Below are positions 1-64,000 of a stretch of 64,000 bases of DNA, in pieces. The DNA is taken from positions 124,001 through 188,000 of the forward strand of contig JAGXGA010000029.1 of assembly GCA_024636975.1 (NCBI GenBank). Reading direction: 5' to 3'. A program made the position numbers and the translations under genes. This stretch comes from Mariniphaga sp. (GTDB taxonomy: Bacteria; Bacteroidota; Bacteroidia; Bacteroidales; Prolixibacteraceae). Under the pieces are notes generated by a model, which was given only the letters and a program-made list of their open reading frames with translations, had not been told where the DNA came from and made no database searches. How positions within the stretch are numbered: the stretch's first letter is position 1; each line of letters begins with the position of its first letter.

Positions 1-2
1 GG

Positions 3-209
3 GTAATCGCAACAGCTACCATTCATATTTGGCAAGTCTATGGGGTTCTCGATGCTTTTCTTTCTATGAGCTCATGGTATTACAGGTACTATTCCGGCGG
101 ATATAGAAGCGCGAAAAACCTGGCAGCAGCTAAAATTGAACATGAAAAAGAACAAGTTTACCTGACAGTTCTTTCTCTTATTCAACAAAATTTGAATACC
201 GTAAAATGA
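3..209 (+). CDS. C-terminal end of a membrane-associated hypothetical protein (5' truncated by window edge)
   Basis: An open frame runs in from the left edge and stops with TGA at 207-209, giving the last 68 residues of a protein. It starts with a hydrophobic stretch (VIATATIHIWQVYGVLDAFL), then an aromatic-rich segment with SWYYRYYSGGYRSAKN, and ends in a charged helix. The Ser-Trp-Tyr...Tyr-Gly-Gly...Ala-Lys-Asn pattern recalls the C-terminal part of small multi-pass membrane proteins of Bacteroidota, but I cannot name the family. Its stop overlaps the ATG of the next gene (ATGA), so the two are probably translated as a pair. Confidence 0.6.
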   Translation, partial: VIATATIHIWQVYGVLDAFLSMSSWYYRYYSGGYRSAKNLAAAKIEHEKEQVYLTVLSLIQQNLNTVK

Positions 210-940
210 ATTTACGTCTGGTATTGATTATAATGCTTTTAATCGCTTTTGGGAAAAAAACTTTTTCGGAAAATAGCGACAGCATTATAAATGCCATTTT
301 TAAAATGATATATAATGAAGAATATGAGCAAGCTGGTGTGGCAATTGCAAAATCATACCAGAAGGTCGATTCTTTTTCTTTGGGAATACTGAAAATAGAT
401 CTTTGCTGGTGGGAATTTATAAAGTCAAAAAATGGCTATAAAAGTAAGGAACTGAATGATCTAATCGAAGGGTTCACTAATTCAGGCAGTAATCCAGAAG
501 ATGAAAAAATTAGGCGATTAATAGCCTCTTCATACCAAATACGGCTTGAATTTAAAAGGTACAATATAATTCGAGCCACTGTTTTAAGATCGGAAATCAA
601 AGAACTTCTTAACGAAATTAAAAAGGAGGATCTTACTTTTTCAGAGAACAGGTTAAAACTACTGGATTTATATGCATCATTATTCCTGTATTTCGATAAT
701 CTGATAAACCCGCTTTTCGCAGAAAGCAAACGTACCAGCCGGGCAAATGCCCTGATGTCACTCGAAAAATTTACCACCGACAATGATTTAGTTGTCCAAA
801 CAATGGCCAGCTATTTTTTAGGTAAAATATTTCTCGAAATTGAAAAGGATTCCCAAAAAGGAAAGTGCTGTTTTGAATTGCTATCCACTAATTTCCCTCA
901 TAATTCACTTTTTATTGAATTGCTGGAAAATTGCAAATAA
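206..940 (+). CDS. Secreted helical-repeat (TPR-like) hypothetical protein
   Basis: A 244-residue protein with an N-terminal signal peptide (about residues 1-21) followed by an almost entirely alpha-helical body. Pairs of amphipathic helices (for example around residues 30-60 and 180-240, with motifs such as ASYFLGKIFLE) look like degenerate tetratricopeptide units. There are no catalytic motifs and I do not recognise a named family. The ATG overlaps the stop of the upstream membrane protein gene, so it probably acts with that protein at the envelope. Its 3' end abuts the remnant of a GntP-type permease gene, which suggests that a rearrangement joined these two pieces of DNA. Confidence 0.7.
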   Translation: MNLRLVLIIMLLIAFGKKTFSENSDSIINAIFKMIYNEEYEQAGVAIAKSYQKVDSFSLGILKIDLCWWEFIKSKNGYKSKELNDLIEGFTNSGSNPEDEKIRRLIASSYQIRLEFKRYNIIRATVLRSEIKELLNEIKKEDLTFSENRLKLLDLYASLFLYFDNLINPLFAESKRTSRANALMSLEKFTTDNDLVVQTMASYFLGKIFLEIEKDSQKGKCCFELLSTNFPHNSLFIELLENCK

Positions 941-1161
941 TCAGCGAGTTCGATCTTAATGATACGCAACGGGCACTGGTTGTAATTGCCATTGCATCGG
1001 GCGCCACCGTGTTGTCGAATATTAATGACAGTGACTTATGGCTGGTGTAATAATAGCTATGAATGAATTAAAAGCAAACCCTGTAATCCTTGACTGTGAT
1101 GGAAACCATCATTGCATTCTCCGGGCTGGTATTTAAACTACTTGCCAGTTTATTGTATTAA
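940..1161 (+). pseudogene. Remnant of a GntP-family gluconate/organic-acid permease (C-terminal fragments, frameshifted)
   Basis: Two short pieces in different frames read like the end of a GntP permease. Frame one (940-1050) gives FDLNDTQRALVVIAIASGA then TVLSNINDSDLWLV and a stop, matching the conserved Gly-Ala...Ser-(His/Asn)-Val/Ile-Asn-Asp-Ser-x-Phe/Leu-Trp-Leu-Val signature of the penultimate helix. Frame two (1093-1161) gives TVMETIIAFSGLVFKLLASL and a stop, matching the Trp-(Ser/Thr)-Val-Met-Glu-Thr-Ile terminal helix. A fragment MNELKAN from a third frame (about 1061-1080) lies between them where family members have the linker. The remaining roughly 380 residues are missing. The family assignment is from memory of its signatures; the frameshifts are visible. 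Confidence 0.65.
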
Positions 1162-1330
1162 TATGCTTCCATGACTAATATTTGTATAAAATTTACCCTG
1201 TAAACAATTTATTGCGTGTTTTTTCAAACTTCGGATCTTTCCGAAAAATACTACCCAGTGCAGTTATACCCGCCATCATCCTAAACTAATCCTGCAATTC
1301 AATTGTTAGGAAAGTACTAATTCGGAACCT

Positions 1331-2167
1331 ATGATTAATCCACGATTCTTAATAATTATGGCTGTTGGAGCTGTTGTCACAGGTGTGTTTACATGGCTGG
1401 TAACATTGCCTGTTTTCATTACTCCGCTTTACCGGTCGGAAGCCCTCATTTATGTTCCGCTAACCATTCCGTCGCGACAAATTGAACAGCAGGGAATAGG
1501 ATTTGCAAGCGACATAGAAATCGACGGTCACCTCCAGATCTTTCAATCGGCACGAATGCGTGACAGCCTGATCAAAAGGTATAATCTTGATCAGCAACTG
1601 AATGTCGATTTAGATGAAACCGGAGGGTTAAGCAGGCTTTATGAAAAAATAGACAGCCGGATAAAATTTGAAAAAACAAGGTTCAGTTCGGTAGCTGTAA
1701 TTGTACTGAATCCCGACCCCGTTCTGGCAGCTGAGATGGCAAATGTTATTGTTAATCTAGGCGATGTAATTAAAGAAGATATTCTTTATGAAAACCGCAG
1801 GAAAGCCTTTTTACAGTCTCAACAGCACTATGATACTAAATATCAAAGTGTGAAATTAATGGAACAAACGATCGACTCACTTGAAAATTCCCAAACCGAT
1901 TTAGGCAAAGGCAGCGAAATCTTCAGGTTAAAAAACCAATATGCCACAGAAATTCAGGAACTGGCATCACGCAAAAACCACCTCGAAATGGTGGAACGCG
2001 ATTTTAACACCGGCCTCCCCGGATCGTATATTGTTTCAAGGGCAATACCCGCAGCAAAACCTCATTGGCCCAACCGCAAACTTTTGGTTGCCGGTTCAGT
2101 TATTGCTTTCATTTTTTTTCTGTTAGTAATCGAAATTGTAAAACAAAATGCCAAATCAACGGGATAA
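1331..2167 (+). CDS. Wzz-type polysaccharide chain-length determinant
   Basis: A 278-residue inner-membrane protein with the typical Wzz layout: a transmembrane helix at about residues 6-30, a periplasmic domain starting with the YRSEALIYVP strand, a long helical/coiled-coil section (about 145-225), then PxxPxxPN (PAAKPHWPNRK, about 238-248) and a second membrane helix (about 249-268). Such proteins set the modal length of surface polysaccharide made by the Wzy pathway. It lacks the cytoplasmic tyrosine kinase domain found in longer homologues. Its 3' end overlaps the O-antigen ligase gene by 20 bases, so the two are cotranscribed, in keeping with a joint role in polysaccharide assembly. Confidence 0.8.
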   Translation: MINPRFLIIMAVGAVVTGVFTWLVTLPVFITPLYRSEALIYVPLTIPSRQIEQQGIGFASDIEIDGHLQIFQSARMRDSLIKRYNLDQQLNVDLDETGGLSRLYEKIDSRIKFEKTRFSSVAVIVLNPDPVLAAEMANVIVNLGDVIKEDILYENRRKAFLQSQQHYDTKYQSVKLMEQTIDSLENSQTDLGKGSEIFRLKNQYATEIQELASRKNHLEMVERDFNTGLPGSYIVSRAIPAAKPHWPNRKLLVAGSVIAFIFFLLVIEIVKQNAKSTG

Positions 2168-3617
2168 CTATTTAAAATTAATTTTCCCCCTTTTGATTCT
2201 TCCGTTGCTTACAGCAGGTTGTTTTTGGCTTGGATTATACAACTCCACTTTTTTTATCCCTTTGGCAGTCTTAATAATTTTATCCATAGCCTGGTTGGTT
2301 GTCAGGTTGAATTTACAGGTTTACCTTGTAAAACTGATGGCATTATTATTGCCATTTTCCTTTGAACTTCCACTTACTTCCGGTATCATGATTCAGTTTC
2401 CGGGTGAGATACTCACAGGTATTGCAGCAGTTACAGTTATTATTGAAATAATTATTCAGCCATCAGCTCTAAAGTCATACCTATCCGGAGAGGTTCGTTA
2501 TGCATTACCCCTGGTTATTATCTTCTTTGTAAGTCTGCTTTTATCATCAATGCCCGTTGTTTCCGCAAAATATACAATAATCAGCATTACATATATTTTG
2601 GTATTTCTATTTCTCCTTAAAAAATTGTTTGTTTCCAATCCTGGATTGTTCCGTCAAATGATTGTTCTTTACAGTCTGAGCTTTTCGCTGGTAATTCTAT
2701 ATGCTTCTTACCGGTTTTTGCAGTATGACCTGAACCAGGTGGTTGCAAAAGGTATTTTTCGACCATGGTATAAAGATCATACCATAACGGGGGCATCAGC
2801 ATCAATCCTTTGTGCCTTTTGGCTGGCCGGAAGCTATTCTGCCAAACGACCAGTTGACCGCTTAATGATGGCAGCAGCCGGTTTCTTTTTTTTATATGCT
2901 GTACTTCTCACCCACAGCAGAGCAGCCATTTTAAGTGTGGCAGTATTTGTATTTGTATGGTTGATTCTACAAATTAAAATTCATCCCAGGTATCTTGCAA
3001 TATTTGGCACCATTCTCCTTATAATGATTATAGGTTTACGAAAGCCACTGTATGACAGGCTGTACTACAATAAATATGTTTCACATAAACAGAATATGGA
3101 ATGGTCGGAGTTTATTAAATCGACCGGAAATGTAACTACTGACGATTCAAACGTGGAAAGATTAAACAGGTGGTATGCCGGGATAAAAATGTTCACTGAC
3201 CGGCCGGTAACTGGTTTTGGTCCCGGAACCTATCAGTTTGTTTATATTCCCTATCAAAATAAACAGTTGACTAACCGGTTAACGGTATCCAATCCATACA
3301 AAATACCGGAAAATTCAGGGGGAACAGCTCATTCGGAGTATATTCTGGCATTAAGTGAAATGGGATTGCCCGGATTTGCCGCCCTGATTTTTTTAATAGG
3401 CCGCTGGATATGGTTGGTTTTTGTGAAAGCACTCAATCATCCAGCCCGAAAAAAAATTATTGTTGTATTTGCTGCTTTATCTACCTACCTGTTTCACGCT
3501 TTCGTTAACAACTTCCTGAACACCGATAAGTTTGCCTTCCTGTTCTGGGGAATGGCTGCCTGTTTAATATCCTTATATGAATTAAACCATGACAAACAAT
3601 TACTACAAAAGCGTTAA
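2148..3617 (+). CDS. O-antigen ligase/polymerase family membrane protein (Wzy_C domain)
   Basis: A 489-residue polytopic membrane protein with about 10-12 hydrophobic helices. The large loop and the motif THSRAAILS (about residue 254) followed by HSEYILALSEMGLPG (about 394-408) are hallmarks of the Wzy_C/WaaL family, which ligates undecaprenyl-linked O-antigen to lipid A-core or polymerises repeat units on the periplasmic face. Sequence alone does not separate ligase from polymerase. It overlaps the Wzz-like gene upstream and the methyltransferase gene downstream, giving a tightly packed three-gene operon. No glycosyltransferases or flippase are next to it, so the rest of the pathway is elsewhere or upstream of the window. 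Confidence 0.8.
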   Translation: MPNQRDNYLKLIFPLLILPLLTAGCFWLGLYNSTFFIPLAVLIILSIAWLVVRLNLQVYLVKLMALLLPFSFELPLTSGIMIQFPGEILTGIAAVTVIIEIIIQPSALKSYLSGEVRYALPLVIIFFVSLLLSSMPVVSAKYTIISITYILVFLFLLKKLFVSNPGLFRQMIVLYSLSFSLVILYASYRFLQYDLNQVVAKGIFRPWYKDHTITGASASILCAFWLAGSYSAKRPVDRLMMAAAGFFFLYAVLLTHSRAAILSVAVFVFVWLILQIKIHPRYLAIFGTILLIMIIGLRKPLYDRLYYNKYVSHKQNMEWSEFIKSTGNVTTDDSNVERLNRWYAGIKMFTDRPVTGFGPGTYQFVYIPYQNKQLTNRLTVSNPYKIPENSGGTAHSEYILALSEMGLPGFAALIFLIGRWIWLVFVKALNHPARKKIIVVFAALSTYLFHAFVNNFLNTDKFAFLFWGMAACLISLYELNHDKQLLQKR

Positions 3618-4386
3618 AACCTATTATGATGAGGATGCCAACGATTTCGACAACCGGTATTGGCAGAATCCGGTTTTGCAAATAATCAGGCAATCGTTCA
3701 GGGAAGAAGTTAAAAATCATCCCATGAGCAATATCCTTGAAATCGGATTCGGAACGGGCCTCGATATGGTACATTTTGGCATTACACATCCCGAAACGAA
3801 AGTGTACGGAATCGATATTTCAAAAGAAATGTGCAGGATCGCTGAAAACAAAAGGGTAAAGCATGGCCTGGAAAATGTTTTTATTAAAGAAGGAGTTGTG
3901 GAAGATATTGAACTTTTATTTCCCGGACAGAAATTCGATTTGATTTATGTTTTTTTTGGTGCTCTGAATACTGTTGCCGATTTGAATGAAACTGCCAGGA
4001 TATTAACCAACAGGTTAACCAAAAATGGCATTATGGTACTTAGTTTTGTCAATAAGTACTACATCGCAGGTATGCTTATTGAACTGGTAAAACTCCGTTT
4101 TAAAAATGCGTTTGCCCGATTGCGGCCAGTTTGGGGAGGGTACTCTCCTGTAAAGTACCTGACGAGCCGTTGTTACAGTCCGCGCGAAATAACTAAAGCA
4201 TTTTCAGAACTTGATGTGCTAAAAAAAAGAGGATATTGTATTCTGCATCCTGCCTGGTATTATCCCAACCTTAACCGCCGGCTGGGGAAAATCCGTAACG
4301 TACTTTGGAAAGCAGACAATTTAATAAATAAAACCTTTCTGTGGAAATTTGGGGAGTATTCCTTATTTGTATTCAAGAAGCGGTAA
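3589..4386 (+). CDS. Class I SAM-dependent methyltransferase
   Basis: A 265-residue soluble protein with a Rossmann-type methyltransferase domain. Motif I is ILEIGFGTGLDM (residues 49-60). It is followed by an acidic strand end (VYGIDISKEMCRIAE), which binds the ribose of S-adenosylmethionine, and by FDLIYVFFGALN, the motif IV region. The substrate cannot be told; given its overlap of 29 bases with the O-antigen ligase gene, methylation of a sugar or lipid carrier in surface polysaccharide assembly is a reasonable inference. Its 3' end overlaps the convergent SDR gene by 24 bases, so the two genes meet tail to tail with shared coding bases. Confidence 0.8.
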   Translation: MTNNYYKSVKTYYDEDANDFDNRYWQNPVLQIIRQSFREEVKNHPMSNILEIGFGTGLDMVHFGITHPETKVYGIDISKEMCRIAENKRVKHGLENVFIKEGVVEDIELLFPGQKFDLIYVFFGALNTVADLNETARILTNRLTKNGIMVLSFVNKYYIAGMLIELVKLRFKNAFARLRPVWGGYSPVKYLTSRCYSPREITKAFSELDVLKKRGYCILHPAWYYPNLNRRLGKIRNVLWKADNLINKTFLWKFGEYSLFVFKKR

Positions 4387-5298
4387 TACTTTTTCAAATA
4401 TCGAATCCAGATCGGGTGCCAACGGACGAAAATTTTCATACATCAGGGAGTGCTCAGTTGAAAGCGGAATGGATGATGTTAGTGCTGTAGCAACCGTTTT
4501 ACCATAAAGTCGGACCAGTTGGTTCATTGGAACTTCATCCACACCTGCATTAAGTTTTCCTGCCAGTACTTTGGAAAATTGCTTTTGCGGTAAAGGGGGG
4601 AAAGCAAAGATGTTCAGGTTTTGTCTCGCCGCACCATCAGCGGCCAGCCGGTCAATTAACCGGGCACAGTCGTCTAATCCTATAACCGACATCAGCTGAC
4701 TGCCATCGCCGTAATAAGGTATCTTTCCGCTTTTAAGGTAGTGCTTCCAGAAAAACTCCCGGAACCACGAATGTGGCCCGACTATCCAGCCGGGACGCGC
4801 AAAACGCACATCAAGTTTTCTTGTCTCCTGAACCTGAAGCCACGGTTGCTCTCCCCTGATGTACTGTTTTGCAAAAGAAACCGGTTTTAATGGGGTAACT
4901 TCCGTTGCCGGATTAGCGATATGCCGGGGGCCATACATGAGTGAACCTGAAACATATACCACAACAGGAGGCTTTTCAAGTGTTCTCAGTATTTCTGCCA
5001 ACCGTTGGTTTGCCCTAAAAGCTCTTTGTGAAGCCATTGCACGTGTAAAAATGTTCCCACCCGGAATCCGGGCCAGGTGAAATACAACATCAGGTGGATA
5101 CCTTCTAAGAATTCCCGGTTCAATGTTCGATATGCTTCCTGTAAAAGTATTATGGGTTTCGTAGTTCCTGAAAGGCATATTGTGGTGAAAAAGTATGAAA
5201 AGCCGGTTTTGAGAATTTGAAACAAGGTGCGAAACAAGAGCCTGCCCTATAAACCCGGTGGCACCAAATATCCAGATTCGCTTATGCTTATTATTCAT
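4363..5298 (-). CDS. NAD-dependent epimerase/dehydratase-fold protein with altered active site
   Basis: A 311-residue extended SDR protein. The nucleotide-binding motif GATGFIG is at residues 12-18 and the VVFHLA strand follows as in UDP-sugar epimerases and dehydratases. Where the family has the catalytic Tyr-x-x-x-Lys followed four residues later by Glu, this protein has Phe142-Ala-Lys-Gln-Tyr146-Ile-Arg-Gly-Glu, so both catalytic residues appear replaced. It may bind a nucleotide sugar without the usual hydride-transfer chemistry. I chose the ATG at 5298; an in-frame TTG at 5310 would add four residues. It lies directly downstream of the nucleotidyltransferase gene on the same strand and is likely cotranscribed. 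Confidence 0.75.
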   Translation of the reverse strand: MNNKHKRIWIFGATGFIGQALVSHLVSNSQNRLFILFHHNMPFRNYETHNTFTGSISNIEPGILRRYPPDVVFHLARIPGGNIFTRAMASQRAFRANQRLAEILRTLEKPPVVVYVSGSLMYGPRHIANPATEVTPLKPVSFAKQYIRGEQPWLQVQETRKLDVRFARPGWIVGPHSWFREFFWKHYLKSGKIPYYGDGSQLMSVIGLDDCARLIDRLAADGAARQNLNIFAFPPLPQKQFSKVLAGKLNAGVDEVPMNQLVRLYGKTVATALTSSIPLSTEHSLMYENFRPLAPDLDSIFEKVLPLLEYK

Positions 5299-5328
5299 TT
5301 CAGCAATCAAGTGGTTTTCCCTCTTATT

Positions 5329-6318
5329 CTAAAATTCACCCAGGCTAATTCCGAATTGCTTTTCAAATTCAGCAATTCTATTTCGAAACATTGACAATAC
5401 AACAGGGCGAAAATGATTAGGGTTGTACTGGGAAACATGCTTATTCCACAAAAGATCGGAGTCCGGACTTTCAATCATTTCTTTTCCATGTTTTTTAATC
5501 CAATACCTGGTTGTTGTTTTATAAAAAAAGTTATCGAGAAAGTCTCCCAAACGATTGTCTAGCATTATTTCCATTAATTTCTTAACCAAGGGATTACCTC
5601 TAATTGAATTCTCTTTTACCTGAACATGATTAGGAAAATAATTCCTTATCCAATCATTTGCATTCATAAACTGATCAAATAAACCGTGATTGTGCATGGG
5701 CAAAAGCAAGGCCACTTCTGTAGCCGTATAAATATTTCTTTCCTTTACTTCCATATTCTCGGTGTCGACAAGGTAGTTAATGCAAAAATTTCTGTGAGAA
5801 TTCAGTAAGAATATTTTTTTGAACAATATAAGGAGTGTTCGGGAAAGCCAAAGTCTGTTGGGACATGTAATTATAAAATAGTCGATATCGCTGTTTCTAT
5901 CCATGTACCCTTTTGAGAGCGATCCGGAAATAAAAACACCCCGGGTAAAGGGAAAGCTGGCTATTATTGAAGAAAAAAGCCGGGCATTTTTCATACGTTT
6001 TGCAGCAAGTTTGTTTCCTGCAATCCTTTTTGATATTTTTTCTTCATTGTCACCGACAAAATAATATCCCGACCTGTAATTTACCATCCCGCTCTCCAAA
6101 AGAGATTTAAGAGTTATCAGCCCGTCATTTCTTGTAAAATCATTACATGCCGAGTAATCCAGAATTTCATCCTGTGTCAGGGGATAGGAAAAAATATCGA
6201 AATAAATCAGGGTTCTTAAAAATGAAGACGCAAGTTTATTATTAGCCTTACCATATTGGCCGGCAGCACAATCAGGGGGGTTATTGTTTGTTTTTTGAAA
6301 ACTTACAGCACTGTTCAT
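5329..6318 (-). CDS. Nucleotidyltransferase-fold protein with N-terminal winged-helix-like region
   Basis: A 329-residue protein. Its middle holds the nucleotidyltransferase signature: FISGSLSKG (Gly-Ser at about 132-133) followed by NSDIDYFII with two metal-binding aspartates at 144 and 146, as in the DNA polymerase beta superfamily. The first 100 residues (YFDIFSYPLTQDEIL onward) look like a small winged helix. Related proteins occur near polysaccharide and glycosyltransferase genes in many bacteria, but their substrate is not something I can state. The ATG at 6318 is preferred to a TTG at 6369. The SDR-fold gene follows after about 30 bases, so this is the first gene of a two-gene operon. 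Confidence 0.7.
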   Translation of the reverse strand: MNSAVSFQKTNNNPPDCAAGQYGKANNKLASSFLRTLIYFDIFSYPLTQDEILDYSACNDFTRNDGLITLKSLLESGMVNYRSGYYFVGDNEEKISKRIAGNKLAAKRMKNARLFSSIIASFPFTRGVFISGSLSKGYMDRNSDIDYFIITCPNRLWLSRTLLILFKKIFLLNSHRNFCINYLVDTENMEVKERNIYTATEVALLLPMHNHGLFDQFMNANDWIRNYFPNHVQVKENSIRGNPLVKKLMEIMLDNRLGDFLDNFFYKTTTRYWIKKHGKEMIESPDSDLLWNKHVSQYNPNHFRPVVLSMFRNRIAEFEKQFGISLGEF

Positions 6319-6454
6319 AACGTAAACAGATTCATTTTCAGGAGATTTATACAACTGTCCCTGTTGCAATAACGATAAACTTCCGGGAATTGTTCAACCT
6401 TAAAACACTGGTTAATGTAAGTTCAGTTTGATTAAAAATTTTAATGGCACCGGA

Positions 6455-6871
6455 TTATTGCCATAATACCATCTGGCGCTTGTCGATACAAAAGGAATCG
6501 CTTTTGCAGGAAGGGCATACAGCTCCTTTCAGCCTGTGAATGTTGGTCAGTTTGAGGCGTGCCCGGCACTGCAGGCAACGAAATTCGCTTTTGTGGAGTA
6601 TCTTGCCGTTGCACAAAACCTTCACTTCAACTTTATCATAGAGTAACCTGCAATGCGGGCATTTATAAATTTTAAATCCTGCATCAACCGTTAAACTGCC
6701 TTCAGCTTTTGCCAATTTATTCAAAACACGATGGGTGTTGTGATGGAAGATAATTTTCCTGTTGTCTAAATAGGTATCCAATGGTTGCCGATGAACCAGG
6801 TAACCACGGCCTTCGTTAAAACGGACTTCATAACCGCACCGGCCGCATCGGTATGTATAGGCTTGTCCCAT
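6455..6871 (-). CDS. Multi-zinc-ribbon protein
   Basis: A 138-residue protein with four CxxC knuckles at residues 9/12, 71/74, 99/102 and 119/122, enough for two zinc ribbons. The first pair is in YRCGRCGYEVRF, resembling the zinc ribbon of small regulatory proteins; the last is in VCPSCKSDSF. The middle (residues 25-65) is basic and His-rich. No enzymatic motif is visible and I do not know its role; nucleic acid binding or protein contacts are possible. It is transcribed away from the peroxiredoxin gene, with a 442-base region holding phased repeats between them. Confidence 0.7.
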   Translation of the reverse strand: MGQAYTYRCGRCGYEVRFNEGRGYLVHRQPLDTYLDNRKIIFHHNTHRVLNKLAKAEGSLTVDAGFKIYKCPHCRLLYDKVEVKVLCNGKILHKSEFRCLQCRARLKLTNIHRLKGAVCPSCKSDSFCIDKRQMVLWQ

Positions 6872-6980
6872 GCTGATTAAATGTACGAAAATTACTGATT
6901 CCTAATATACTAATCCCGGATATTATTTCTGATCTGACCACTTTCCTAAAAATATCAGCTGGTAAACATCAATGACTGGA

Positions 6981-7086
6981 CCATGCTAAAGTCGGATCAA
7001 ACTCACATTAAACTCACATTAAACTCGCATTAAACTCACAATAAATTCACTCAATCGCGAAGTCGATGCGAAATTATTGTGTGTTT
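6981..7086. repeat. Intergenic element A: phased 11-bp direct repeats with an inverted arm
   Basis: From 6999 to 7053 five units repeat with an exact 11-bp period: AAACTCACATT twice, then AAACTCGCATT, AAACTCACAAT and AAATTCACTCA. A weaker unit, AAAGTCGGATC, precedes them (6988-6998), and CTGGACCATG lies just before (6977-6986). The unit at 7032-7044 (AAACTCACAATAA) is answered by TTATTGTGTGTTT at 7074-7086, an inverted repeat with one mismatch, with TCGC/GCGA inside it. The rest of the 6872-7313 gap holds only AT-rich sequence and the small palindrome described below. The same repeat pattern occurs at two other intergenic sites in this window. Confidence 0.8.
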
Positions 7087-7273
7087 ATTCTGAAAATAAA
7101 CCCTGATTAAACAGGCCATGGCCATTCTTTGATAAGCTTAAATTAGCCTTGCTATATATTAAAACCTGCTCCCGGTAGCAGTTTTATTAATATACACAAA
7201 CAGGTTTTATTAAGGGAGAGATGGAAAAGTGTACTGATTAAAAAATCCTGTAACCTCCAACTTTTCTTCTTTA

Positions 7274-7294
7274 TAACTGTTTTGTTAACAGTTA
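7274..7294. promoter_or_regulatory. Inverted repeat upstream of the peroxiredoxin gene (possible operator)
   Basis: TAACTGTT (7274-7281) and AACAGTTA (7287-7294) form a perfect 8-bp inverted repeat with a 5-bp spacer, ending 19 bases before the peroxiredoxin ATG. The symmetry and position suit a dimeric repressor or activator site, perhaps redox-responsive. No specific regulator can be named from the sequence. Confidence 0.4.
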
Positions 7295-7313
7295 CTAATA
7301 AAAAAACAAAATA

Positions 7314-7874
7314 ATGAAAACACTATTTGTATTGCTATTAACAGCACTTACCTCAGGTCTCTTTGCACAAAACGGACTTGAAGTAGGCGATAAAGTTCCC
7401 AATTTTAAAGCCACTACCGATGACGGAAGTACCTGGGAACTCAAAAATAACCTGGACAATGAATACCTTGTGGTCTATTTTTATCCGGCCGCTATGACGG
7501 GTGGATGTACAAAACAGGCCTGTGCCTACCGTGACTTGAGCAGCGATTTGAAGTCGCAGAATGCAAAGGTGGTAGGAGTTAGTGGTGACAGACCTGAAAA
7601 CCTTGAGTTCTTCAGGCAGGCCCATAACCTGAACTTCACCCTGCTTTCTGATTTATCGGGTGAGATTGCAGAAAAGTTTGGTGTACCAATACGTGAGGGA
7701 GGTGCTAACAAAGGAGAATTTGACGGACAGAATTATGAATTTGAAAGAGATGTCACCACCAGCCGGTGGACTTATATCCTTGATAAAGATGGCAAGGTGG
7801 TGTATAAAAACGATCAGGTTGATGCAGTAAAGGATTCAGAGGAAGTTGTAAGCTTTTTGAAGGAAAACTCCTGA
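7314..7874 (+). CDS. Secreted/periplasmic peroxiredoxin, BCP-like
   Basis: A 186-residue thiol peroxidase with a cleavable signal peptide (residues 1-18, ending LFAQ). The AhpC/TSA fold carries FYPAAMTGGCTKQACAYRD with the peroxidatic Cys65 and a resolving Cys70 five residues on, the arrangement of many bacterioferritin-comigratory-protein-type peroxiredoxins. It reduces hydrogen and organic peroxides using thiol donors. The signal peptide places it outside the cytoplasm, unlike E. coli Bcp. A small secreted protein gene follows 41 bases downstream on the same strand. Confidence 0.88.
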   Translation: MKTLFVLLLTALTSGLFAQNGLEVGDKVPNFKATTDDGSTWELKNNLDNEYLVVYFYPAAMTGGCTKQACAYRDLSSDLKSQNAKVVGVSGDRPENLEFFRQAHNLNFTLLSDLSGEIAEKFGVPIREGGANKGEFDGQNYEFERDVTTSRWTYILDKDGKVVYKNDQVDAVKDSEEVVSFLKENS

Positions 7875-7915
7875 ATATAAGAAAATAGCTCTATCTTCGG
7901 CAAAAATCTGAACTT

Positions 7916-8329
7916 ATGATTAAACTAACTTCTGCTTTTATTGCCATGATTTTCATTATGGTGTTTTTTCCGTCGCGTACAATGGCGCAAACAATCCGTT
8001 CGGGGGATGAAAATGTTGCCATTGAGCTTTATAACAGAACCACAAATGAGTATTACACTTATTATGCAAAACTGGAAAGAATGCTTACAACACCTTCAGG
8101 AAATTTTCTACGCACAGTGTCCTTAAATATCGGTCAGGATGAACCTATAATGAATTTTTCAGGGCCACGAAAGATATTTGAGGTAAAAATGCAATACGAT
8201 ATTGATGGCGACGGTACTGATGAGGATATTGTTGATACCATGGCTGTCCTTACCCGAAGCGGAAATCTCAAGTTTGTTTACCATTACAATGGGGCAGGCA
8301 ACAGGCTTCCGCGAGGCTGGGATTTCTGA
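7916..8329 (+). CDS. Small secreted hypothetical protein
   Basis: A 137-residue protein with a clear signal peptide (residues 1-25, ending TMAQ) and a mature part of about 112 residues rich in beta-strand pattern. It contains an acidic turn DIDGDGTDEDIVDT (about residues 97-110) that resembles a single calcium-binding repeat. I do not recognise a family. It is 41 bases downstream of the peroxiredoxin gene and may be read from the same promoter. It meets the convergent rmuC gene after only five bases. Confidence 0.6.
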   Translation: MIKLTSAFIAMIFIMVFFPSRTMAQTIRSGDENVAIELYNRTTNEYYTYYAKLERMLTTPSGNFLRTVSLNIGQDEPIMNFSGPRKIFEVKMQYDIDGDGTDEDIVDTMAVLTRSGNLKFVYHYNGAGNRLPRGWDF

Positions 8330-8334
8330 TTTTT

Positions 8335-9750
8335 TCAGTTTACCGGCAGTTCCTTCGGCATTTTTTCTTCATTCGTGTCATCAGGCAGCTCATCTTTTTC
8401 AAGTAGCTTTTTTGGAAGTTCCCGGGTTGCTTTGGCACCCATTTTTTTAAGGCGTTCGGTGGCATTCACCAGGTTTCCCCGTCCTTCCGACAATTTCTTC
8501 ATGGCATCGTTGTAAGTGTTTTGGGTTGTTTTCAAATTGTTCCCGATTTTTTCCATATCACCCACAAACCCAACAAATTTATCGTACAATGCACCGCTTT
8601 GCCGGGCTATCTCCAGGGCATTCTTTGTTTGATTTTCCTGCTGCCAGATTGATGAAACGGTTCGCAGTGTGGCAAGCAGTGTTGAAGGGCTTACCAGCAC
8701 CACCTTCAGGTCCCAGGCAAATGAAAACAAGTCCTGATCGGCTTGTACAGCCAGGCTGAAGGAGGACTCAATTGGAATAAACAGCAGTACAAAATCGGGG
8801 CAGTTCAGCGTCAGCGACGACTGGTAATGCTTCTCGCTCAACCCCCTGATATGTGCCTTCAGGCTTATGAGATGCTCTTTTACATGCTTTGCCCTTTCCT
8901 CTTCAGAGGCAGCATTCACCGCGCGCTCATAGGAAATGAGTGAAACTTTTGAATCAATAATAATATGTTTGCTGTCGGGCAGATTAATTACGATATCGGG
9001 CTGCAGCCGTCTTCCATCGTCGGAAACATCGTTATACTGTTTCTGGTATCCCTGCTCCCCTTCGTTCAGGCCCGATCGCTCAAGAATCCGTTCGAGCACC
9101 ACTTCTCCCCAGTTACCCTGTTTCTTCACATCGCCTTTAAGAGCCCGTGTAAGGTTTTCAGCCTCAGTGCTCATGCGGTTATTCAATTCATAAAGCTTCT
9201 TTAATTCAGCACGCAGGTCGGTCTGGTCCTTCAACCCTTTCTGATAGGTATCCTCCACTTTCTTTTCAAAAAGCAGGATCTTCTCTTTCAATGGAGTCAA
9301 TACCTCACCAATGTTTTTTTGATTGGCAAGTGTGAATTCCTCGCTGTTCTTTTTAAGGATTTTACCAGCTATGTTTTCAAATTCGGTGGTGAACTTTTTC
9401 TGAATCTCTTCAAGTTCGGCTTTTTGTGACTGCAGTTTTTCCTGAAGGTTCAGGTAATCGGCCTTTGCTTTTTCAAGCCGCCCGGTAAGTAACAGGTTCT
9501 CCTCCCTGGTTTTTAACAGATCGGCTTTTTGACCATCGGCATCGCATTTAAGCAGGCTATATCGCTCTTCGGCAACCAGCGCCTGTTTTTCAGCCTGAAT
9601 TCGCAGGTTTTCCTGTTGTTTTTCCTTTTCCAGAAAATTGCCACTCAACAAGGCAGTTTTTTTCTGGCTTTTTTGAATGACAAGAAAAATGATAACAACA
9701 GCAGAAAGAAATATAAGGCTGATTATCAGAAAAAACAGGGTAGCATCCAT
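8335..9750 (-). CDS. rmuC: DNA recombination protein RmuC
   Basis: A 471-residue protein with an N-terminal membrane anchor (residues 4-27), a long coiled coil (about 30-205), then the RmuC domain containing QGNWGEVVLERILERSGL and the endonuclease-fold stretch LQPDIVINLPDSKHIIIDSKVSL. RmuC family proteins limit inversion at short repeats and have a predicted restriction-endonuclease-like core (here the Asp...Asp-Ser-Lys). Length matches the family. It is the last gene of a minus-strand run that begins with the TlpA-like lipoprotein gene, although a gap of 83 bases separates it from the ketoacyl synthase gene. Confidence 0.9.
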   Translation of the reverse strand: MDATLFFLIISLIFLSAVVIIFLVIQKSQKKTALLSGNFLEKEKQQENLRIQAEKQALVAEERYSLLKCDADGQKADLLKTREENLLLTGRLEKAKADYLNLQEKLQSQKAELEEIQKKFTTEFENIAGKILKKNSEEFTLANQKNIGEVLTPLKEKILLFEKKVEDTYQKGLKDQTDLRAELKKLYELNNRMSTEAENLTRALKGDVKKQGNWGEVVLERILERSGLNEGEQGYQKQYNDVSDDGRRLQPDIVINLPDSKHIIIDSKVSLISYERAVNAASEEERAKHVKEHLISLKAHIRGLSEKHYQSSLTLNCPDFVLLFIPIESSFSLAVQADQDLFSFAWDLKVVLVSPSTLLATLRTVSSIWQQENQTKNALEIARQSGALYDKFVGFVGDMEKIGNNLKTTQNTYNDAMKKLSEGRGNLVNATERLKKMGAKATRELPKKLLEKDELPDDTNEEKMPKELPVN

Positions 9751-9833
9751 TCCGGTTAAACTATGAAAGGTTATAAAATCGCCTCAATTTAGCCAAAATG
9801 TCTATTCCGGGCCAGTATTCCGGGGAAAAATTT

Positions 9834-10916
9834 TTACCACTTATAAACGATGGAGTTGATGTTCATACCGGCACCTACAGAACAAAGCACTACATAATCA
9901 CCCTCATTGATCTCATGGTTTTCAATTTTGCCTTTCAGCACCAGGTCGAGCAAAGTAGGTACGGTTGCTGTGGAAGAATTCCCAAGGTAACGTATGCTCA
10001 TCGGCATGATGCCATCGGGGATATCGGTTTGGTCATACAATTTAAACAAACCACTCAGGATAGCTTCATCCATTTTTTCATTTGCCTGGTGTATAAGCAC
10101 TTTTTTCACATCGCTTAGATTGATCCCGGCCCGTTCAATGCTTTCCTTCACTACTCCGGGCACTGTTTTAATGGCATAAATATAAAGCTTATGGCCTGCC
10201 ATTTTTATCCAGAGTTCGTTGCCCGGGTATTCTGAATTATTCGAACCGCCCAATGTGAGCAGGTTGGCATAGGTAACCGAATCGGAACGACTGGAATGAG
10301 AAATAATTCCAACAGGCTCTTCACTTTCCACGGCTTCAACAATTGTAGCACCGGCTCCGTCGGCATAAATCATGGAATCACGATCGTGCGGATCGGAAAT
10401 CCGTGACAAAACATCGGCCCCAACCACCACGCCTCTTTTCATGAAGCCGCTTTTTATGAAGGCGTCAGCCACAATCATTGCCTGGGTCCAACCGGGGCAT
10501 CCTGAGATAATATCGTAACAAACGGTATTGGGATTTTTAATGTGCAGCTTCATTTTCACCTTGTTGGCAAGGCCGGGTAGCATGTCGCTGCGCACATTCC
10601 CTTCAGTTATATCGCCAAAGTTATGGGCAACAATCAGAAAATCGAGGCTCTCTTTTAAAATTCCAGCCGATTTGAATGCTTCGTTTATAGCGAAAACTGC
10701 AAGGTCGGATGTACTTTGATCATCGGCAGCATAACGCCGTTCTTCAATATTGGTGATATCCCTGAATTTCTGGATTATTTCTTCGTTTGATTTGTCGAAA
10801 AGTTTACCAGTAGAAGCATCAAAGAACCGATGATTCCGGAAGAAACTGTTTTTAACTATTTTGGGAGGCAGATAACTGCCTGTTCCTACAATGCGCGTGT
10901 AAATCTTTTTTGCCAT
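9834..10916 (-). CDS. 3-oxoacyl-ACP synthase III (FabH-like ketosynthase)
   Basis: A 360-residue KAS III enzyme. The catalytic triad is visible: Cys140 in YDIISGCPGW, His276 in VLIHQANEK and Asn313 in RYLGNSSTATVP. KAS III enzymes condense an acyl-CoA with malonyl-ACP. Proteins of this type often exist alongside the main FabH and may serve specialised lipids or secondary products; which applies here is unknown. ATG at 10916 is chosen over a TTG at 10928. Only eight bases separate it from lpxH upstream, suggesting cotranscription of lipid A and fatty-acyl functions. Confidence 0.85.
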   Translation of the reverse strand: MAKKIYTRIVGTGSYLPPKIVKNSFFRNHRFFDASTGKLFDKSNEEIIQKFRDITNIEERRYAADDQSTSDLAVFAINEAFKSAGILKESLDFLIVAHNFGDITEGNVRSDMLPGLANKVKMKLHIKNPNTVCYDIISGCPGWTQAMIVADAFIKSGFMKRGVVVGADVLSRISDPHDRDSMIYADGAGATIVEAVESEEPVGIISHSSRSDSVTYANLLTLGGSNNSEYPGNELWIKMAGHKLYIYAIKTVPGVVKESIERAGINLSDVKKVLIHQANEKMDEAILSGLFKLYDQTDIPDGIMPMSIRYLGNSSTATVPTLLDLVLKGKIENHEINEGDYVVLCSVGAGMNINSIVYKW

Positions 10917-10924
10917 AATGTCCT

Positions 10925-11710
10925 TCAACTTGTTTCCCTTTCAAATTTCTTCAGGGTCATTTTTTCTCCATCAAATACACCGTACGAAAAATTATTAATC
11001 CAGTCGCCCAATAATATCATTCTCGAATGGTCTTTCACAACAACATCAGCCATCCGGTGACGGTGGCCAAAGATAAAATAATCAATCCACTCTTTCTCCA
11101 GAAATTTTTCTGCAAAGAGATACAAATTTTCATTCTTAACATTAAATTCTTCTTTGCGGTTCATTTTCGACAGACGGCTTGATTTTGACCAACGGTGAGC
11201 TATCTGTAACGCAAAATTTGGATGAAGCCGGGCAAAAACCCACTGGAGTTTTTTATTTGAGAATATCTTCTTCAAAAAAAGATATCCTTTGTCTTCAGGG
11301 TCGAGGCCATCGCCATGGGCAAGAAAAAACTTTTTACCTCTAATTTCTGTAACAAATTCCATGCGGTGAATTTTCAGCCCTACTTCCCGGGGCAGGTAAT
11401 CAAACACCCACAAATCGTGATTTCCTGTAAAAAAATGAACCGGAATTCCTTTATCGGTTAACGTTGCAAGACGACCAAGCACCCTGATAAACCCACGGGG
11501 AACAACCTTTTTATATTCAAACCAGAAATCAAAGATATCGCCCAAAAGGTAAAGTTCGGACACATCGTCGCTTATAAAATCGAGCCATTGGGCAAACAGC
11601 ATTTCCCGTTCACGGTTATCTTTTAAAGCCGGAGCCCCCAAATGTATATCAGAGATAAAATATATTTTTCCTTTTTCTGACAAGATATTCTGAATATAAT
11701 TTTCCCGCAA
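10925..11710 (-). CDS. lpxH: UDP-2,3-diacylglucosamine diphosphatase
   Basis: A 261-residue calcineurin-like phosphoesterase. Metal-binding motifs appear in order: FISDIHLG (Asp21, His23), LLGDIFDFW, FTGNHDLW, LAHGDGL and FGHRHR. The DFWFE segment and the GHRHR end are typical of LpxH, which removes UMP from UDP-2,3-diacylglucosamine in lipid A synthesis at the inner face of the cytoplasmic membrane. No ATG fits; a TTG at 11710, two bases after the stop of the TlpA-like gene, is the apparent start. An 'IYFISD' start would leave no initiation codon, so the 14-residue leader is probably real. Confidence 0.88.
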   Translation of the reverse strand: MRENYIQNILSEKGKIYFISDIHLGAPALKDNREREMLFAQWLDFISDDVSELYLLGDIFDFWFEYKKVVPRGFIRVLGRLATLTDKGIPVHFFTGNHDLWVFDYLPREVGLKIHRMEFVTEIRGKKFFLAHGDGLDPEDKGYLFLKKIFSNKKLQWVFARLHPNFALQIAHRWSKSSRLSKMNRKEEFNVKNENLYLFAEKFLEKEWIDYFIFGHRHRMADVVVKDHSRMILLGDWINNFSYGVFDGEKMTLKKFERETS

Positions 11711-11712
11711 TA

Positions 11713-12861
11713 TTAATTAAGAAGTTCCGACAATACCCTGTCGAGCCTCGGCCCTGTCAGGTTTTGAGCAATAATTTCCCCCTCATCGTTCAGCAGGTAA
11801 TTGTATGGTATGTTTTGGATGTTGTAGAGCATCAATGCACGGTTACTTCCTTCCATGTCACCTACATTTGTCCACGTAAGCTTATCCTGATCGATGGCAT
11901 CCACCCATTCAACGCGGTTATCGTCGACGCTTACCTGGTATATTTCGAATCCTTTGTTTTTATATTTCCGGTAAGCTTCAGCCAGCGCTTCGTTTTGGAT
12001 GCGGGAATTACGATCGAGAGCCGACCAGAATTGCAACAAAACTACTTTTCCTCTAAAAGAGGATAAGGCTACTTCCTTACCTTCGGGATCAGGCAATACA
12101 ATTTCAGGGCTGTTTTCCCCTTTCTCAAGAATGATCTGTCTTAGCTTTGCATTTTGCTCCTGCTTCAACAGATCAATTGTATTTTGATACAAAGCCTTAA
12201 CATGTCCTGAATTGGGATATACTGTATTTAGCGCTGATGCAGCAACACGCAGGGTATGGAGATCTTTAATAATGTATTCGCTATCGTCGAATTTCTGGTA
12301 AACCGCCAGTACACTGGCCATGGAAAACGGATTTTCCATAACAAACTTTCTGGAGAATTCTGTCTGTTCCTGCTTGACCGAATCGTACATCTGGCTCCAT
12401 CCATTAACAAATTCGGGGTTTCCAGCCGACATATTCATAAGTGACTGCAGTGAATCAAGCTTTTTTCTTGTTTTATACCAGTGATCGTTCAATATTTTCA
12501 CCTGGGCCGATCCCAGAGAACCTTCCACTTTATAGTTGCGGTGAAAATCAGCCGCATCGGCTTCCACTACAACCTGCTCAAGGGAATCAATCAAAAGTGT
12601 TATAAGTTGATTCTGAGTTAGTTTTAATAAGTAAAAGGCAGGTTTCCCGGTGTTGCCGGTAAATTTAAATTCGCCGTCACTCTCAAGCTTCACCGAATCA
12701 AGTGTACTGGTTGATGCCACTTGCAATTCTTCAAAGTAAAGGGTTTGACCATCGGCATGCGTTACTTTGCCGTTTACTTTAAACCGGCCTTGCTCCTTGC
12801 TGCAGCCAACTGCAAAAATGACTGCTGTTACCCCTGCAATAATTAACCTGCTATAGTTCAT
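11713..12861 (-). CDS. TlpA-like lipoprotein (DUF4369 plus thioredoxin-fold domain without CxxC)
   Basis: A 382-residue lipoprotein (signal peptide ending FAVGC, Cys20). The first part (about 25-120) matches the DUF4369 domain common in Bacteroidota, followed by a helical linker and a C-terminal AhpC/TSA-TlpA-type thioredoxin fold (about 250-382). Where the family has Trp-Cys-x-x-Cys-Arg, this protein reads FWSALDRNSR, with Asp283 and Ser286 in place of both cysteines. It therefore should not act as a disulfide reductase, though the fold looks intact (ending in IPYNYLLNDEGEIIAQ). It heads a probable operon with lpxH. ATG at 12861 is preferred to TTG at 12876. Confidence 0.85.
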   Translation of the reverse strand: MNYSRLIIAGVTAVIFAVGCSKEQGRFKVNGKVTHADGQTLYFEELQVASTSTLDSVKLESDGEFKFTGNTGKPAFYLLKLTQNQLITLLIDSLEQVVVEADAADFHRNYKVEGSLGSAQVKILNDHWYKTRKKLDSLQSLMNMSAGNPEFVNGWSQMYDSVKQEQTEFSRKFVMENPFSMASVLAVYQKFDDSEYIIKDLHTLRVAASALNTVYPNSGHVKALYQNTIDLLKQEQNAKLRQIILEKGENSPEIVLPDPEGKEVALSSFRGKVVLLQFWSALDRNSRIQNEALAEAYRKYKNKGFEIYQVSVDDNRVEWVDAIDQDKLTWTNVGDMEGSNRALMLYNIQNIPYNYLLNDEGEIIAQNLTGPRLDRVLSELLN

Positions 12862-13118
12862 CTGTATACTTTTCAATCCAACTTTTTATAGATTCAAATT
12901 AACTTTTGTTGTTTAATTCCTGTTTACCAACAATTCCAAAAAATTTGTTTTAAGGCCAGTATAAACTTATTTTGTTACTGATATCTTAATTAAAGGCCGT
13001 AAAATTAAAAATTTCCATTGTTCTCAAACCATCATTTCTGTAAAATAACATTATTTAAAGTTTTGTGTCAGAGCATAACTTTTTATTTTTCTTGCCACTC
13101 AATTCAGGAAAATGTTTT

Positions 13119-14081
13119 ATGTTCGTTGATCACAAAGACAAACATGTGAAAATACATACCGACATAGATCATTTCAATGCAATAAACCCCGTGGTAACCA
13201 TAGGCACTTTCGATGGAGTTCACCTTGGCCACCAGAAGGTTATCGCACGGCTAAACGGTTTTGCACGGGAGCATGGGGGTGAATCGGTTATCTTTACTTT
13301 TTATCCTCACCCACGACTGGTTACAAAAGCAGGAGCATCAGACCTCAGACTGCTTACAACCCTTGAAGAAAAAAAGGAGCTGTTTGCACGGTCGGGTGTC
13401 GATCATCTCATAGTTTATCCATTTACCAAAAGTTTTTCGGAACTGACATATGCTGAATTTGTAAAGCAAATCCTTGTTGATAAAATGAAAACCCACTGCC
13501 TTGTGGTGGGATACGACCATCGATTCGGAAAAAACCGCGAGGGAAGCTTTGAATACCTCCAGTCGTGTGCCGATCAATATGGTTTCCTGATTGAAAAACT
13601 GGAAGCCCTGTTGGTTGATGAGGCAAATGTAAGTTCCACACGTATACGAAACGCACTGCAGGATGGTCGGATTGAAAACGCCAACCGGAATTTGGGATAC
13701 AGGTATACCCTGCACGGAACAGTTGTTGAAGGTCAGCGGGTGGGCCGGAAAATGGGGTTCCCGACTGCCAATATAGAAGCCTCCGATCCATATAAACTAA
13801 TTCCCGGGTACGGGGTGTATGCCGTGGAAGTGAAGTTGTCGGGCAATACTTATAAGGGCATGTTGAACATTGGTACACGGCCAACTTTTAATAAGAATGC
13901 TGATAACCGCAGCATTGAGGTAAATATATTTAACTTCGAAGGCGATCTTTACCATAAAGAAGTCACACTGGTTTTTACAGGTAAAATCAGGGAAGAACAG
14001 AAATTCAGCGGAGTGGAAGCTCTCACAGAGCAGCTTAAAAAGGATAAAATAGCTGCATTAAAAATTCTTTCAGATGATTAA
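13119..14081 (+). CDS. ribF: Bifunctional riboflavin kinase/FAD synthetase
   Basis: A 321-residue enzyme that phosphorylates riboflavin to FMN and adenylates FMN to FAD. The N-terminal nucleotidyltransferase domain shows TIGTFDGVHLGHQ (the HxGH motif) and VSSTRIRNAL; the C-terminal flavokinase domain shows GRKMGFPTANIE and the GVYAVEV and NIGTRPTFN strands. The start is uncertain: ATG 13119 is used, a GTG at 13146 aligns better with typical short N-termini, and a GTG at 13065 is possible. It ends one base before the convergent lipoprotein gene. ribD lies 2.5 kb downstream in a separate unit. Confidence 0.93.
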   Translation: MFVDHKDKHVKIHTDIDHFNAINPVVTIGTFDGVHLGHQKVIARLNGFAREHGGESVIFTFYPHPRLVTKAGASDLRLLTTLEEKKELFARSGVDHLIVYPFTKSFSELTYAEFVKQILVDKMKTHCLVVGYDHRFGKNREGSFEYLQSCADQYGFLIEKLEALLVDEANVSSTRIRNALQDGRIENANRNLGYRYTLHGTVVEGQRVGRKMGFPTANIEASDPYKLIPGYGVYAVEVKLSGNTYKGMLNIGTRPTFNKNADNRSIEVNIFNFEGDLYHKEVTLVFTGKIREEQKFSGVEALTEQLKKDKIAALKILSDD

Positions 14082-14082
14082 T

Positions 14083-14490
14083 TTACCGGGCTTCTATTTG
14101 CCATTCCAGGTCAGTACCATCAGGCTGCTTAACCTTTAATGTATAAATACCCTCGTCATCAATTGTATATTTTAATTTCTCTTTGTTCAGCCCAACCACT
14201 CCATCAGGGCATATATTGGAATTGGCTCTTAACTTTCCCCAGGCTTCAACAAGAATAATAGAATCCTGCCTTTCAGTTATAAACCGTTCAAAACTGGAAC
14301 AGCCATTATAACCAATAATACCAGACAGTTTCACTTCGAAGGGTTCATTTGCATTAATCGCATCAGGTATTAATACACTATCGACTTTAACTAAAAAATA
14401 ATCATAGTCTTCAGTTTCCTTACACGATGTAATTATTCCTGTAAAATATATCAATGCAATAATAATTGCAGGGAAGGTGAACTTCTTCAT
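14083..14490 (-). CDS. Small lipoprotein of unknown function
   Basis: A 135-residue protein with a signal peptide ending GIITSC (Cys23), a lipoprotein acylation site. The mature region looks like a single beta-sandwich domain: ANEPFEVKLSGIIGYNGC, FERFITERQDS, then YTIDDEGIYTLKVKQPDG. Two further cysteines could pair. It is unlike any family I can name. The ATG at 14490 is chosen because the extended frame to 14532 would bury the signal peptide. Tail to tail with ribF. Confidence 0.65.
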   Translation of the reverse strand: MKKFTFPAIIIALIYFTGIITSCKETEDYDYFLVKVDSVLIPDAINANEPFEVKLSGIIGYNGCSSFERFITERQDSIILVEAWGKLRANSNICPDGVVGLNKEKLKYTIDDEGIYTLKVKQPDGTDLEWQIEAR

Positions 14491-14556
14491 TCGGGCAAAA
14501 TTTATTGTTGTAAGAATATTTATATGATGCAATAACCTGCAATTTGGTTGTTTAGT

Positions 14557-15630
14557 CTATTTCTCTTCCTGTATTTTTTTCACCAGAACTGTTGAAACAG
14601 GCAAATGATCGGAGTATCTGAAGTTATGGGTCTGAAAATTAAACGATTCATATTTATCGCTGTGAAAAATATAGTCGATACGAAGGGATGGCAACTTATT
14701 AATGTATGTGCGTCCAACTCCCTTACCCGAACTAATAAATGAGTCGTTCAATCCCTTACTAAGTTGCTGGTATGAAAACGATGCAGGAGTATCATTTAAA
14801 TCACCACAAACAATTACAGGGTAAGGTGTCTCGTCAATCAAAGCCCTGATTGCCTGTACCTGTCTTGCGCGCATCTGGAATCCTGTCCTGAGTTTTGAAC
14901 CCATCACCTTTGCTTCCTCCAGGTCTTTTTCGGTAGTTACTCCCGAATCAATGATGGTAAGATCTTTAGGGTCGATCCCGTATGAATGCAGGTGAACATT
15001 AAACACCCTTACGGTATCGTTATTAATGAGCAAATCGGTATAGATTGTCATATTCCGTGAGTTTTCGAAACGGATTTCATTCATCCTGAGAATAGGATAA
15101 CGCGTCATTGTTACCGAGCCAAAGGTGTTACTGGTGCGTGCAAACTGGTAATGATTTATAAATTCCAGTTCCTGTACTGTTTTGGCCAGATTGAATATTT
15201 TATTCTGCCTCAGCCGGACTTCCTGCAGGCAAATAATGTCCGGTTTATGCTCATTTAAAAATCCAATGATTTCCTTTGAGGTCCGTTCCTGGGAATCGTC
15301 ATCATCACCCCGGAAATGGTGAACATTGTACGACATAATTTTTAAACCGTCTGAATCTGTGCTCTTTTCCATCAACTGTACATACCGCGATAATATCCCG
15401 AAACCTGCTATCAAAGGGATCAGAGAAACCAGCATATACTTTGGATTGGCAATCAACCAGAACAATATAAATATAAAGTTAACAACTGCAATTATGGGAT
15501 AAGCCAGGCCAAAAAACGAAGGAATCCACCAGTTTTCGGGAGATACATAACCTGCAAGATATGCAAGGATCAGTGCCAAAACAGCCAACAGATTCAGTAA
15601 AAGAAATAAATATTTAATCAGCTTTCTCAC
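14557..15630 (-). CDS. Membrane-anchored endonuclease/exonuclease/phosphatase family protein
   Basis: A 357-residue protein with three N-terminal membrane helices (within residues 5-85) and an EEP-fold catalytic domain (about 95-352). Motifs are IMSYNVHHF, DIICLQEVRL with the metal-binding Glu, VFNVHLHS, VIVCGDLNDTP and the terminal RYSDHLPV. Members cleave phosphodiesters in nucleic acids or phospholipids; the membrane anchor with an external or periplasmic domain is common in Bacteroidota but the substrate is unknown. It stands alone between a small lipoprotein gene and prmC. Confidence 0.85.
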   Translation of the reverse strand: MRKLIKYLFLLLNLLAVLALILAYLAGYVSPENWWIPSFFGLAYPIIAVVNFIFILFWLIANPKYMLVSLIPLIAGFGILSRYVQLMEKSTDSDGLKIMSYNVHHFRGDDDDSQERTSKEIIGFLNEHKPDIICLQEVRLRQNKIFNLAKTVQELEFINHYQFARTSNTFGSVTMTRYPILRMNEIRFENSRNMTIYTDLLINNDTVRVFNVHLHSYGIDPKDLTIIDSGVTTEKDLEEAKVMGSKLRTGFQMRARQVQAIRALIDETPYPVIVCGDLNDTPASFSYQQLSKGLNDSFISSGKGVGRTYINKLPSLRIDYIFHSDKYESFNFQTHNFRYSDHLPVSTVLVKKIQEEK

Positions 15631-15736
15631 TTATAATGGTTTATTTCCGGATAAAACGCAAAATTGACAAAGTTATTGAATTTCGTTGCGGTTTGAATGA
15701 TTAATTTTTTTGATTGTACCATCTTTTCCCAAGAAA

Positions 15737-16576
15737 CTATTTCCGGCACCTGAGCATGCGGTCTTTACCAAATAAGTCTTTTTTTATCTCAACACTTTTA
15801 AAGCCAAAACCTTTCACCAGTTCAATCATTTCATTCCCCAGGCTTTCATTGATTTCAAAAAACAGCCAACCGTTTTCCTTTAACCAACGGTTGGCAAATT
15901 CAGTAATCCGGCGGTAAAAAATCAGCGGATCATTATCCGGGACAAACAATGCTTTTTCCGATTCGTAGTTTAATACATTGGCCGACATATTTTCTTTTTC
16001 CGACTCCCTTACATAGGGTGGATTACTGATAATGGCATCGAGTTTTCGCCAGGCTTTGGTTTCCCAGTTCATTATATCGGTTTTGAAAAATTCCACTTCC
16101 AGCTTATTTAACTCAGCATTCTGGTGTGCAACTTCAATTGCCTGCTCCATAAAATCAAGTGCAGAAACAGATGCATCAGGAATCCTGTATTTTAAAGCCA
16201 GGGCAATACATCCGCTACCTGTTCCAACATCAAGCAACGCCGGTGCGTTGGGCAATTCTGTTTCGGCTATCCATTGCACCAGTTCCTCCGTTTCGGGACG
16301 GGGAATTAAAACCGGGGGAGCTACCATCAGCTTTAATCCTGCGAATTCTATTTCACCCATAATATACTGAATGGGCTCATGGTCCTTCAGCCGTTTTACC
16401 ATTTCACCAATGGTAATTTTGAAGGAGTCTTCCAGGAGCTGGTCATTTAATAGTACCTGCTGCGTATAATTAAGACCGCAAACATGTTCCAGCATCAACC
16501 GGGTAAAAGCCCTGATTTCAGTTTTTGGATACAAATCCCTTAATTCCTGTTCAATGTATTGAATTGTCGCCCTCAT
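15737..16576 (-). CDS. prmC: Peptide chain release factor N5-glutamine methyltransferase
   Basis: A 279-residue enzyme that methylates the GGQ glutamine of release factors RF1 and RF2. The N-terminal helical domain is followed by a methyltransferase domain with motif I LLDVGTGSGC (about 114-123) and the diagnostic NPPY at 185-188, where the glutamine side chain binds. IPRPETEELV (about 91-100) is also typical of PrmC. Full length. It is transcribed divergently from ribD across 41 bases that carry a -7 box on each strand. Confidence 0.93.
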   Translation of the reverse strand: MRATIQYIEQELRDLYPKTEIRAFTRLMLEHVCGLNYTQQVLLNDQLLEDSFKITIGEMVKRLKDHEPIQYIMGEIEFAGLKLMVAPPVLIPRPETEELVQWIAETELPNAPALLDVGTGSGCIALALKYRIPDASVSALDFMEQAIEVAHQNAELNKLEVEFFKTDIMNWETKAWRKLDAIISNPPYVRESEKENMSANVLNYESEKALFVPDNDPLIFYRRITEFANRWLKENGWLFFEINESLGNEMIELVKGFGFKSVEIKKDLFGKDRMLRCRK

Positions 16577-16581
16577 TGTGT

Positions 16582-16589
16582 TATTTTTG
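16582..16589 (+). promoter_or_regulatory. Bacteroidota promoter for ribD (-7 box TATTTTTG)
   Basis: TATTTTTG fits TAnnTTTG, the -7 consensus of Bacteroidota sigma factor. A TTG at 16559-16561 lies 20 bp upstream, the expected -33 spacing. Transcription would begin near 16596, about 22 bases before the ribD ATG. Confidence 0.6.
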
Positions 16590-16595
16590 GCTGTT

Positions 16596-16603
16596 CAAAG
16601 ATA
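16596..16603 (-). promoter_or_regulatory. Bacteroidota promoter for prmC (-7 box TATCTTTG)
   Basis: On the minus strand TATCTTTG (16603 to 16596) fits TAnnTTTG and ends 19 bases before the prmC ATG. It lies only 6 bp from the ribD -7 box on the other strand, so the two promoters face away from each other and overlap in footprint. I see no clear -33 element. Confidence 0.5.
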
Positions 16604-16617
16604 CTTTTTTCCGGCAA

Positions 16618-17661
16618 ATGGAGATTGATGAAAAATATATGGAACGTTGCATTGAACTGGCCCTACTGGGGTCGGGCAATGTGGCGCCCAACCCGATGGT
16701 GGGCAGTGTTATTGTTTGCCGGGGAAAAATTATTGGCGAGGGGTTTCATCAGCAATACGGAGGGCCGCATGCCGAGGTGAATGCCGTTAATGCTGTATCA
16801 GATGCCAGCTTACTAAAAGAAAGTACGCTGTATGTCTCGCTTGAGCCCTGTGCACATTTTGGCCTTACTCCTCCCTGTTCAAATCTGATTATCGAAAAGC
16901 AAATTCCAAAAGTGGTTATTGGTACTACCGATCCGTTTGCCGAAGTGGCCGGAAAAGGAATCGAAAAACTTCAAAAGGCAGGTGTGGAAGTTAAGGCAGG
17001 AGTTCTTGAAAATGAATGCCGTGAGCTGAACCGGAGGTTTTTTACCTTCCATGAAAAGCAACGGCCCTATGTCATATTAAAATGGGCACAGACTGCAGAT
17101 GGGTACATCGACATCGACCGAAGCCGGAAAGATTTTGGCATACCTACCTGGATTACCGGAGACCTGGCCCTGAGGCTGGTTCATAAAATCCGTTCGGAAG
17201 AAAGCGCCATCCTGGTGGGTACCAATACAGCAATAAAAGACAATCCCTCACTGACAGTGCGCAACTGGTCGGGTAATAATCCTGTGCGGATGGTTGTAGA
17301 TAAAAACCAGCGCCTGCCTGCCTCGCTTAATTTGTTCGACCAGTCAACAACAACTTTGATCTTTAATTCCGATAAAGAAGGAACTGAAGGGCTTAACACC
17401 TGGATTAAAATTGATTTTCAAAAGGAAGTGATTCCCCAGTTGCTCGATAGCTTATACCGGCACAAAATCCTTTCAGTTATTGTGGAGGGTGGCCGCAAAC
17501 TGATCGAAAGCTTTAATGAATCGGGATTATGGGATGAAATGCATGTATTTACCGGAAATAAATTTTTTGCCTCAGGTGTAAAAGCACCCTCTGTCGATGG
17601 AAATCTTATTTCAGAAGAACGACTTGATGCCGATACCTTAAAAATATTCAGAAGGTACTAA
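16618..17661 (+). CDS. ribD: Bifunctional diaminohydroxyphosphoribosylaminopyrimidine deaminase/uracil reductase
   Basis: A 347-residue enzyme for two early steps of riboflavin synthesis. The N-terminal deaminase domain has the zinc site His51-Ala-Glu53 (GPHAEVNAV) and Cys78/Cys87 (EPCAHFGLTPPC). The C-terminal reductase domain contains ILKWAQTADGYI, AILVGTNTAIKDNPSLTVR and VEGGRKLIESF. Start ATG 16618 gives the standard MEIDEKYMERCIELA opening. Its stop overlaps the convergent lipoprotein gene by four bases. No FMN riboswitch can fit in the short leader. Confidence 0.94.
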   Translation: MEIDEKYMERCIELALLGSGNVAPNPMVGSVIVCRGKIIGEGFHQQYGGPHAEVNAVNAVSDASLLKESTLYVSLEPCAHFGLTPPCSNLIIEKQIPKVVIGTTDPFAEVAGKGIEKLQKAGVEVKAGVLENECRELNRRFFTFHEKQRPYVILKWAQTADGYIDIDRSRKDFGIPTWITGDLALRLVHKIRSEESAILVGTNTAIKDNPSLTVRNWSGNNPVRMVVDKNQRLPASLNLFDQSTTTLIFNSDKEGTEGLNTWIKIDFQKEVIPQLLDSLYRHKILSVIVEGGRKLIESFNESGLWDEMHVFTGNKFFASGVKAPSVDGNLISEERLDADTLKIFRRY

Positions 17662-18071
17662 AATACGATGCTATTGGGTCCACCGGGCATAATCTCAATG
17701 TTTAACACATTTTCAACATACTGAAAATAATAAAACAGCTGATGATCCAATTCGAAATTATAATCGGTGGTTGGATCATACCCAACAATAGTTTCAAAAA
17801 ATCGGTTGCCAAACTGGGTGGCTTTATAGTTCCAGGCATTCACATATTGCTGGTTCCAGTTCTCATAATACCGCTCCGAACGGTACTGTGAAGGCCGGTC
17901 CTGCATAGCATACCAGGTTTCAAACTTTGCATCGAATGTCTCCAGTTCGTATTCCAGCGAGTCGGTAACTGCTTCCGCCTCTTCATTGGTTTTTATCTGA
18001 GGTGTATTACGAGAGGTGGAACAGGCAAATCCTAAAAGTAAAACAGCAGTAAAAAAAAGTATATGTTTCAT
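17658..18071 (-). CDS. Lipoprotein, DUF6146-like
   Basis: A 137-residue lipoprotein with signal peptide ending LLLGFAC (Cys17). The mature part carries FETWYAMQDRPSQY followed by YYENWNQQYVNAWNY and NFELDHQLFYYFQYVENVLNI. This spacing of Trp/Tyr/Asn blocks matches what I recall of DUF6146, a Bacteroidota family of small lipoproteins of unknown function; that match is from memory. An ATG at 18092 would add seven residues before the signal peptide. Convergent with ribD. Confidence 0.65.
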   Translation of the reverse strand: MKHILFFTAVLLLGFACSTSRNTPQIKTNEEAEAVTDSLEYELETFDAKFETWYAMQDRPSQYRSERYYENWNQQYVNAWNYKATQFGNRFFETIVGYDPTTDYNFELDHQLFYYFQYVENVLNIEIMPGGPNSIVF

Positions 18072-18179
18072 AGCGATTGTATTTATGTTCATACCATTTT
18101 ATTACGAATTTCATTCCATAATTGTTTTTGAATGAATTTTTTATGAATTTTAACACGCAAACAACAAAGTTTTCTGGCT

Positions 18180-19631
18180 ATGGGGGTTGGATTGGAATTC
18201 TGGAAAATATTTTCCCTGATATTTCTATTTACAGCTATTCCGGTATCTATTATGATAATTCTGGAAAAGCGGTCGCCATATAAAACCGCAGCCTGGATAC
18301 TGTTTTTAATCCTGTTGCCTATCTTCGGGGTTGTATTTTATTTGTTCTTTGGCCAGGAATACCGTAAGAAGAAACTTTTTTCCCGTAAAGGATTGAAAAG
18401 CCTGAACAAATTCAGGCGACTATCCTTCCGTCAACTAAGGGAATCTGAGCATACACTTAGGAACCTCCCTCCACTGGTTCGGGAAAAAGAGAACCTCATA
18501 AGGCTTTTGCTGAAAAATTCGAATGCCCTGCTAACCAACGCCTCGCGAATAAAAATACTGAATAATGCTGATGAAACTTTTGAGGCAATTTTTTCAGCAA
18601 TTGAAAATGCGACCCATCACATCCACATGGAGTATTATATATTTGAGGATGATAAGATAGGTAATCAATTTAAGGAGCTTTTAATAAAAAAAGCCCGTGA
18701 AGGCATTATTATCCGCATAATAGTTGATGATGTGGGTAGCTGGGGGTTAAGCAAGCAGTTTTTGACCGATCTTCGGATAAACAACATCGAAATCTATTCA
18801 TTTATGGAGGTAAGGTTCCCACGACTTACCTCACAGGTGAACTACCGTAACCACCGAAAAATACTTGTGGTGGATGGCATCACAGGCTTTACCGGCGGGA
18901 TCAACATAGCCGACCGCTACGTGGAAGGCTTGAAGGATATTGGGCCCTGGCGTGATACACATCTCCAGATAGAAGGTGATGCCGTTGGCGGATTGCAGGT
19001 GGTTTTTGCTGCCGACTGGTACTTTGTGGTTCATGAAAACCTAACCGGCAGGAGGTATTTCCCCCAGGTAAAGTTAGCTAAGGGAATACCCGTTCAGGTA
19101 TCGGCCAGTGGTCCTGACTCCGACTGGGAGAGCATTGCACAGGTTTTCTTTGCCGCCATTGCAGGAGCAAATAGCAAAGTCTGCATCGCTTCCCCCTACC
19201 TGATGCCAACTTCGGAAATCCTGTATGCCCTTAAAGTGGCAGCCTTAAGCAATGTGGATGTACGAATTTTGATTCCTGAAAAGACTGATAGTGTTATTCC
19301 TCACTGGAGTTCTTTTTCCTACATTGAAGAACTGCTGGAGGCAGGAGTACGTATTTATTTCTACCAGGCCGGATTTCTCCACAGCAAATACCTGATTGTG
19401 GATGATACTTTTTCAACTGTGGGAACCACCAACCTCGACTTCCGCAGCTTTGAAACAAATTTTGAGGTAAATGCCTTTATTTACGATCAGGTATTCACAG
19501 CATCCCTGCACAAGTTTTTCAAAGCCGATTTAAGAAACAGCCGCGAGGTAAAACTTACCGAGTGGAGGGAACGTCCATGGCATTTTAAGATGAAAGAGTC
19601 GCTGGCACATATTGTTAGTCCTATGCTGTAG
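18180..19631 (+). CDS. cls: Cardiolipin synthase
   Basis: A 483-residue membrane enzyme of the phospholipase D superfamily. Two N-terminal membrane helices (about 9-30 and 39-60) are followed by two HKD motifs: NHRKILVVDG (about 224-233) and HSKYLIVDD (about 401-409). It condenses two phosphatidylglycerol molecules, or a related pair, to cardiolipin. Length and layout match ClsA-type enzymes. It stands alone, with the next gene convergent. Confidence 0.92.
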   Translation: MGVGLEFWKIFSLIFLFTAIPVSIMIILEKRSPYKTAAWILFLILLPIFGVVFYLFFGQEYRKKKLFSRKGLKSLNKFRRLSFRQLRESEHTLRNLPPLVREKENLIRLLLKNSNALLTNASRIKILNNADETFEAIFSAIENATHHIHMEYYIFEDDKIGNQFKELLIKKAREGIIIRIIVDDVGSWGLSKQFLTDLRINNIEIYSFMEVRFPRLTSQVNYRNHRKILVVDGITGFTGGINIADRYVEGLKDIGPWRDTHLQIEGDAVGGLQVVFAADWYFVVHENLTGRRYFPQVKLAKGIPVQVSASGPDSDWESIAQVFFAAIAGANSKVCIASPYLMPTSEILYALKVAALSNVDVRILIPEKTDSVIPHWSSFSYIEELLEAGVRIYFYQAGFLHSKYLIVDDTFSTVGTTNLDFRSFETNFEVNAFIYDQVFTASLHKFFKADLRNSREVKLTEWRERPWHFKMKESLAHIVSPML

Positions 19632-19687
19632 ACTTTCTTTTTGTCCTTTAAAGTAAGAAGAGGAGGAAACTTTTTAAAGCTCACAGG

Positions 19688-20635
19688 TTAAAACGGCAGC
19701 TTACCCAAATCCAGGTTACCACCTGAAAGAATAATACCCACTTTCATATTCTTAACATCCACCTTACCCTCAAGGATGGCAGCCAGGGGAACGGCCGATG
19801 AAGGTTCAACAATGATTTTCATACGTTCCCAGATAAGTCGCATGGCTTCAACAATTGCTTCTTCGGAAACTGTAACAATATCGTCTACATTATCCATTAT
19901 AATGGCAAAGTTTCGCTCTCCCAAAGAAGTAAGCAGTCCGTCGGCAATAGTAACGGGATGATCTGATGGTATTAATTTGTTTGCATGAAACGAGCGGAAG
20001 GCATCATCGGCGCCTGCAGGTTCGGCAGCAAATACATTACATTCAGGCAGCATGTGTTTGGCCGCAAGGGCCGTTCCGCTAAGTAATCCTCCCCCACCCA
20101 CCGGGGCAAGGATAATATCGAACGGACCCGAACCTTCAATCAGTTCTTTGGCAGCAGTACCCTGACCAGCGATTACATGAAAGTTATTGTACGGATGTAT
20201 TTCCGTTGCGCCTTTATCTTTTATTACTTCTGCCAGTGTGCTTTCCCGTGCCTGCAATGTAGGTTCACAAAAGGTAATGTTGGCTCCATAGCCGGCAACA
20301 GCCTTCTTCTTTATCTCTGGCGATGTGCGGGGCATAACAATATGGGCAGCAATACCCCGCATTCGTGCTGCCAGTGCCAGGGCTGCAGCATGATTACCTG
20401 AGGAATGGGTTGCCACCCCTTGTTGCGCTTCTTCTTCGCTTAATGAAAATACAGCATTGCATGCTCCGCGGAATTTAAATGCACCCACTTTCTGAAAATT
20501 CTCGCATTTAAAGTACAGGTTACCTTTTGTCATATTATTAATGCTGACAGAAGTAAGCACTGGTGTACGGTGAGCATATTGCTGAACAATCAGGTGTGCC
20601 TTTTCAATGTCGCTAAAGTCAGGTAGAAATTTCAT
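19688..20635 (-). CDS. Threonine/serine dehydratase-like PLP enzyme
   Basis: A 315-residue fold-type II PLP enzyme. Lys54 in VGAFKFRGA should hold the cofactor; SSGNHAAALALAA and the phosphate loop GGGGLLSG (about 180-187) are standard. There is no C-terminal regulatory ACT domain, as in catabolic threonine ammonia-lyases and serine racemases, which cannot be separated here by sequence alone. Start ATG 20635 is preferred over the frame extended to 20683. It follows the SMP-30-like lipoprotein gene by 65 bases. Confidence 0.87.
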   Translation of the reverse strand: MKFLPDFSDIEKAHLIVQQYAHRTPVLTSVSINNMTKGNLYFKCENFQKVGAFKFRGACNAVFSLSEEEAQQGVATHSSGNHAAALALAARMRGIAAHIVMPRTSPEIKKKAVAGYGANITFCEPTLQARESTLAEVIKDKGATEIHPYNNFHVIAGQGTAAKELIEGSGPFDIILAPVGGGGLLSGTALAAKHMLPECNVFAAEPAGADDAFRSFHANKLIPSDHPVTIADGLLTSLGERNFAIIMDNVDDIVTVSEEAIVEAMRLIWERMKIIVEPSSAVPLAAILEGKVDVKNMKVGIILSGGNLDLGKLPF

Positions 20636-20700
20636 GCAGGTAGTTGAATTATTGGTTAATGTATTACTTCTGACAAGCTGCAAGTTTAATGTAACAACGG

Positions 20701-21642
20701 TTAGAATTCACCTTTGAAAAAGAAAGCTTCCACACCTTTCACACCGGGCCTGGTTTTAAAGAGCCCTCCGGCCTGCGGGTAATTTTCGAGTTCTTCTTCA
20801 CTGGTTCCCTGCCGGGCAGTGGTTATGTACAGGGTGCCTAGATCCTTGTCACCAAAAGCACATGATGTTACATTTTTGGCCGGAACATCAATGGTTCGTA
20901 TCAGTTCACCCGTTTCAGGGTTCCAGCACCCAATAGCAGAACCGTTCCAAAGGGCAATCCACACATTACCTTCCGCATCGATAGTCATTCCATCGGGGTA
21001 GCCCATCTCTTCAGGAACTTCAATGGCAGTCTTAGGATTGCTGATCTCACCTGTTTCATTGTTGTAATCCCAGGATGATACTTTTTGAGTCGGAGTATCA
21101 ATGTAATACATCTTTTGATGATCAAACGACCAGACTATTCCGTTGGAAATACTGACCTTATCGATCATTGTATGCACAGCAGTATCGGGATCCAGGCGGT
21201 AAAGTGCCCCGGAATCCTGTTTTCCTTCCTTATTCATAGTACCTGCCCAGAATCGGCCTGAGGGATCACACTTGCCATCATTAAAGCGATTACCGGATTT
21301 ATTTTCCTCAGGATTGGCTATAAACAGTTTTGAACCGGTTTCAGGATCGAGCTGGTAAAAACCATTTTCAAGGGCAACAATTAGTTTCCCTGATTCTGCC
21401 GGCACCACTGTACCAATCATTTGACCTGTAAGCAGCTCCTTGTTATAATCCAGGAACGGATTGTAAAAATTGAGGACCTTATCGGTAATATTTACCCATA
21501 TAAGTTCTCCGGTTTTATAATTCCAAATTGCCCCCTCACCCAATGCTGATTGTGTATCAAGTACCAGTTCCACTTTATTATTATTTGATGAACAACCTGA
21601 TAACAGAAGGATTATAAAAACTACTGCAATTAAAGTCTTCAT
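20701..21642 (-). CDS. SMP-30/gluconolactonase-like lipoprotein
   Basis: A 313-residue lipoprotein (LLLSGC, Cys17) with a six-bladed beta-propeller of the SMP-30/LRE family. Metal-site residues lie in ALGEGAIW (Glu), NRFNDGKCDPSGRFWAGTM (Asn, Asp) and YPDGMTIDAEGNVWIALW. Family members hydrolyse sugar lactones such as gluconolactone; the lipid anchor puts this one at the periplasmic or outer membrane face. Start ATG 21642 places the lipobox correctly. Confidence 0.85.
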   Translation of the reverse strand: MKTLIAVVFIILLLSGCSSNNNKVELVLDTQSALGEGAIWNYKTGELIWVNITDKVLNFYNPFLDYNKELLTGQMIGTVVPAESGKLIVALENGFYQLDPETGSKLFIANPEENKSGNRFNDGKCDPSGRFWAGTMNKEGKQDSGALYRLDPDTAVHTMIDKVSISNGIVWSFDHQKMYYIDTPTQKVSSWDYNNETGEISNPKTAIEVPEEMGYPDGMTIDAEGNVWIALWNGSAIGCWNPETGELIRTIDVPAKNVTSCAFGDKDLGTLYITTARQGTSEEELENYPQAGGLFKTRPGVKGVEAFFFKGEF

Positions 21643-21708
21643 TTCATTATTTTTTTTCACCCCAAAGATGCTGCAAAGCAAAAATTGCCATCCAGGCTTC
21701 CTGAAGTT

Positions 21709-22521
21709 TTAAAGGCTTTCGATTAGCTTTTCGATGATAAGCCTCATTTTTGGTTCCGCTTTCATAGCCACCTGCTGAACCTCCTCATGCGAAATTTCCA
21801 CTATTTCACCCGGCACACCGCTATCGGTAATAATGGAAACTCCAAATAACTTAATATTCATATGCCTGGCTACAATGGCTTCCGGCACAGTTGACATTCC
21901 AATAATGTCACCACCTAAAATACGAAACATTTTGTATTCAGCAGGCGTTTCAAAAGTAGGTCCCTGCACTCCGACATAAACCCCTTCCCTTACGTTTATA
22001 TTATTCTCCAGCGCTATCAGTTTGGCTTTATTTCGCAAACGTTCATCATAAACCTTGCTCATGTCGGGAAACCGCACGCCCAGTTCATTCAGGTTCTTGC
22101 CACGCAGTGGATGTTCAGAGAAAAAATTGATGTGGTCGTTAATTAAAACAATATCACCAACATGCCATTCGGGATTTAAACCACCGGAAGCATTTGAAAC
22201 AAATAGCTGCTTTACCCCCAGAAATTTCATCACCCTCACCGGAAAAGTTACCTCCTGCATCGAATAGCCTTCGTAATAGTGAAACCTGCCCTGCATGACC
22301 AGCACTTCCTTTCCTCCCAATTTTCCATAAATAAGCTGCCCCATATGCCCATCGACAGTGGTTACAGGGAAATCAGGAATTTCGGAATAGGGAAGCGTAC
22401 GTAGAATCTCAATATCCTCTACCAACCCACCTAATCCGGTACCCAATATAATGGCTGTATCAGGTCGTGCTTTTAGTGTTCCTTCGATGAAGCTCGAGGT
22501 TGCTTTTATTTTCTCCAACAT
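21709..22521 (-). CDS. Purine nucleoside phosphorylase (class I, trimeric type)
   Basis: A 270-residue enzyme that cleaves inosine and guanosine with phosphate for purine salvage. Signatures are AIILGTGLGGL (phosphate loop), MQGRFHYYEGYS, FVSNASGGLNPEWHVGDIVLINDHIN and GPTFETPAEYKM. The start MLEKIKATSSFIE matches the normal N-terminus, so the 62-base overlap with the 3' end of lpxK upstream is real and both frames are used. Likely translated from the lpxK message. Confidence 0.9.
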   Translation of the reverse strand: MLEKIKATSSFIEGTLKARPDTAIILGTGLGGLVEDIEILRTLPYSEIPDFPVTTVDGHMGQLIYGKLGGKEVLVMQGRFHYYEGYSMQEVTFPVRVMKFLGVKQLFVSNASGGLNPEWHVGDIVLINDHINFFSEHPLRGKNLNELGVRFPDMSKVYDERLRNKAKLIALENNINVREGVYVGVQGPTFETPAEYKMFRILGGDIIGMSTVPEAIVARHMNIKLFGVSIITDSGVPGEIVEISHEEVQQVAMKAEPKMRLIIEKLIESL

Positions 22522-23569
22522 AATTAAGTATTTTCTTATTAAACAGTTTCCCCTCTTCGTCAAGGAACTTTACTTTCACAGGTAAATAATAGAGTGAGTT
22601 TTTAAACTGTTCATCCAGATCGGGAAGTTCAGCAAAACGCACAGCATCCTTTTCAGTAGTGATAATTATCTTTTTCTCACTTTTCAGCTGTCCAAACTTA
22701 CCCATGATTGTCCGGATATCAACGTCTGAAAAATTATGGTGATCGGGAAAATTAATGATCTCTGTTTCAGTGGTGAACTGTTTCAGATATTCAGGTATAA
22801 GCCGTGGATAAGCAATTCCGGTAACAATAAGAATGGCATAGGAATGTTTTTTATAAAAGTCGGTACCCAGTTCTTTCCCGCCAAAAACAGGAACCATTTT
22901 CCCATATTCATAGGTTGTAAAGAACATCGCCTGATAAGGTTTAAGTCCCACATCATTTTGCATTACCCTGCGCATAATAGGAGTCACTTCGGCAGGCGGA
23001 CATTTTGAAAAGATAATAATATTTGCCCGTCGCAGCTGTGAGGCGTTTTCCCGTAATGAGCCGACAGGCAGCAGGCTGTCATTCTTTAGGGGCCGGTTAT
23101 AATCAATTAGCAGAATATTAATTACCGGCATTATTTTACGGTGCTGAAATGCATCATCAAGCAAAATAACATCGGGTGATTTCTGATTATCAGACGCTAA
23201 AAGTTTTTCAACACCTTCGACACGGTTTTCGCAAACAGAAACCGTAACATCGGAAAACTTTCTTTTTATCTGGAGCGGCTCATCCCCCACTTCCCGAACG
23301 GTAGAATCGTTATTTACCAGGAAGAAACCTTTTGATTTGCGTTTGTATCCACGGCTAAGTGTAGCAACCTGAAACTTTTCCTTGAGCAGGTCAACCAGGT
23401 ATTCGACGTGAGGCGTTTTACCTGTCCCACCAACAGTTATGTTTCCCATTGAAATAACCGTAACATCAAACTCCTTTGATTTAAAGATGTTTAAATCGTA
23501 AAGGGTATTACGAAAATAAACAACAAGGCCATACAACATCGAAACAGGATAAAGCAATAACTTTCGCAT
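22460..23569 (-). CDS. lpxK: Tetraacyldisaccharide 4'-kinase
   Basis: A 369-residue enzyme that phosphorylates the 4' position of the lipid A disaccharide. The N-terminal membrane helix (about 3-20) precedes the Walker A motif GNITVGGTGKTPH (42-54). VILLDDAFQHR is the Walker B-like segment and NFPDHHNFSD a conserved downstream motif. ATG 23569 gives the usual opening. The 3' end overlaps the purine nucleoside phosphorylase gene by 62 bases. Confidence 0.92.
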   Translation of the reverse strand: MRKLLLYPVSMLYGLVVYFRNTLYDLNIFKSKEFDVTVISMGNITVGGTGKTPHVEYLVDLLKEKFQVATLSRGYKRKSKGFFLVNNDSTVREVGDEPLQIKRKFSDVTVSVCENRVEGVEKLLASDNQKSPDVILLDDAFQHRKIMPVINILLIDYNRPLKNDSLLPVGSLRENASQLRRANIIIFSKCPPAEVTPIMRRVMQNDVGLKPYQAMFFTTYEYGKMVPVFGGKELGTDFYKKHSYAILIVTGIAYPRLIPEYLKQFTTETEIINFPDHHNFSDVDIRTIMGKFGQLKSEKKIIITTEKDAVRFAELPDLDEQFKNSLYYLPVKVKFLDEEGKLFNKKILNYVGENKSNLELHRRNTKSTT

Positions 23570-23676
23570 TGAATGATTTTTAAAGTAAGTGGCTAAGATA
23601 TACAATTGCTTTCAGCATGTCGAATACTTAAAATTATATACCGATTAATTAAAACCAATTTCATATCAGTCTAAAA

Positions 23677-25149
23677 TCATTGGCCAATTACCTTCAATGT
23701 TTTGCCTGCCTGAACCTGATCGGTTAGTTCCAGATTATTTAAAAGGGCAAGCTCTTCCATCTGATCTTTTGCAACACCCATGCTGCTTAAGGCAGTAGCC
23801 AGGGTGCCTGTTTGCTTAACCTTTTGCAGGCGAATTCGCTGAGGCTGTTTATTAAGTTTCGATGAATCGGTAAGACGGTTGAAACTTGTAAATGTTGCTT
23901 CAAAATTCCGGAGATGGGTATTAAATCCTTCAGGTGTAGAAACTCCATGAAAAACGTATACCCGATCACCATATTCGATGAAATAAGATAGTACCCGTAT
24001 TGTTTGTTCCTGCCCGGTTTGTTGATCCTGTGACACGCGTTCCGAAACAGTGGCAACTGCAGGCATGCCATTCACTTTGGTTTGCTGCGATTCCACAGGC
24101 TTCAGCTGGAGTGCACTCAGGGCATTTTCAGCTGCTGCTTCAGCCGACTTTTGTTCTGCCAGTGTAAAAACGATCAGCGCTTCTCCACCCTCAGGAGCCA
24201 TTTGCACCTGGGAAGGAGAATTTACCAGCATCCATCCTGAAGGCTTTGGAAACCTGAACTTCAGCTCGGGATGGTAAAACACATTGTTCTCCTCAAATCC
24301 CTGACGCGGGTCTTCTCCGTAAACCATTCCCTCAATCATGCGTAAATAGCTGTCTTCCTTAATCAGCCATTCATCATTATCAAGTTTTTCTTTCCATTGC
24401 TCTGCACGGGTGGAAACGTTTCTATACCTGTCACCCGGGTCAGGGTGAGTGGAAAGAAAAGTTGGAACTCCGCCCGGCCCCTCTGTAGCATTCATTTTGC
24501 TTAAGGTATTAAAGAAATTGGCCATCTGCTGAGGATCGTACTGAATTTTGGAGGCATATTCCACCCCAAGCTTATCGGATTCACGTTCTGCATCACGGCT
24601 GTATTTCAGAAACAGCAGTTGCATTCCCTGCATGGCATAGGGAGCAAAGTCACGAAAAGTCTCTGAAGCTACCATACCACCTATCAGCAGAAGCTGTCCC
24701 AATTGCTGTTTACTTTGCTGGCTAACGGTATGGCGGGCAGTCACATGGCCCATCTCATGACCGAGAACCCCGATCAGCTCTGCCTCATTGCTGAATTGTG
24801 CCAATATCCCACGGGTAAAGTAAAGATACCCTCCCGGAACTGCAAATGCATTTACCACAGGTGAATCCAGGATACGAAAATGGTACGTTAAATCGGGACG
24901 GTGTGATATTTTGCCCATTTCAGTTCCTTTTTGCTGAATGAAAGCCAGCAAATCTTCATCTTTATATTCCCCAAAGGTAGCTACCACCTGCGGGTCGTAC
25001 TCTTTGCCCATAGCTATTTCCTGATCTTCTGTTATCAGCGCCAACTGTCTTTTGCCTGTAACAGGGTTCACAGCACATGAAGGAATCATCATTGCTGCTA
25101 TAAACAATACCAGAAGCTTAAAAATTATATTTATCGGTCTCATAATCAT
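23677..25149 (-). CDS. M48-family metalloprotease lipoprotein with C-terminal LysM-like end
   Basis: A 490-residue lipoprotein (signal peptide ending IPSC, Cys25). The peptidase domain has HEMGH (His131, Glu132, His135) with the third zinc ligand in DAERESDKLG (about 191). It is close to the BepA/LoiP type of periplasmic proteases, which handle outer-membrane protein quality control. After a beta-rich middle, the last 60 residues (LATALSSMGVAKDQMEELA...GKTLKVI) resemble a LysM-like module. ATG 25149 or 25143 may serve as start. A promoter is visible at 25229-25262. Confidence 0.88.
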   Translation of the reverse strand: MIMRPINIIFKLLVLFIAAMMIPSCAVNPVTGKRQLALITEDQEIAMGKEYDPQVVATFGEYKDEDLLAFIQQKGTEMGKISHRPDLTYHFRILDSPVVNAFAVPGGYLYFTRGILAQFSNEAELIGVLGHEMGHVTARHTVSQQSKQQLGQLLLIGGMVASETFRDFAPYAMQGMQLLFLKYSRDAERESDKLGVEYASKIQYDPQQMANFFNTLSKMNATEGPGGVPTFLSTHPDPGDRYRNVSTRAEQWKEKLDNDEWLIKEDSYLRMIEGMVYGEDPRQGFEENNVFYHPELKFRFPKPSGWMLVNSPSQVQMAPEGGEALIVFTLAEQKSAEAAAENALSALQLKPVESQQTKVNGMPAVATVSERVSQDQQTGQEQTIRVLSYFIEYGDRVYVFHGVSTPEGFNTHLRNFEATFTSFNRLTDSSKLNKQPQRIRLQKVKQTGTLATALSSMGVAKDQMEELALLNNLELTDQVQAGKTLKVIGQ

Positions 25150-25228
25150 GTTTTTTAATAATGTGTATTAATAAAAATAAAAAAAGCATGTGTTTTGTTT
25201 AGCAATGAATTGTTATTTTTAACGAATA

Positions 25229-25262
25229 CAAAGATAAATATCGCAAACCAGTTTTGAACAAA
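25229..25262 (-). promoter_or_regulatory. Promoter for the M48 protease gene
   Basis: On the minus strand TATCTTTG (25236 to 25229) matches TAnnTTTG, and TTTG (25262 to 25259) lies 22 bp upstream as a -33 element. The start codon is about 80 bases downstream. Confidence 0.55.
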
Positions 25263-25266
25263 TGAA

Positions 25267-26814
25267 ATGAAAATCTTTAAATCGCTGTTGTTACTGCCTT
25301 TTCTACATGTTTTTCTCCTTACAGGAAATGCACAGGATTTAGAACTGCCACATTTTTCAGAAGAAAAGCTCAGTAACCATATTTTTTATCTTGCTTCCGA
25401 TAGTCTGTCTGGCCGTGGCATAAATACACCTGAGCTGGACCTTGCTGCAAATTATATTAAAGAAAACCTTCAACATAGTAAAGTTCCTTCACCTGATGAT
25501 GGATTCTTCCAGTTTTTTACACTTACCTCATTAACGGTCGATAAGAATAATTCTCTTTTAAACATTCTGAATAAAAAAGGGAAGAAGAAAAATAGCATTC
25601 CAAACTTTATTGCTTTCAACCAGGATTCAAATAAAGTTGACATAGAAGGTGAATTGCTCTTTGCAGGCTTTGGCATGGACAGGTCCTTCCACCTTGAGAA
25701 TAATTCAGAAGATATTGACTACAATGGAAAAATCATTTTGTATTCGGCAGGAACCCCTGAATCTTTCAGGGAAGGAAATTCCCACAGACTTGACAACTCA
25801 CTGGAGCGAAGAAAGATGAAAAACATGCAGGACGCAGGAGCAAAAGCACTTATCCTGGTAACAAGTATTCAGGATACTGCCAATGCTAACTACAACCAGA
25901 TAAGGCATATGACCGAAAGGCAAAAATTTACCCTGAATGCTGATGAAAAAATTCAACTACCGGATATCTTCATTATTAACCCGGAGACTGCTGATAAACT
26001 AACCGGCAGAAAATTAAACTGGGGCAGAACATTAAAATCGATTTCAGAAAATAAAGAGCAGGATTTACCTTTACTGAAAAACAACCGGGTTCAAATCCGC
26101 TCGGTTTTAACAGAAAACAAAGTTGAAGCAAAAAATGTAATTGGTCTCATTGAAGGCAGTGACTCCCTGTTAAAAAATGAATGCATTGTGTTTGTTGCAC
26201 ACTACGATCATTTAGGTACCAATGATAAAGGGGAAATTTATAACGGTGCCGACGATAATGCTTCTGGTGTGGCTACCTTGCTTGAATTAGCAGGCATGTT
26301 CTCCCGTAATGATGTTAAACCTAAACGCAGCATGTTGTTTCTTTTTCCTGCAGCTGAAGAAATAGGGCTGTTTGGCTCGGATTATTACAGTCAGGATCCG
26401 GTGTATCCAATGGATAAAACCCTGGCCTGCATTAATCTCGATATGGTTGGAAGGGTTTATGAAGCCCGTGATTCGGTATGGAATCATTCACCAAAACCGG
26501 TAAAAGATTTCGATGGAATCTATACCCTCGTAAATGATTTCAGTCCGGCACTTAAAACCCTGGCAGAAGAAACCTGTTCCAAACTTGAACTGGAGCCCGA
26601 TTTCTCGCTACCTGATCAGTTTTTCTATACCAGCGACCATTATCATTTCCATAAAAACCAGGTGCCTGTGCTGAATATTTCAACCGGGTATTCGGCCGAT
26701 TACCATAAGCCAACCGATACTGCCGACCGCATCCGTACCGATAAGATGAAACGGGTAGCCCAACTGTGTTACCTGTTGGGAATGGAACTGGGAAACCGTG
26801 AACAAATAAAATAA
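25267..26814 (+). CDS. Secreted M28-family zinc peptidase with PA-like insert
   Basis: A 515-residue exported peptidase (signal peptide about 1-22). The M28 catalytic domain shows VFVAHYDHLG (His, about 314), YNGADDNASGVATLLELA (bridging Asp), PAAEEIGLFGS (catalytic Glu-Glu), CINLDMVGR and, near the end, TGYSADYHKPTDT (His). Residues 120-260 resemble a protease-associated domain inserted before the metal domain. Members are aminopeptidases or carboxypeptidases. Lysine-rich and full length. A dehydrogenase gene follows after 60 bases. Confidence 0.88.
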   Translation: MKIFKSLLLLPFLHVFLLTGNAQDLELPHFSEEKLSNHIFYLASDSLSGRGINTPELDLAANYIKENLQHSKVPSPDDGFFQFFTLTSLTVDKNNSLLNILNKKGKKKNSIPNFIAFNQDSNKVDIEGELLFAGFGMDRSFHLENNSEDIDYNGKIILYSAGTPESFREGNSHRLDNSLERRKMKNMQDAGAKALILVTSIQDTANANYNQIRHMTERQKFTLNADEKIQLPDIFIINPETADKLTGRKLNWGRTLKSISENKEQDLPLLKNNRVQIRSVLTENKVEAKNVIGLIEGSDSLLKNECIVFVAHYDHLGTNDKGEIYNGADDNASGVATLLELAGMFSRNDVKPKRSMLFLFPAAEEIGLFGSDYYSQDPVYPMDKTLACINLDMVGRVYEARDSVWNHSPKPVKDFDGIYTLVNDFSPALKTLAEETCSKLELEPDFSLPDQFFYTSDHYHFHKNQVPVLNISTGYSADYHKPTDTADRIRTDKMKRVAQLCYLLGMELGNREQIK

Positions 26815-26874
26815 TCAGGATAACAGAATAAATTGTTTTTAATAATTGTTTGCCTTTAATAATAGATATTTATT

Positions 26875-27825
26875 ATGAAAATTGTAATACTTGACGGATA
26901 TACAGTAAATCCCGGCGATTTAAGCTGGGAAGGAATCGAAAGCCTTGGCAGTTGTACTATTTATGAACGTACAGCCCCCAAAGAAACTATTGACAGGGCT
27001 AAAGATGCCGAAGCTGTATTTACCAATAAAGTTGTTTTTAATAAGGAGTTGATTGATCAACTTCCCCGGTTAAAGTTCATAGGCGTGCTGGCTACAGGCT
27101 ATAATGTGGTTGACCTGGAAGCAGCATCCAATGCCGGCATAGTGGTTACAAATATACCTGCATACAGCACAGCATCCGTGGCACAAATGGTTTTTTCCCA
27201 TATACTGCACCATGTGCAAAATATCTCAATTCATGCTCTTTCAGTTCAAAAAGGAGAGTGGTCAAAAAGCATCGATTTCTCGTACCACATTACGCCACAA
27301 ACCGAACTGGCCGGAAAAACCCTCGGCATTATAGGCTTCGGTCAAATTGGACAAACGGTGGCAAAGCTTGGGATAGCCTTTGGGATGCGTATCCTGTATA
27401 ACAATCGCAGCAAAAAAGAAACGAGCCTGCAGGCACAACAAGTTGATCTGGAAACCTTGCTCGCTGAAAGCGATTTTATAAGCACCAATTGCCCGCTCAC
27501 AGATGAGAATGCAGGATTTATTAATAAAAATGCCATTGCCAAGATGAAACCTTCGGCTATCCTTATAAACACCGGCCGGGGACCTCTTATAAATGAAAAG
27601 GATCTTGCAGAAGCATTAAACAGCGGACGGATTGCCGGTGCCGGGCTCGATGTGCTTTCTGCTGAACCACCGGCCACCGACAATCCGTTGTTGACTGCAA
27701 ATAATTGTCGCATTACCCCCCACATCGCATGGGCCACTACAGAAGCAAGAACCCGTTTAATTGAAATCGCTACCCGGAACCTGAAAGCATTCATTGAGGG
27801 GAAACCACAAAATGTAGTCAATTAA
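26875..27825 (+). CDS. D-2-hydroxyacid dehydrogenase (glycerate/hydroxypyruvate type)
   Basis: A 316-residue NAD-dependent dehydrogenase. The nucleotide-binding motif is GIIGFGQIGQT (about 150-160). Catalytic residues appear in INTGRGPLI (Arg), GAGLDVLSAEPP (Glu) and RITPHIAW (His). The family reduces or oxidises short 2-hydroxyacids such as glycerate; the exact substrate is open. A HEAT-like protein gene follows 13 bases downstream, probably cotranscribed. Confidence 0.88.
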   Translation: MKIVILDGYTVNPGDLSWEGIESLGSCTIYERTAPKETIDRAKDAEAVFTNKVVFNKELIDQLPRLKFIGVLATGYNVVDLEAASNAGIVVTNIPAYSTASVAQMVFSHILHHVQNISIHALSVQKGEWSKSIDFSYHITPQTELAGKTLGIIGFGQIGQTVAKLGIAFGMRILYNNRSKKETSLQAQQVDLETLLAESDFISTNCPLTDENAGFINKNAIAKMKPSAILINTGRGPLINEKDLAEALNSGRIAGAGLDVLSAEPPATDNPLLTANNCRITPHIAWATTEARTRLIEIATRNLKAFIEGKPQNVVN

Positions 27826-27838
27826 AATTATTGATTGT

Positions 27839-28387
27839 ATGATGACTAAAGAAGAACTGCAGGAAATACTGAATTCATGGGAGAACCTTGACCTGCTTAT
27901 AAATGAGGCGACAGGTTCTCCTGAATATGTAAAGCTGCTATTTGAAATTGCACTTCACAGCACCCATCCCAAAAGCTGGAGGGCTGCATGGATAGCAGAT
28001 AAAATCAACGACAAAAAGCCTGAACTAATAGAACCCTTTATTCACGAAATAATCGTTCAGCTAAAAAATGAAACCAGCAGCAGTAAAAAGCGGCAGTTTC
28101 TCAAACTTATCAGTCTTCATCCTATTCCGGAGGTGCATTGTTCTTTTCTGCTCGATTACTGTATCCAATGCTTTACTTCAACCGGGGAACCAATTGCAGT
28201 AAGAGTTTTCGCCATGCAGGTTTTGTATAACATTTCAGAAATTGAGCCTGAATTAAAACCTGAACTGCTCTCCACCATTCAACATGAAATGGAACTTCAT
28301 TCTTCTGCAGGAATAAAATCGCGGGGAATGAAGCTGGCAAAACAACTGCACCTTGAATTGAAGAAATCAGGAATCCCTTTCAACTGA
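27839..28387 (+). CDS. HEAT-repeat-like hypothetical protein
   Basis: A 182-residue soluble, all-helical protein. Successive helix pairs (SPEYVKLLFEIAL, SWRAAWIADKI, SKKRQFLKLISLH, AVRVFAMQVLYNI, AGIKSRGMKLAKQL) have the spacing and Pro/Arg pattern of HEAT or adenylate-cyclase-type armadillo repeats. It probably binds a protein partner. Its ATG doublet (27839, 27842) sits 13 bases after the dehydrogenase gene. The 3' end overlaps the convergent DUF2723 gene by 21 bases. Confidence 0.65.
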   Translation: MMTKEELQEILNSWENLDLLINEATGSPEYVKLLFEIALHSTHPKSWRAAWIADKINDKKPELIEPFIHEIIVQLKNETSSSKKRQFLKLISLHPIPEVHCSFLLDYCIQCFTSTGEPIAVRVFAMQVLYNISEIEPELKPELLSTIQHEMELHSSAGIKSRGMKLAKQLHLELKKSGIPFN

Positions 28388-31300
28388 CAGGCGGCTGATG
28401 AGTTCCTGCAGCCGGGTGTCGATCTCATTTGTAAGCTCTTCCTGATTGTAACGCCGCGTTAGTACCATAAGATTTTGCAGAATGCTCATTTCCCTTTGTT
28501 GCTCATCCTGTATAATTCGTTCAAAATTGGCAGGCAGGGTCAGGTAGTAGTCGAGCAACTCAAAACTATTGGATGCTATACGTCTGACTTTTTCACCGCC
28601 CTTACCGGTTTGACCGATCTTAAAATATGCCTCTGCAGCAGCAAAGGAATCATACGTAAGTGGCATCTTCTCATCGGGGAACAACTCAAACATTCGATCA
28701 AGAACTCTTTCAGCCTCCTCTGTCCTGCCCTCTTCTACTAATGCATCGGCCAGCCTGGTAAATAGTGGCCTTGCCTGGACCATACGTACAGCACGTTCAT
28801 TGTAATCGTCAAGAAAAACATCCGGATCGTTAACATTTCCCCACGAGAATTTCTCCATTACATTTTCCTGCAAAATGTCTGTATTAATATGACCTGTATT
28901 CTGCCCGTCGGCTCCGGTATATATAGGCACAAAACGGTATGCAAACCCCTCCAGCTGCAGCCAGTCGGTAAAAAATACATTTCCGGTATACAAAAGACTG
29001 TGGTTTATGTAAACCGGGCGTTCCCAATTGTTGACTGCTATTATATTCAAAATGGCCCACTCACTTTTTGTAAGGTAGCTTTTATTGATACCGAACCTCA
29101 CAGTATCAGCAATAAGATGTGCGTCTTCGGGCTGAACAGTTCCTGTGGCAATTACCTTTTCCTTATCTACAGGAAGGTAAAAATCGGTATCCGGAAAATA
29201 ATCAAGCATTTGACCGGCAGTCATTTCAACCTTTGTCCGCTCATCATCGTTGCCAACAAATGACATAGCATCGCGCAAGTCGGTTGCTCCGTCAATCCGG
29301 TCGTAAATAAGTACCGCATCACGCCTGCCCATAGCATACTTATCTTTGTTGAACGAAAAAGGTATAAGGGGAGCTTCATAGGTTGCCATCCTGTGCTGAT
29401 TAATGTACCAGTCCATCCCCAGGTAACTTATATTTATCACCTTAACGTCGGTCCGGATACCCTCTACCTCCTGAACATACCATAACGGAAATGTATCGTT
29501 ATCGCCATAAGTAAACAGGATGGCGTTTGGAGCGCACGACTCAAGATAATTTACTGCATAGTCGCGGGCCATATACCGGCCCGACCGGTCATGGTCATCC
29601 CAGTTTTCTGCAATTAACAAGCCCGGCACCCAGGCCAGCGATACCAGAACCACAAATACAGCTCCGGAGGTTCCCTTCATCAGTTTTGATGCAGCACTGT
29701 ATAATGCAGGCACTGCAAGTCCAATCCAAATGGCAAAGGCATAAAAGGAACCCACATAGGCATAATCGCGTTCGCGGGGCTGAAGGGGTGTCTGATTTAA
29801 ATAGGTAATGATGGCTATTCCAGTAAAAAAGAATAAGGCGGACACAACAGCAAAGCCTTCCTTTCCTTTGCGACTGTGGTTATACTGGAAAAAAAGCCCG
29901 ATTAGACCAAATATAAGCGGAAGAAAAAAATACCTGTTGTACGAAGGATCATTTTTCATAAATGAAGGCATATTATCACGCGGCCCGGTACGCGGATTAT
30001 CAAAAGCGCCTATACCGCTAACCCAGTTTCCGTTATTGAAGCTGCCATGCCCCTGGACATCATTCTGCCGGCCGGCAAAATTCCACATAAAATACCGGAA
30101 ATACATATGCCCAAGCTGATAGGTTAGAAAAAACCTCAGGTTCTCTGTGAAACGGGGCTTTATTAATACAACCTCTTCACCATTTTCCTGAACCCTGACA
30201 GGCTTTCCTTCAACTGCACCCCAGCTTTTATACTGTGCCACATGCCGCGGATCACTGCTGTGCATGCGCGGAAAAAATGTTTTCATGGAGGACTCATATA
30301 CGGTGGAGCTTGCTGATGAACCGGTTACTACATATCTCCCGTCTACCTGGCTGTAATACTTCTTTTCGCCGGTGGCTGCAATCGCTGGTGTATTGTAATA
30401 AGGTCCATAAATTAAAGGGTGTTCACCATACTGATCGCGGTTCAGGTAGCGCAACAGGGCATACGCATTATCGGGGTGGTTTTGATTCATTGGTGGATTG
30501 GCAGCGGCACGAACCAGGATGATTGTAAAGGTGGAATAGCCAATGAGTATGACCATTACCGAAAGCACCATGGTATTCCAGACCATCAGCTTTTTTTTAC
30601 GCGTATAATAAACTCCCCATCCCAAAGCAGCAAAGAGCAGAAGGATAAAGCCAAGAATACCCGTATTAAAAGGCAGCCCAAGAGTATTCACAAAAAACAG
30701 ATCGAACAGGAAGGCTGTACGCGGTATTCCGGGAATTATTACAACCTGAACAGCTGCCAGTATTCCCATAGACACCAATAGCGCAGCCAGTACACCTTTC
30801 CAGCTAAACGTATATTTTTTAAAATAATAAACCAGCCCGATTGCCGGAATTGCCAACAAACTGAGCAAATGAACACCGGTAGAGAGACCGATAAGGTAAG
30901 CTATAAGTATCAGCCATCGACCGGAATATTTTTGTTCCGCCTCGTTCTCCCATTTCAGAATTGCCCAAAAAACAGCGGCAGTGAAAAATGAAGACAATGC
31001 ATATACCTCGCCTTCCACCGCCGAAAACCAAAAGGAGTCGGTAAAGGCAAAAGCCAGGGACCCCACCAGTCCGCTGCCGAAAACTACAATCATTTCGGGC
31101 ACCGACAATAGCTTACTGCCAACCATCTTACGTGCGAGGTGTACAATAGTCCAGTAAAGAAGCATTACAGTGGCAGCGCTTGCAATCCCCGATAAAAGGT
31201 TGATCATAAAAGCCACCCGGGAGGTATCGCCTGCGAATAGGCTAAAAAAACGACCTATCAATATATGAAACGGAGCACCGGGAGGATGACCCACTTCGAG

Positions 31301-31435
31301 CTTGTATGCACCTGTAATGAACTCACTGGCATCCCACCAGCTGGCTGTTGGCTCAAGGGTTAAGCTGTAAACTGCAGCAGCAATGAGAAAAACTCCCCAA
31401 CCCAAAATATTATTAAACAGATTATAACGGTGCAT
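28367..31435 (-). CDS. DUF2723 membrane protein (GT117-like, TMEM260-related)
   Basis: A 1022-residue protein with about 12 membrane helices in the first 600 residues and a large soluble C-terminal half. The N-terminal region WWDASEFITGAYKLEVGHPP followed by GAPFHILIGRF is the hallmark of DUF2723, a GT-C-fold family common in Bacteroidota and related to the human O-mannosyltransferase TMEM260. The acidic DASE motif would be the metal-linked catalytic loop. TPR-like helices occur near 900-1000. It likely moves a sugar from a lipid carrier to exported proteins; the acceptor is unknown. Confidence 0.88.
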   Translation of the reverse strand: MHRYNLFNNILGWGVFLIAAAVYSLTLEPTASWWDASEFITGAYKLEVGHPPGAPFHILIGRFFSLFAGDTSRVAFMINLLSGIASAATVMLLYWTIVHLARKMVGSKLLSVPEMIVVFGSGLVGSLAFAFTDSFWFSAVEGEVYALSSFFTAAVFWAILKWENEAEQKYSGRWLILIAYLIGLSTGVHLLSLLAIPAIGLVYYFKKYTFSWKGVLAALLVSMGILAAVQVVIIPGIPRTAFLFDLFFVNTLGLPFNTGILGFILLLFAALGWGVYYTRKKKLMVWNTMVLSVMVILIGYSTFTIILVRAAANPPMNQNHPDNAYALLRYLNRDQYGEHPLIYGPYYNTPAIAATGEKKYYSQVDGRYVVTGSSASSTVYESSMKTFFPRMHSSDPRHVAQYKSWGAVEGKPVRVQENGEEVVLIKPRFTENLRFFLTYQLGHMYFRYFMWNFAGRQNDVQGHGSFNNGNWVSGIGAFDNPRTGPRDNMPSFMKNDPSYNRYFFLPLIFGLIGLFFQYNHSRKGKEGFAVVSALFFFTGIAIITYLNQTPLQPRERDYAYVGSFYAFAIWIGLAVPALYSAASKLMKGTSGAVFVVLVSLAWVPGLLIAENWDDHDRSGRYMARDYAVNYLESCAPNAILFTYGDNDTFPLWYVQEVEGIRTDVKVINISYLGMDWYINQHRMATYEAPLIPFSFNKDKYAMGRRDAVLIYDRIDGATDLRDAMSFVGNDDERTKVEMTAGQMLDYFPDTDFYLPVDKEKVIATGTVQPEDAHLIADTVRFGINKSYLTKSEWAILNIIAVNNWERPVYINHSLLYTGNVFFTDWLQLEGFAYRFVPIYTGADGQNTGHINTDILQENVMEKFSWGNVNDPDVFLDDYNERAVRMVQARPLFTRLADALVEEGRTEEAERVLDRMFELFPDEKMPLTYDSFAAAEAYFKIGQTGKGGEKVRRIASNSFELLDYYLTLPANFERIIQDEQQREMSILQNLMVLTRRYNQEELTNEIDTRLQELISRLSVERDS

Positions 31436-31457
31436 TGGCTTTTTTTATGAATCAGGG

Positions 31458-31487
31458 CAAATATACAGTTTTAAAGAAATCAGCCAA
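31458..31487 (-). promoter_or_regulatory. Promoter for the DUF2723 gene
   Basis: On the minus strand TATATTTG (31465 to 31458) fits TAnnTTTG and TTG (31487 to 31485) lies exactly 19 bp upstream. The start codon is 22 bases downstream of the -7 box, so the leader is short. Confidence 0.6.
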
Positions 31488-31531
31488 TAAGCGCATATCT
31501 CTCAATAACCCGGTAAAATAATCCCCGGCGG

Positions 31532-33679
31532 TTAATATACAACCTCAATCATCTGGTGACCTAAAAGTTCAGGCAAAGTAAAGCTGTATGAATCACCGTT
31601 TTCCCTGAAAGCAATATTCTTCCCCTGGGGTACCGCGCTAATTTTCCTGATTTTGTGCGGCAGATTTAAATTCACCTTCAGGTTAAAAACCGGCACCACA
31701 TCTTCGACCACATCGAATGAACTGCCCCGTCGCTCTGGCACATAATAAAGAAAATGAACAACGTAGCGGTTCTTTTCTGTCTGAGCGTTCACAGCAGCAA
31801 TGAGTGCGCTGGGTGCATCTTCCATTATTAAAACCGGATTCGGAAGAAGCATATTCACCGCATTAAGAAAAATATCTCTGCACCATTTCGGTGCAGAATG
31901 GGCATATTGGGAAAAAATGGGGTGCATAAAATAGATCCCGTTGCCGTATTTTGTTATTGCCGGATATCCTCTTTTCCCTTCCGATGGTGTATGCCTGTGT
32001 GAACTGAAATGTTCCCACGTGCGGTTAAAATAAGGAACATTGGCATAAATTAGAGGTTCTGCTCCTTTTAACTGCACTTCCATTCCCTTCATATACATCA
32101 CAAGTTCAGTATCCGGAAGCCCTTTTCCTATCCCTTCTCCGTTTAATGCCAAAAAATCAGGGCTGAAAGGTGCCTCTCCTATCAAATCAATTCCAAAAAG
32201 AGAAGTAGCAAAATTGACTCCATCAGGAGAAAGACCTGATCTGAAGGAAGCAATTAATGCACCGCCGTTTTCAGTAAACGTTTTCAATTTCGATTCCAAA
32301 GCGCCATAAACAGGAATATCATCGGGCAAAATCAGCAGCTTATACTGGGGAAAATCAGACTGGCTATCAATTATATCAAACTGATGCCGGCCCTCCTGCA
32401 GCATTCTTACAACACCCATCATTTGCTGCGGCACCCTGGAATAATTAGGTGAATTTCGATCCAGAAATTCCTCTGCACTGAATACTGCGATATCAGTCAC
32501 AGCTTTTGCATTTTCGCACCAGGATTCCATTTCTGCCACTTGTTTGTAAACACCGCCAATCAAGTCGTAGGTAGCACTGTCGAGCTTACCTCGGGGATGC
32601 AGCTGATCGCCGACTGAACATTTCGCATTCAGTGCCAGCATGCTAAAACATTCAAATTCCAGGGCAGCCTTATTCTTTAATGAATGAAAATCGCCCCACG
32701 AGGTGTGAAACTTTCCTGTCATACCCAATACATCCTTGCCTAAAGTTCGTGCATAACGACTTGTCAATGGGAAATGCAGGTAACCCCAGCCACCCGATGG
32801 TAAGGATTCAAGCTCCAGATGGGAATAGCTTTCTGCACTTTTCCGTATATCGGGACCAATATGACCGCCATTATAGAATATGGTGCAATCTTTATCATGC
32901 TTTCTGATAAAGGAAGTCAAATCCGATTTAAATTCATTGATTACCTCTTCATAAAACGCATACCTTACTGATACCTCTGCAGCATTCAGGCCCTTTTTCT
33001 GCATAGCCTCCAGGCTGGCCCTGTTGGCATTGGGAAATACCCCCACAATATCGAGAAAAAGACCATCGACTGGAACTTTCTCAAACAATTCCGAAAGGTA
33101 GGCTTTCAAAAAATCGCGGTAAGGAGTTAAAACACAGAGCCGCTGATAAAACCCCGGCTGAAAGGTTGTATTCCCAAAAGGCTTACCTTCTTCGTCAAGC
33201 ATGAGCCACTCAGGATGTTCTTTTGCAGTAAATTCATCCCATTGAACCGTCACATAAATGGGAACCCGGATATTGTTTTTATGGCAGGCTTCTATCTGCT
33301 CCTTCAGCAGATGGGGTCGTCTGGTTAGGGGATGTATTCTTTCAGGAAATTTATCCGTTTCATGGTAAATGTATCCATGATGACATCGTCCGAAGCAGGT
33401 AACAGAATTAACATTCGCCTTTTTTAATGTTGAGGCAAACTCTTCCGGGTCAAACTCAATGCCGATATCAGGAATCTGTCCGCTGGTATGAAAATCAAGA
33501 TGCACCTGGCGATACCTCAACGGAAGACTTTGATCAAGTGGTCCTTCGGCCGGATCAAAAGCCAAAGGTTCTGTAAATTTGTTATTTTCGGCATGCACAG
33601 GAAAAGAGATTCCTCCAGCAACCAATCCAAGTCCACCAGTTGTAAGAATGCTTTTCTGAATAAATGAGCGACGTTTCAT
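31532..33679 (-). CDS. Exported glycoside hydrolase-like protein (GHL6-type TIM barrel, beta-galactosidase trimerisation-like domain)
   Basis: A 715-residue protein with a Tat-type signal (Arg3-Arg4 in KRRSFIQKS, hydrophobic stretch to about residue 28, ending VHAE). The TIM-barrel domain (about 50-400) has HHGYIYHETDKFPERIHP, PIYVTVQWDEF and VDGLFLDIVG, typical of the hypothetical glycosyl hydrolase 6 group. A flavodoxin-like domain (about 405-610, with LLILPDDIPVYG and NGGALIASFRSG) resembles the trimerisation domain of GH42 enzymes. Substrate unknown. It is separated from the galactosidase cluster by 17 kb. Confidence 0.78.
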   Translation of the reverse strand: MKRRSFIQKSILTTGGLGLVAGGISFPVHAENNKFTEPLAFDPAEGPLDQSLPLRYRQVHLDFHTSGQIPDIGIEFDPEEFASTLKKANVNSVTCFGRCHHGYIYHETDKFPERIHPLTRRPHLLKEQIEACHKNNIRVPIYVTVQWDEFTAKEHPEWLMLDEEGKPFGNTTFQPGFYQRLCVLTPYRDFLKAYLSELFEKVPVDGLFLDIVGVFPNANRASLEAMQKKGLNAAEVSVRYAFYEEVINEFKSDLTSFIRKHDKDCTIFYNGGHIGPDIRKSAESYSHLELESLPSGGWGYLHFPLTSRYARTLGKDVLGMTGKFHTSWGDFHSLKNKAALEFECFSMLALNAKCSVGDQLHPRGKLDSATYDLIGGVYKQVAEMESWCENAKAVTDIAVFSAEEFLDRNSPNYSRVPQQMMGVVRMLQEGRHQFDIIDSQSDFPQYKLLILPDDIPVYGALESKLKTFTENGGALIASFRSGLSPDGVNFATSLFGIDLIGEAPFSPDFLALNGEGIGKGLPDTELVMYMKGMEVQLKGAEPLIYANVPYFNRTWEHFSSHRHTPSEGKRGYPAITKYGNGIYFMHPIFSQYAHSAPKWCRDIFLNAVNMLLPNPVLIMEDAPSALIAAVNAQTEKNRYVVHFLYYVPERRGSSFDVVEDVVPVFNLKVNLNLPHKIRKISAVPQGKNIAFRENGDSYSFTLPELLGHQMIEVVY

Positions 33680-33858
33680 AGGTATGATTTTAGTTGCAAA
33701 ACAGCAGATTTTTTAATTTGTGCAACAATGTAATAAAAAATCTTAATTCCATTAGCGAAAGCAGCTTAGGTTATTCCTTAATTCAAGACCAATACAAAAA
33801 AATAAGCCATATGTCTTCTAAAAAGTTTTTCTGTAAGTGCTGAAAAGAAAAAAAATTA

Positions 33859-33866
33859 TACTTTTG
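33859..33866 (+). promoter_or_regulatory. Promoter (-7 box) of tRNA-Gln
   Basis: TACTTTTG fits TAnnTTTG and ends 31 bases before the mature tRNA 5' end. No convincing -33 element is visible. Confidence 0.5.
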
Positions 33867-33897
33867 CACCGTCTTTAACGAAAAGACACTGAATGAT

Positions 33898-33970
33898 TGT
33901 CCCGTGGTGTAACTGGCAACACGTCTGATTTTGGTTCAGAAGAGTCCAGGTTCGAGCCCTGGCGGGACAA
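33898..33970 (+). tRNA. tRNA-Gln (anticodon TTG)
   Basis: A 73-base cloverleaf. The acceptor stem TGTCCCG pairs with CGGGACA (33963-33969); the discriminator is A33970. The anticodon stem TCTGA/TCAGA encloses the loop TTTTGGT with anticodon TTG. The T arm is CCAGG-TTCGAGC-CCTGG. CCA is not encoded. Confidence 0.95.
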
Positions 33971-33979
33971 CCGAAAATT

Positions 33980-34012
33980 AAAGGAGTACGTATTCGTGCT
34001 CCTTTTTTTATT
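33980..34012 (+). terminator. Intrinsic terminator after tRNA-Gln
   Basis: AAAGGAG-T-ACG (33980-33990) pairs with CGT-G-CTCCTTT (33995-34005), an 11-bp stem with one wobble and a TATT loop, followed by a run of T. Confidence 0.85.
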
Positions 34013-34031
34013 TTACAAAGTTTGTAGTGGG

Positions 34032-34100
34032 GCCAGGGACCCGCTGAGTAAAGCGATAGCAGGAAGCCCTGGTTAAACTATTAGGGAAAACTTCCCTGGC
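34032..34100. other. Hairpin-rich segment downstream of tRNA-Gln with competing stems
   Basis: CCAGGG (34033-34038) pairs with CCCTGG (34067-34072), with GCT/AGC nested inside (34043-34045, 34058-34060). AGGGAA (34083-34088) pairs with TTCCCT (34092-34097) around a 3-base loop. GCCAGGG (34032-34038) can instead pair perfectly with CCCTGGC (34094-34100). No open frame covers it and I do not know its function; the stretches either side (33680-33850 and 34101-34123) show nothing else. Confidence 0.5.
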
Positions 34101-34123
34101 TATACAATAAAAAATCATTCACA

Positions 34124-34378
34124 TCATTCATCAATCAGGTTTCCTTGCACAGTCTGGTTGTTTTTTAGCTGATTAATTGATTCATATAACCGATTAGTAT
34201 TTCTTATTGAGCTCAAAAGATGCACAGTTTCCATTATTGAATTGTAATCATCCATGGATAGAATGGCAACACCTCTGTCTTCTTTCCTTCTGATAATAAG
34301 CGTTTCATTGTTGTTCTCAACATCATCCAAATGTTTTTTTAACCTTGCCCTGAACTCAGAAAAATTTACTTCAATCAT
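34124..34378 (-). CDS. Phd/YefM-family antitoxin-like protein (solitary)
   Basis: An 84-residue protein opening MIEVNFSEFRARLKKHLDDV with ETLIIRRKEDRGVAILSMDDYNSIMET, the standard YefM pattern: an N-terminal DNA-binding fold and a C-terminal toxin-wrapping tail. Antitoxins of this type normally sit directly before a YoeB, RelE or Doc toxin gene, but the 110 bases downstream on this strand hold only the hairpin segment and the tRNA terminator. It may be a toxin-free remnant or a free-standing regulator. The ATG at 34378 is preferred to the extended frame at 34438. Confidence 0.82.
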   Translation of the reverse strand: MIEVNFSEFRARLKKHLDDVENNNETLIIRRKEDRGVAILSMDDYNSIMETVHLLSSIRNTNRLYESINQLKNNQTVQGNLIDE

Positions 34379-34670
34379 GATAAGAAGGTGTTGTAATTGT
34401 CCAGGACCGAAAATAAGTACTTTATTAATAAAAATCAACCTACATTATCATTTATTAATAGCTGGCACAAAATATCCCTCTTTGAAATACAACCTAATCA
34501 AAAGATTTTGTTGTGGTTTTAAATCTATATTCTATACATTGAATACCTGATGGTTCAGTAGTGAACTGAGAACAACCGGGCATATTAAACCAGTTATTAT
34601 ATAAGGATAATGTAACAAGTTTCTCTGTCTTGTATATTGTCTGTTATTTCAGTATTTTTAAAAGAAAAAG

Positions 34671-35150
34671 ATGAACTTTACTGTCAGTCAAATAGGAACC
34701 ATAAAAGTAAAGGAAGAGAATTATTCCCTTCAACTGCAGCAGGAATACCTCCCCGGGCTTAAACACATTGAAGGTTTCAGCCACCTGCGGATCATCTGGT
34801 GGGCACATCTGAGCGATGAGCCGGAAACCAGAATCCGAACCTTTACCAAAAACTTGTTCAGGCATGCGCCCGACGAGGTTGGGGTTTTTGCTTCCCGCAC
34901 CACAGAACGTCCCAACCCGGTAATGATAAGTACAGTTGAAGTTGAAGATATTGATTTCGATAATGGTGTAATCAAAATTGCCTTTATCGATGCTGAAGAC
35001 GATACTCCTGTTTTGGATATTAAACCTTATTTCCCTGTAGAACGCATAAGGGAATGCAAAACACCCAAGTGTTATAGCCATTGGCCGCAATGGGCCGAAG
35101 ATGCCCACCGCTTCGACTGGAAAAGTGAAATCAGTTTTAAATCTTTATAA
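34671..35150 (+). CDS. TsaA-domain protein (TrmO-like tRNA methyltransferase family)
   Basis: A 159-residue single-domain protein of the TsaA/UPF0066 family. IEGFSHLRIIWWAHL, FASRTTERPNPVMISTVEV and DDTPVLDIKPYFP match the motifs of E. coli TrmO, which methylates N6-threonylcarbamoyladenosine at position 37 of some tRNAs. It lacks TrmO's C-terminal extension, so enzymatic equivalence is not certain. It stands alone, followed by the 35178-35310 palindromic element. tsaE, from the pathway making its presumed substrate base, is elsewhere in the window. Confidence 0.78.
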   Translation: MNFTVSQIGTIKVKEENYSLQLQQEYLPGLKHIEGFSHLRIIWWAHLSDEPETRIRTFTKNLFRHAPDEVGVFASRTTERPNPVMISTVEVEDIDFDNGVIKIAFIDAEDDTPVLDIKPYFPVERIRECKTPKCYSHWPQWAEDAHRFDWKSEISFKSL

Positions 35151-35177
35151 ATTTCCGATCTCAAAATACTTTTAAAC

Positions 35178-35310
35178 TATACCTGGTCCATATCAAACTC
35201 AGTGTTAACTCATTCTTAATTCAGTTTAAATTCAATTAAAATCGAACCAACACTGAATTAATATTGAATTTATATTGAGTTTACATTGAGTTTAGTCCGT
35301 CCCAGGTATA
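35178..35310. repeat. Intergenic element B: 133-bp imperfect palindrome of phased 11-bp repeats with 9-bp inverted ends
   Basis: TATACCTGG (35178-35186) and CCAGGTATA (35302-35310) are perfect inverted ends. The left arm from 35195 reads in steps of 11: AAACTCAGTGT, TAACTCATTCT, TAATTCAGTTT, AAATTCAATTA, AAATCGAACCA. The right arm, read on the minus strand, gives TAAACTCAATG, TAAACTCAATA, TAAATTCAATA, TTAATTCAGTG. Both arms share the TCA-core unit of element A, and CTGG(A/T)CCAT precedes the repeats in both A and the left arm. It is non-coding and sits downstream of the TsaA-domain gene. The remaining intergenic DNA to 35786 contains a lone -7 box (35462) and a 35-codon open frame I cannot support as a gene. 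Confidence 0.85.
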
Positions 35311-35461
35311 TCTCATGTAAGGACATTAGAGGGGCATTTTATTTTTCCTGAATCGGTCATTTCCTGCTTTTTCAATATCAACTATTGTGTTTTAAATAAT
35401 TTCCTGGCACTGTGTATTTATTTCTTTTCATACATACTCAATACGTTTCATAGGATTATGT

Positions 35462-35469
35462 TATATTTG
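35462..35469 (+). promoter_or_regulatory. Isolated -7 box TATATTTG in the gap before the HMA-like gene
   Basis: TATATTTG fits TAnnTTTG. It is about 317 bases upstream of the HMA-like protein gene, so it would produce either a long leader or a small untranslated RNA. No supporting -33 element or terminator was found between. Confidence 0.35.
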
Positions 35470-35786
35470 CAAACTTAATACGAGGGATCTGATAGTAGAA
35501 TATCCCCATCAAAACCATCTTCCCAAATATATTGTTAATGGTTGCTGCGTTACAGATACTGCGGGAAGTAAAGGCAGTAGTTGTAGAAAACAACAACAAC
35601 GATTGTGGTTTTCCCCGCTTTTGGATTAAAATATTTATTGGATGCTGATGTATCGCTAATAATCTGGTTATCTTTATGTTAAACTAGAAAATGAATTTGA
35701 ATCTATTGCTTGGCATAATTTTCCCATAAGATAGTATAGATAATAAACCGGATTGATGCGTTAGGACTAAATTTAAAGGTATAAAA

Positions 35787-36134
35787 ATGAATTTGAGAAC
35801 AATAGGCTTAATTGCTTTACTTATCTTTCTGCTTTTTATTGCAGCAAAAGTGTTGGCAGACGTTAAAGCAGAGCGAATAAAAATGAAGGTTAGCGGTACT
35901 TGTATAGAACAGGTAGAAGAAGTAGCCGCTACAATTGATGGAGTAATTCAATCCAATTGGGATGAAGAAACTGGAGAACTGGAAATCGTGTACGAACAGG
36001 ATAAAACAAATTTACGTTTTATAGAGCAAACCATTTCGGAAGCTGGATTTGATACCCCTAATTATAAAGCGTCAGAAGAAGATGCAAAAAAAGTTTCCAA
36101 TGAATGCGAGAAATTGGAAACATCCGGAGAGTAA
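35787..36134 (+). CDS. Membrane-anchored HMA-like domain protein with a single cysteine
   Basis: A 115-residue protein with a membrane helix (5-24) and a ferredoxin-like domain (about 30-100): IKMKVSGTCIEQVEEVAATI then GELEIVYEQDKTNLRFIEQTISEAGF. This is the pattern of heavy-metal-associated domains (metal loop, helix, strand, helix), but the usual CxxC loop is reduced to Cys39. Cysteine 109-111 region (NEC) near the tail adds another. Metal binding of the normal two-cysteine type is therefore doubtful. It stands alone, followed by a perfect hairpin at 36158-36188. Confidence 0.7.
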   Translation: MNLRTIGLIALLIFLLFIAAKVLADVKAERIKMKVSGTCIEQVEEVAATIDGVIQSNWDEETGELEIVYEQDKTNLRFIEQTISEAGFDTPNYKASEEDAKKVSNECEKLETSGE

Positions 36135-36157
36135 CCGGGATTTGTTGAATTAACAGC

Positions 36158-36188
36158 TACAGGTACATAATTTTTTTATGTACCTGTA
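36158..36188. terminator. Perfect 13-bp hairpin between the HMA-like and aldolase genes
   Basis: TACAGGTACATAA (36158-36170) is perfectly complementary to TTATGTACCTGTA (36176-36188), with a TTTTT loop. It sits between two convergent genes and can serve both. The downstream T run is weak on the plus strand (ATTGTTT), so efficiency is uncertain. Confidence 0.6.
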
Positions 36189-36227
36189 ATTGTTTATAAG
36201 CTATCAGGGTGCAATCCGGTGGCTAGC

Positions 36228-37301
36228 CTATGCCACAGTAATATCCTTGTGCAGATATACATCCTGTATCAGGTTCAACAGGTTAACCCCCTCATCCATA
36301 GGCCGCTGAAAGGCTTTTCTTCCGGAAATAAGACCTGAACCACCGGCGCGTTTATTAATGATGGCTGTGCGTGCTGCCTCTGCAAAATCGTTTTCCCCAG
36401 AGGATGCGCCGCCGGAATTTATCAATCCGATTTTTCCCATATAACAATTGGCTACCTGGTAACGGCATAAATCGATTGAATTATCAGAACTCAATTTATC
36501 ATACATGGCGGGGTGTGTTTTGCCAAATTTAAGGCCCCGGAAACCACCATTTGTATCGGGCAATTTTTGCTTAATCAAATCAGCCTTAATGGTTACCCCC
36601 AAATGATTTGCCTGTCCTGTAAGATCGGCGGCAGTATGATAATCCTTCTCATCGGTTTTAAATTCGTTGTTACGGGTATAACACCATAAAATGGTTGCCA
36701 TTCCCAGTTCATGGGCCCGCTCAAAAGCATTGGCCACTTCAATGATTTGCCGGTTGGATTCTTCCGAACCAAAATAAATGGTAGCGCCAACAGCAGCAGC
36801 CCCAAGGTTCCAGGCTTCATCTACACTTCCGAACATAATCTGGTCGTACTTATTAGGATAAGTCATCAGCTCGTTGTGGTTAATTTTTACGATGAACGGA
36901 ATTTTATGTGCATATTTCCTCGCATGGAGAGCAAGACCGCCAAAGGTAGATGCCACCGCATTACAACCTCCTTCCAGCGCCAGCTTAATAATGTTTTCAG
37001 GATCGAAATACATCGGGTTGGGAGCAAATGATGCCCCGGCTGTGTGTTCAATGCCCTGATCGACAGGCAATATTGAAAGATATCCGGTACCGGCAAGCCG
37101 TCCATTATTGTATATTTGAGAAAGATTTCGCAACACCTGAACGTTGCGATCGGATATGCCAAAGTAATGGCCGATAAAATCGGGACCGGGGAGGGCAAGG
37201 TTTTCTTTAGAAATACAAGGTTCATTAAAATTTAATAAATCTTCTTCATCAGAAACCAGATACTGTTTGATTTCTTCCATAGTGTTGACAGGATTTTCCA
37301 T
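36228..37301 (-). CDS. fbaB: Class I fructose-bisphosphate aldolase (FbaB/DhnA type)
   Basis: A 357-residue aldolase of the archaeal/FbaB type, which splits fructose 1,6-bisphosphate through a Schiff base. Signatures are [39 protein letters not shown] and, towards the C-terminus, [14 protein letters not shown] with the phosphate loop. Length matches the family. Promoter TAAATTTG lies 104 bases upstream. It stands alone and is convergent with the HMA-like gene. Confidence 0.92.
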
Positions 37302-37404
37302 GTTTTATATTTTTTTGATATTTATTTACTTGTAATTAGAATGAAAGAAAAGACTATGCCAAAAGCATGGAATACAATTAATTCAGGCAAATCGGAATCT
37401 GCGG

Positions 37405-37412
37405 CAAATTTA
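37405..37412 (-). promoter_or_regulatory. Promoter (-7 box) of fbaB
   Basis: On the minus strand TAAATTTG (37412 to 37405) fits TAnnTTTG, giving a leader of about 95 bases. No clear -33 element. Confidence 0.45.
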
Positions 37413-37547
37413 TATGTAGAACTTTTTCCACAGGTGATTTTATATTCCCCATAACCCCATTAAATAAGGGCAGTTTTATTTCTCTTAAACGTCTTCGCCG
37501 CAGAAATAAATTACCTTCAGCATTAGATTTAATCGTAAATTACAGCT

Positions 37548-38249
37548 ATGAACAAAATGCCTGACTATTTAGACGATCTGCTGGAATTACTTTATCCGTC
37601 GCAATGCATTACATGCAGTGAGCGGCTAAACTCGCAGGAAACCTATCTGTGCATGAAATGTTGGATGGATTTGCCGGTGAGCCGTTTTCATCATGAATCC
37701 GATAATAAGGTGGCGCAACTGTTTTGGGGAAGGATTAAGATTGAACATGCTACTTCATATTTCCAGTACCGGAAAGGTAGTCGTTACCAGAACCTCATCC
37801 ATTTTATAAAATACAAGGGACTGAAAGAACTTGGCCTGGAAACGGGCAAACGTTTTGGAGCCGTATTAACTGAAAGCAGTTCGTTCAGCAACATCAGCCT
37901 GGTTGTTCCTGTACCGCTTCATAAAAAGAAAGAGAAAAAACGGGGATACAATCAAAGTGAATGGATCGCAATGGGTGTTGCGTCTGCTTTACAACGACCG
38001 ATAGTCGCCAATAACTTATTCAGGCAAATTTATACCCCAACACAAACCCGAAAAAACCGGTTTGAACGATGGCAGAATGTGGATGGAATATTTGGGGTAA
38101 AAAACCCTGCCGAACTTGAAGGTAAGCACATTCTGCTGATCGACGACGTTGTAACCACAGGTTCCACACTTGAAGCCTGCGCATGGGAACTGTTAAAGAT
38201 AAAGGATGTAAAGGTAAGCATTGCTACCCTTGCCTTTGCCGATTTATAA
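37548..38249 (+). CDS. comF: ComF family protein (phosphoribosyltransferase-like)
   Basis: A 233-residue protein with an N-terminal zinc finger (CITC at 20-23, CMKC at 35-38) and a type I phosphoribosyltransferase fold ending in the PRPP loop LLIDDVVTTGSTLEAC (about 199-214). KKEKKRGYNQSEWIA is the other ComF hallmark. In naturally competent bacteria ComF assists uptake of single-stranded DNA; in others its role is not well defined. A truncated haemoglobin gene follows 79 bases downstream. Confidence 0.88.
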   Translation: MNKMPDYLDDLLELLYPSQCITCSERLNSQETYLCMKCWMDLPVSRFHHESDNKVAQLFWGRIKIEHATSYFQYRKGSRYQNLIHFIKYKGLKELGLETGKRFGAVLTESSSFSNISLVVPVPLHKKKEKKRGYNQSEWIAMGVASALQRPIVANNLFRQIYTPTQTRKNRFERWQNVDGIFGVKNPAELEGKHILLIDDVVTTGSTLEACAWELLKIKDVKVSIATLAFADL

Positions 38250-38328
38250 CCGCCCATACATTCATTTTTTACTATTTTTCAACCTCTTTCCTTCCCGTTT
38301 GTTCTATGAGCTGGAAAGGAAAAATTAA

Positions 38329-38754
38329 ATGGAATTTCAAATAAGGGATTATATAACAGGGCAGCGTCCGGAGGTAAGGCTGCCGTCATACGATATGTAC
38401 AAGGTGCTGGGAGAGGAAGGCATACGCCGGCTGGTAAGCGACCACTATGATCTTCTCACACAAAGTGCGGTAAGAGATCTATTCCCACAAAACGAGGAAG
38501 AACTTGAACTGGCAAAAAAAAATGCTGCCGATTTTTTTGTGCAGGTTTGCGGTGGCCCCATGTATTTTAACAAAAACCGCGGAAGGCCTATGCTGTACAA
38601 GCGTCACCTGCCCCATAAAATAACTGTGCAGGCACGGGAGGTATGGCTGGAATGTTACCGGCAGGCATTGAAAAAGCAGGACATACCCGATGAGACAGCC
38701 TTGTCGTTCTGGAACTATCTGAATGACTTTTCCATGTGGATGGTGAATTCCTGA
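38329..38754 (+). CDS. Truncated haemoglobin
   Basis: A 141-residue globin of the 2-over-2 type. The haem-proximal His93 is in YKRHLPHKIT, followed by REVWLECYRQAL (helix G). Tyr40 in SDHYDLLTQSAVRDLFP occupies the B10 ligand-stabilising position. Such proteins bind oxygen and nitric oxide and are often linked to detoxification. It follows comF and converges with an SDR gene. Confidence 0.85.
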   Translation: MEFQIRDYITGQRPEVRLPSYDMYKVLGEEGIRRLVSDHYDLLTQSAVRDLFPQNEEELELAKKNAADFFVQVCGGPMYFNKNRGRPMLYKRHLPHKITVQAREVWLECYRQALKKQDIPDETALSFWNYLNDFSMWMVNS

Positions 38755-38769
38755 GACTTTGCAGGTTTT

Positions 38770-39756
38770 TTATTGCTGAGACTGCAGCCAGCCGATGGTT
38801 TTTTTTATGCCCGCTGGCAGTGTGGTAATCTCATACCCCAGTGCTGTTATTGCTTTACCGCTTGATACCAGGCGGTTTTGCCTGTATCGTTTTGCCCATG
38901 GTGGTGTTATAAGAGGCATTTTCCCAATTGATCTGGCCATAAGCAACTCGATTTGAGAAAAGACCTGGATTAAAGGAAAAGGAATGTGAAGCATCCGGTA
39001 TTTTTTCCCGCTTACCTCAGCCAGCTGCCGGAAAAATTCATTGAAGGTCGCATTTGCTCCACCCAGAATGTATTTTTCCCCGGGAACGCCGTACATCAGT
39101 GCCAGAACATGACCGGCTGCAACATCGTTAACAAAAGCATAATTACCATTGTACCTGCCACTTCCGGGTACAAAGCGCCACCTGCCTGCCAGGTAGTTTT
39201 TAATAATCACAGCAACGGAATTGCTTTTATTCAATGGTCCCGGTCCATAAACACGGGTAGGATTTACTATTACTATATCCAGGCCCAACCTGCCATATTC
39301 ATCGCAAAACTGTTCGGCCTGCCGCTTGCTCATTTCATAATCGGTATAATACGTGTCGGGCAAAGGAGTGTTCTCGTCAACCGGCTTAGTTTCTGAGGAA
39401 GTTGCCAATGTACCGGCCGTGGAAGTGAAGACAACCTTATTGATTTCATTTTCTAAAGCTGCCTCCAGAATATTTCGGGTGCCTGTGACATTGGTTTTAT
39501 AGGGAAGCATTTTATCTTTTGACCAGATGCCTGCGAAAGCAGCCAGATGAAATACAACGTTGCACCCTTCCATTGCCGGGTTAATGCTGCTTTTATCCAG
39601 TATATCTCCTTTAAAAACGTTTATCTTTTCACGAATATCAGCCTGCAGTTTACCAGGAGAACGCACAAGAACATTCACTTGGAAATCCTGCCTGAGCAAC
39701 TCGTTTACCAGCCTGCTCCCGATTAAGCCCGTTGCTCCGGTTACCATACATCTCAT
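38770..39756 (-). CDS. NAD(P)-dependent epimerase/reductase, dihydroflavonol-reductase-like
   Basis: A 328-residue extended SDR protein with GATGLIG (7-13), the VVFHLAAFAG strand, TSTAGTLA (catalytic Ser region) and the intact Tyr-x-x-x-Lys in TDYEMSKRQAEQ. IVIVNPTRVYGPG follows. The active site is complete, unlike the SDR at 4363-5298. It belongs to the dihydroflavonol 4-reductase-like group seen in many Bacteroidota, with unknown substrate. Upstream of it lies the structured gap 39757-40093. Confidence 0.85.
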   Translation of the reverse strand: MRCMVTGATGLIGSRLVNELLRQDFQVNVLVRSPGKLQADIREKINVFKGDILDKSSINPAMEGCNVVFHLAAFAGIWSKDKMLPYKTNVTGTRNILEAALENEINKVVFTSTAGTLATSSETKPVDENTPLPDTYYTDYEMSKRQAEQFCDEYGRLGLDIVIVNPTRVYGPGPLNKSNSVAVIIKNYLAGRWRFVPGSGRYNGNYAFVNDVAAGHVLALMYGVPGEKYILGGANATFNEFFRQLAEVSGKKYRMLHIPFPLIQVFSQIELLMARSIGKMPLITPPWAKRYRQNRLVSSGKAITALGYEITTLPAGIKKTIGWLQSQQ

Positions 39757-39865
39757 AATGTAATTGAATTTATTTTACTATTAAGTCCCCCATAATTTTT
39801 CAACCGAACTTCAAAATGAATAACTTTAATCGCAAATTAATCATTTATTCAATTAAAAGCAGCTG

Positions 39866-39983
39866 CACGATATCGTGAGATTGCTTTTCCGCCAACTGGT
39901 CGGAGCTGCAATGCCGGCTCCTTGGCGAGGTCTGTATGCGGCGCAACAACTATCATGGTAATATAAATAACATTTGCGCCGCA
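39866..39983. other. Stack of perfect inverted repeats in a 337-base gap
   Basis: Three nested or neighbouring palindromes occur in about 118 bases: CACGATATCGTG (39866-39877), CGCCAA (39890-39895) with TTGGCG (39922-39927) enclosing GGAGC/GCTCC (39902-39906, 39917-39921), and TGCGGCGCAA (39937-39946) with TTGCGCCGCA (39974-39983). The segment is more GC-rich than its flanks. A run of A, not T, follows on the plus strand, so it is not a standard terminator. It could be a structured RNA or the ruin of a mobile element. The rest of the gap shows nothing recognisable. Confidence 0.6.
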
Positions 39984-40093
39984 GAAAAAAAACCTCTTAA
40001 ATTAGTTATATTGTATATTCGTAAGTAATGTTTACTCTTTTCGAATGAACCAACAGTCGTACAGTATCATAAGCGATTAAGATCGGATAGCTG

Positions 40094-40720
40094 TTACCTG
40101 TTTACTCCCAGATTGTAGTAGAGTGCCAGGGATATAACATTGTTAAACTGGTTGTTCAGCCAATAAGAGGTGGTGGCATCATCACCCGGTTGACCCCGGA
40201 TAGGCAAAACAGACAGGGCGAAACGAAGGTCGAGTTTTACTTCATCAAGCACATCGAACTGAAAACCCAGAAAGGGTTGTAAATCAAAACTATTGAATTC
40301 ATGCTGGTCCTGGGGTTGAAACAATCCGTAATTATCGTATTCACCTGAATGTACAAGGTATCCTGCCGATACTCCGGCAACCACCGCTCCCCGGTTATTG
40401 GTGCGGAATCCTATAAAAAGTGGCAGATCGATATACCCCAGGCGCATTATGTATTTTTCGACTTCAGGTTGTTTGGGTGGCAGTCGTTTTCGGGAACCCT
40501 TTTGTGAATATTTAATTTCCATCCCTGCAAAAACGGTTGGAATGATATCAGTCTGAACAAAAATCCCGGCCAGAATGCCCGGCTTATGGTACCCTTTAAA
40601 GTTGTCGCCTTCCACCTGACTGGCATTAAAGCCAGCCAACAGGCCGGCATCGAACCGTTGTGCAACGGCAACATGAGCCATCAGTAAAACCACTACCGGG
40701 ATAATAATTCTTTTTATCAT
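40094..40720 (-). CDS. Outer-membrane beta-barrel protein (PorT-like)
   Basis: A 208-residue protein with a signal peptide (about 1-20, ending VAVAQ) and alternating amphipathic strands typical of a small beta barrel: RFDAGLLAGFNASQVEG, GILAGIFVQTDI, AGMEIKYSQKGS, LGYIDLPLFIGF, with a final LALYYNLGVNR. This is the common Bacteroidota outer-membrane beta-barrel family (PF13568 type). Its ATG (40720) is two bases after the sirtuin stop, so it is translated from the sirtuin transcript. Confidence 0.78.
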   Translation of the reverse strand: MIKRIIIPVVVLLMAHVAVAQRFDAGLLAGFNASQVEGDNFKGYHKPGILAGIFVQTDIIPTVFAGMEIKYSQKGSRKRLPPKQPEVEKYIMRLGYIDLPLFIGFRTNNRGAVVAGVSAGYLVHSGEYDNYGLFQPQDQHEFNSFDLQPFLGFQFDVLDEVKLDLRFALSVLPIRGQPGDDATTSYWLNNQFNNVISLALYYNLGVNR

Positions 40721-40721
40721 C

Positions 40722-41411
40722 TTATTTAAATTTTTCAAGTTCGCGTTTTAAAATACTTACTCCTTTCCCTGCTTTTTCCTGAATATAAACCACCTCCTTA
40801 TAAAAAACTTCAGGACTGTGCGGGTCGATAACAAAAACAGGTGTTCCGGGCCGGATGTAATTAATCAGGCTTGCTGCCGGATACACCATCAGCGAAGTGC
40901 CTACCACAACAAAGATATCTGCCTTTTGAGCTACAGAAATTGCATTGCTTATTTCGGTAACCATTTCACCAAACCAAACAATGTGAGGTCTGAGCTGACT
41001 TCCTTTGGCGCATTTATCTCCTAAATTAAGTTCCCAATGGGTAAGGGTATAAATCAATCCGGGATCAGATGAACTGCGTGCTTTTCTAAGTTCTCCATGA
41101 AGATGCAGCACTTTTGAACTGCCGGCCTGCTCATGCAGGTCATCAACATTTTGAGTAATCACCTCTACATCGAACCAGTCTTCCAAAGAAGCAATCCCCT
41201 TGTGCCCTTCGTTGGGTTCGGCTTCCCAAAGCTGTCTGCGGCGTTCGTTGTAAAACTTCAACACCAGTTCCGGGTTTCGCTGCCATGCTTCGGGGCTGGC
41301 CACTTCGGTAACATCATACTGCTCCCATAGTCCACCCATGTCGCGAAAGGTTTTCAATCCGCTCTCCTGGCTGATTCCTGCCCCCGATAATATGACCAGC
41401 TTTTTCTTCAT
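40722..41411 (-). CDS. cobB: NAD-dependent deacylase (sirtuin), zinc-site cysteines absent
   Basis: A 229-residue class III deacylase. NAD-binding motifs are GAGIS (9-13), FRDMGGLW and TQNVDDLHEQAG; catalytic His104 is in LHLHGEL; GTSLMVYPAA follows. Canonical sirtuins have four zinc-binding cysteines after the His, but here the region (ELRKARSSSDPG ... DKCAKGSQLRP) retains only one, so the structural zinc is probably absent. Similar zinc-free sirtuins are known in bacteria. It starts a two-gene operon with the outer-membrane protein gene. Confidence 0.88.
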   Translation of the reverse strand: MKKKLVILSGAGISQESGLKTFRDMGGLWEQYDVTEVASPEAWQRNPELVLKFYNERRRQLWEAEPNEGHKGIASLEDWFDVEVITQNVDDLHEQAGSSKVLHLHGELRKARSSSDPGLIYTLTHWELNLGDKCAKGSQLRPHIVWFGEMVTEISNAISVAQKADIFVVVGTSLMVYPAASLINYIRPGTPVFVIDPHSPEVFYKEVVYIQEKAGKGVSILKRELEKFK

Positions 41412-41529
41412 TGAAAAAAAGATTCAGGCTTAAAGATAGGCGAAAAACTTAAAAAGTAGATGATAAAAATAACAGCTGAATTGATTCCCCTCTATACTGC
41501 TGGCAAATCGGCTTTTGAACAAGACTAAT

Positions 41530-41550
41530 GTCGGACTTGGAAAATCCGAC
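41530..41550. other. Inverted repeat GTCGGA/TCCGAC upstream of element C
   Basis: GTCGGA (41530-41535) and TCCGAC (41545-41550) form a perfect 6-bp stem around a 9-base loop. GTCGGA also precedes the repeats of element A (6991-6996), so it may mark the border of this element family. It is not followed by a T run. Confidence 0.35.
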
Positions 41551-41639
41551 TCCCTGATGTCCGGAGCTAATCATAATGGCAGAAGGTTAATTGAATGCAT
41601 GGATTTCTGACAGCTTCCAAAGACAATCAGGCTCTGCCT

Positions 41640-41771
41640 AAACGCAATGTTATCTCTACCTAATCTCAACTTAATCACTACTTAATCACCACATCATCAC
41701 CTCCTAATCTCTACCATATCACTGCTTACTCACCACCCATTCACCCCTTGCTCCCCACCAATCCCCCCTAT
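41640..41771. repeat. Intergenic element C: degenerate 11-bp-period repeats upstream of dnaG
   Basis: From 41640 at least eleven consecutive 11-base steps keep a TCA/TCT core in register: AAACGCAATGT, TATCTCTACCT, AATCTCAACTT, AATCACTACTT, AATCACCACAT, CATCACCTCCT, AATCTCTACCA, TATCACTGCTT, ACTCACCACCC, ATTCACCCCTT, GCTCCCCACCA. The units are C-rich towards the right, strongly strand-asymmetric, and show no inverted arm, so C is a decayed or one-armed relative of elements A and B. It fills the gap between the divergent sirtuin and dnaG genes; the rest of that gap (41412-41530) holds nothing recognised. Confidence 0.7.
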
Positions 41772-41826
41772 AACCAACATCTTAAACCTGCTTGCTTTTT
41801 TCTGAAAAATCTTTGGCCAAAATAGC

Positions 41827-41834
41827 TACATTTG
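41827..41834 (+). promoter_or_regulatory. Promoter of dnaG (-7 box TACATTTG) abutting the start codon
   Basis: TACATTTG fits TAnnTTTG and ends six bases before the dnaG ATG, so transcription should begin at or beside the A of the start codon. The mRNA would be leaderless. A TTTG at 41812-41815 is only 11 bp upstream, shorter than the usual spacing. Confidence 0.5.
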
Positions 41835-41840
41835 TAGCTC

Positions 41841-43802
41841 ATGATTGATCATTCCACCATACAACGTATTCTGGACGCTGCGGATGTAACCGAAGTAATT
41901 TCAGATTTTATTACCCTTCGGCGGCGTGGGGTGAATATGCTGGGCCTGTGCCCTTTTCACAACGAAAAAACTCCTTCTTTTACAGTATCGCCTGCCAAGG
42001 GGATATACAAATGCTTCGGTTGCGGAAAAGGCGGTAATGCCGTCAATTTCATTATGGATCACGAAAACCTGACTTATCCGGAAGCGCTTAAATGGCTTGC
42101 CCGAAAATACAACATCGATGTTGTGGAGGAAGAGGAAACAGAAGAACAGAAGCTCATAAAGGATGAAAGGGAAAGCCTGATGATTGTTTCGGCATTTGCC
42201 CAGAAATTCTTCACCCGCACTTTATGGGAGGAAAACGACGGCCGTACCATCGGTCTGAGCTATTTTCGGGAAAGGGGATTTCGTGATGACATACTGAAGA
42301 AGTTTGAACTGGGATACGCTCCCGACGGCAAGACTCCATTTACGGAAGCTGCACAAAAGCAGGGGTACAAAATGGAATTTCTTGAAAAGACAGGCCTTAC
42401 AATCAAACGCGACGACTGGTTGCGCGACCGCTTTGCAGGACGGGTAATGTTTCCCATCCATAATCTTGCCGGCAGGATTATAGCCTTTGGCGGCCGCCTG
42501 CTGAAGGAGGATCCCAAGGCAGCAAAGTACCTTAATTCACCGGAATCGGAAATATACCACAAAAGCAAGGTTTTATACGGCATTTTTCAGGCCAGGCGGG
42601 ATATTGCCCGTACCGAAAAATGTTACCTGGTGGAAGGCTATACCGACGTGCTTTCAATGCACCAGGCCGGCATTGAAAATGTTGTCGCCTCATCGGGAAC
42701 TGCACTTACTTCAGAGCAAATCAGGTTAATAAGGCGGTTTACACCAAATATTACCATTATATACGATGGTGATGCGGCAGGCATTAAGGCTTCGTTACGG
42801 GGAATTGACCTTGTGCTGGAAGAGGGCATGAACGTAAAAGTGCTGCTTCTGCCTGAAGGCGAAGACCCTGATTCATTTGCACGGAAAAAAGGAGCAAGCG
42901 GGTTTCAGGCATTTATCGATGAAAATGAAACCGATTTTATTCGCTTCAAAACAAACCTGTTATTGAAAAGTGCAGAGAAAGACCCTATAGCAAAAGCAAA
43001 ACTTATCACCGATGTTATCCGCTCGGTGGCCGTTATACCCGATACCATTACCCGCTCGGTATACATCAAGGAATGCAGCAAACTCCTGGATGTGAATGAA
43101 GATATCCTGTATACCGAAATCCGTAAGCAGAAGCATAAACAAAATGACGACTTTCGAAATAAAGAGAATCGGAAGCAGCAGGATAGAGTGTTTAAAGAGC
43201 CTGAAACTTCAAAACCAGCCGAAGAGGTAGAAGCAAAACCAACCGAATTGCTGATTGAGGAGATGGAATACCTGCGGTTTCTTTTGAAACATTGCAACTC
43301 GGTGCTTTATGAAGAAGAAGGGGAAAACCCAAATGAATTTAACCTGGTGAAGGTTGGTCAGTACATGATTGAGGAAGTGGAAAACGATGACCTGGTTCCG
43401 GAAAATGAGCTTTTCAGGCAGATCTTTTACGAGGTCAAGGCTAATCTTATGAATGAAAGCTTTGATTCGTGGAAGCATTTCATTTACCACTCGGTTGCAG
43501 GGGTAAGTAAACTTGCCACTGACTTACTTTCGGAAAAGCACATTGAGAGTAAAAGATGGACTAAAGCAGGGGCTTATACAGAGAAAGAGGAAGATATTCT
43601 GGATCAGCTTATACCACGAATCATAAATGAATTCAAATTAAGAAAAGTGAAATTATTGCTTGATGAAACTGCACAAGCTGTTATATTAGCCTACGAGGAA
43701 AAAAAGGATAACCTGATGAACGAAGCACTTGCAAAAATCCATAACCTGAAGCAAGTGGAGAAATCACTAGCTGACAAGCTTGGAAACCGAACTATAATAT
43801 AA
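41841..43802 (+). CDS. dnaG: DNA primase
   Basis: A 653-residue primase that makes RNA primers for replication. The N-terminal CHC2 zinc site is Cys37, His40, Cys58, Cys61 (LCPFHNEKTPSF ... YKCFGCGKGGN). The TOPRIM core has CYLVEGYTDVLSM and TIIYDGDAAGIKAS (metal-binding Glu and Asp-x-Asp). A charged linker (about 430-475) leads to the helicase-binding C-terminal domain. The opening MIDHSTIQRILDAADV is the normal DnaG N-terminus. The next gene follows after five bases. Confidence 0.95.
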   Translation: MIDHSTIQRILDAADVTEVISDFITLRRRGVNMLGLCPFHNEKTPSFTVSPAKGIYKCFGCGKGGNAVNFIMDHENLTYPEALKWLARKYNIDVVEEEETEEQKLIKDERESLMIVSAFAQKFFTRTLWEENDGRTIGLSYFRERGFRDDILKKFELGYAPDGKTPFTEAAQKQGYKMEFLEKTGLTIKRDDWLRDRFAGRVMFPIHNLAGRIIAFGGRLLKEDPKAAKYLNSPESEIYHKSKVLYGIFQARRDIARTEKCYLVEGYTDVLSMHQAGIENVVASSGTALTSEQIRLIRRFTPNITIIYDGDAAGIKASLRGIDLVLEEGMNVKVLLLPEGEDPDSFARKKGASGFQAFIDENETDFIRFKTNLLLKSAEKDPIAKAKLITDVIRSVAVIPDTITRSVYIKECSKLLDVNEDILYTEIRKQKHKQNDDFRNKENRKQQDRVFKEPETSKPAEEVEAKPTELLIEEMEYLRFLLKHCNSVLYEEEGENPNEFNLVKVGQYMIEEVENDDLVPENELFRQIFYEVKANLMNESFDSWKHFIYHSVAGVSKLATDLLSEKHIESKRWTKAGAYTEKEEDILDQLIPRIINEFKLRKVKLLLDETAQAVILAYEEKKDNLMNEALAKIHNLKQVEKSLADKLGNRTII

Positions 43803-43807
43803 TTCAA

Positions 43808-44290
43808 ATGCGGACTGTTTTCATTGAAAAAAGAGAAGAAATAGAGAAACTGATAAGGTCGTGTAAGATATGTTATGTGGCCATGTCGGATGGTGATGTG
43901 CCTTATGTTTTACCAATGAACTTTGCCCTGGATGACAATGTGATAATACTTCACTCGGCACAAAGCGGCCGGATGTGGGAAACAATTCAGAGAAACCCAA
44001 AAGTTTGCATTAACTGGACAGTGGGAGATGGGCTTGCCTGGCAGGATGAACGTGTAGGCTGCAGCTACCGGATGATTTCATCATCGGCACTTGTGGAAGG
44101 AAAAGCCGAATTTATAGACGATTACAGTGAAAAAGAACGTTGCATGCACCTTATAATGGCTCAGTACAGCGAACGGGAGTTTAAATTTAATGCACCGGCA
44201 ATTAATAATGTGGGAGTCATTAAAGTACACATTGATAAACTGTCGGCCAAAGAATTTGGAGCAAAGGCTATAAAAAAGGTTAAAAAGTAA
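43808..44290 (+). CDS. Pyridoxamine 5'-phosphate oxidase-like flavoprotein (NimA-related)
   Basis: A 160-residue split-barrel FMN-binding protein. KICYVAMSDGDVPYVLPMNFAL and IILHSAQSGRMWETIQRNPKVCINW match the family that includes NimA-type nitroimidazole reductases and haem-linked relatives. The usual catalytic His/Tyr of NimA cannot be assigned with certainty. It follows dnaG by five bases and precedes an SDR gene by 13, so all three probably share a transcript. Confidence 0.8.
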   Translation: MRTVFIEKREEIEKLIRSCKICYVAMSDGDVPYVLPMNFALDDNVIILHSAQSGRMWETIQRNPKVCINWTVGDGLAWQDERVGCSYRMISSSALVEGKAEFIDDYSEKERCMHLIMAQYSEREFKFNAPAINNVGVIKVHIDKLSAKEFGAKAIKKVKK

Positions 44291-44303
44291 ATTATAATCA
44301 TTT

Positions 44304-45341
44304 ATGATATTTGTTACCGGGGGTAGTGGATTAATAGGCTCTCATTTGTTGTACCGGCTGGTTTTGGATGGCAACAGGGTAAAAGCCCTGAAACGTGAGA
44401 CCAGCAACCTTCAACAGGTGATTAAGGTGTTTTCCTTCTATTCTGATGCTCCTGAGGAACTTTTTAACCGGATCGAGTGGGTAAACGGCGATATCCTCAA
44501 CTATTTCGACATGGAACAGTTGCTCCAAGGAGTGGATGAAGTTTACCATTGCGCTGCCATTGTTTCATTCAGTGCAGGTGACCGCCGTCATATGATTCAC
44601 AACAATGTTGAAGGAACAGCGAATATGGTAAATGCATCGCTTGAAAATGGTGTAAAGAAGTTTTGCCACGTAAGTTCTATTGCAGCCCTTGGTCATAACC
44701 AGAATGGTTTTCCAACCGATGAACAAACGAACTGGGTGCCTTCAAAAAAGGTAACAGCCTATTCGGAAAGCAAGTTTTATTCGGAAACTGAGATCTGGAG
44801 GGGAATGGAAGAAGGCCTGGATGCAGTAATTGTAAATCCTTCCGTTGTATTAGGCCCCGGCAACTGGAATGCCGGTAGCTCAAGATTGTTTAAGACTGTA
44901 TGGGACGGTTTGCGGTTTTATACAAAAGGGGTGACAGGCTATGTTGACGTAAAGGATGTGGCAAAAGCCATGTTGTTGCTTATGGAGGATACGAACTTTG
45001 GTAATTGCAAAAACCAGCGGTTCCTATTGAATTCAGAAAACTGGAGCTATCAGAAACTGTTCAACCACATTGCCGATGTACTAAATAAGCCAAGGCCTGC
45101 TTATTTTGCCACTAATCTGATGCTGGGAGTAGCCTGGCGAACTGCTTCAGCCATGAGTTTATTTTCGAACAACAGCTTTCCAATGTCACGCGAAACAGCT
45201 GCCGCAGCAAATTCACAAAACAACTACGATGGAAGCAAGATAACTGAAGTTGTTGATTTCACTTATCTGCCAGTTTCCGATTCTGTTAATCAAACAGCAA
45301 CACTTCTCCTCCGCGACCTGCAGGAGTCTAAGCCGCATTGA
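44304..45341 (+). CDS. NAD-dependent epimerase/dehydratase (3-beta-HSD-like SDR)
   Basis: A 345-residue extended SDR. VTGGSGLIGSHLL (Gly-rich loop 6-12), VYHCAAIVSF, CHVSSIAALG (Ser) and AYSESKFYSE (Tyr-x-x-x-Lys) are present, so the active site is intact. IVNPSVVLGPGNWNAGSSRL is typical of a group often placed next to isoprenoid or sugar genes. Substrate unknown. Last gene of the dnaG transcript; its 3' end is 49 bases from the convergent UspA-like gene. Confidence 0.85.
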   Translation: MIFVTGGSGLIGSHLLYRLVLDGNRVKALKRETSNLQQVIKVFSFYSDAPEELFNRIEWVNGDILNYFDMEQLLQGVDEVYHCAAIVSFSAGDRRHMIHNNVEGTANMVNASLENGVKKFCHVSSIAALGHNQNGFPTDEQTNWVPSKKVTAYSESKFYSETEIWRGMEEGLDAVIVNPSVVLGPGNWNAGSSRLFKTVWDGLRFYTKGVTGYVDVKDVAKAMLLLMEDTNFGNCKNQRFLLNSENWSYQKLFNHIADVLNKPRPAYFATNLMLGVAWRTASAMSLFSNNSFPMSRETAAAANSQNNYDGSKITEVVDFTYLPVSDSVNQTATLLLRDLQESKPH

Positions 45342-45390
45342 TGCGAAGGTTATTCTGAATTTTTAAATTGACTTCTTTCCACAATCTGCC

Positions 45391-46488
45391 TCAGTCATGG
45401 AATACCAGCAGAGGAGTGCTGACATGAAATACCATTTTTTTTGCAACGCTGGGATTGAATATTCTTGATATCATATTCCGCTTATGTGTAGTAAGCGAAA
45501 TGATATCAATATTTTCCTGATCGATGAACCGGTCAATTTCATCAAGAAGATTATCCCCTACAAGCAGACGGCATTCAAAATCCTTTTCAGCATATTTGCT
45601 TTTCAGAACATCTTTCATCCCTTCCAGTCTTGCCTTGTTCCATTCCGAACCCTCTTCTTTTCCTACATGCACGCAATAAACCTTCACATCAAAAGGCCTG
45701 AGAATACTTATAAGTTTTTCAATGGCACTAAAATCCTTTTCATCAAAGTTAGTGGCATAAAGTACCTTATTGAAATCGTTCAGCTCTTTTTCAGGCATTT
45801 TATCGGGAATAACAAGAACAGGTACTTTCGCATTATAGATCACATCAACCGTTACACTGCCAACAGTAAGTTCCGAATTTCCGCCGGTACCCATCACAAT
45901 CAGCCGTGAGTTGTTTTCATGGGCATAAGCGAGAATATCTTCATCAGCATATCCGGGCTTTATAATATATTCTGTTTCAACCTGTCTCCACTTTTCCTTA
46001 CCTATGTCATTCGAAAGTTTACTGATAAATTCTTTAAATTTATTATTGGCATTCTTTTCTGAATCATCCATCCGTGTAAGCAGTGTGGAATCATAAACAT
46101 ACACATCGGCATAAGGAACAGAATGAATAACCGGGTTAATGTAACAATGCATAAAAATCAGTTTCACCTGTAAATGAGAGGCAATATTAAAGGCCAGTTT
46201 ACAGGTCAGGGTGGAAACCGGGGAGAAATCAACAGGCACAAGAATATGATCGTCATTCCGGGTTTCTTTTTTCTTCAAATCAGGCCTTTTGCCAAGGAAC
46301 TCTTCAAGAATAGGTAAGGCATTCCAGATATCTTTATCTAAAATCCTTACCTTCACCGCTGCAGCAGCATCTTCCATCAGATTGATATCCTCCATTTCGC
46401 ATTCTATATCCTGTTCTTCCAGCCGTACCTTAAGCATTTGCGCTTTTGAATAAGGCAACACCACAATAGTTACCAATTTTTCTTTCAT
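45391..46488 (-). CDS. Tandem universal stress protein with N-terminal signal-transducer-like domain
   Basis: A 365-residue protein. Residues 1-75 (LVTIVVLPYSKAQMLKVRLE ... MEDAAAAVKVRILDKD) resemble the DUF2007-type putative signal-transducing domain. Two UspA domains follow (about 83-225 and 232-365). The first retains a nucleotide loop (IVMGTGGNSELTVGSVTVDVI); the second ends THKRNMISRIFNPSVAKKM and lacks those glycines, so only one site probably binds ATP. Cytoplasmic stress protein of unknown output. Confidence 0.8.
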   Translation of the reverse strand: MKEKLVTIVVLPYSKAQMLKVRLEEQDIECEMEDINLMEDAAAAVKVRILDKDIWNALPILEEFLGKRPDLKKKETRNDDHILVPVDFSPVSTLTCKLAFNIASHLQVKLIFMHCYINPVIHSVPYADVYVYDSTLLTRMDDSEKNANNKFKEFISKLSNDIGKEKWRQVETEYIIKPGYADEDILAYAHENNSRLIVMGTGGNSELTVGSVTVDVIYNAKVPVLVIPDKMPEKELNDFNKVLYATNFDEKDFSAIEKLISILRPFDVKVYCVHVGKEEGSEWNKARLEGMKDVLKSKYAEKDFECRLLVGDNLLDEIDRFIDQENIDIISLTTHKRNMISRIFNPSVAKKMVFHVSTPLLVFHD

Positions 46489-46563
46489 GATTCTCAGGTT
46501 TTAATTGAAATTTGTACCATAAAATTATTCGATAAATCTTTGGATAAGTTACAAAAAGGGATT

Positions 46564-46605
46564 AAAAAATAAAAAAAGGGGACGATTCAAAAGAACCATC
46601 CCCTT
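46564..46605 (-). terminator. Terminator of metK
   Basis: On the minus strand AAGGGGATGGTTC (46605-46593) pairs with GAATCGTCCCCTT (46588-46576), 13 pairs with two wobbles, around a TTTT loop, followed by a T-rich run. Confidence 0.85.
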
Positions 46606-46632
46606 CAGCGTATTATTACACCTCCTCCGGCA

Positions 46633-47889
46633 TTAAATACCGAAAGTATTTTTAATGATATCTACATAATCGAGTTTTTCCCATGTAAAAAGCTCCACCT
46701 CTTTCACGGTTGGTTCATTTTCATATGGGGATTCAAATTTCTTGGTAACCGTTGCAGGTATACGCCCCATATGACCGTAGGCAGCTGTTTCAAGATAGAT
46801 CGGGTTGCGGAGTTTGAGCCGTTCTTCTATGGCTGCAGGACGTAAATCAAACAAGTCCTGAATTTTTTCTGCAATCTCACCATCTGAGAAAGACACATTT
46901 TTCCTGTCGTAGGTATTTACATAAACGCCAACAGGCCTCGCAACACCAATGGCATAGGCCAGCTGGACAAGAATTTCATCGGCAACACCTGCAGCAACAA
47001 GATTTTTAGCAATATGCCGTGCAGCATAGGCAGCCGAACGGTCAACTTTTGAAGGGTCTTTACCTGAAAAGGCGCCTCCCCCATGTGCACCCCTGCCACC
47101 ATAGGTATCTACAATAATTTTACGCCCTGTTAAACCTGTATCTCCATGCGGACCACCAATTACAAATTTGCCGGTAGGGTTAACGTGGTAAAAAATATCG
47201 TTGCCAAAAAGCTGCTTCACCCGCTCAGGCAATGTTGCCTTAACACGCGGAATCAGGATGTTTATAACATCTTCCTTTATTTTTGCAAGCATGGGCTCAT
47301 CGGCATCAAACTCATCGTGCTGGGTTGATACTACAATGGTGTGGACTTTCAACGGCAGGTTTTCATCAGAATACTCTATGGTCACCTGCGACTTGGAATC
47401 GGGACGAAGGTAGGCCATTTCCTTCCCTTCACGACGTATTGCTGCCAGCTCTTTAAGGATCAGGTGAGAAAGTTCAAGCGGCAAAGGCATGTAGTTATCG
47501 GTATCTTTGCAGGCATACCCAAACATCATTCCCTGGTCACCGGCACCCTGATCGTAACGGTCAACTTTGTCGACACCACGGTTAATATCAGGGCTTTGCT
47601 CATGAATAGCTACCAGAACACCACATGAATCGCCTTCAAAACGATAGGCCCCTTTGGTATAACCAATTTTATTAATGACCCGGCGGGTTACTTCCTGTAC
47701 ATCAACATATGTTTTGGATTTTACCTCCCCGGCCACTACCACCTGCCCTGTGGTTACCAGGGTTTCAATAGCTACTTTCGAACTGCTGTCGAATGCGAGG
47801 AATTCGTCAAGCAATGCATCGGAAATCTGGTCAGATACTTTATCAGGATGGCCTTCTGATACCGACTCACTTGTAAATAAATAACTCAT
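46633..47889 (-). CDS. metK: S-adenosylmethionine synthetase
   Basis: A 418-residue enzyme making S-adenosylmethionine from methionine and ATP. Signatures include [20 protein letters not shown] (His/Asp site), [12 protein letters not shown] and [18 protein letters not shown]. Full length, with a small family-specific insert in the middle. It is monocistronic: a promoter and SAM-II-like leader sit upstream and a strong terminator follows. Confidence 0.97.
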
Positions 47890-48015
47890 AGTCCTAAAAA
47901 ATTAATACTGAATTTCATTAATAAATCATATCAATACAGATTCTGATTTCATTAAATCATTCAGATTGTTAAACAATAATTTTCAGGCTGCGGGATGCAT
48001 CGGATTGAAAAATCG

Positions 48016-48036
48016 AAAAAAAAGCACGATTGCTTT
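48016..48036 (-). terminator. Intrinsic terminator hairpin at the 3' edge of the metK leader aptamer
   Basis: On the minus strand AAAGCA (48036-48031), loop ATCG, TGCTTT (48026-48021), then a run of T (48023-48016). Its 5' strand overlaps the GCTAAA and GCAATC segments that the SAM-II-like pseudoknot also uses. Confidence 0.65.
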
Positions 48037-48083
48037 AGCATTTTTTCCTGTGGTTGCAATCAATCTCAAATCTTTCCACGTAG
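48026..48083 (-). promoter_or_regulatory. SAM-II-like riboswitch in the metK leader
   Basis: Minus-strand segments match the SAM-II layout in order: P1 5' strand GTGG (48079-48076); loop with GATTT (48072-48068), then GATTG and ATTGCAA (48065-48054); P1 3' strand CCAC (48053-48050); an A-rich linker; GCTAAA (48039-48034); and the pseudoknot strand GCAATC (48033-48028), which can pair with GATTGC in the loop. ATTGCAA and GCTAAA are the conserved SAM-contact blocks, and P1 and P2 are complementary with bases unlike the well-known SAM-II RNA. Only 4 bp of P1 are clear. Promoter immediately upstream and metK downstream support the call. Confidence 0.72.
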
Positions 48084-48089
48084 CGGAGG

Positions 48090-48097
48090 CAAATGTA
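48090..48097 (-). promoter_or_regulatory. Promoter of metK (-7 box TACATTTG)
   Basis: Minus-strand TACATTTG (48097 to 48090) fits TAnnTTTG. It would start transcription at about 48083, right at the 5' edge of the SAM-II-like aptamer. A TTTG (48112-48109) is 11 bp upstream, closer than the usual -33 spacing. Apart from the PorP promoter, the rest of the 47890-48321 gap is plain AT-rich leader. Confidence 0.6.
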
Positions 48098-48281
48098 ATA
48101 ATCTTCATCAAATAAAAGAGGACTTTTTGGAATTAATTACAAACATAAATCAATTCTAAATAGATATACATTCTGTCAGGGTTTAAAATACTGTTCTCCA
48201 AATTTGAATTCCTGACATTAAATCCCCTGTAAAATCAACTCGTTTTCAATTATATATATGATTATATTGCTAATTTCACTT

Positions 48282-48289
48282 TAAATTTG
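48282..48289 (+). promoter_or_regulatory. Promoter (-7 box) of the PorP-like gene
   Basis: TAAATTTG fits TAnnTTTG and ends 32 bases before the ATG. No standard -33 element is seen. Confidence 0.45.
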
Positions 48290-48321
48290 TAGTTTTCCGA
48301 CGGAATTTTGTTCCGGGATAC

Positions 48322-49263
48322 ATGAAAAATTGGATGAAACAAACTCTGACTTTAACCTTACTTCTGCTGTTGTTTGGACTTAAAGGTCATGGGCAGCTGG
48401 AACCTGTTCTGACCCAATACATGTTTAATATTCAACCTATGAATCCTGCCTATGCTGGTATGTGGGAAAAAGTAGGATTCTCTTCCCTTGTGCGCAAACA
48501 ATGGGCAGGCATTAACCGTTCACCGCTTACACAGGTATTTTCTTTTCATACTCCTCTAAATAACAGGGTCGCCGTTGGACTCAATGTTACCAACGACAAT
48601 TACGGACTGGAAAGCAAACTGGGAATCTTTGGCGATTATGCCTATGAAGTGGCCGTAACACCTCGCACCCGTCTGCGTCTTGGACTGAAGTACGGATTCC
48701 TGAACTATAAGAATCCGCTTTCACAGTACCAGCTGTATCCTGATGGAAAGTACGACCATGCCTTTGCTGAGGATGTTGATCTGAAGTTTCTTCCCAATTT
48801 TGGTATCGGGGCCTTCTTATATGAAGATCATTATTATATTGGGTTGTCGATTCCTAAAATGCTGCAAAACGATTTTAAGGCCAATATTAATAATTACAAT
48901 ATTGAAGCACAAGTACAAACTGTTTACCTTTCAGCGGGGTATGTTTTCCGTTTTATACAGTTTAATTACCTGATTTTTAAACCCACCATGATGATAACTG
49001 CAAACAGAGGGTTGCCTGTTCAATACGATTTGGGAGCAAATTTTATGCTCCGCGAACAGCTGTGGCTAGGATTAATGATGCGGTCTGGAAATGCATTAAG
49101 TTTTGTTTCTCAATGGATTTTAGATAACAATCTGCGCTTAGGATTTGCCATGGACTTAACCTACAATGAGATCTTTCCCTATCAATATGGAACGTATGAG
49201 TTTTCTATAGGTTTCGATATGGATTTCTTTGGAAGAAGTTACATCAGGGCAAAATATTTTTAA
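48322..49263 (+). CDS. PorP/SprF-family type IX secretion system outer-membrane protein
   Basis: A 313-residue outer-membrane beta-barrel protein with a signal peptide (about 1-25). MFNIQPMNPAYAGM followed by SSLVRKQWAGINRSPLTQ is the diagnostic start of the PorP/SprF family. These proteins help present and anchor gliding adhesins and other type IX cargo at the cell surface. PorP paralogues are often next to a large adhesin gene; here the neighbour is cysteate synthase instead. It is a single-gene unit. Confidence 0.9.
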   Translation: MKNWMKQTLTLTLLLLLFGLKGHGQLEPVLTQYMFNIQPMNPAYAGMWEKVGFSSLVRKQWAGINRSPLTQVFSFHTPLNNRVAVGLNVTNDNYGLESKLGIFGDYAYEVAVTPRTRLRLGLKYGFLNYKNPLSQYQLYPDGKYDHAFAEDVDLKFLPNFGIGAFLYEDHYYIGLSIPKMLQNDFKANINNYNIEAQVQTVYLSAGYVFRFIQFNYLIFKPTMMITANRGLPVQYDLGANFMLREQLWLGLMMRSGNALSFVSQWILDNNLRLGFAMDLTYNEIFPYQYGTYEFSIGFDMDFFGRSYIRAKYF

Positions 49264-49298
49264 TTTCAATTTCGGCTAAGAGCAGCTTATTATATATA

Positions 49299-49331
49299 TT
49301 GGTTGTTTCCACCGTCAAATTATTATTTTTG
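49299..49331 (+). promoter_or_regulatory. Promoter of the cysteate synthase gene
   Basis: TATTTTTG (49324-49331) fits TAnnTTTG, with TTG at 49303-49305 (18 bp upstream) or 49299-49301 (22 bp). This places transcription start near 49338 and decides the start codon: ATG 49351, not the frame opening at 49303. Confidence 0.55.
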
Positions 49332-49350
49332 TGCCTCATGGTATAAAATT

Positions 49351-50658
49351 ATGAGTAACGAATTTACAAAAACCAACTATCAACTTCAATCGGTTAACAC
49401 CTTGAAGGTATTCAGAGATAAAGGATGGATGCTGGATGCTCCGGGTGAAAAAGAGCCTACCCTTATCAGGGCCATCTATGAGAAAAAACAACTGGAAGTA
49501 AAAGATAACTCCTGGGGATTGTACCGGTTTGCCGATTGGTTGCCAGTGAGTCGGAAACTTAAAGGCTCCTCTGCTCCAGTCACATTTAAAAGTAAAGGTT
49601 TGGCAGAAAAACTGGGCCTTAATGATCTCTGGATCACATTTAGTGGATACTGGCCTGAAAAGGGAGCCGGCATAACCTCCTGCAGTTTTAAGGAAACAGA
49701 AGCCTATTCAGTTTGCGGCCGCATGACTCCCGAAATGGATAAAATATTAGTAGTCGCTTCAGCAGGAAATACTTCACGATCATTTGCAAAGGTATGTTCT
49801 GAAAATAAGATACCGCTATTAATATGTGTTCCTGAAGATAACATTAATGCGCTGTGGTTTAGCGAACCACTGGATGATTGTGTAAAGTTGATTTGCAGCC
49901 GGGCTGGCAGCGACTATTTCGATGCTATCCACCTTTCAAATATTGTAGCCGGCATGGATGGCTTCATACCTGAAGGAGGGGCTAAAAATGTTGCCCGCCG
50001 CGACGGAATGGCAACAACAGTTCTATCTGCAGTAACCACAATTGGCAAAATTCCTGAGTACTATTTTCAGGCTGTGGGTAGCGGCACAGGAGCCATTGCA
50101 GCATGGGAAGCCAATCTCCGTCTTCTTGAGGATGGTCGCTTCGGTACAAATAAAATGAAACTGATGGTATCTCAGAATTCACCCTTTACTCCGCTGCATG
50201 ATGCATGGAAAGCCGGTTCCCGTTCGATGCTTCCACTTGATGAAAACCTTGCTCGCCGGCAGGTGGAAGAAATCGATGCAAAGGTGCTGTCGAACCGTAA
50301 ACCTCCCTATCCTATAGCCGGAGGACTTTATGATGCACTTTCCGATTCAGGAGGTGACGTTCTTCTTGCAACAAACGCGCAGGCCAGAGCAGCTGCCCGA
50401 CTATTCGAAGAAACCGAAGGAATTGATATTCACCCTGCAGCAGCAGTGGCTACAGCTACTTTGATTCAGGCAGCAGAAGACGGCAATATAAATAAAAACT
50501 CCCTCGTTATGCTAAACATTACAGGCGGAGGAGAAAAAAGATTCAAGGCTGAAAAAGAACTGTTTTTTCTTAAACCTGATTTGGTTTTTGATATTGATCC
50601 CAACATTGAGGACGTTAAAAAGAAGGTAAACATGGTGTTTAATATGGCTTTTAGTTAG
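49351..50658 (+). CDS. Cysteate synthase (threonine-synthase-like PLP enzyme)
   Basis: A 435-residue fold-type II PLP enzyme. Lys114 in CSFKETEAYSVCGRM is the likely cofactor lysine; VVASAGNTSRSFAKVCSE and QAVGSGTGAIAAWEA bind phosphate and substrate. These features match cysteate synthase, which makes L-cysteate from phosphoserine and sulfite. In Bacteroidota cysteate is the head-group precursor of capnine-type sulfonolipids, so this gene probably serves envelope lipid synthesis. The acyltransferase that would use cysteate is not in the window. The assignment is from overall sequence pattern, not a direct comparison. Confidence 0.8.
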   Translation: MSNEFTKTNYQLQSVNTLKVFRDKGWMLDAPGEKEPTLIRAIYEKKQLEVKDNSWGLYRFADWLPVSRKLKGSSAPVTFKSKGLAEKLGLNDLWITFSGYWPEKGAGITSCSFKETEAYSVCGRMTPEMDKILVVASAGNTSRSFAKVCSENKIPLLICVPEDNINALWFSEPLDDCVKLICSRAGSDYFDAIHLSNIVAGMDGFIPEGGAKNVARRDGMATTVLSAVTTIGKIPEYYFQAVGSGTGAIAAWEANLRLLEDGRFGTNKMKLMVSQNSPFTPLHDAWKAGSRSMLPLDENLARRQVEEIDAKVLSNRKPPYPIAGGLYDALSDSGGDVLLATNAQARAAARLFEETEGIDIHPAAAVATATLIQAAEDGNINKNSLVMLNITGGGEKRFKAEKELFFLKPDLVFDIDPNIEDVKKKVNMVFNMAFS

Positions 50659-50682
50659 ATATATATAAAAACGACACAATAA

Positions 50683-53907
<3,225 letters not shown>

Positions 53908-53919
53908 AAATAAATTCTG

Positions 53920-53984
53920 CCGTAAAGGTTTAAAGGTTGCAAAGCTTCCGCTGTTATTGCATCTTTAGGCCTTTACGGTTTTTT
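53920..53984 (+). terminator. Terminator after the beta-galactosidase gene
   Basis: CCGTAAAGG (53920-53928) pairs perfectly with CCTTTACGG (53970-53978) followed by TTTTTT. The enclosed 41 bases contain secondary short stems. Confidence 0.7.
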
Positions 53985-54024
53985 CAGTTCTGGTTTAAAA
54001 GATTTTAGACATAAACAGTAACCA

Positions 54025-56145
54025 ATGAAAATTATTCTAATTGTCTTTGCATCGTTTTTAATTGCAGCATGTGCAGCAGAACCGGAAGATGAATTCAGTC
54101 TTAATACAATTCATTCAACTAATTCTGAAATCACCAGTTTGCAGAAAGGCTCCGGGTTTGATACAGAAATACTCCATATTAAACCAACCGCCGAAAACCA
54201 AAGCATAGTGGTATGGCAGGGAGACGATGCCACTCAATGGACCCAGTCCCGCTACCTTGTTTGTGAGATCTGGCACGGCAATGATTTCAGTGCAATAATT
54301 AACCTCGAATTTTTCAGAAATGAAAATGCTGCGGCCACTATTATAACTCAAAGCGGTGACGAGGCAGGTCAGGCTAATGAAAGGCCCCGGCAGGCAACAA
54401 AAATTGGGGTACTCCCCTACCTGAAAACCAGGGTAATTTTCCCTCTTGAGTACCTCGATGGTCAGAATGTATTCATGGAACGGTTCCCAAGACAATTAAA
54501 AGGTACTATGCAGGGCAGACGCCTGAAGCCCGATGACATCTCAAAAGTAGCCCTGCGGTTTGCTCCCCTTCAGGAACCTCATTTTATGCCTGAATTTGAA
54601 CTGGCCGATGTTTACCTTACCAATGAACTTCCGGAACCTTTTCCTGATCCGGAAAACCCGGTGGTTGACAATTTAGGACAATGGACCGCCAAAGACTGGC
54701 CCGGCAAAACTACAAGTGAGGAGGAATTAAAAAACCTGTTAATAGCTCAGCTTGCCGGAGCATCGGCATCCTCCTTCCCCGAAAACTGGAGTAAATACGG
54801 CGGATGGAAAGAGAAACGTTTTAATGCAACAAGATTCTTTCGTACCCACCACGATGGCAACCGCTGGTGGCTTGTCGATCCGGATGGCTACGCATTTGTA
54901 TCGGTAGGTGTCGACTGCATACGCAACCAGTCATCAGGAACTATTTCCGGGCAGGAAGATCTGTTCGAATGGCTTCCTCCCAAAGACAATGAGGTTTTTA
55001 AAGATGCTTACTCCGGCAGAGGAGATAAAGTGCTTGTTGATTTCTATAGATCAAACCTGATGAAGGTTTTTGGTGATAAGTGGCTGGAAAGCTGGGAAGC
55101 TATAACTACTTCACAGATTCGGGAATTCCGGTTAAATACAATTGCCAACTGGTCGGACATTGAATATGCCCGTAAATCTAACCTTCCCTATGTTCTTCCC
55201 CTATCGGATTTTCCTTCTACGCAGGTAACCCTGTTTCGTGACTTCCCCGATGTATTTTCAGATGAATATGCTGCCAATGCAAAAACGTTTGCCAGTCAGT
55301 TAAACGACTTTAAAGGCGATCCTTATCTTATAGGATATTTCCTGCGCAATGAACCACTCTGGGCGTTTGGAGCCCATGATATTGCCTTTGAAATGTTTGC
55401 CACTGACCGGCCTTCTGTATCAAAAGAGCAGTTTACAGACTGGATTTCCGGCAGGTATACCGATATACAGTCATTTAATGATGCATGGAAACTGGACATT
55501 GAAAACTTTAAGGAACTTTCGGAAATGGTAATTGAAGAATATCCATCAGAAATAGCGAAAGAAGATTTCTGGCAGTTTTCCGAAGTTCTGGTAAAGAAAT
55601 ATGTTGATGTTCCGTGTGATGAGGTGGAAAAGGTAGATCCTGATCACCTGAACCTGGGAATGCGTTATGCCTGGATCAGTTCCGACTTGCTCTATAAAGC
55701 AGGCGATCGCTTCGATGTATATTCCATTAACGGCTATGGCAATCCGGGGCCGCCGGAAACAGCCGAAATTGCACGCATCAGCGGAAAGCCGGTCATGATT
55801 GGCGAATTTCATTTTGGTGCTACAGATCGTGGATTGCCGGCAACAGGAATCCAGGGAGCCCTTACCCAGGAGGAACGGGGCAATGCTTACCGGTATTACC
55901 TGGAACAAGGACTTGCCCGTCCGGAGCTTATTGGCATCCACTACTTCCAGTGGCTTGATCAGCCCATATTAGGAAGGTTCGACGGCGAAAACTACAACAT
56001 CGGATTTATGGATATCTGCAACCGCCCCTACAAGAAACTAACAGAAGCAGCCACCAAAAGCCACTCTGTTATTTATGAAGTGGCCAGCGGCCAGGCAGCT
56101 CCTTTTGAATATAAGATAGAACGTATACCATCGATTTACTATTAA
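54025..56145 (+). CDS. Lipoprotein glycoside hydrolase of clan GH-A type (agarase/GH50-GH42-like)
   Basis: A 706-residue lipoprotein (FLIAAC, Cys16). After an N-terminal beta-sandwich (about 30-205), a TIM barrel begins with NRWWLVDPDGYAFVSVGVDC, a signature shared with agarase-like and related beta-galactan enzymes. The likely acid/base Glu443 is in LRNEPLWAFG and the nucleophile Glu594 in IGEFHFGATDRG. The precise family cannot be fixed by eye. It starts a two-gene unit with the GH30 enzyme, 11 bases downstream. Confidence 0.78.
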   Translation: MKIILIVFASFLIAACAAEPEDEFSLNTIHSTNSEITSLQKGSGFDTEILHIKPTAENQSIVVWQGDDATQWTQSRYLVCEIWHGNDFSAIINLEFFRNENAAATIITQSGDEAGQANERPRQATKIGVLPYLKTRVIFPLEYLDGQNVFMERFPRQLKGTMQGRRLKPDDISKVALRFAPLQEPHFMPEFELADVYLTNELPEPFPDPENPVVDNLGQWTAKDWPGKTTSEEELKNLLIAQLAGASASSFPENWSKYGGWKEKRFNATRFFRTHHDGNRWWLVDPDGYAFVSVGVDCIRNQSSGTISGQEDLFEWLPPKDNEVFKDAYSGRGDKVLVDFYRSNLMKVFGDKWLESWEAITTSQIREFRLNTIANWSDIEYARKSNLPYVLPLSDFPSTQVTLFRDFPDVFSDEYAANAKTFASQLNDFKGDPYLIGYFLRNEPLWAFGAHDIAFEMFATDRPSVSKEQFTDWISGRYTDIQSFNDAWKLDIENFKELSEMVIEEYPSEIAKEDFWQFSEVLVKKYVDVPCDEVEKVDPDHLNLGMRYAWISSDLLYKAGDRFDVYSINGYGNPGPPETAEIARISGKPVMIGEFHFGATDRGLPATGIQGALTQEERGNAYRYYLEQGLARPELIGIHYFQWLDQPILGRFDGENYNIGFMDICNRPYKKLTEAATKSHSVIYEVASGQAAPFEYKIERIPSIYY

Positions 56146-56156
56146 AAACCATCTGT

Positions 56157-57677
56157 ATGATTTTCATCAGCCTGTTGCTCTTCAATTTGCTTTTAGCCTG
56201 CAATGAAATCGATAAAAAAGATCCTGGGAAGGAAGATGTCAGTGAAATTATCCTGATGCCGGAAACCACTTACCAGACCATTCACAACTTTGGAGCCTCG
56301 GATGCATGGAGTAGCCAATTTGTTGGCAATTGGCCAGACGAACAAAAAAACAGGGTTGCCGACCTGCTGTTCAGCATGGAAACCAATAAGGATGGCACTC
56401 CCAAAGGAATTGGACTGAGCGCCTGGAGGTTTAACATTGGCGCCGGCAGTGCCCGCCAGGAAATCAATTCGGGTATTGATGATCCCTGGCGACGGGCAGA
56501 AAGTTTTCTACAGCATGACGGTACTTACGACTGGAGTAACCAGGCCGGTCAGCGCTGGTTCCTTCGTGCTGCAAAAGAACGGGGAGTGGAAACATTCATC
56601 GGATTTGTAAACAGTCCACCTGTTGCACTTACAAAAAACGGGAATGCATACTCTGACGGAGGCAATTCAATGAACCTGCCTGTTGAGAAGCTGCCGGAAT
56701 TCAGTAAATACCTGGTTGAGGTAACCCGTAACATTCAAAATAACGAAGGGGTACTTTTTGATTATCTTTCTCCTGTTAACGAACCGCAATGGGACTGGAA
56801 AGGTGGTCAGGAAGGCTCTCCATGGAAGAATTCGGAGGTGGCCCAGCTGTGCAGGATTTTAGGCAGTGACCTAAAAAATGCAGACCTTCCCACCCTGATT
56901 GAAATTCCCGAGGCCGGGCAGATAAACCATTTATACGAGGCCGGAAATGATGCAAGCCGTGGGTTTCAGATAAAAGAGTTCTTTGCACCTTCTTCTGATA
57001 ATTATGTAGGAGATGTTCCCAATATGGCTCATAAAATTGCTGCCCACAGCTATTTTACCACCACAAACGACCAGGTACTTGAAGATGTAAGAACCCGGTT
57101 GCGTAAAGAAATTATGGAAACAGACCCTGAACTGGAATTCTGGATGACTGAATACTGCATTCTCGGTGATAATGATGGATTTAAAGGAAACGGAAGGGAC
57201 CTGGGTATGGAAACCGCTTTATTTGTGGCGAATGTTATACGGGCCGACCTTACCATAGCAATGGCAAGTGCATGGCACTGGTGGCTTGCTGTGAGTCCAT
57301 ACGATTTCAAAGATGGCCTGGTATACATCGATAAAAGTGAAACCGGCGGAAACATTTATGAATCCAAGCTTTTATGGGCATTGGGCAATTATTCAAGGTT
57401 TATCCGGCCCGGAGCTACCCCAATTATGACTTTTATGGGAGATAATCCTCAGCTTAAAGCTTCTGCCTATAAAAATAAAGATGGAGAGCTTGTGGTAGTA
57501 ATCATAAACGACAATAATACAAAACGAAACCTGCGCATTAACCTGCAGGGAGATTACAATACAAATGCCAGGGTTTATGAAACATCAGCCCAAAACAGTT
57601 TAAAACTAATGGGAACGATCGATACCGGGAAACCATTCGAGATTGCTGAACACAGCATAACAACCATAGTGATCTAA
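56157..57677 (+). CDS. GH30-family lipoprotein glycosidase (endo-beta-1,6-galactanase-like)
   Basis: A 506-residue lipoprotein (NLLLAC, Cys15). TYQTIHNFGASDAWS begins the domain; the acid/base Glu209 is in LSPVNEPQWDW and the nucleophile Glu332 in FWMTEYCILG. SPPVALTKNGNAYSDG and the C-terminal beta-sandwich (about 425-506) fit the GH30 subgroup that cuts beta-1,6-linked galactan. With the preceding beta-galactosidase and agarase-like enzyme it suggests degradation of plant or algal galactans. Starts 11 bases after the previous stop. Confidence 0.85.
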   Translation: MIFISLLLFNLLLACNEIDKKDPGKEDVSEIILMPETTYQTIHNFGASDAWSSQFVGNWPDEQKNRVADLLFSMETNKDGTPKGIGLSAWRFNIGAGSARQEINSGIDDPWRRAESFLQHDGTYDWSNQAGQRWFLRAAKERGVETFIGFVNSPPVALTKNGNAYSDGGNSMNLPVEKLPEFSKYLVEVTRNIQNNEGVLFDYLSPVNEPQWDWKGGQEGSPWKNSEVAQLCRILGSDLKNADLPTLIEIPEAGQINHLYEAGNDASRGFQIKEFFAPSSDNYVGDVPNMAHKIAAHSYFTTTNDQVLEDVRTRLRKEIMETDPELEFWMTEYCILGDNDGFKGNGRDLGMETALFVANVIRADLTIAMASAWHWWLAVSPYDFKDGLVYIDKSETGGNIYESKLLWALGNYSRFIRPGATPIMTFMGDNPQLKASAYKNKDGELVVVIINDNNTKRNLRINLQGDYNTNARVYETSAQNSLKLMGTIDTGKPFEIAEHSITTIVI

Positions 57678-57751
57678 ACAAACAAGGAAAAAAATAAGTT
57701 CCTGCATTGATGGCGCTCAATACGTATTAACCTTGATTAAAGTTTTTGCTT

Positions 57752-57759
57752 TACCTTTG
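57752..57759 (+). promoter_or_regulatory. Promoter (-7 box) of the lycopene cyclase gene
   Basis: TACCTTTG fits TAnnTTTG and ends 16 bases before the ATG. TTG at 57733-57735 is 16 bp upstream. Confidence 0.5.
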
Positions 57760-57775
57760 TCCAAAATAATTATAC

Positions 57776-58486
57776 ATGGAGTTCCGGAATTTTACATACC
57801 TTCTGCTTATGCTGGCAACAATTGCAGTCCCGCTGGCCCTTAGCTTTGAAAAGGAAGTAAGGTTTTACACCAAAGTGAAGTTTCTTTTCCCTGCTATACT
57901 ATTCTCAGGTGCCATTTTCATACTGTGGGATTTACGGTTTGAGGAACTTGGAATCTGGAGCTTTAATCCTCGTTACATTACCGGCATTTACATCCTGAAC
58001 CTGCCTGTCGAGGAGTGGTTGTTCTTTTTCGTTATCCCCTATACAAGTGTGTTTGTCTATGAAGTGCTGAATCTAAAGCTTGCCAAATTTGAAAAACCCA
58101 ACCTGTTTCTTGCTGTAAGCCTTGTGCTGCTGGCCGGTTTTGCAATTGTAACATACACTGCCCGGCAGCATCTTTATACCTTCTTTAACTTTTTCCTGCT
58201 TACCATCTACTTTGGATATACCATCTTCAGAAACCGCTTTAAGCCACACTACACAAAATTTTACCTTACGTGGCTCATTTTGCTGATCCCGTTCCTAATT
58301 GTTAACGGACTGCTAACTGCCCTCCCTGTGGTAGAATACATGGATGAACATACCCTGGGGATCAGAATATTTACAATCCCACTGGAAGATTTTTTCTACT
58401 TTTTCCTGCTTCTGCTCATGAACCTCACCATTTATGAATACATGAAGAAGCAGCGACTTTTTTCTTTCCCCAAAAGTCCATTTTAA
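57776..58486 (+). CDS. Lycopene cyclase-domain membrane protein (CrtYcd fusion type)
   Basis: A 236-residue protein with about seven membrane helices. The lycopene cyclase domain occurs twice: ITGIYILNLPVEEWLFFFVIPYTSVFVYE (first repeat, about 64-92, split here by its Glu-Glu-Trp core) and LGIRIFTIPLEDFFYFFLLL (second, about 192-211). This matches fused crtYc-crtYd-type carotenoid cyclases, which form beta-rings on lycopene. Other carotenoid genes are not in the window. It overlaps no neighbour but is 10 bases from waaA, so the two are likely cotranscribed. Confidence 0.83.
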   Translation: MEFRNFTYLLLMLATIAVPLALSFEKEVRFYTKVKFLFPAILFSGAIFILWDLRFEELGIWSFNPRYITGIYILNLPVEEWLFFFVIPYTSVFVYEVLNLKLAKFEKPNLFLAVSLVLLAGFAIVTYTARQHLYTFFNFFLLTIYFGYTIFRNRFKPHYTKFYLTWLILLIPFLIVNGLLTALPVVEYMDEHTLGIRIFTIPLEDFFYFFLLLLMNLTIYEYMKKQRLFSFPKSPF

Positions 58487-58496
58487 ATATTAAGCC

Positions 58497-59729
58497 ATGA
58501 AGTTCCTATACCAGGCAGGCATTTATACCTACTTAGCCGCCATTAAAACCACAGCCTTATTCAATGCCAAAGCCCGGCAGTTTGTGAAAGGCAGGAAGAA
58601 CTGGAAAAAGAACCTGGCAGCGAACATTGAAACCAATGCAAAGTATATATGGTTTCACTGTGCCTCCCTTGGGGAATTTGAACAAGGCAGGCCACTTATT
58701 GAACAGGTGCGTAAGCAGTTTCCCCGGTACCGTATTGTATTGACCTTTTTCTCTCCTTCGGGATATGAAATCAGAAAAAATTATGAACAGGCCGACATCA
58801 TCATGTACCTTCCACCCGATACCCGCAAAAATGCCAGGGCGTTTATAAAAATGGTTCAGCCCGAAACAGCCTTCTTCATAAAATATGAATACTGGCATTT
58901 TTACATCGATGAATTAAAGAAGAAGGGAATGCCGCTCTATATGGTTTCAGCTATTTTCCGCAAGGATCAGCAGTTCTTCAAAGAAAACCTGTGGGGAAAA
59001 TGGTACCGGCAAATGCTTGAAAAAATCACCCATTTTTTCGTTCAGGATGAAAATTCAGCCAACCTGTTGAAATCAATCGGGATTAATAACTATACATTAT
59101 CGGGCGATACCCGCTTCGACCGGGTGGCAGCCATTGCAGAAAATGCCCCTGAAATTCCGGTAATCGATAAATTTAAAAACGGCAACCTCATGCTGGTGGC
59201 CGGCAGCACATGGAAACCCGACGAGGAACTGCTGGCCGCATTTATTAACAATCAAAACAACCTGAAAACAATTGTTGCTCCCCATGAAGTAACACCGGCC
59301 AACATAAGCAGACTGGAACAACTGTTTAATGAATCAGTCAGATACAGCCAGCTAAACGAAAAAGATGCAGCCAACTACCGGGTCCTCATCATAGACTCCA
59401 TAGGATTGCTGTCGTCTCTTTACCGGTATGGCGAGGTGGCATATATAGGCGGAGGATTTGGCGTTGGAATCCACAACATTCTCGAAGCTGCAACATTTGG
59501 TCTGCCCGTGGTATTTGGCCCAAATTACGAGAAATTCAGGGAAGCAGTTAATCTAAAAAGCCAGGGAGGTGCATTTGCTATTAGTGATTACAGTTCCCTG
59601 GAAAATACTCTTCAAAATATTTTATTCCAACCCGCGACCCGGAAATCTGCTTCAGAATCGTGCAAGAGTTATGTAGCAAAAAATGTGGGATCAACCCAAC
59701 TTATTGTCAAAAAAGTTTTTAACATGTAA
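58497..59729 (+). CDS. waaA: 3-deoxy-D-manno-octulosonic acid transferase
   Basis: A 410-residue GT30 glycosyltransferase that adds Kdo to lipid A. WFHCASLGEFEQGRPLI is the catalytic start motif with the essential Glu; FFIKYEYWHFY, GDTRFDRV, VAGSTWKPDEE and YIGGGFGVGIHNILEAATFGLP follow in the usual order. Full length with an N-terminal membrane segment. lpxH and lpxK elsewhere in the window serve the same pathway. Confidence 0.93.
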   Translation: MKFLYQAGIYTYLAAIKTTALFNAKARQFVKGRKNWKKNLAANIETNAKYIWFHCASLGEFEQGRPLIEQVRKQFPRYRIVLTFFSPSGYEIRKNYEQADIIMYLPPDTRKNARAFIKMVQPETAFFIKYEYWHFYIDELKKKGMPLYMVSAIFRKDQQFFKENLWGKWYRQMLEKITHFFVQDENSANLLKSIGINNYTLSGDTRFDRVAAIAENAPEIPVIDKFKNGNLMLVAGSTWKPDEELLAAFINNQNNLKTIVAPHEVTPANISRLEQLFNESVRYSQLNEKDAANYRVLIIDSIGLLSSLYRYGEVAYIGGGFGVGIHNILEAATFGLPVVFGPNYEKFREAVNLKSQGGAFAISDYSSLENTLQNILFQPATRKSASESCKSYVAKNVGSTQLIVKKVFNM

Positions 59730-59785
59730 TCAGTTTTTGCATACATTTTGTTGGTATCTCTTTTCTGTAATATTAGGTTTTTTCG

Positions 59786-59799
59786 ATCGAATATTCGAT
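59786..59799. promoter_or_regulatory. 14-bp perfect palindrome upstream of nrdJ
   Basis: ATCGAATATTCGAT is self-complementary and lies about 240 bases upstream of the nrdJ ATG, the only striking feature in the 59730-60037 gap. It may be an operator. No B12 riboswitch or NrdR box is visible there. Confidence 0.4.
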
Positions 59800-60037
59800 A
59801 ACAAATCTTTTGATTTTAAAGCTGTGAATCTCTTTTTTTGGTAAACTTTCTCACGAAAGTAACAACATAATATTCTTTACCACAAACACTTAACCACTCA
59901 AAGTTGATAACTTTTCATTTTTTTAACCCACAAAATGCACCAAAACTTAGGTTTCTGTTTTATCTTGCTGTCACTTTTCTAAGCAGAATCTTTCAATACA
60001 GAAAAAGAACATATTTTAATAATATTAACTGAACACT

Positions 60038-62590
60038 ATGGCATTTGAAGAAGTATCAGTAAAAACCTCAAAAGGTAAGAAAATCTATTCGCAGGAAGAG
60101 GCAATAAACGCCTCCCACATTTATTTCAAGGGAGACGATTTGGCTGCAAGAGTTTGGGTAAATAAGTATGCCCTAAAAGATTCATTCGGTAATGTATTTG
60201 AATGTACACCCGATGATATGCACCACAGGCTGGCCAAAGAAATTGCACGGATCGAGAAGCAGTATCCAAATCCGCTTACCGAAAACGAAATCTATCTTGT
60301 ATTGAAAGATTTCAGGTACGTGGTGCCACAGGGAGGACCTATGACAGGTATAGGCAACGATTACCAGATTGCCTCTCTTTCGAACTGCTTTGTAGTAGGA
60401 AACGATGGCAATTCCGATTCGTATGGTGGAATCATGAAAATTGACCAGGAACAGGTACAGCTGATGAAAAGACGCGGCGGTGTTGGACACGATCTGTCGC
60501 ACATCCGGCCCAAAGGCTCGCCAGTAAAAAACTCAGCACTCACTTCCACCGGTATCGTGCCCTTCATGGAACGGTATTCCAACTCAACCCGTGAAGTGGC
60601 CCAGGATGGTCGCCGGGGCGCACTCATGCTGTCGGTTTCCATCAAACACCCCGATTCGGAAAGCTTTATCGATGCCAAGCTCGAGCAGGGAAAAGTAACC
60701 GGAGCCAATGTTTCGGTTAAAATACAAGACGACTTTATGAAAGCGGTTGAGCAGGAAACTTCCTACATGCAAGCTTATCCCATTTATGCAGAAAAACCGC
60801 TTTATAAAAAAGAAATTGATGCAGTAAGACTGTGGAAAAAGATTGTTAAAAATGCCTGGCAATCGGCTGAACCCGGTATATTGTTTTGGGATACCATAAT
60901 CAAAGAATCGGTTCCCGACTGCTATGCCGATATGGGTTACCGTACGGTTTCAACCAATCCCTGCGGCGAAATTCCATTATGCCCATACGACAGCTGCCGA
61001 CTTTTGGCTTTAAACCTTTATTCTTATGTAGAAAATCCGTTTACTTCAACAGCAAAGTTCAATTTCGAACTGTTTAAAGAACATATCCATTATGCCCAAC
61101 GCATTATGGACGACATCATCGATCTTGAACTTGAAAAGATTGATGCCATTATTGCTAAAATTAACGCCGACCCTGAAATAGAAGAAATAAAGGCTGTTGA
61201 AAAGAAACTCTGGGAAAACATTAAAACCAAAGCCCGCGAAGGCCGTCGTACCGGAATAGGTATTACCGCAGAAGGTGATATGCTTGCAGCGCTTGGGCTG
61301 GAATACGGCAGTGAAAATGCTACCGATTTTTCAGAAGAAATCCATAAAACTGTCGCCCTGGAATCGTACCGGTCCTCAATCTATCTTGCAAAGGATCGTG
61401 GCGCTTTCAAAATTTATGATTCGGAAAGAGAAAAAAACAATCCGTTTATCAACCGGCTTAAAGATGCCGATCCTTCGCTGTATGAAGACATGGCCAAATA
61501 CGGACGGCGAAACATTGCACTGCTTACCATTGCACCTACAGGAACCACCAGTTTGATGACCCAAACTACGTCAGGTATCGAGCCTGTATTCCTGCCTGTG
61601 TATAAACGCAGGCGGAAAGTTAACCCGGGAGATAAAGATGTGCGGGTTGATTTTATAGATGAAATGGGCGACCACTGGGAAGAATACATTGTCTTTCATC
61701 AGAAATTTAAAGTGTGGATGGAAGCCAACGGGTACAGCCTGAACAAGGATTATACCCAGGAAGACCTGGATGAACTGGTGCAAAAGTCGCCTTACTACAA
61801 GGCCACCTCAAACGATGTGAACTGGCTTTCCAAAGTACGTATGCAGGGCAGAATTCAGAAATGGGTTGATCACTCCATCAGCGTCACAATTAACCTTCCT
61901 TCCGATGCTACTGAAGAACTGGTAGGACAACTGTATTTCGAATCCTGGAAAAGCGGCTGTAAAGGAGTGACTGTCTATCGTGACGGCTCCCGTTCAGGAG
62001 TTTTGATCTCAAACAACGGATCGGAAAAGAAAAAATCAGGCTTCCCAACCAAGCGTCCCGAAAAACTGGATGCCGATGTTGTACGTTTTCAAAACAACAA
62101 GGAGAAATGGATTGCCTTTATAGGTCTTATGGATAACAAACCTTATGAAATCTTCACCGGGCTCTCTGATGATGAAGACGGAATTCTTCTTCCGCGTTCC
62201 ATTACCCACGGATACATCATTAAAAGCTATGATCCCGATGGAAATTCAAGGTACGATTTTCAGTACATTAATAAAAGAGGATACAAAACTACCATTGAAG
62301 GGCTTTCATTTAAATTCAATCCTGTTTACTGGAATTACGCCAAACTGATATCAGGAACCCTGCGCCACGGAATGCCCATACATAAGATAGTGGAACTGGT
62401 TACCAGCCTTCAGCTCGATAATGAAACCATTAATTCATGGAAAGCAGGTGTTGCCCGTGCGCTTAAGAAGTATATCCCGAACGGAACGCTGGCTGAGGAT
62501 GCCTTGTGCGAAGAGTGTGGCTCCGATGAAGTGGTATACCAGGAAGGATGCCTTACCTGTTTGTCGTGCGGATCATCAAAATGTGGATAA
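60038..62590 (+). CDS. nrdJ: Adenosylcobalamin-dependent ribonucleoside-diphosphate reductase
   Basis: An 850-residue class II ribonucleotide reductase converting ribonucleotides to deoxyribonucleotides. Barrel motifs include SLSNCFVVGN, RRGGVGHDLSHIRP, the STNPCGEIPL active-site Cys/Glu pair and TIAPTGTTSL. The C-terminal tail CEECGSDEVVYQ ... CLTCLSCGSSKCG provides the redox and zinc-ribbon cysteines. Size fits the family. It is monocistronic with a strong terminator downstream. Confidence 0.93.
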   Translation: MAFEEVSVKTSKGKKIYSQEEAINASHIYFKGDDLAARVWVNKYALKDSFGNVFECTPDDMHHRLAKEIARIEKQYPNPLTENEIYLVLKDFRYVVPQGGPMTGIGNDYQIASLSNCFVVGNDGNSDSYGGIMKIDQEQVQLMKRRGGVGHDLSHIRPKGSPVKNSALTSTGIVPFMERYSNSTREVAQDGRRGALMLSVSIKHPDSESFIDAKLEQGKVTGANVSVKIQDDFMKAVEQETSYMQAYPIYAEKPLYKKEIDAVRLWKKIVKNAWQSAEPGILFWDTIIKESVPDCYADMGYRTVSTNPCGEIPLCPYDSCRLLALNLYSYVENPFTSTAKFNFELFKEHIHYAQRIMDDIIDLELEKIDAIIAKINADPEIEEIKAVEKKLWENIKTKAREGRRTGIGITAEGDMLAALGLEYGSENATDFSEEIHKTVALESYRSSIYLAKDRGAFKIYDSEREKNNPFINRLKDADPSLYEDMAKYGRRNIALLTIAPTGTTSLMTQTTSGIEPVFLPVYKRRRKVNPGDKDVRVDFIDEMGDHWEEYIVFHQKFKVWMEANGYSLNKDYTQEDLDELVQKSPYYKATSNDVNWLSKVRMQGRIQKWVDHSISVTINLPSDATEELVGQLYFESWKSGCKGVTVYRDGSRSGVLISNNGSEKKKSGFPTKRPEKLDADVVRFQNNKEKWIAFIGLMDNKPYEIFTGLSDDEDGILLPRSITHGYIIKSYDPDGNSRYDFQYINKRGYKTTIEGLSFKFNPVYWNYAKLISGTLRHGMPIHKIVELVTSLQLDNETINSWKAGVARALKKYIPNGTLAEDALCEECGSDEVVYQEGCLTCLSCGSSKCG

Positions 62591-62623
62591 TTGCAAACAA
62601 AAGAAGAGTATCGCATATATTTA

Positions 62624-62657
62624 AAAACCAGGGCAAATATTTGTCCTGGTTTTTTTT
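62624..62657 (+). terminator. Terminator of nrdJ
   Basis: AAAACCAGG-G-CAAA (62624-62637) pairs with TTTG-T-CCTGGTTTT (62640-62653) with one wobble, followed by T residues. Confidence 0.85.
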
Positions 62658-62738
62658 GGTTTTAAGCAGTTTTCCCAAACTCCGGCAAGAATTTTCAATG
62701 CACCATTATAAGCACATCAAAATTAAAATACGGAGCTT

Positions 62739-63119
62739 TTATGCTTCAATCATTTTTTTGTAATCATCGGCCGACATCAGATTATCAAGTTCCCCGGCAT
62801 CACTTACCGCAATTTTTATCATCCAGCCTTTGCCGTAAGGATCTTTGTTTACCAGTTCAGGCTCATCAGCCAACGCCGGATTTACTTCCTTAACGGTACC
62901 GTTAACAGGCATGAACAGGTCGGAAACTGTTTTAACCGCTTCAACTGTCCCAAAGGTATCCCCGTGTTCAAGCTCCTCACCTTCCGTCTCAATTTCAACA
63001 AAAACAACATCGCCCAACTCATTCTGGGCATAATCGGTAATTCCAACAACCACTGTATCTCCGTCCACCTTTACCCATTCATGATCTTCGGTGTACTTTA
63101 AATCTGCCGGTATTTTCAT
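62739..63119 (-). CDS. gcvH: Glycine cleavage system H protein
   Basis: A 126-residue lipoyl carrier protein. The lipoylated Lys63 is in GTVEAVKTVSDLF; VGITDYAQNELGDVVFVE and GTVKEVNPALADEPELVN complete the family. It shuttles aminomethyl groups between the P, T and L proteins. The other gcv genes are not in the window. It is convergent with nrdJ and divergent from tsaE. Confidence 0.95.
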   Translation of the reverse strand: MKIPADLKYTEDHEWVKVDGDTVVVGITDYAQNELGDVVFVEIETEGEELEHGDTFGTVEAVKTVSDLFMPVNGTVKEVNPALADEPELVNKDPYGKGWMIKIAVSDAGELDNLMSADDYKKMIEA

Positions 63120-63381
63120 CTGCGTAATTTTTTATTAATTAAAAAAAGAAGATTTATATAATTACAAAAAGAAATGTTTCTGCATTAATTTAATTTCAAA
63201 ATTAATACTTTTTACCGGATTCATTGTTCTATATACTATCCAATTACCTGACTTATGTCGCATTTCTTGAATTCATTTGTGTGTATCTGAGTTTCATTTT
63301 GTAATATTGTATTAAATCCACTAAAGGAGAGATTCCTTTTAATACAGGGTTTACCATTATTGGAATATTTGAAGAACAAGC

Positions 63382-63804
63382 ATGTATTCAGTTAAAATAA
63401 CCACTTTAAAAGCGATCGGAAAAGCGGCAAAAGAACTTATTGAGCGGTTTCCCCAACAGCGGGTTTTTGCTTTTTACGGAAAAATGGGCGCCGGCAAAAC
63501 AACCTTTATACAAGCTATTTGCAGAGAACTTGGAACACACGACAATGTAACCAGCCCCACATTTGCACTCATAAATGAGTACAAAACCATAAAAGGCGAT
63601 TCAATTTTCCATTTCGATTTTTATCGCATTAAGGAGATGGAAGAGGCTTTTGACCTGGGATATGAAGATTACATCTACAGCGGGAATTATTGCCTTATTG
63701 AATGGCCTGAAAAGATTGAACCCTTGCTGCCACAGGAATTTGTAGCTGTAAATATTGAAGTTGAGGAAAACGAAATGCGTAATATAACAGCATCACCCGG
63801 ATAA
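63382..63804 (+). CDS. tsaE: tRNA threonylcarbamoyladenosine biosynthesis ATPase TsaE
   Basis: A 140-residue ATPase partner of TsaB/TsaD in t6A37 synthesis. The Walker A is FYGKMGAGKTT (31-41); SPTFALINEY and IFHFDFYRIKEMEEAFDLGYED follow as in the family. A probable alanine dehydrogenase gene starts 53 bases downstream on the same strand. No clear promoter box was found in the 262-base gap upstream. Confidence 0.93.
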   Translation: MYSVKITTLKAIGKAAKELIERFPQQRVFAFYGKMGAGKTTFIQAICRELGTHDNVTSPTFALINEYKTIKGDSIFHFDFYRIKEMEEAFDLGYEDYIYSGNYCLIEWPEKIEPLLPQEFVAVNIEVEENEMRNITASPG

Positions 63805-63857
63805 ATGAATAGCTGGTGTGATTTTGAAAACCATTTATACAGAAAATTAAAAAATTT

Positions 63858-64000
63858 ATGACAGTGAAAGAGGAGTCACGGGAAAGTGTTTCGGTTTCGA
63901 AAACCATGTTGATGCCCAAAGAGGAGATGCTTGAAATAAAAACCCGCGGGCAAAGAATTAAAATAGGTATTCCTTCCGATTTTTCAAAAGTTGAATACAG
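63858..64000 (+). CDS. Probable alanine dehydrogenase, N-terminal fragment (cut by window edge)
   Basis: The first 47 codons of a gene running off the right edge. After a short charged leader comes MPKEEMLEIKTRGQRIKIGI and then PSDFSKVEYR, resembling the start of Bacteroidota alanine dehydrogenases (IGIPKE... followed by R in the substrate loop). With so little sequence this is tentative. ATG 63858 fits the spacing after tsaE. Confidence 0.55.
   Translation, partial: MTVKEESRESVSVSKTMLMPKEEMLEIKTRGQRIKIGIPSDFSKVEY

Follow-up and report, generated by a model that had tools for sequence, protein, structure and literature searches.

An 11-bp-phased palindromic element dispersed in a Mariniphaga genome, and similar arrays upstream of DUF6266 genes

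The analyzed stretch of 64,000 nucleotides (the window; Mariniphaga sp., assembly GCA_024636975.1, contig JAGXGA010000029.1, positions 124,001 to 188,000) contains at 35178–35310 one copy of a large palindromic element composed of units that recur every 11 bp. At least 63 dispersed copies of this main family were gathered from the genome (G000; 5.76 Mb in 67 contigs), and a 64th abuts a gene on contig C37 that encodes a protein of the Pfam family DUF6266 (PF19781), giving at least 64 related sites. Close relatives of this protein (type M) and 11-bp-phased arrays very probably belong together, which is the best-supported core claim of this study. The findings suggest an undescribed DNA-marking system.

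Architecture and genomic distribution of the element

The palindrome in the window is confirmed. Within its 133 bp the identity at lag 11 is 0.61, compared to 0.29 ± 0.04 (maximum 0.43) in 2,000 dinucleotide shuffles, and the self-complementarity (identity to the reverse complement) is 0.68, compared to 0.30 ± 0.05 (maximum 0.48) in 2,000 such shuffles. The 11-bp period and the 133-bp imperfect palindrome described in the initial annotation are thus borne out. The perfect inverted 9-bp ends that it reported (Table 1) are also present, but they are untypical: the end usually seen in the family, on one arm, is ACCTTCKCCKGA. Three AAHTCA units separated by five free bases matched the window 11 times with up to two mismatches (five matches in the main element, four in array A, and two elsewhere; shuffle mean 0.34). 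The initial annotation named no described family of this structure, and the window element matched no Rfam family at gathering thresholds; the Rfam matches of the window were one tRNA and a SAM-II riboswitch.

Table 1. Positions of the element, its parts, and neighboring features in the window.
Feature	Position	Strand	Remarks
Array A (second family)	6988..7050	+	Unit AAACTCRCATY; one plain arm only; 28 kb from the main element
Flanking gene	34671..35150	+	TrmO N-terminal domain (PF01980); ordinary neighbor
Probable full footprint	35149..35328	.	From family column conservation; predicted for the window copy
B arm of main-family dyad	35169..35238	+	Laxer; phased TCA/TGA mostly kept, five spacer bases vary
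Left 9-bp end, TATACCTGG	35178..35186	+	Minority end variant within the family
A arm of main-family dyad	35239..35308	-	Strongly conserved (orientation and column counts, 63 copies); on the minus strand, from outer end to center, end motif and five 11-bp units
Right 9-bp end, CCAGGTATA on the plus strand	35302..35310	-	
Next downstream ORF	35787..36134	+	115 aa; without annotation
Array C	41641..41769	+	One-directional 11-bp array, unit AATCWCNAC; outside the ladder count

The initial annotation had made its interpretation dependent on further genomic copies, and many exist. Three AAHTCA units at 11-bp spacing gave 158 + 153 matches in the genome and the backwards pattern 23 + 22, whereas a pattern including the end motif, with one mismatch allowed, gave 65 + 62 matches versus none for the control. 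Three sites (C48:246803, C8:40751, and C13:7216) were left out of the set of 63 copies as not being main-family palindromes. In each copy AANTCA recurs about ten times with a period of exactly 11 bp, five units falling on each of two mutually inverted arms, around a center with the usual sequence TCAATTATAATTGA. By the counting rule used, 89 of 108 arms have five units, with four units in 9, six in 5, three and seven in 2 each, and none in 1. The autocorrelation of the arms is 0.66, 0.65, and 0.63 at lags 11, 22, and 33, respectively. The end motif is located about 58–69 bp from the center on the conserved arm, and beyond it weaker T/TA preferences continue at the 11-bp phase to about 90 bp. 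In the family, weak periodicity extends about 90 bp to either side of the center, which falls at 35238/35239 in the window copy. Across ten turns AANTCA is near-invariant on one helical face; this invariance compared to the variable spacer bases suggests lasting constraint.

The copies are oriented, as an iterative orientation fit reached a log-likelihood of -4504 versus -4684 ± 28 in 15 sets with randomly paired arms. Between 23 and 55 bp from the center, 1395 Watson–Crick cells were counted between the arms of one copy versus 1464 ± 10 for random pairing, so that complementarity within a copy is below that of random arm pairs. Such anti-complementarity is the opposite of selection for an RNA or DNA hairpin and is consistent with a double-stranded site, in which the free spacer bases may break up a dangerous long palindrome.

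No ORF of at least 80 aa (simple ORF rule) runs across any of the 63 copies. The flanking genes are arranged in tandem at 33 copies, convergently at 15, and divergently at 14 (one undetermined), roughly as expected if the copies were placed at random in intergenic DNA; the lack of a preferred orientation speaks against promoters and terminators. A strand-polar signal of the KOPS type was considered and rejected, since orientation agreed with the local GC skew in 29 of 63 copies and neighbors were co-oriented in 23 of 36 cases, amounting to no clear effect.

Miniature inverted-repeat elements (MITEs) and other insertion-sequence derivatives are short, intergenic, palindromic, and multicopy. The elements found here are likewise intergenic, palindromic, and multicopy, but no fixed-offset direct repeat of 2, 4, 5, 8, or 9 bp exceeded permutations across the 63 copies (a test in which old copies or variable ends could mask a target duplication), conservation at the copy ends fades gradually with an 11-bp rhythm instead of stopping at a sharp boundary, and copies on the same contig lie at least 18 kb apart. 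The MITE-type mobile element proposed initially is therefore not supported as written, and a MITE with target duplication was rejected. No parent element or transposase was seen in a non-exhaustive search. BLAST comparison of 1.2-kb neighborhoods revealed 18 pieces in nine pairs that lay outside the elements or exceeded 200 bp; several of these are local repeats, and the flanks are generally unique to each copy. Comparison of filled and empty sites, also suggested in the initial annotation, was possible in part. In 460 kb of congener G003 matches were obtained for 4 of 65 own records, with an identity of 65–90% that is too distant for base-level joins. At L053 both flanks occur in order in G003, and the intervening stretch is shorter there (165 unaligned bp, compared to 437 bp with the element in the own genome); at L048 both flanks are present but rearranged.

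DUF6266 genes and their upstream arrays

A generic core, in which an 8-bp center separates two pairs of AANTCA units, was scanned over 84,980 species and yielded 26 stretches. Three of them (in Lelliottia, Nitrosopumilus, and Sphingobacterium) were taken as chance, and the remaining 23 belong to Plebeiobacterium, Labilibacter, Saccharicrinis, Marinilabilia, Carboxylicivirga, and a Marinilabiliaceae bacterium. The affiliation of Labilibacter to the Marinilabiliaceae was checked; the other four genera are presumably members of the same family. The Marinilabiliaceae stretches mostly keep the 11-bp phasing with other spacers, and their arms are hardly complementary outside the core. In four such genomes the core matched 6, 7, 8, and 3 times, the reversed-pattern controls 1, 0, 2, and 0 times. 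Two orphan elements in Labilibacter marinus (L113 and L114) closely resemble each other for more than 100 bp, which points to a recent site duplication within that genome. In 400 kb of Labilibacter sediminis, only the gene-linked site was found, apart from one dyad-less match (at 58803, score 0.32), which was left uncounted. The element is absent from the three congeners of the window's genome, and 460 kb of G003 contained no array at the 0.30 threshold. A phage or plasmid origin was rejected, as the generic core and six peptide patterns from the C37 protein occurred in none of the viral contigs and the protein had no match in plasmid and phage records.

A DUF6266 gene adjoins the element at 5 of the 23 Marinilabiliaceae loci, each time with the element upstream of its start; Pfam confirmed three of these genes. 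A PF19781 profile search detected the family in 15 of 60 relatives and in none of 14 control genomes; like the element, it is absent from all three congeners. The own genome has seven PF19781 matches, one of which is below the cut-off and contains internal stops. The criterion for type M was similarity to a set of ten proteins, five of which had been found via the element. Type-M genes found independently are those on the own contigs C37, C58, C30, and C48 and one in genome G019, and all five have an 11-bp-phased array with a score of at least 0.30 within 500 bp upstream; with those found through the element, the proportion is 10 of 10. By comparison, this score was reached in none of 1,794 control windows from G003, which were overlapping 500-bp windows of a single congener with coding and non-coding DNA mixed, rather than upstream stretches. 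In the own genome the background of 29 array matches per 1.21 Mb corresponds to roughly 1–2% per 500-bp window, versus four of four own type-M genes.

Of the 40 gene rows from the profile search that had usable upstream DNA, 11 had an array (two rows share one array), and three more scored 0.25–0.29; the 46 rows examined are part of all PF19781 matches, and L196 had too little upstream DNA. Downstream, no score of at least 0.30 was obtained for these rows. Since only 1 of 22 canonical-type DUF6266 genes has an upstream array, the link does not extend to the Pfam family in general. The role of the canonical proteins (motif GGxSGKxGNxVGxSWKGI; L222, L223, and the G013/G019 loci), mostly without arrays, may differ from that of type M.

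The complementarity of the gene-linked arrays is 0.62–0.76 in eight of the ten type-M cases and weak in L234 (0.51) and L225 (0.56). The array before the C37 gene is a main-family element whose dyad center lies 70 bp before the start and whose B arm contains a TAACTTTG box. A TAnnTTTG box, which we take to be the Bacteroidota promoter motif, is found once in each of the four own type-M genes, 30–52 bp before the start, and is absent within 330 bp of the start in the six other type-M genes; for C37 we infer a promoter at this place. Arrays of a second type (A-type) precede the C30 gene and a pseudogene on C45, and those before the C48 and C58 genes are of a third type (TTCG-type), so that each gene seems to have its own code. 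The C45 locus (C45:125889-126113) is a broken DUF6266 gene that still has its A-type array upstream. In G019, two DUF6266 proteins (L238 and L239) carry a fused XRE-type HTH domain, and the DNA upstream of their genes contains 11-bp-phased stretches that score 0.34 and 0.29; in G040 one 11-bp-phased dyad lies between two divergent DUF6266 genes (L201/L241).

The C37 protein matches PF19781 with 100.1 bits (E = 1.5e-28; cut-off 23.4) and no other Pfam family at E ≤ 0.1, including any transposase or nuclease domain; PHROGs and NCBIfam contained no matching family at E ≤ 1. Its structural model (mean pLDDT 92) shows three strands and two helices in addition to an FnIII-like sandwich, and the N-terminal domain had no solved relative among the 94 chains aligned. 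The mean net charge of the ten type-M proteins is +10 for residues 1–110 and -4 for the remainder. In the literature covered by our search, outside which most subscription papers lie, no paper naming DUF6266 was found, nor, judging by titles and abstract openings, anything relevant to such repeats or their spacing.

Spacing of the sites

The sites are evenly spaced, also across families. The smallest of the 36 within-contig gaps between main-family copies is 18.4 kb, and no gap is below 15 kb, compared to 9.2 expected. A-type copies occur at about 15 places (control 0), and all nine on contigs that also carry main copies are at least 25.6 kb away from these, although 4.8 of the nine would be expected within 20 kb (P = 1e-4). 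The idea that large gaps hold other families preceded a scan of 1.21 Mb for any 11-bp array, which gave 29 matches at lag 11, 0–8 at lags 8–10 and 12–16, and 16 at lag 7. On C38, C48, C36, C14, and C50, TTCG-type dyads occupy large gaps or lie past the last main copy; the C53 gap stayed empty. None of 11 further A- or T-type sites checked was spanned by an ORF of at least 100 aa.

On C50, the contig of the window, sites are found at 23.2, 58.5, 91.7, 131.0, 159.2, 189.2, 226.6, and 257.7 kb (CV 0.11, P = 1e-5, for a contig singled out after its regularity had been seen). Array A is a rung of the same ladder as the main element. For the fully scanned contigs C50, C36, and C38 together, 22 mixed-family sites form 19 gaps with a mean of 36.2 kb and a CV of 0.34, versus 0.88 ± 0.16 under the null model (P < 1e-5); this ladder count keeps the weak site C38:21007 (0.33) and leaves out two motif-less matches of score 0.28 (C14:96320 and C36:256359) and two C-type arrays (C50:165682 and C50:226791), inclusion of which would reduce the smallest gap to about 0.2 kb. 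The ladder has holes at C38 225–325 kb, C53 20–96 kb, and C14 1–86 kb, and two C38 gaps are short (13.5 and 18.2 kb). If the three contigs are typical, the genome would contain about 150 sites.

Possible functions and other repeats in the window

In the explanation favored here, the element would be a large two-fold binding site of about 140–180 bp for a DUF6266 protein, with ten 11-bp units, five per arm. The basic N-terminal domain (a three-stranded sheet plus a long helix) may contact one AANTCA unit per turn, and the FnIII-like C-terminal domain could join neighboring molecules, whereby the DNA would be coated or wrapped from both arms. The initial annotation had proposed a DNA-coating or DNA-bending protein, and this part of its reading is indirectly supported by the exact 11/22/33-bp phasing, the one-face invariance, and the arrays upstream of one protein family. 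The phased array upstream of every type-M gene examined indicates that these genes are probably autoregulated. As the dispersed copies lack a regulatory position and share a lattice with the sites of paralogues, they most likely have a chromosome-organizing or anchoring role. We regard the chances as even that the element is such a DUF6266-bound dyad and the dispersed sites an organizing or anchoring lattice. A more specific version is put forward tentatively, its chances as a whole being somewhat below even: a quasi-periodic lattice of about one site per 36 kb would be built by several paralogous DUF6266 proteins with their own dyad codes, each autoregulated, and would constitute a chromosome-organizing or polycentric partition system based on a new protein family that is gained and lost between close species. 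If DUF6266 proteins bind the dyads, a family of unknown function would gain a role, a new phased mode of DNA recognition would await solving, and a domain structure of the Bacteroidota chromosome on the scale of tens of kilobases would become testable via defined sites.

The sites may act in the manner of matS/MatP or parC/ParR without belonging to these families. The 13-bp MatP target matS occurs 23 times in 800 kb of the Escherichia coli chromosome (PMC3330122, in part), and the sites described here are likewise dispersed on the chromosome, as in that source about 35 kb apart on average. Unlike the 13-bp palindromic matS, however, they are ten times longer (140–180 bp) and phased, and their lattice is common to several families; DUF6266 and MatP showed no sequence relation. 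The resemblance to REP/RAYT, matS/MatP, and parC/ParR is confined to their logic; each has at least one defining feature that was looked for here and found absent.

The chief rival explanation, which we consider less likely, is a non-autonomous mobile element: a DUF6266 protein or a partner would copy the upstream dyad to new intergenic places, and the bound protein would bar nearby insertion (target immunity) until the saturated genome is evenly spaced. In REP/REPIN-RAYT systems (PMC2817692; see also PMC3116915 and PMC3733652), a cognate palindrome stands beside the gene, a genome holds several families, orphan copies are numerous in intergenic DNA, and the distribution is lineage-specific. 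The present system shares the gene with its adjoining cognate palindrome, the plurality of families, the intergenic orphans, and the patchy presence with lineage-specific units, and the two near-duplicate orphans in Labilibacter marinus as well as the length difference at L053 also favor mobility. A random parking model with an exclusion of 25–28 kb gives mean gaps of 34–38 kb and a CV of 0.20, so that the spacing by itself fits both selection for a lattice and target immunity. Against mobility stand the lack of a target duplication at any fixed offset tested, the blurred ends, the flanks that are generally uncopied save for the 18 short repeat matches, the constraint suggested by AANTCA, and an exclusion that operates between different families. 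Moreover, RAYT is a Y1 (HUH) tyrosine transposase, whereas the C37 protein matches only PF19781 in Pfam. Two inverted REPs flank the RAYT gene, whereas arrays at the DUF6266 gene rows examined were found upstream only; REPs, which carry a GTAG/CGTC-type tag, are hairpins of 20–40 bp, whereas the dyad spans 140–180 bp with arms of about 70 bp and 11-bp repeats; and the copies are, unlike REPs, evenly spaced. If the element is selfish, its genomic spacing would be a remarkable natural record of target immunity. Both this reading and the lattice require a process that senses distances of about 25–35 kb, given the even spacing across differing families.

The remaining alternatives are far less probable. 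A regulon, with DUF6266 as a transcription factor that controls many genes through these sites as operators, is improbable: arrays upstream of the DUF6266 genes themselves and the two G019 proteins fused to an HTH_3 domain are in its favor, but 15 of 63 sites lie between convergent genes, flank orientations look random, and the even spacing would have no reason. Centromere-like partition sites, with DUF6266 on split 11-bp iterons and a partner motor, have a similarly low standing. The iterons of R1 are also 11 bp long, and in type II partition a ParM-type motor is encoded beside the binding protein. In the parC locus as described in part of PMC5016525, two iteron clusters lie upstream of the operon of the binding protein ParR, around which the DNA wraps, and the five plus five units upstream of the protein's own gene, overlapping a promoter-like box at C37 (the promoter being presumed), recall this split arrangement. 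In contrast to the direct repeats of parC, the arms are mutually inverted and the sites are many and chromosomal instead of one on a plasmid; the C37 protein is matchless on plasmids. ParR is a ribbon-helix-helix protein, a fold that the C37 model appears to lack judging by its strand order, although a fold may escape match lists.

It is very improbable that the dyads are merely places where some general protein, for instance DNA gyrase, preferentially binds or cleaves. Gyrase wraps about 130 bp and has a 10.75-bp periodic motif in G + C content around its cleavage site (PMC6379681, in part). Strong gyrase sites resemble the dyads in size (about 130 bp), two-fold symmetry, and periodic flanks. 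The dyads, however, have a period of 11.0 bp over three turns and near-invariant hexamers rather than a G + C signal, are linked to DUF6266 genes, and are absent from the congeners, which must have gyrase. An RNA hairpin or transcription terminator, finally, was rejected as the least credible explanation: the inner 44 bp are a near-perfect palindrome and the mean RNA folding energies of the two strands are -52.8 and -56.9 kcal/mol, but the arms avoid complementarity outside these 44 bp, the outer arms are hardly complementary in most Marinilabiliaceae copies shown, flanking genes have no orientation preference, and the Rfam matches in the window were confined to the tRNA and SAM-II.

The window contains further repeats. 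According to the initial annotation, arrays A and C use the same unit as the main element. Array A, taken at 6999–7050, proved to be related but to have a separate unit and a separate cognate gene, the gene-linked copy of its family being the one that precedes the DUF6266 gene on C30, whereas array C, taken at 41652–41769, one-directional and with a different unit, is another kind of thing. C-type arrays have 13 + 9 matches genome-wide (control 0) at about a dozen places, and no cognate gene was found for them. Further examples are L170, L172, L175, L176, L178, L179, L184, L185, L190, and, at about 1640–1930, L071; C-type arrays often occur amid other intergenic repeats, with a spacing unlike the ladder. 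The SAM-II riboswitch (RF01726, 56.5 bits) lies on the minus strand at 48025-48085, upstream of the minus-strand ORF 46633-47889. At 39855-39888 there is a 34-bp palindrome (AAAAGCAGCTGCACGATATCGTG...); a similar string flanks the element in L034, and the palindrome may thus be another dispersed repeat.
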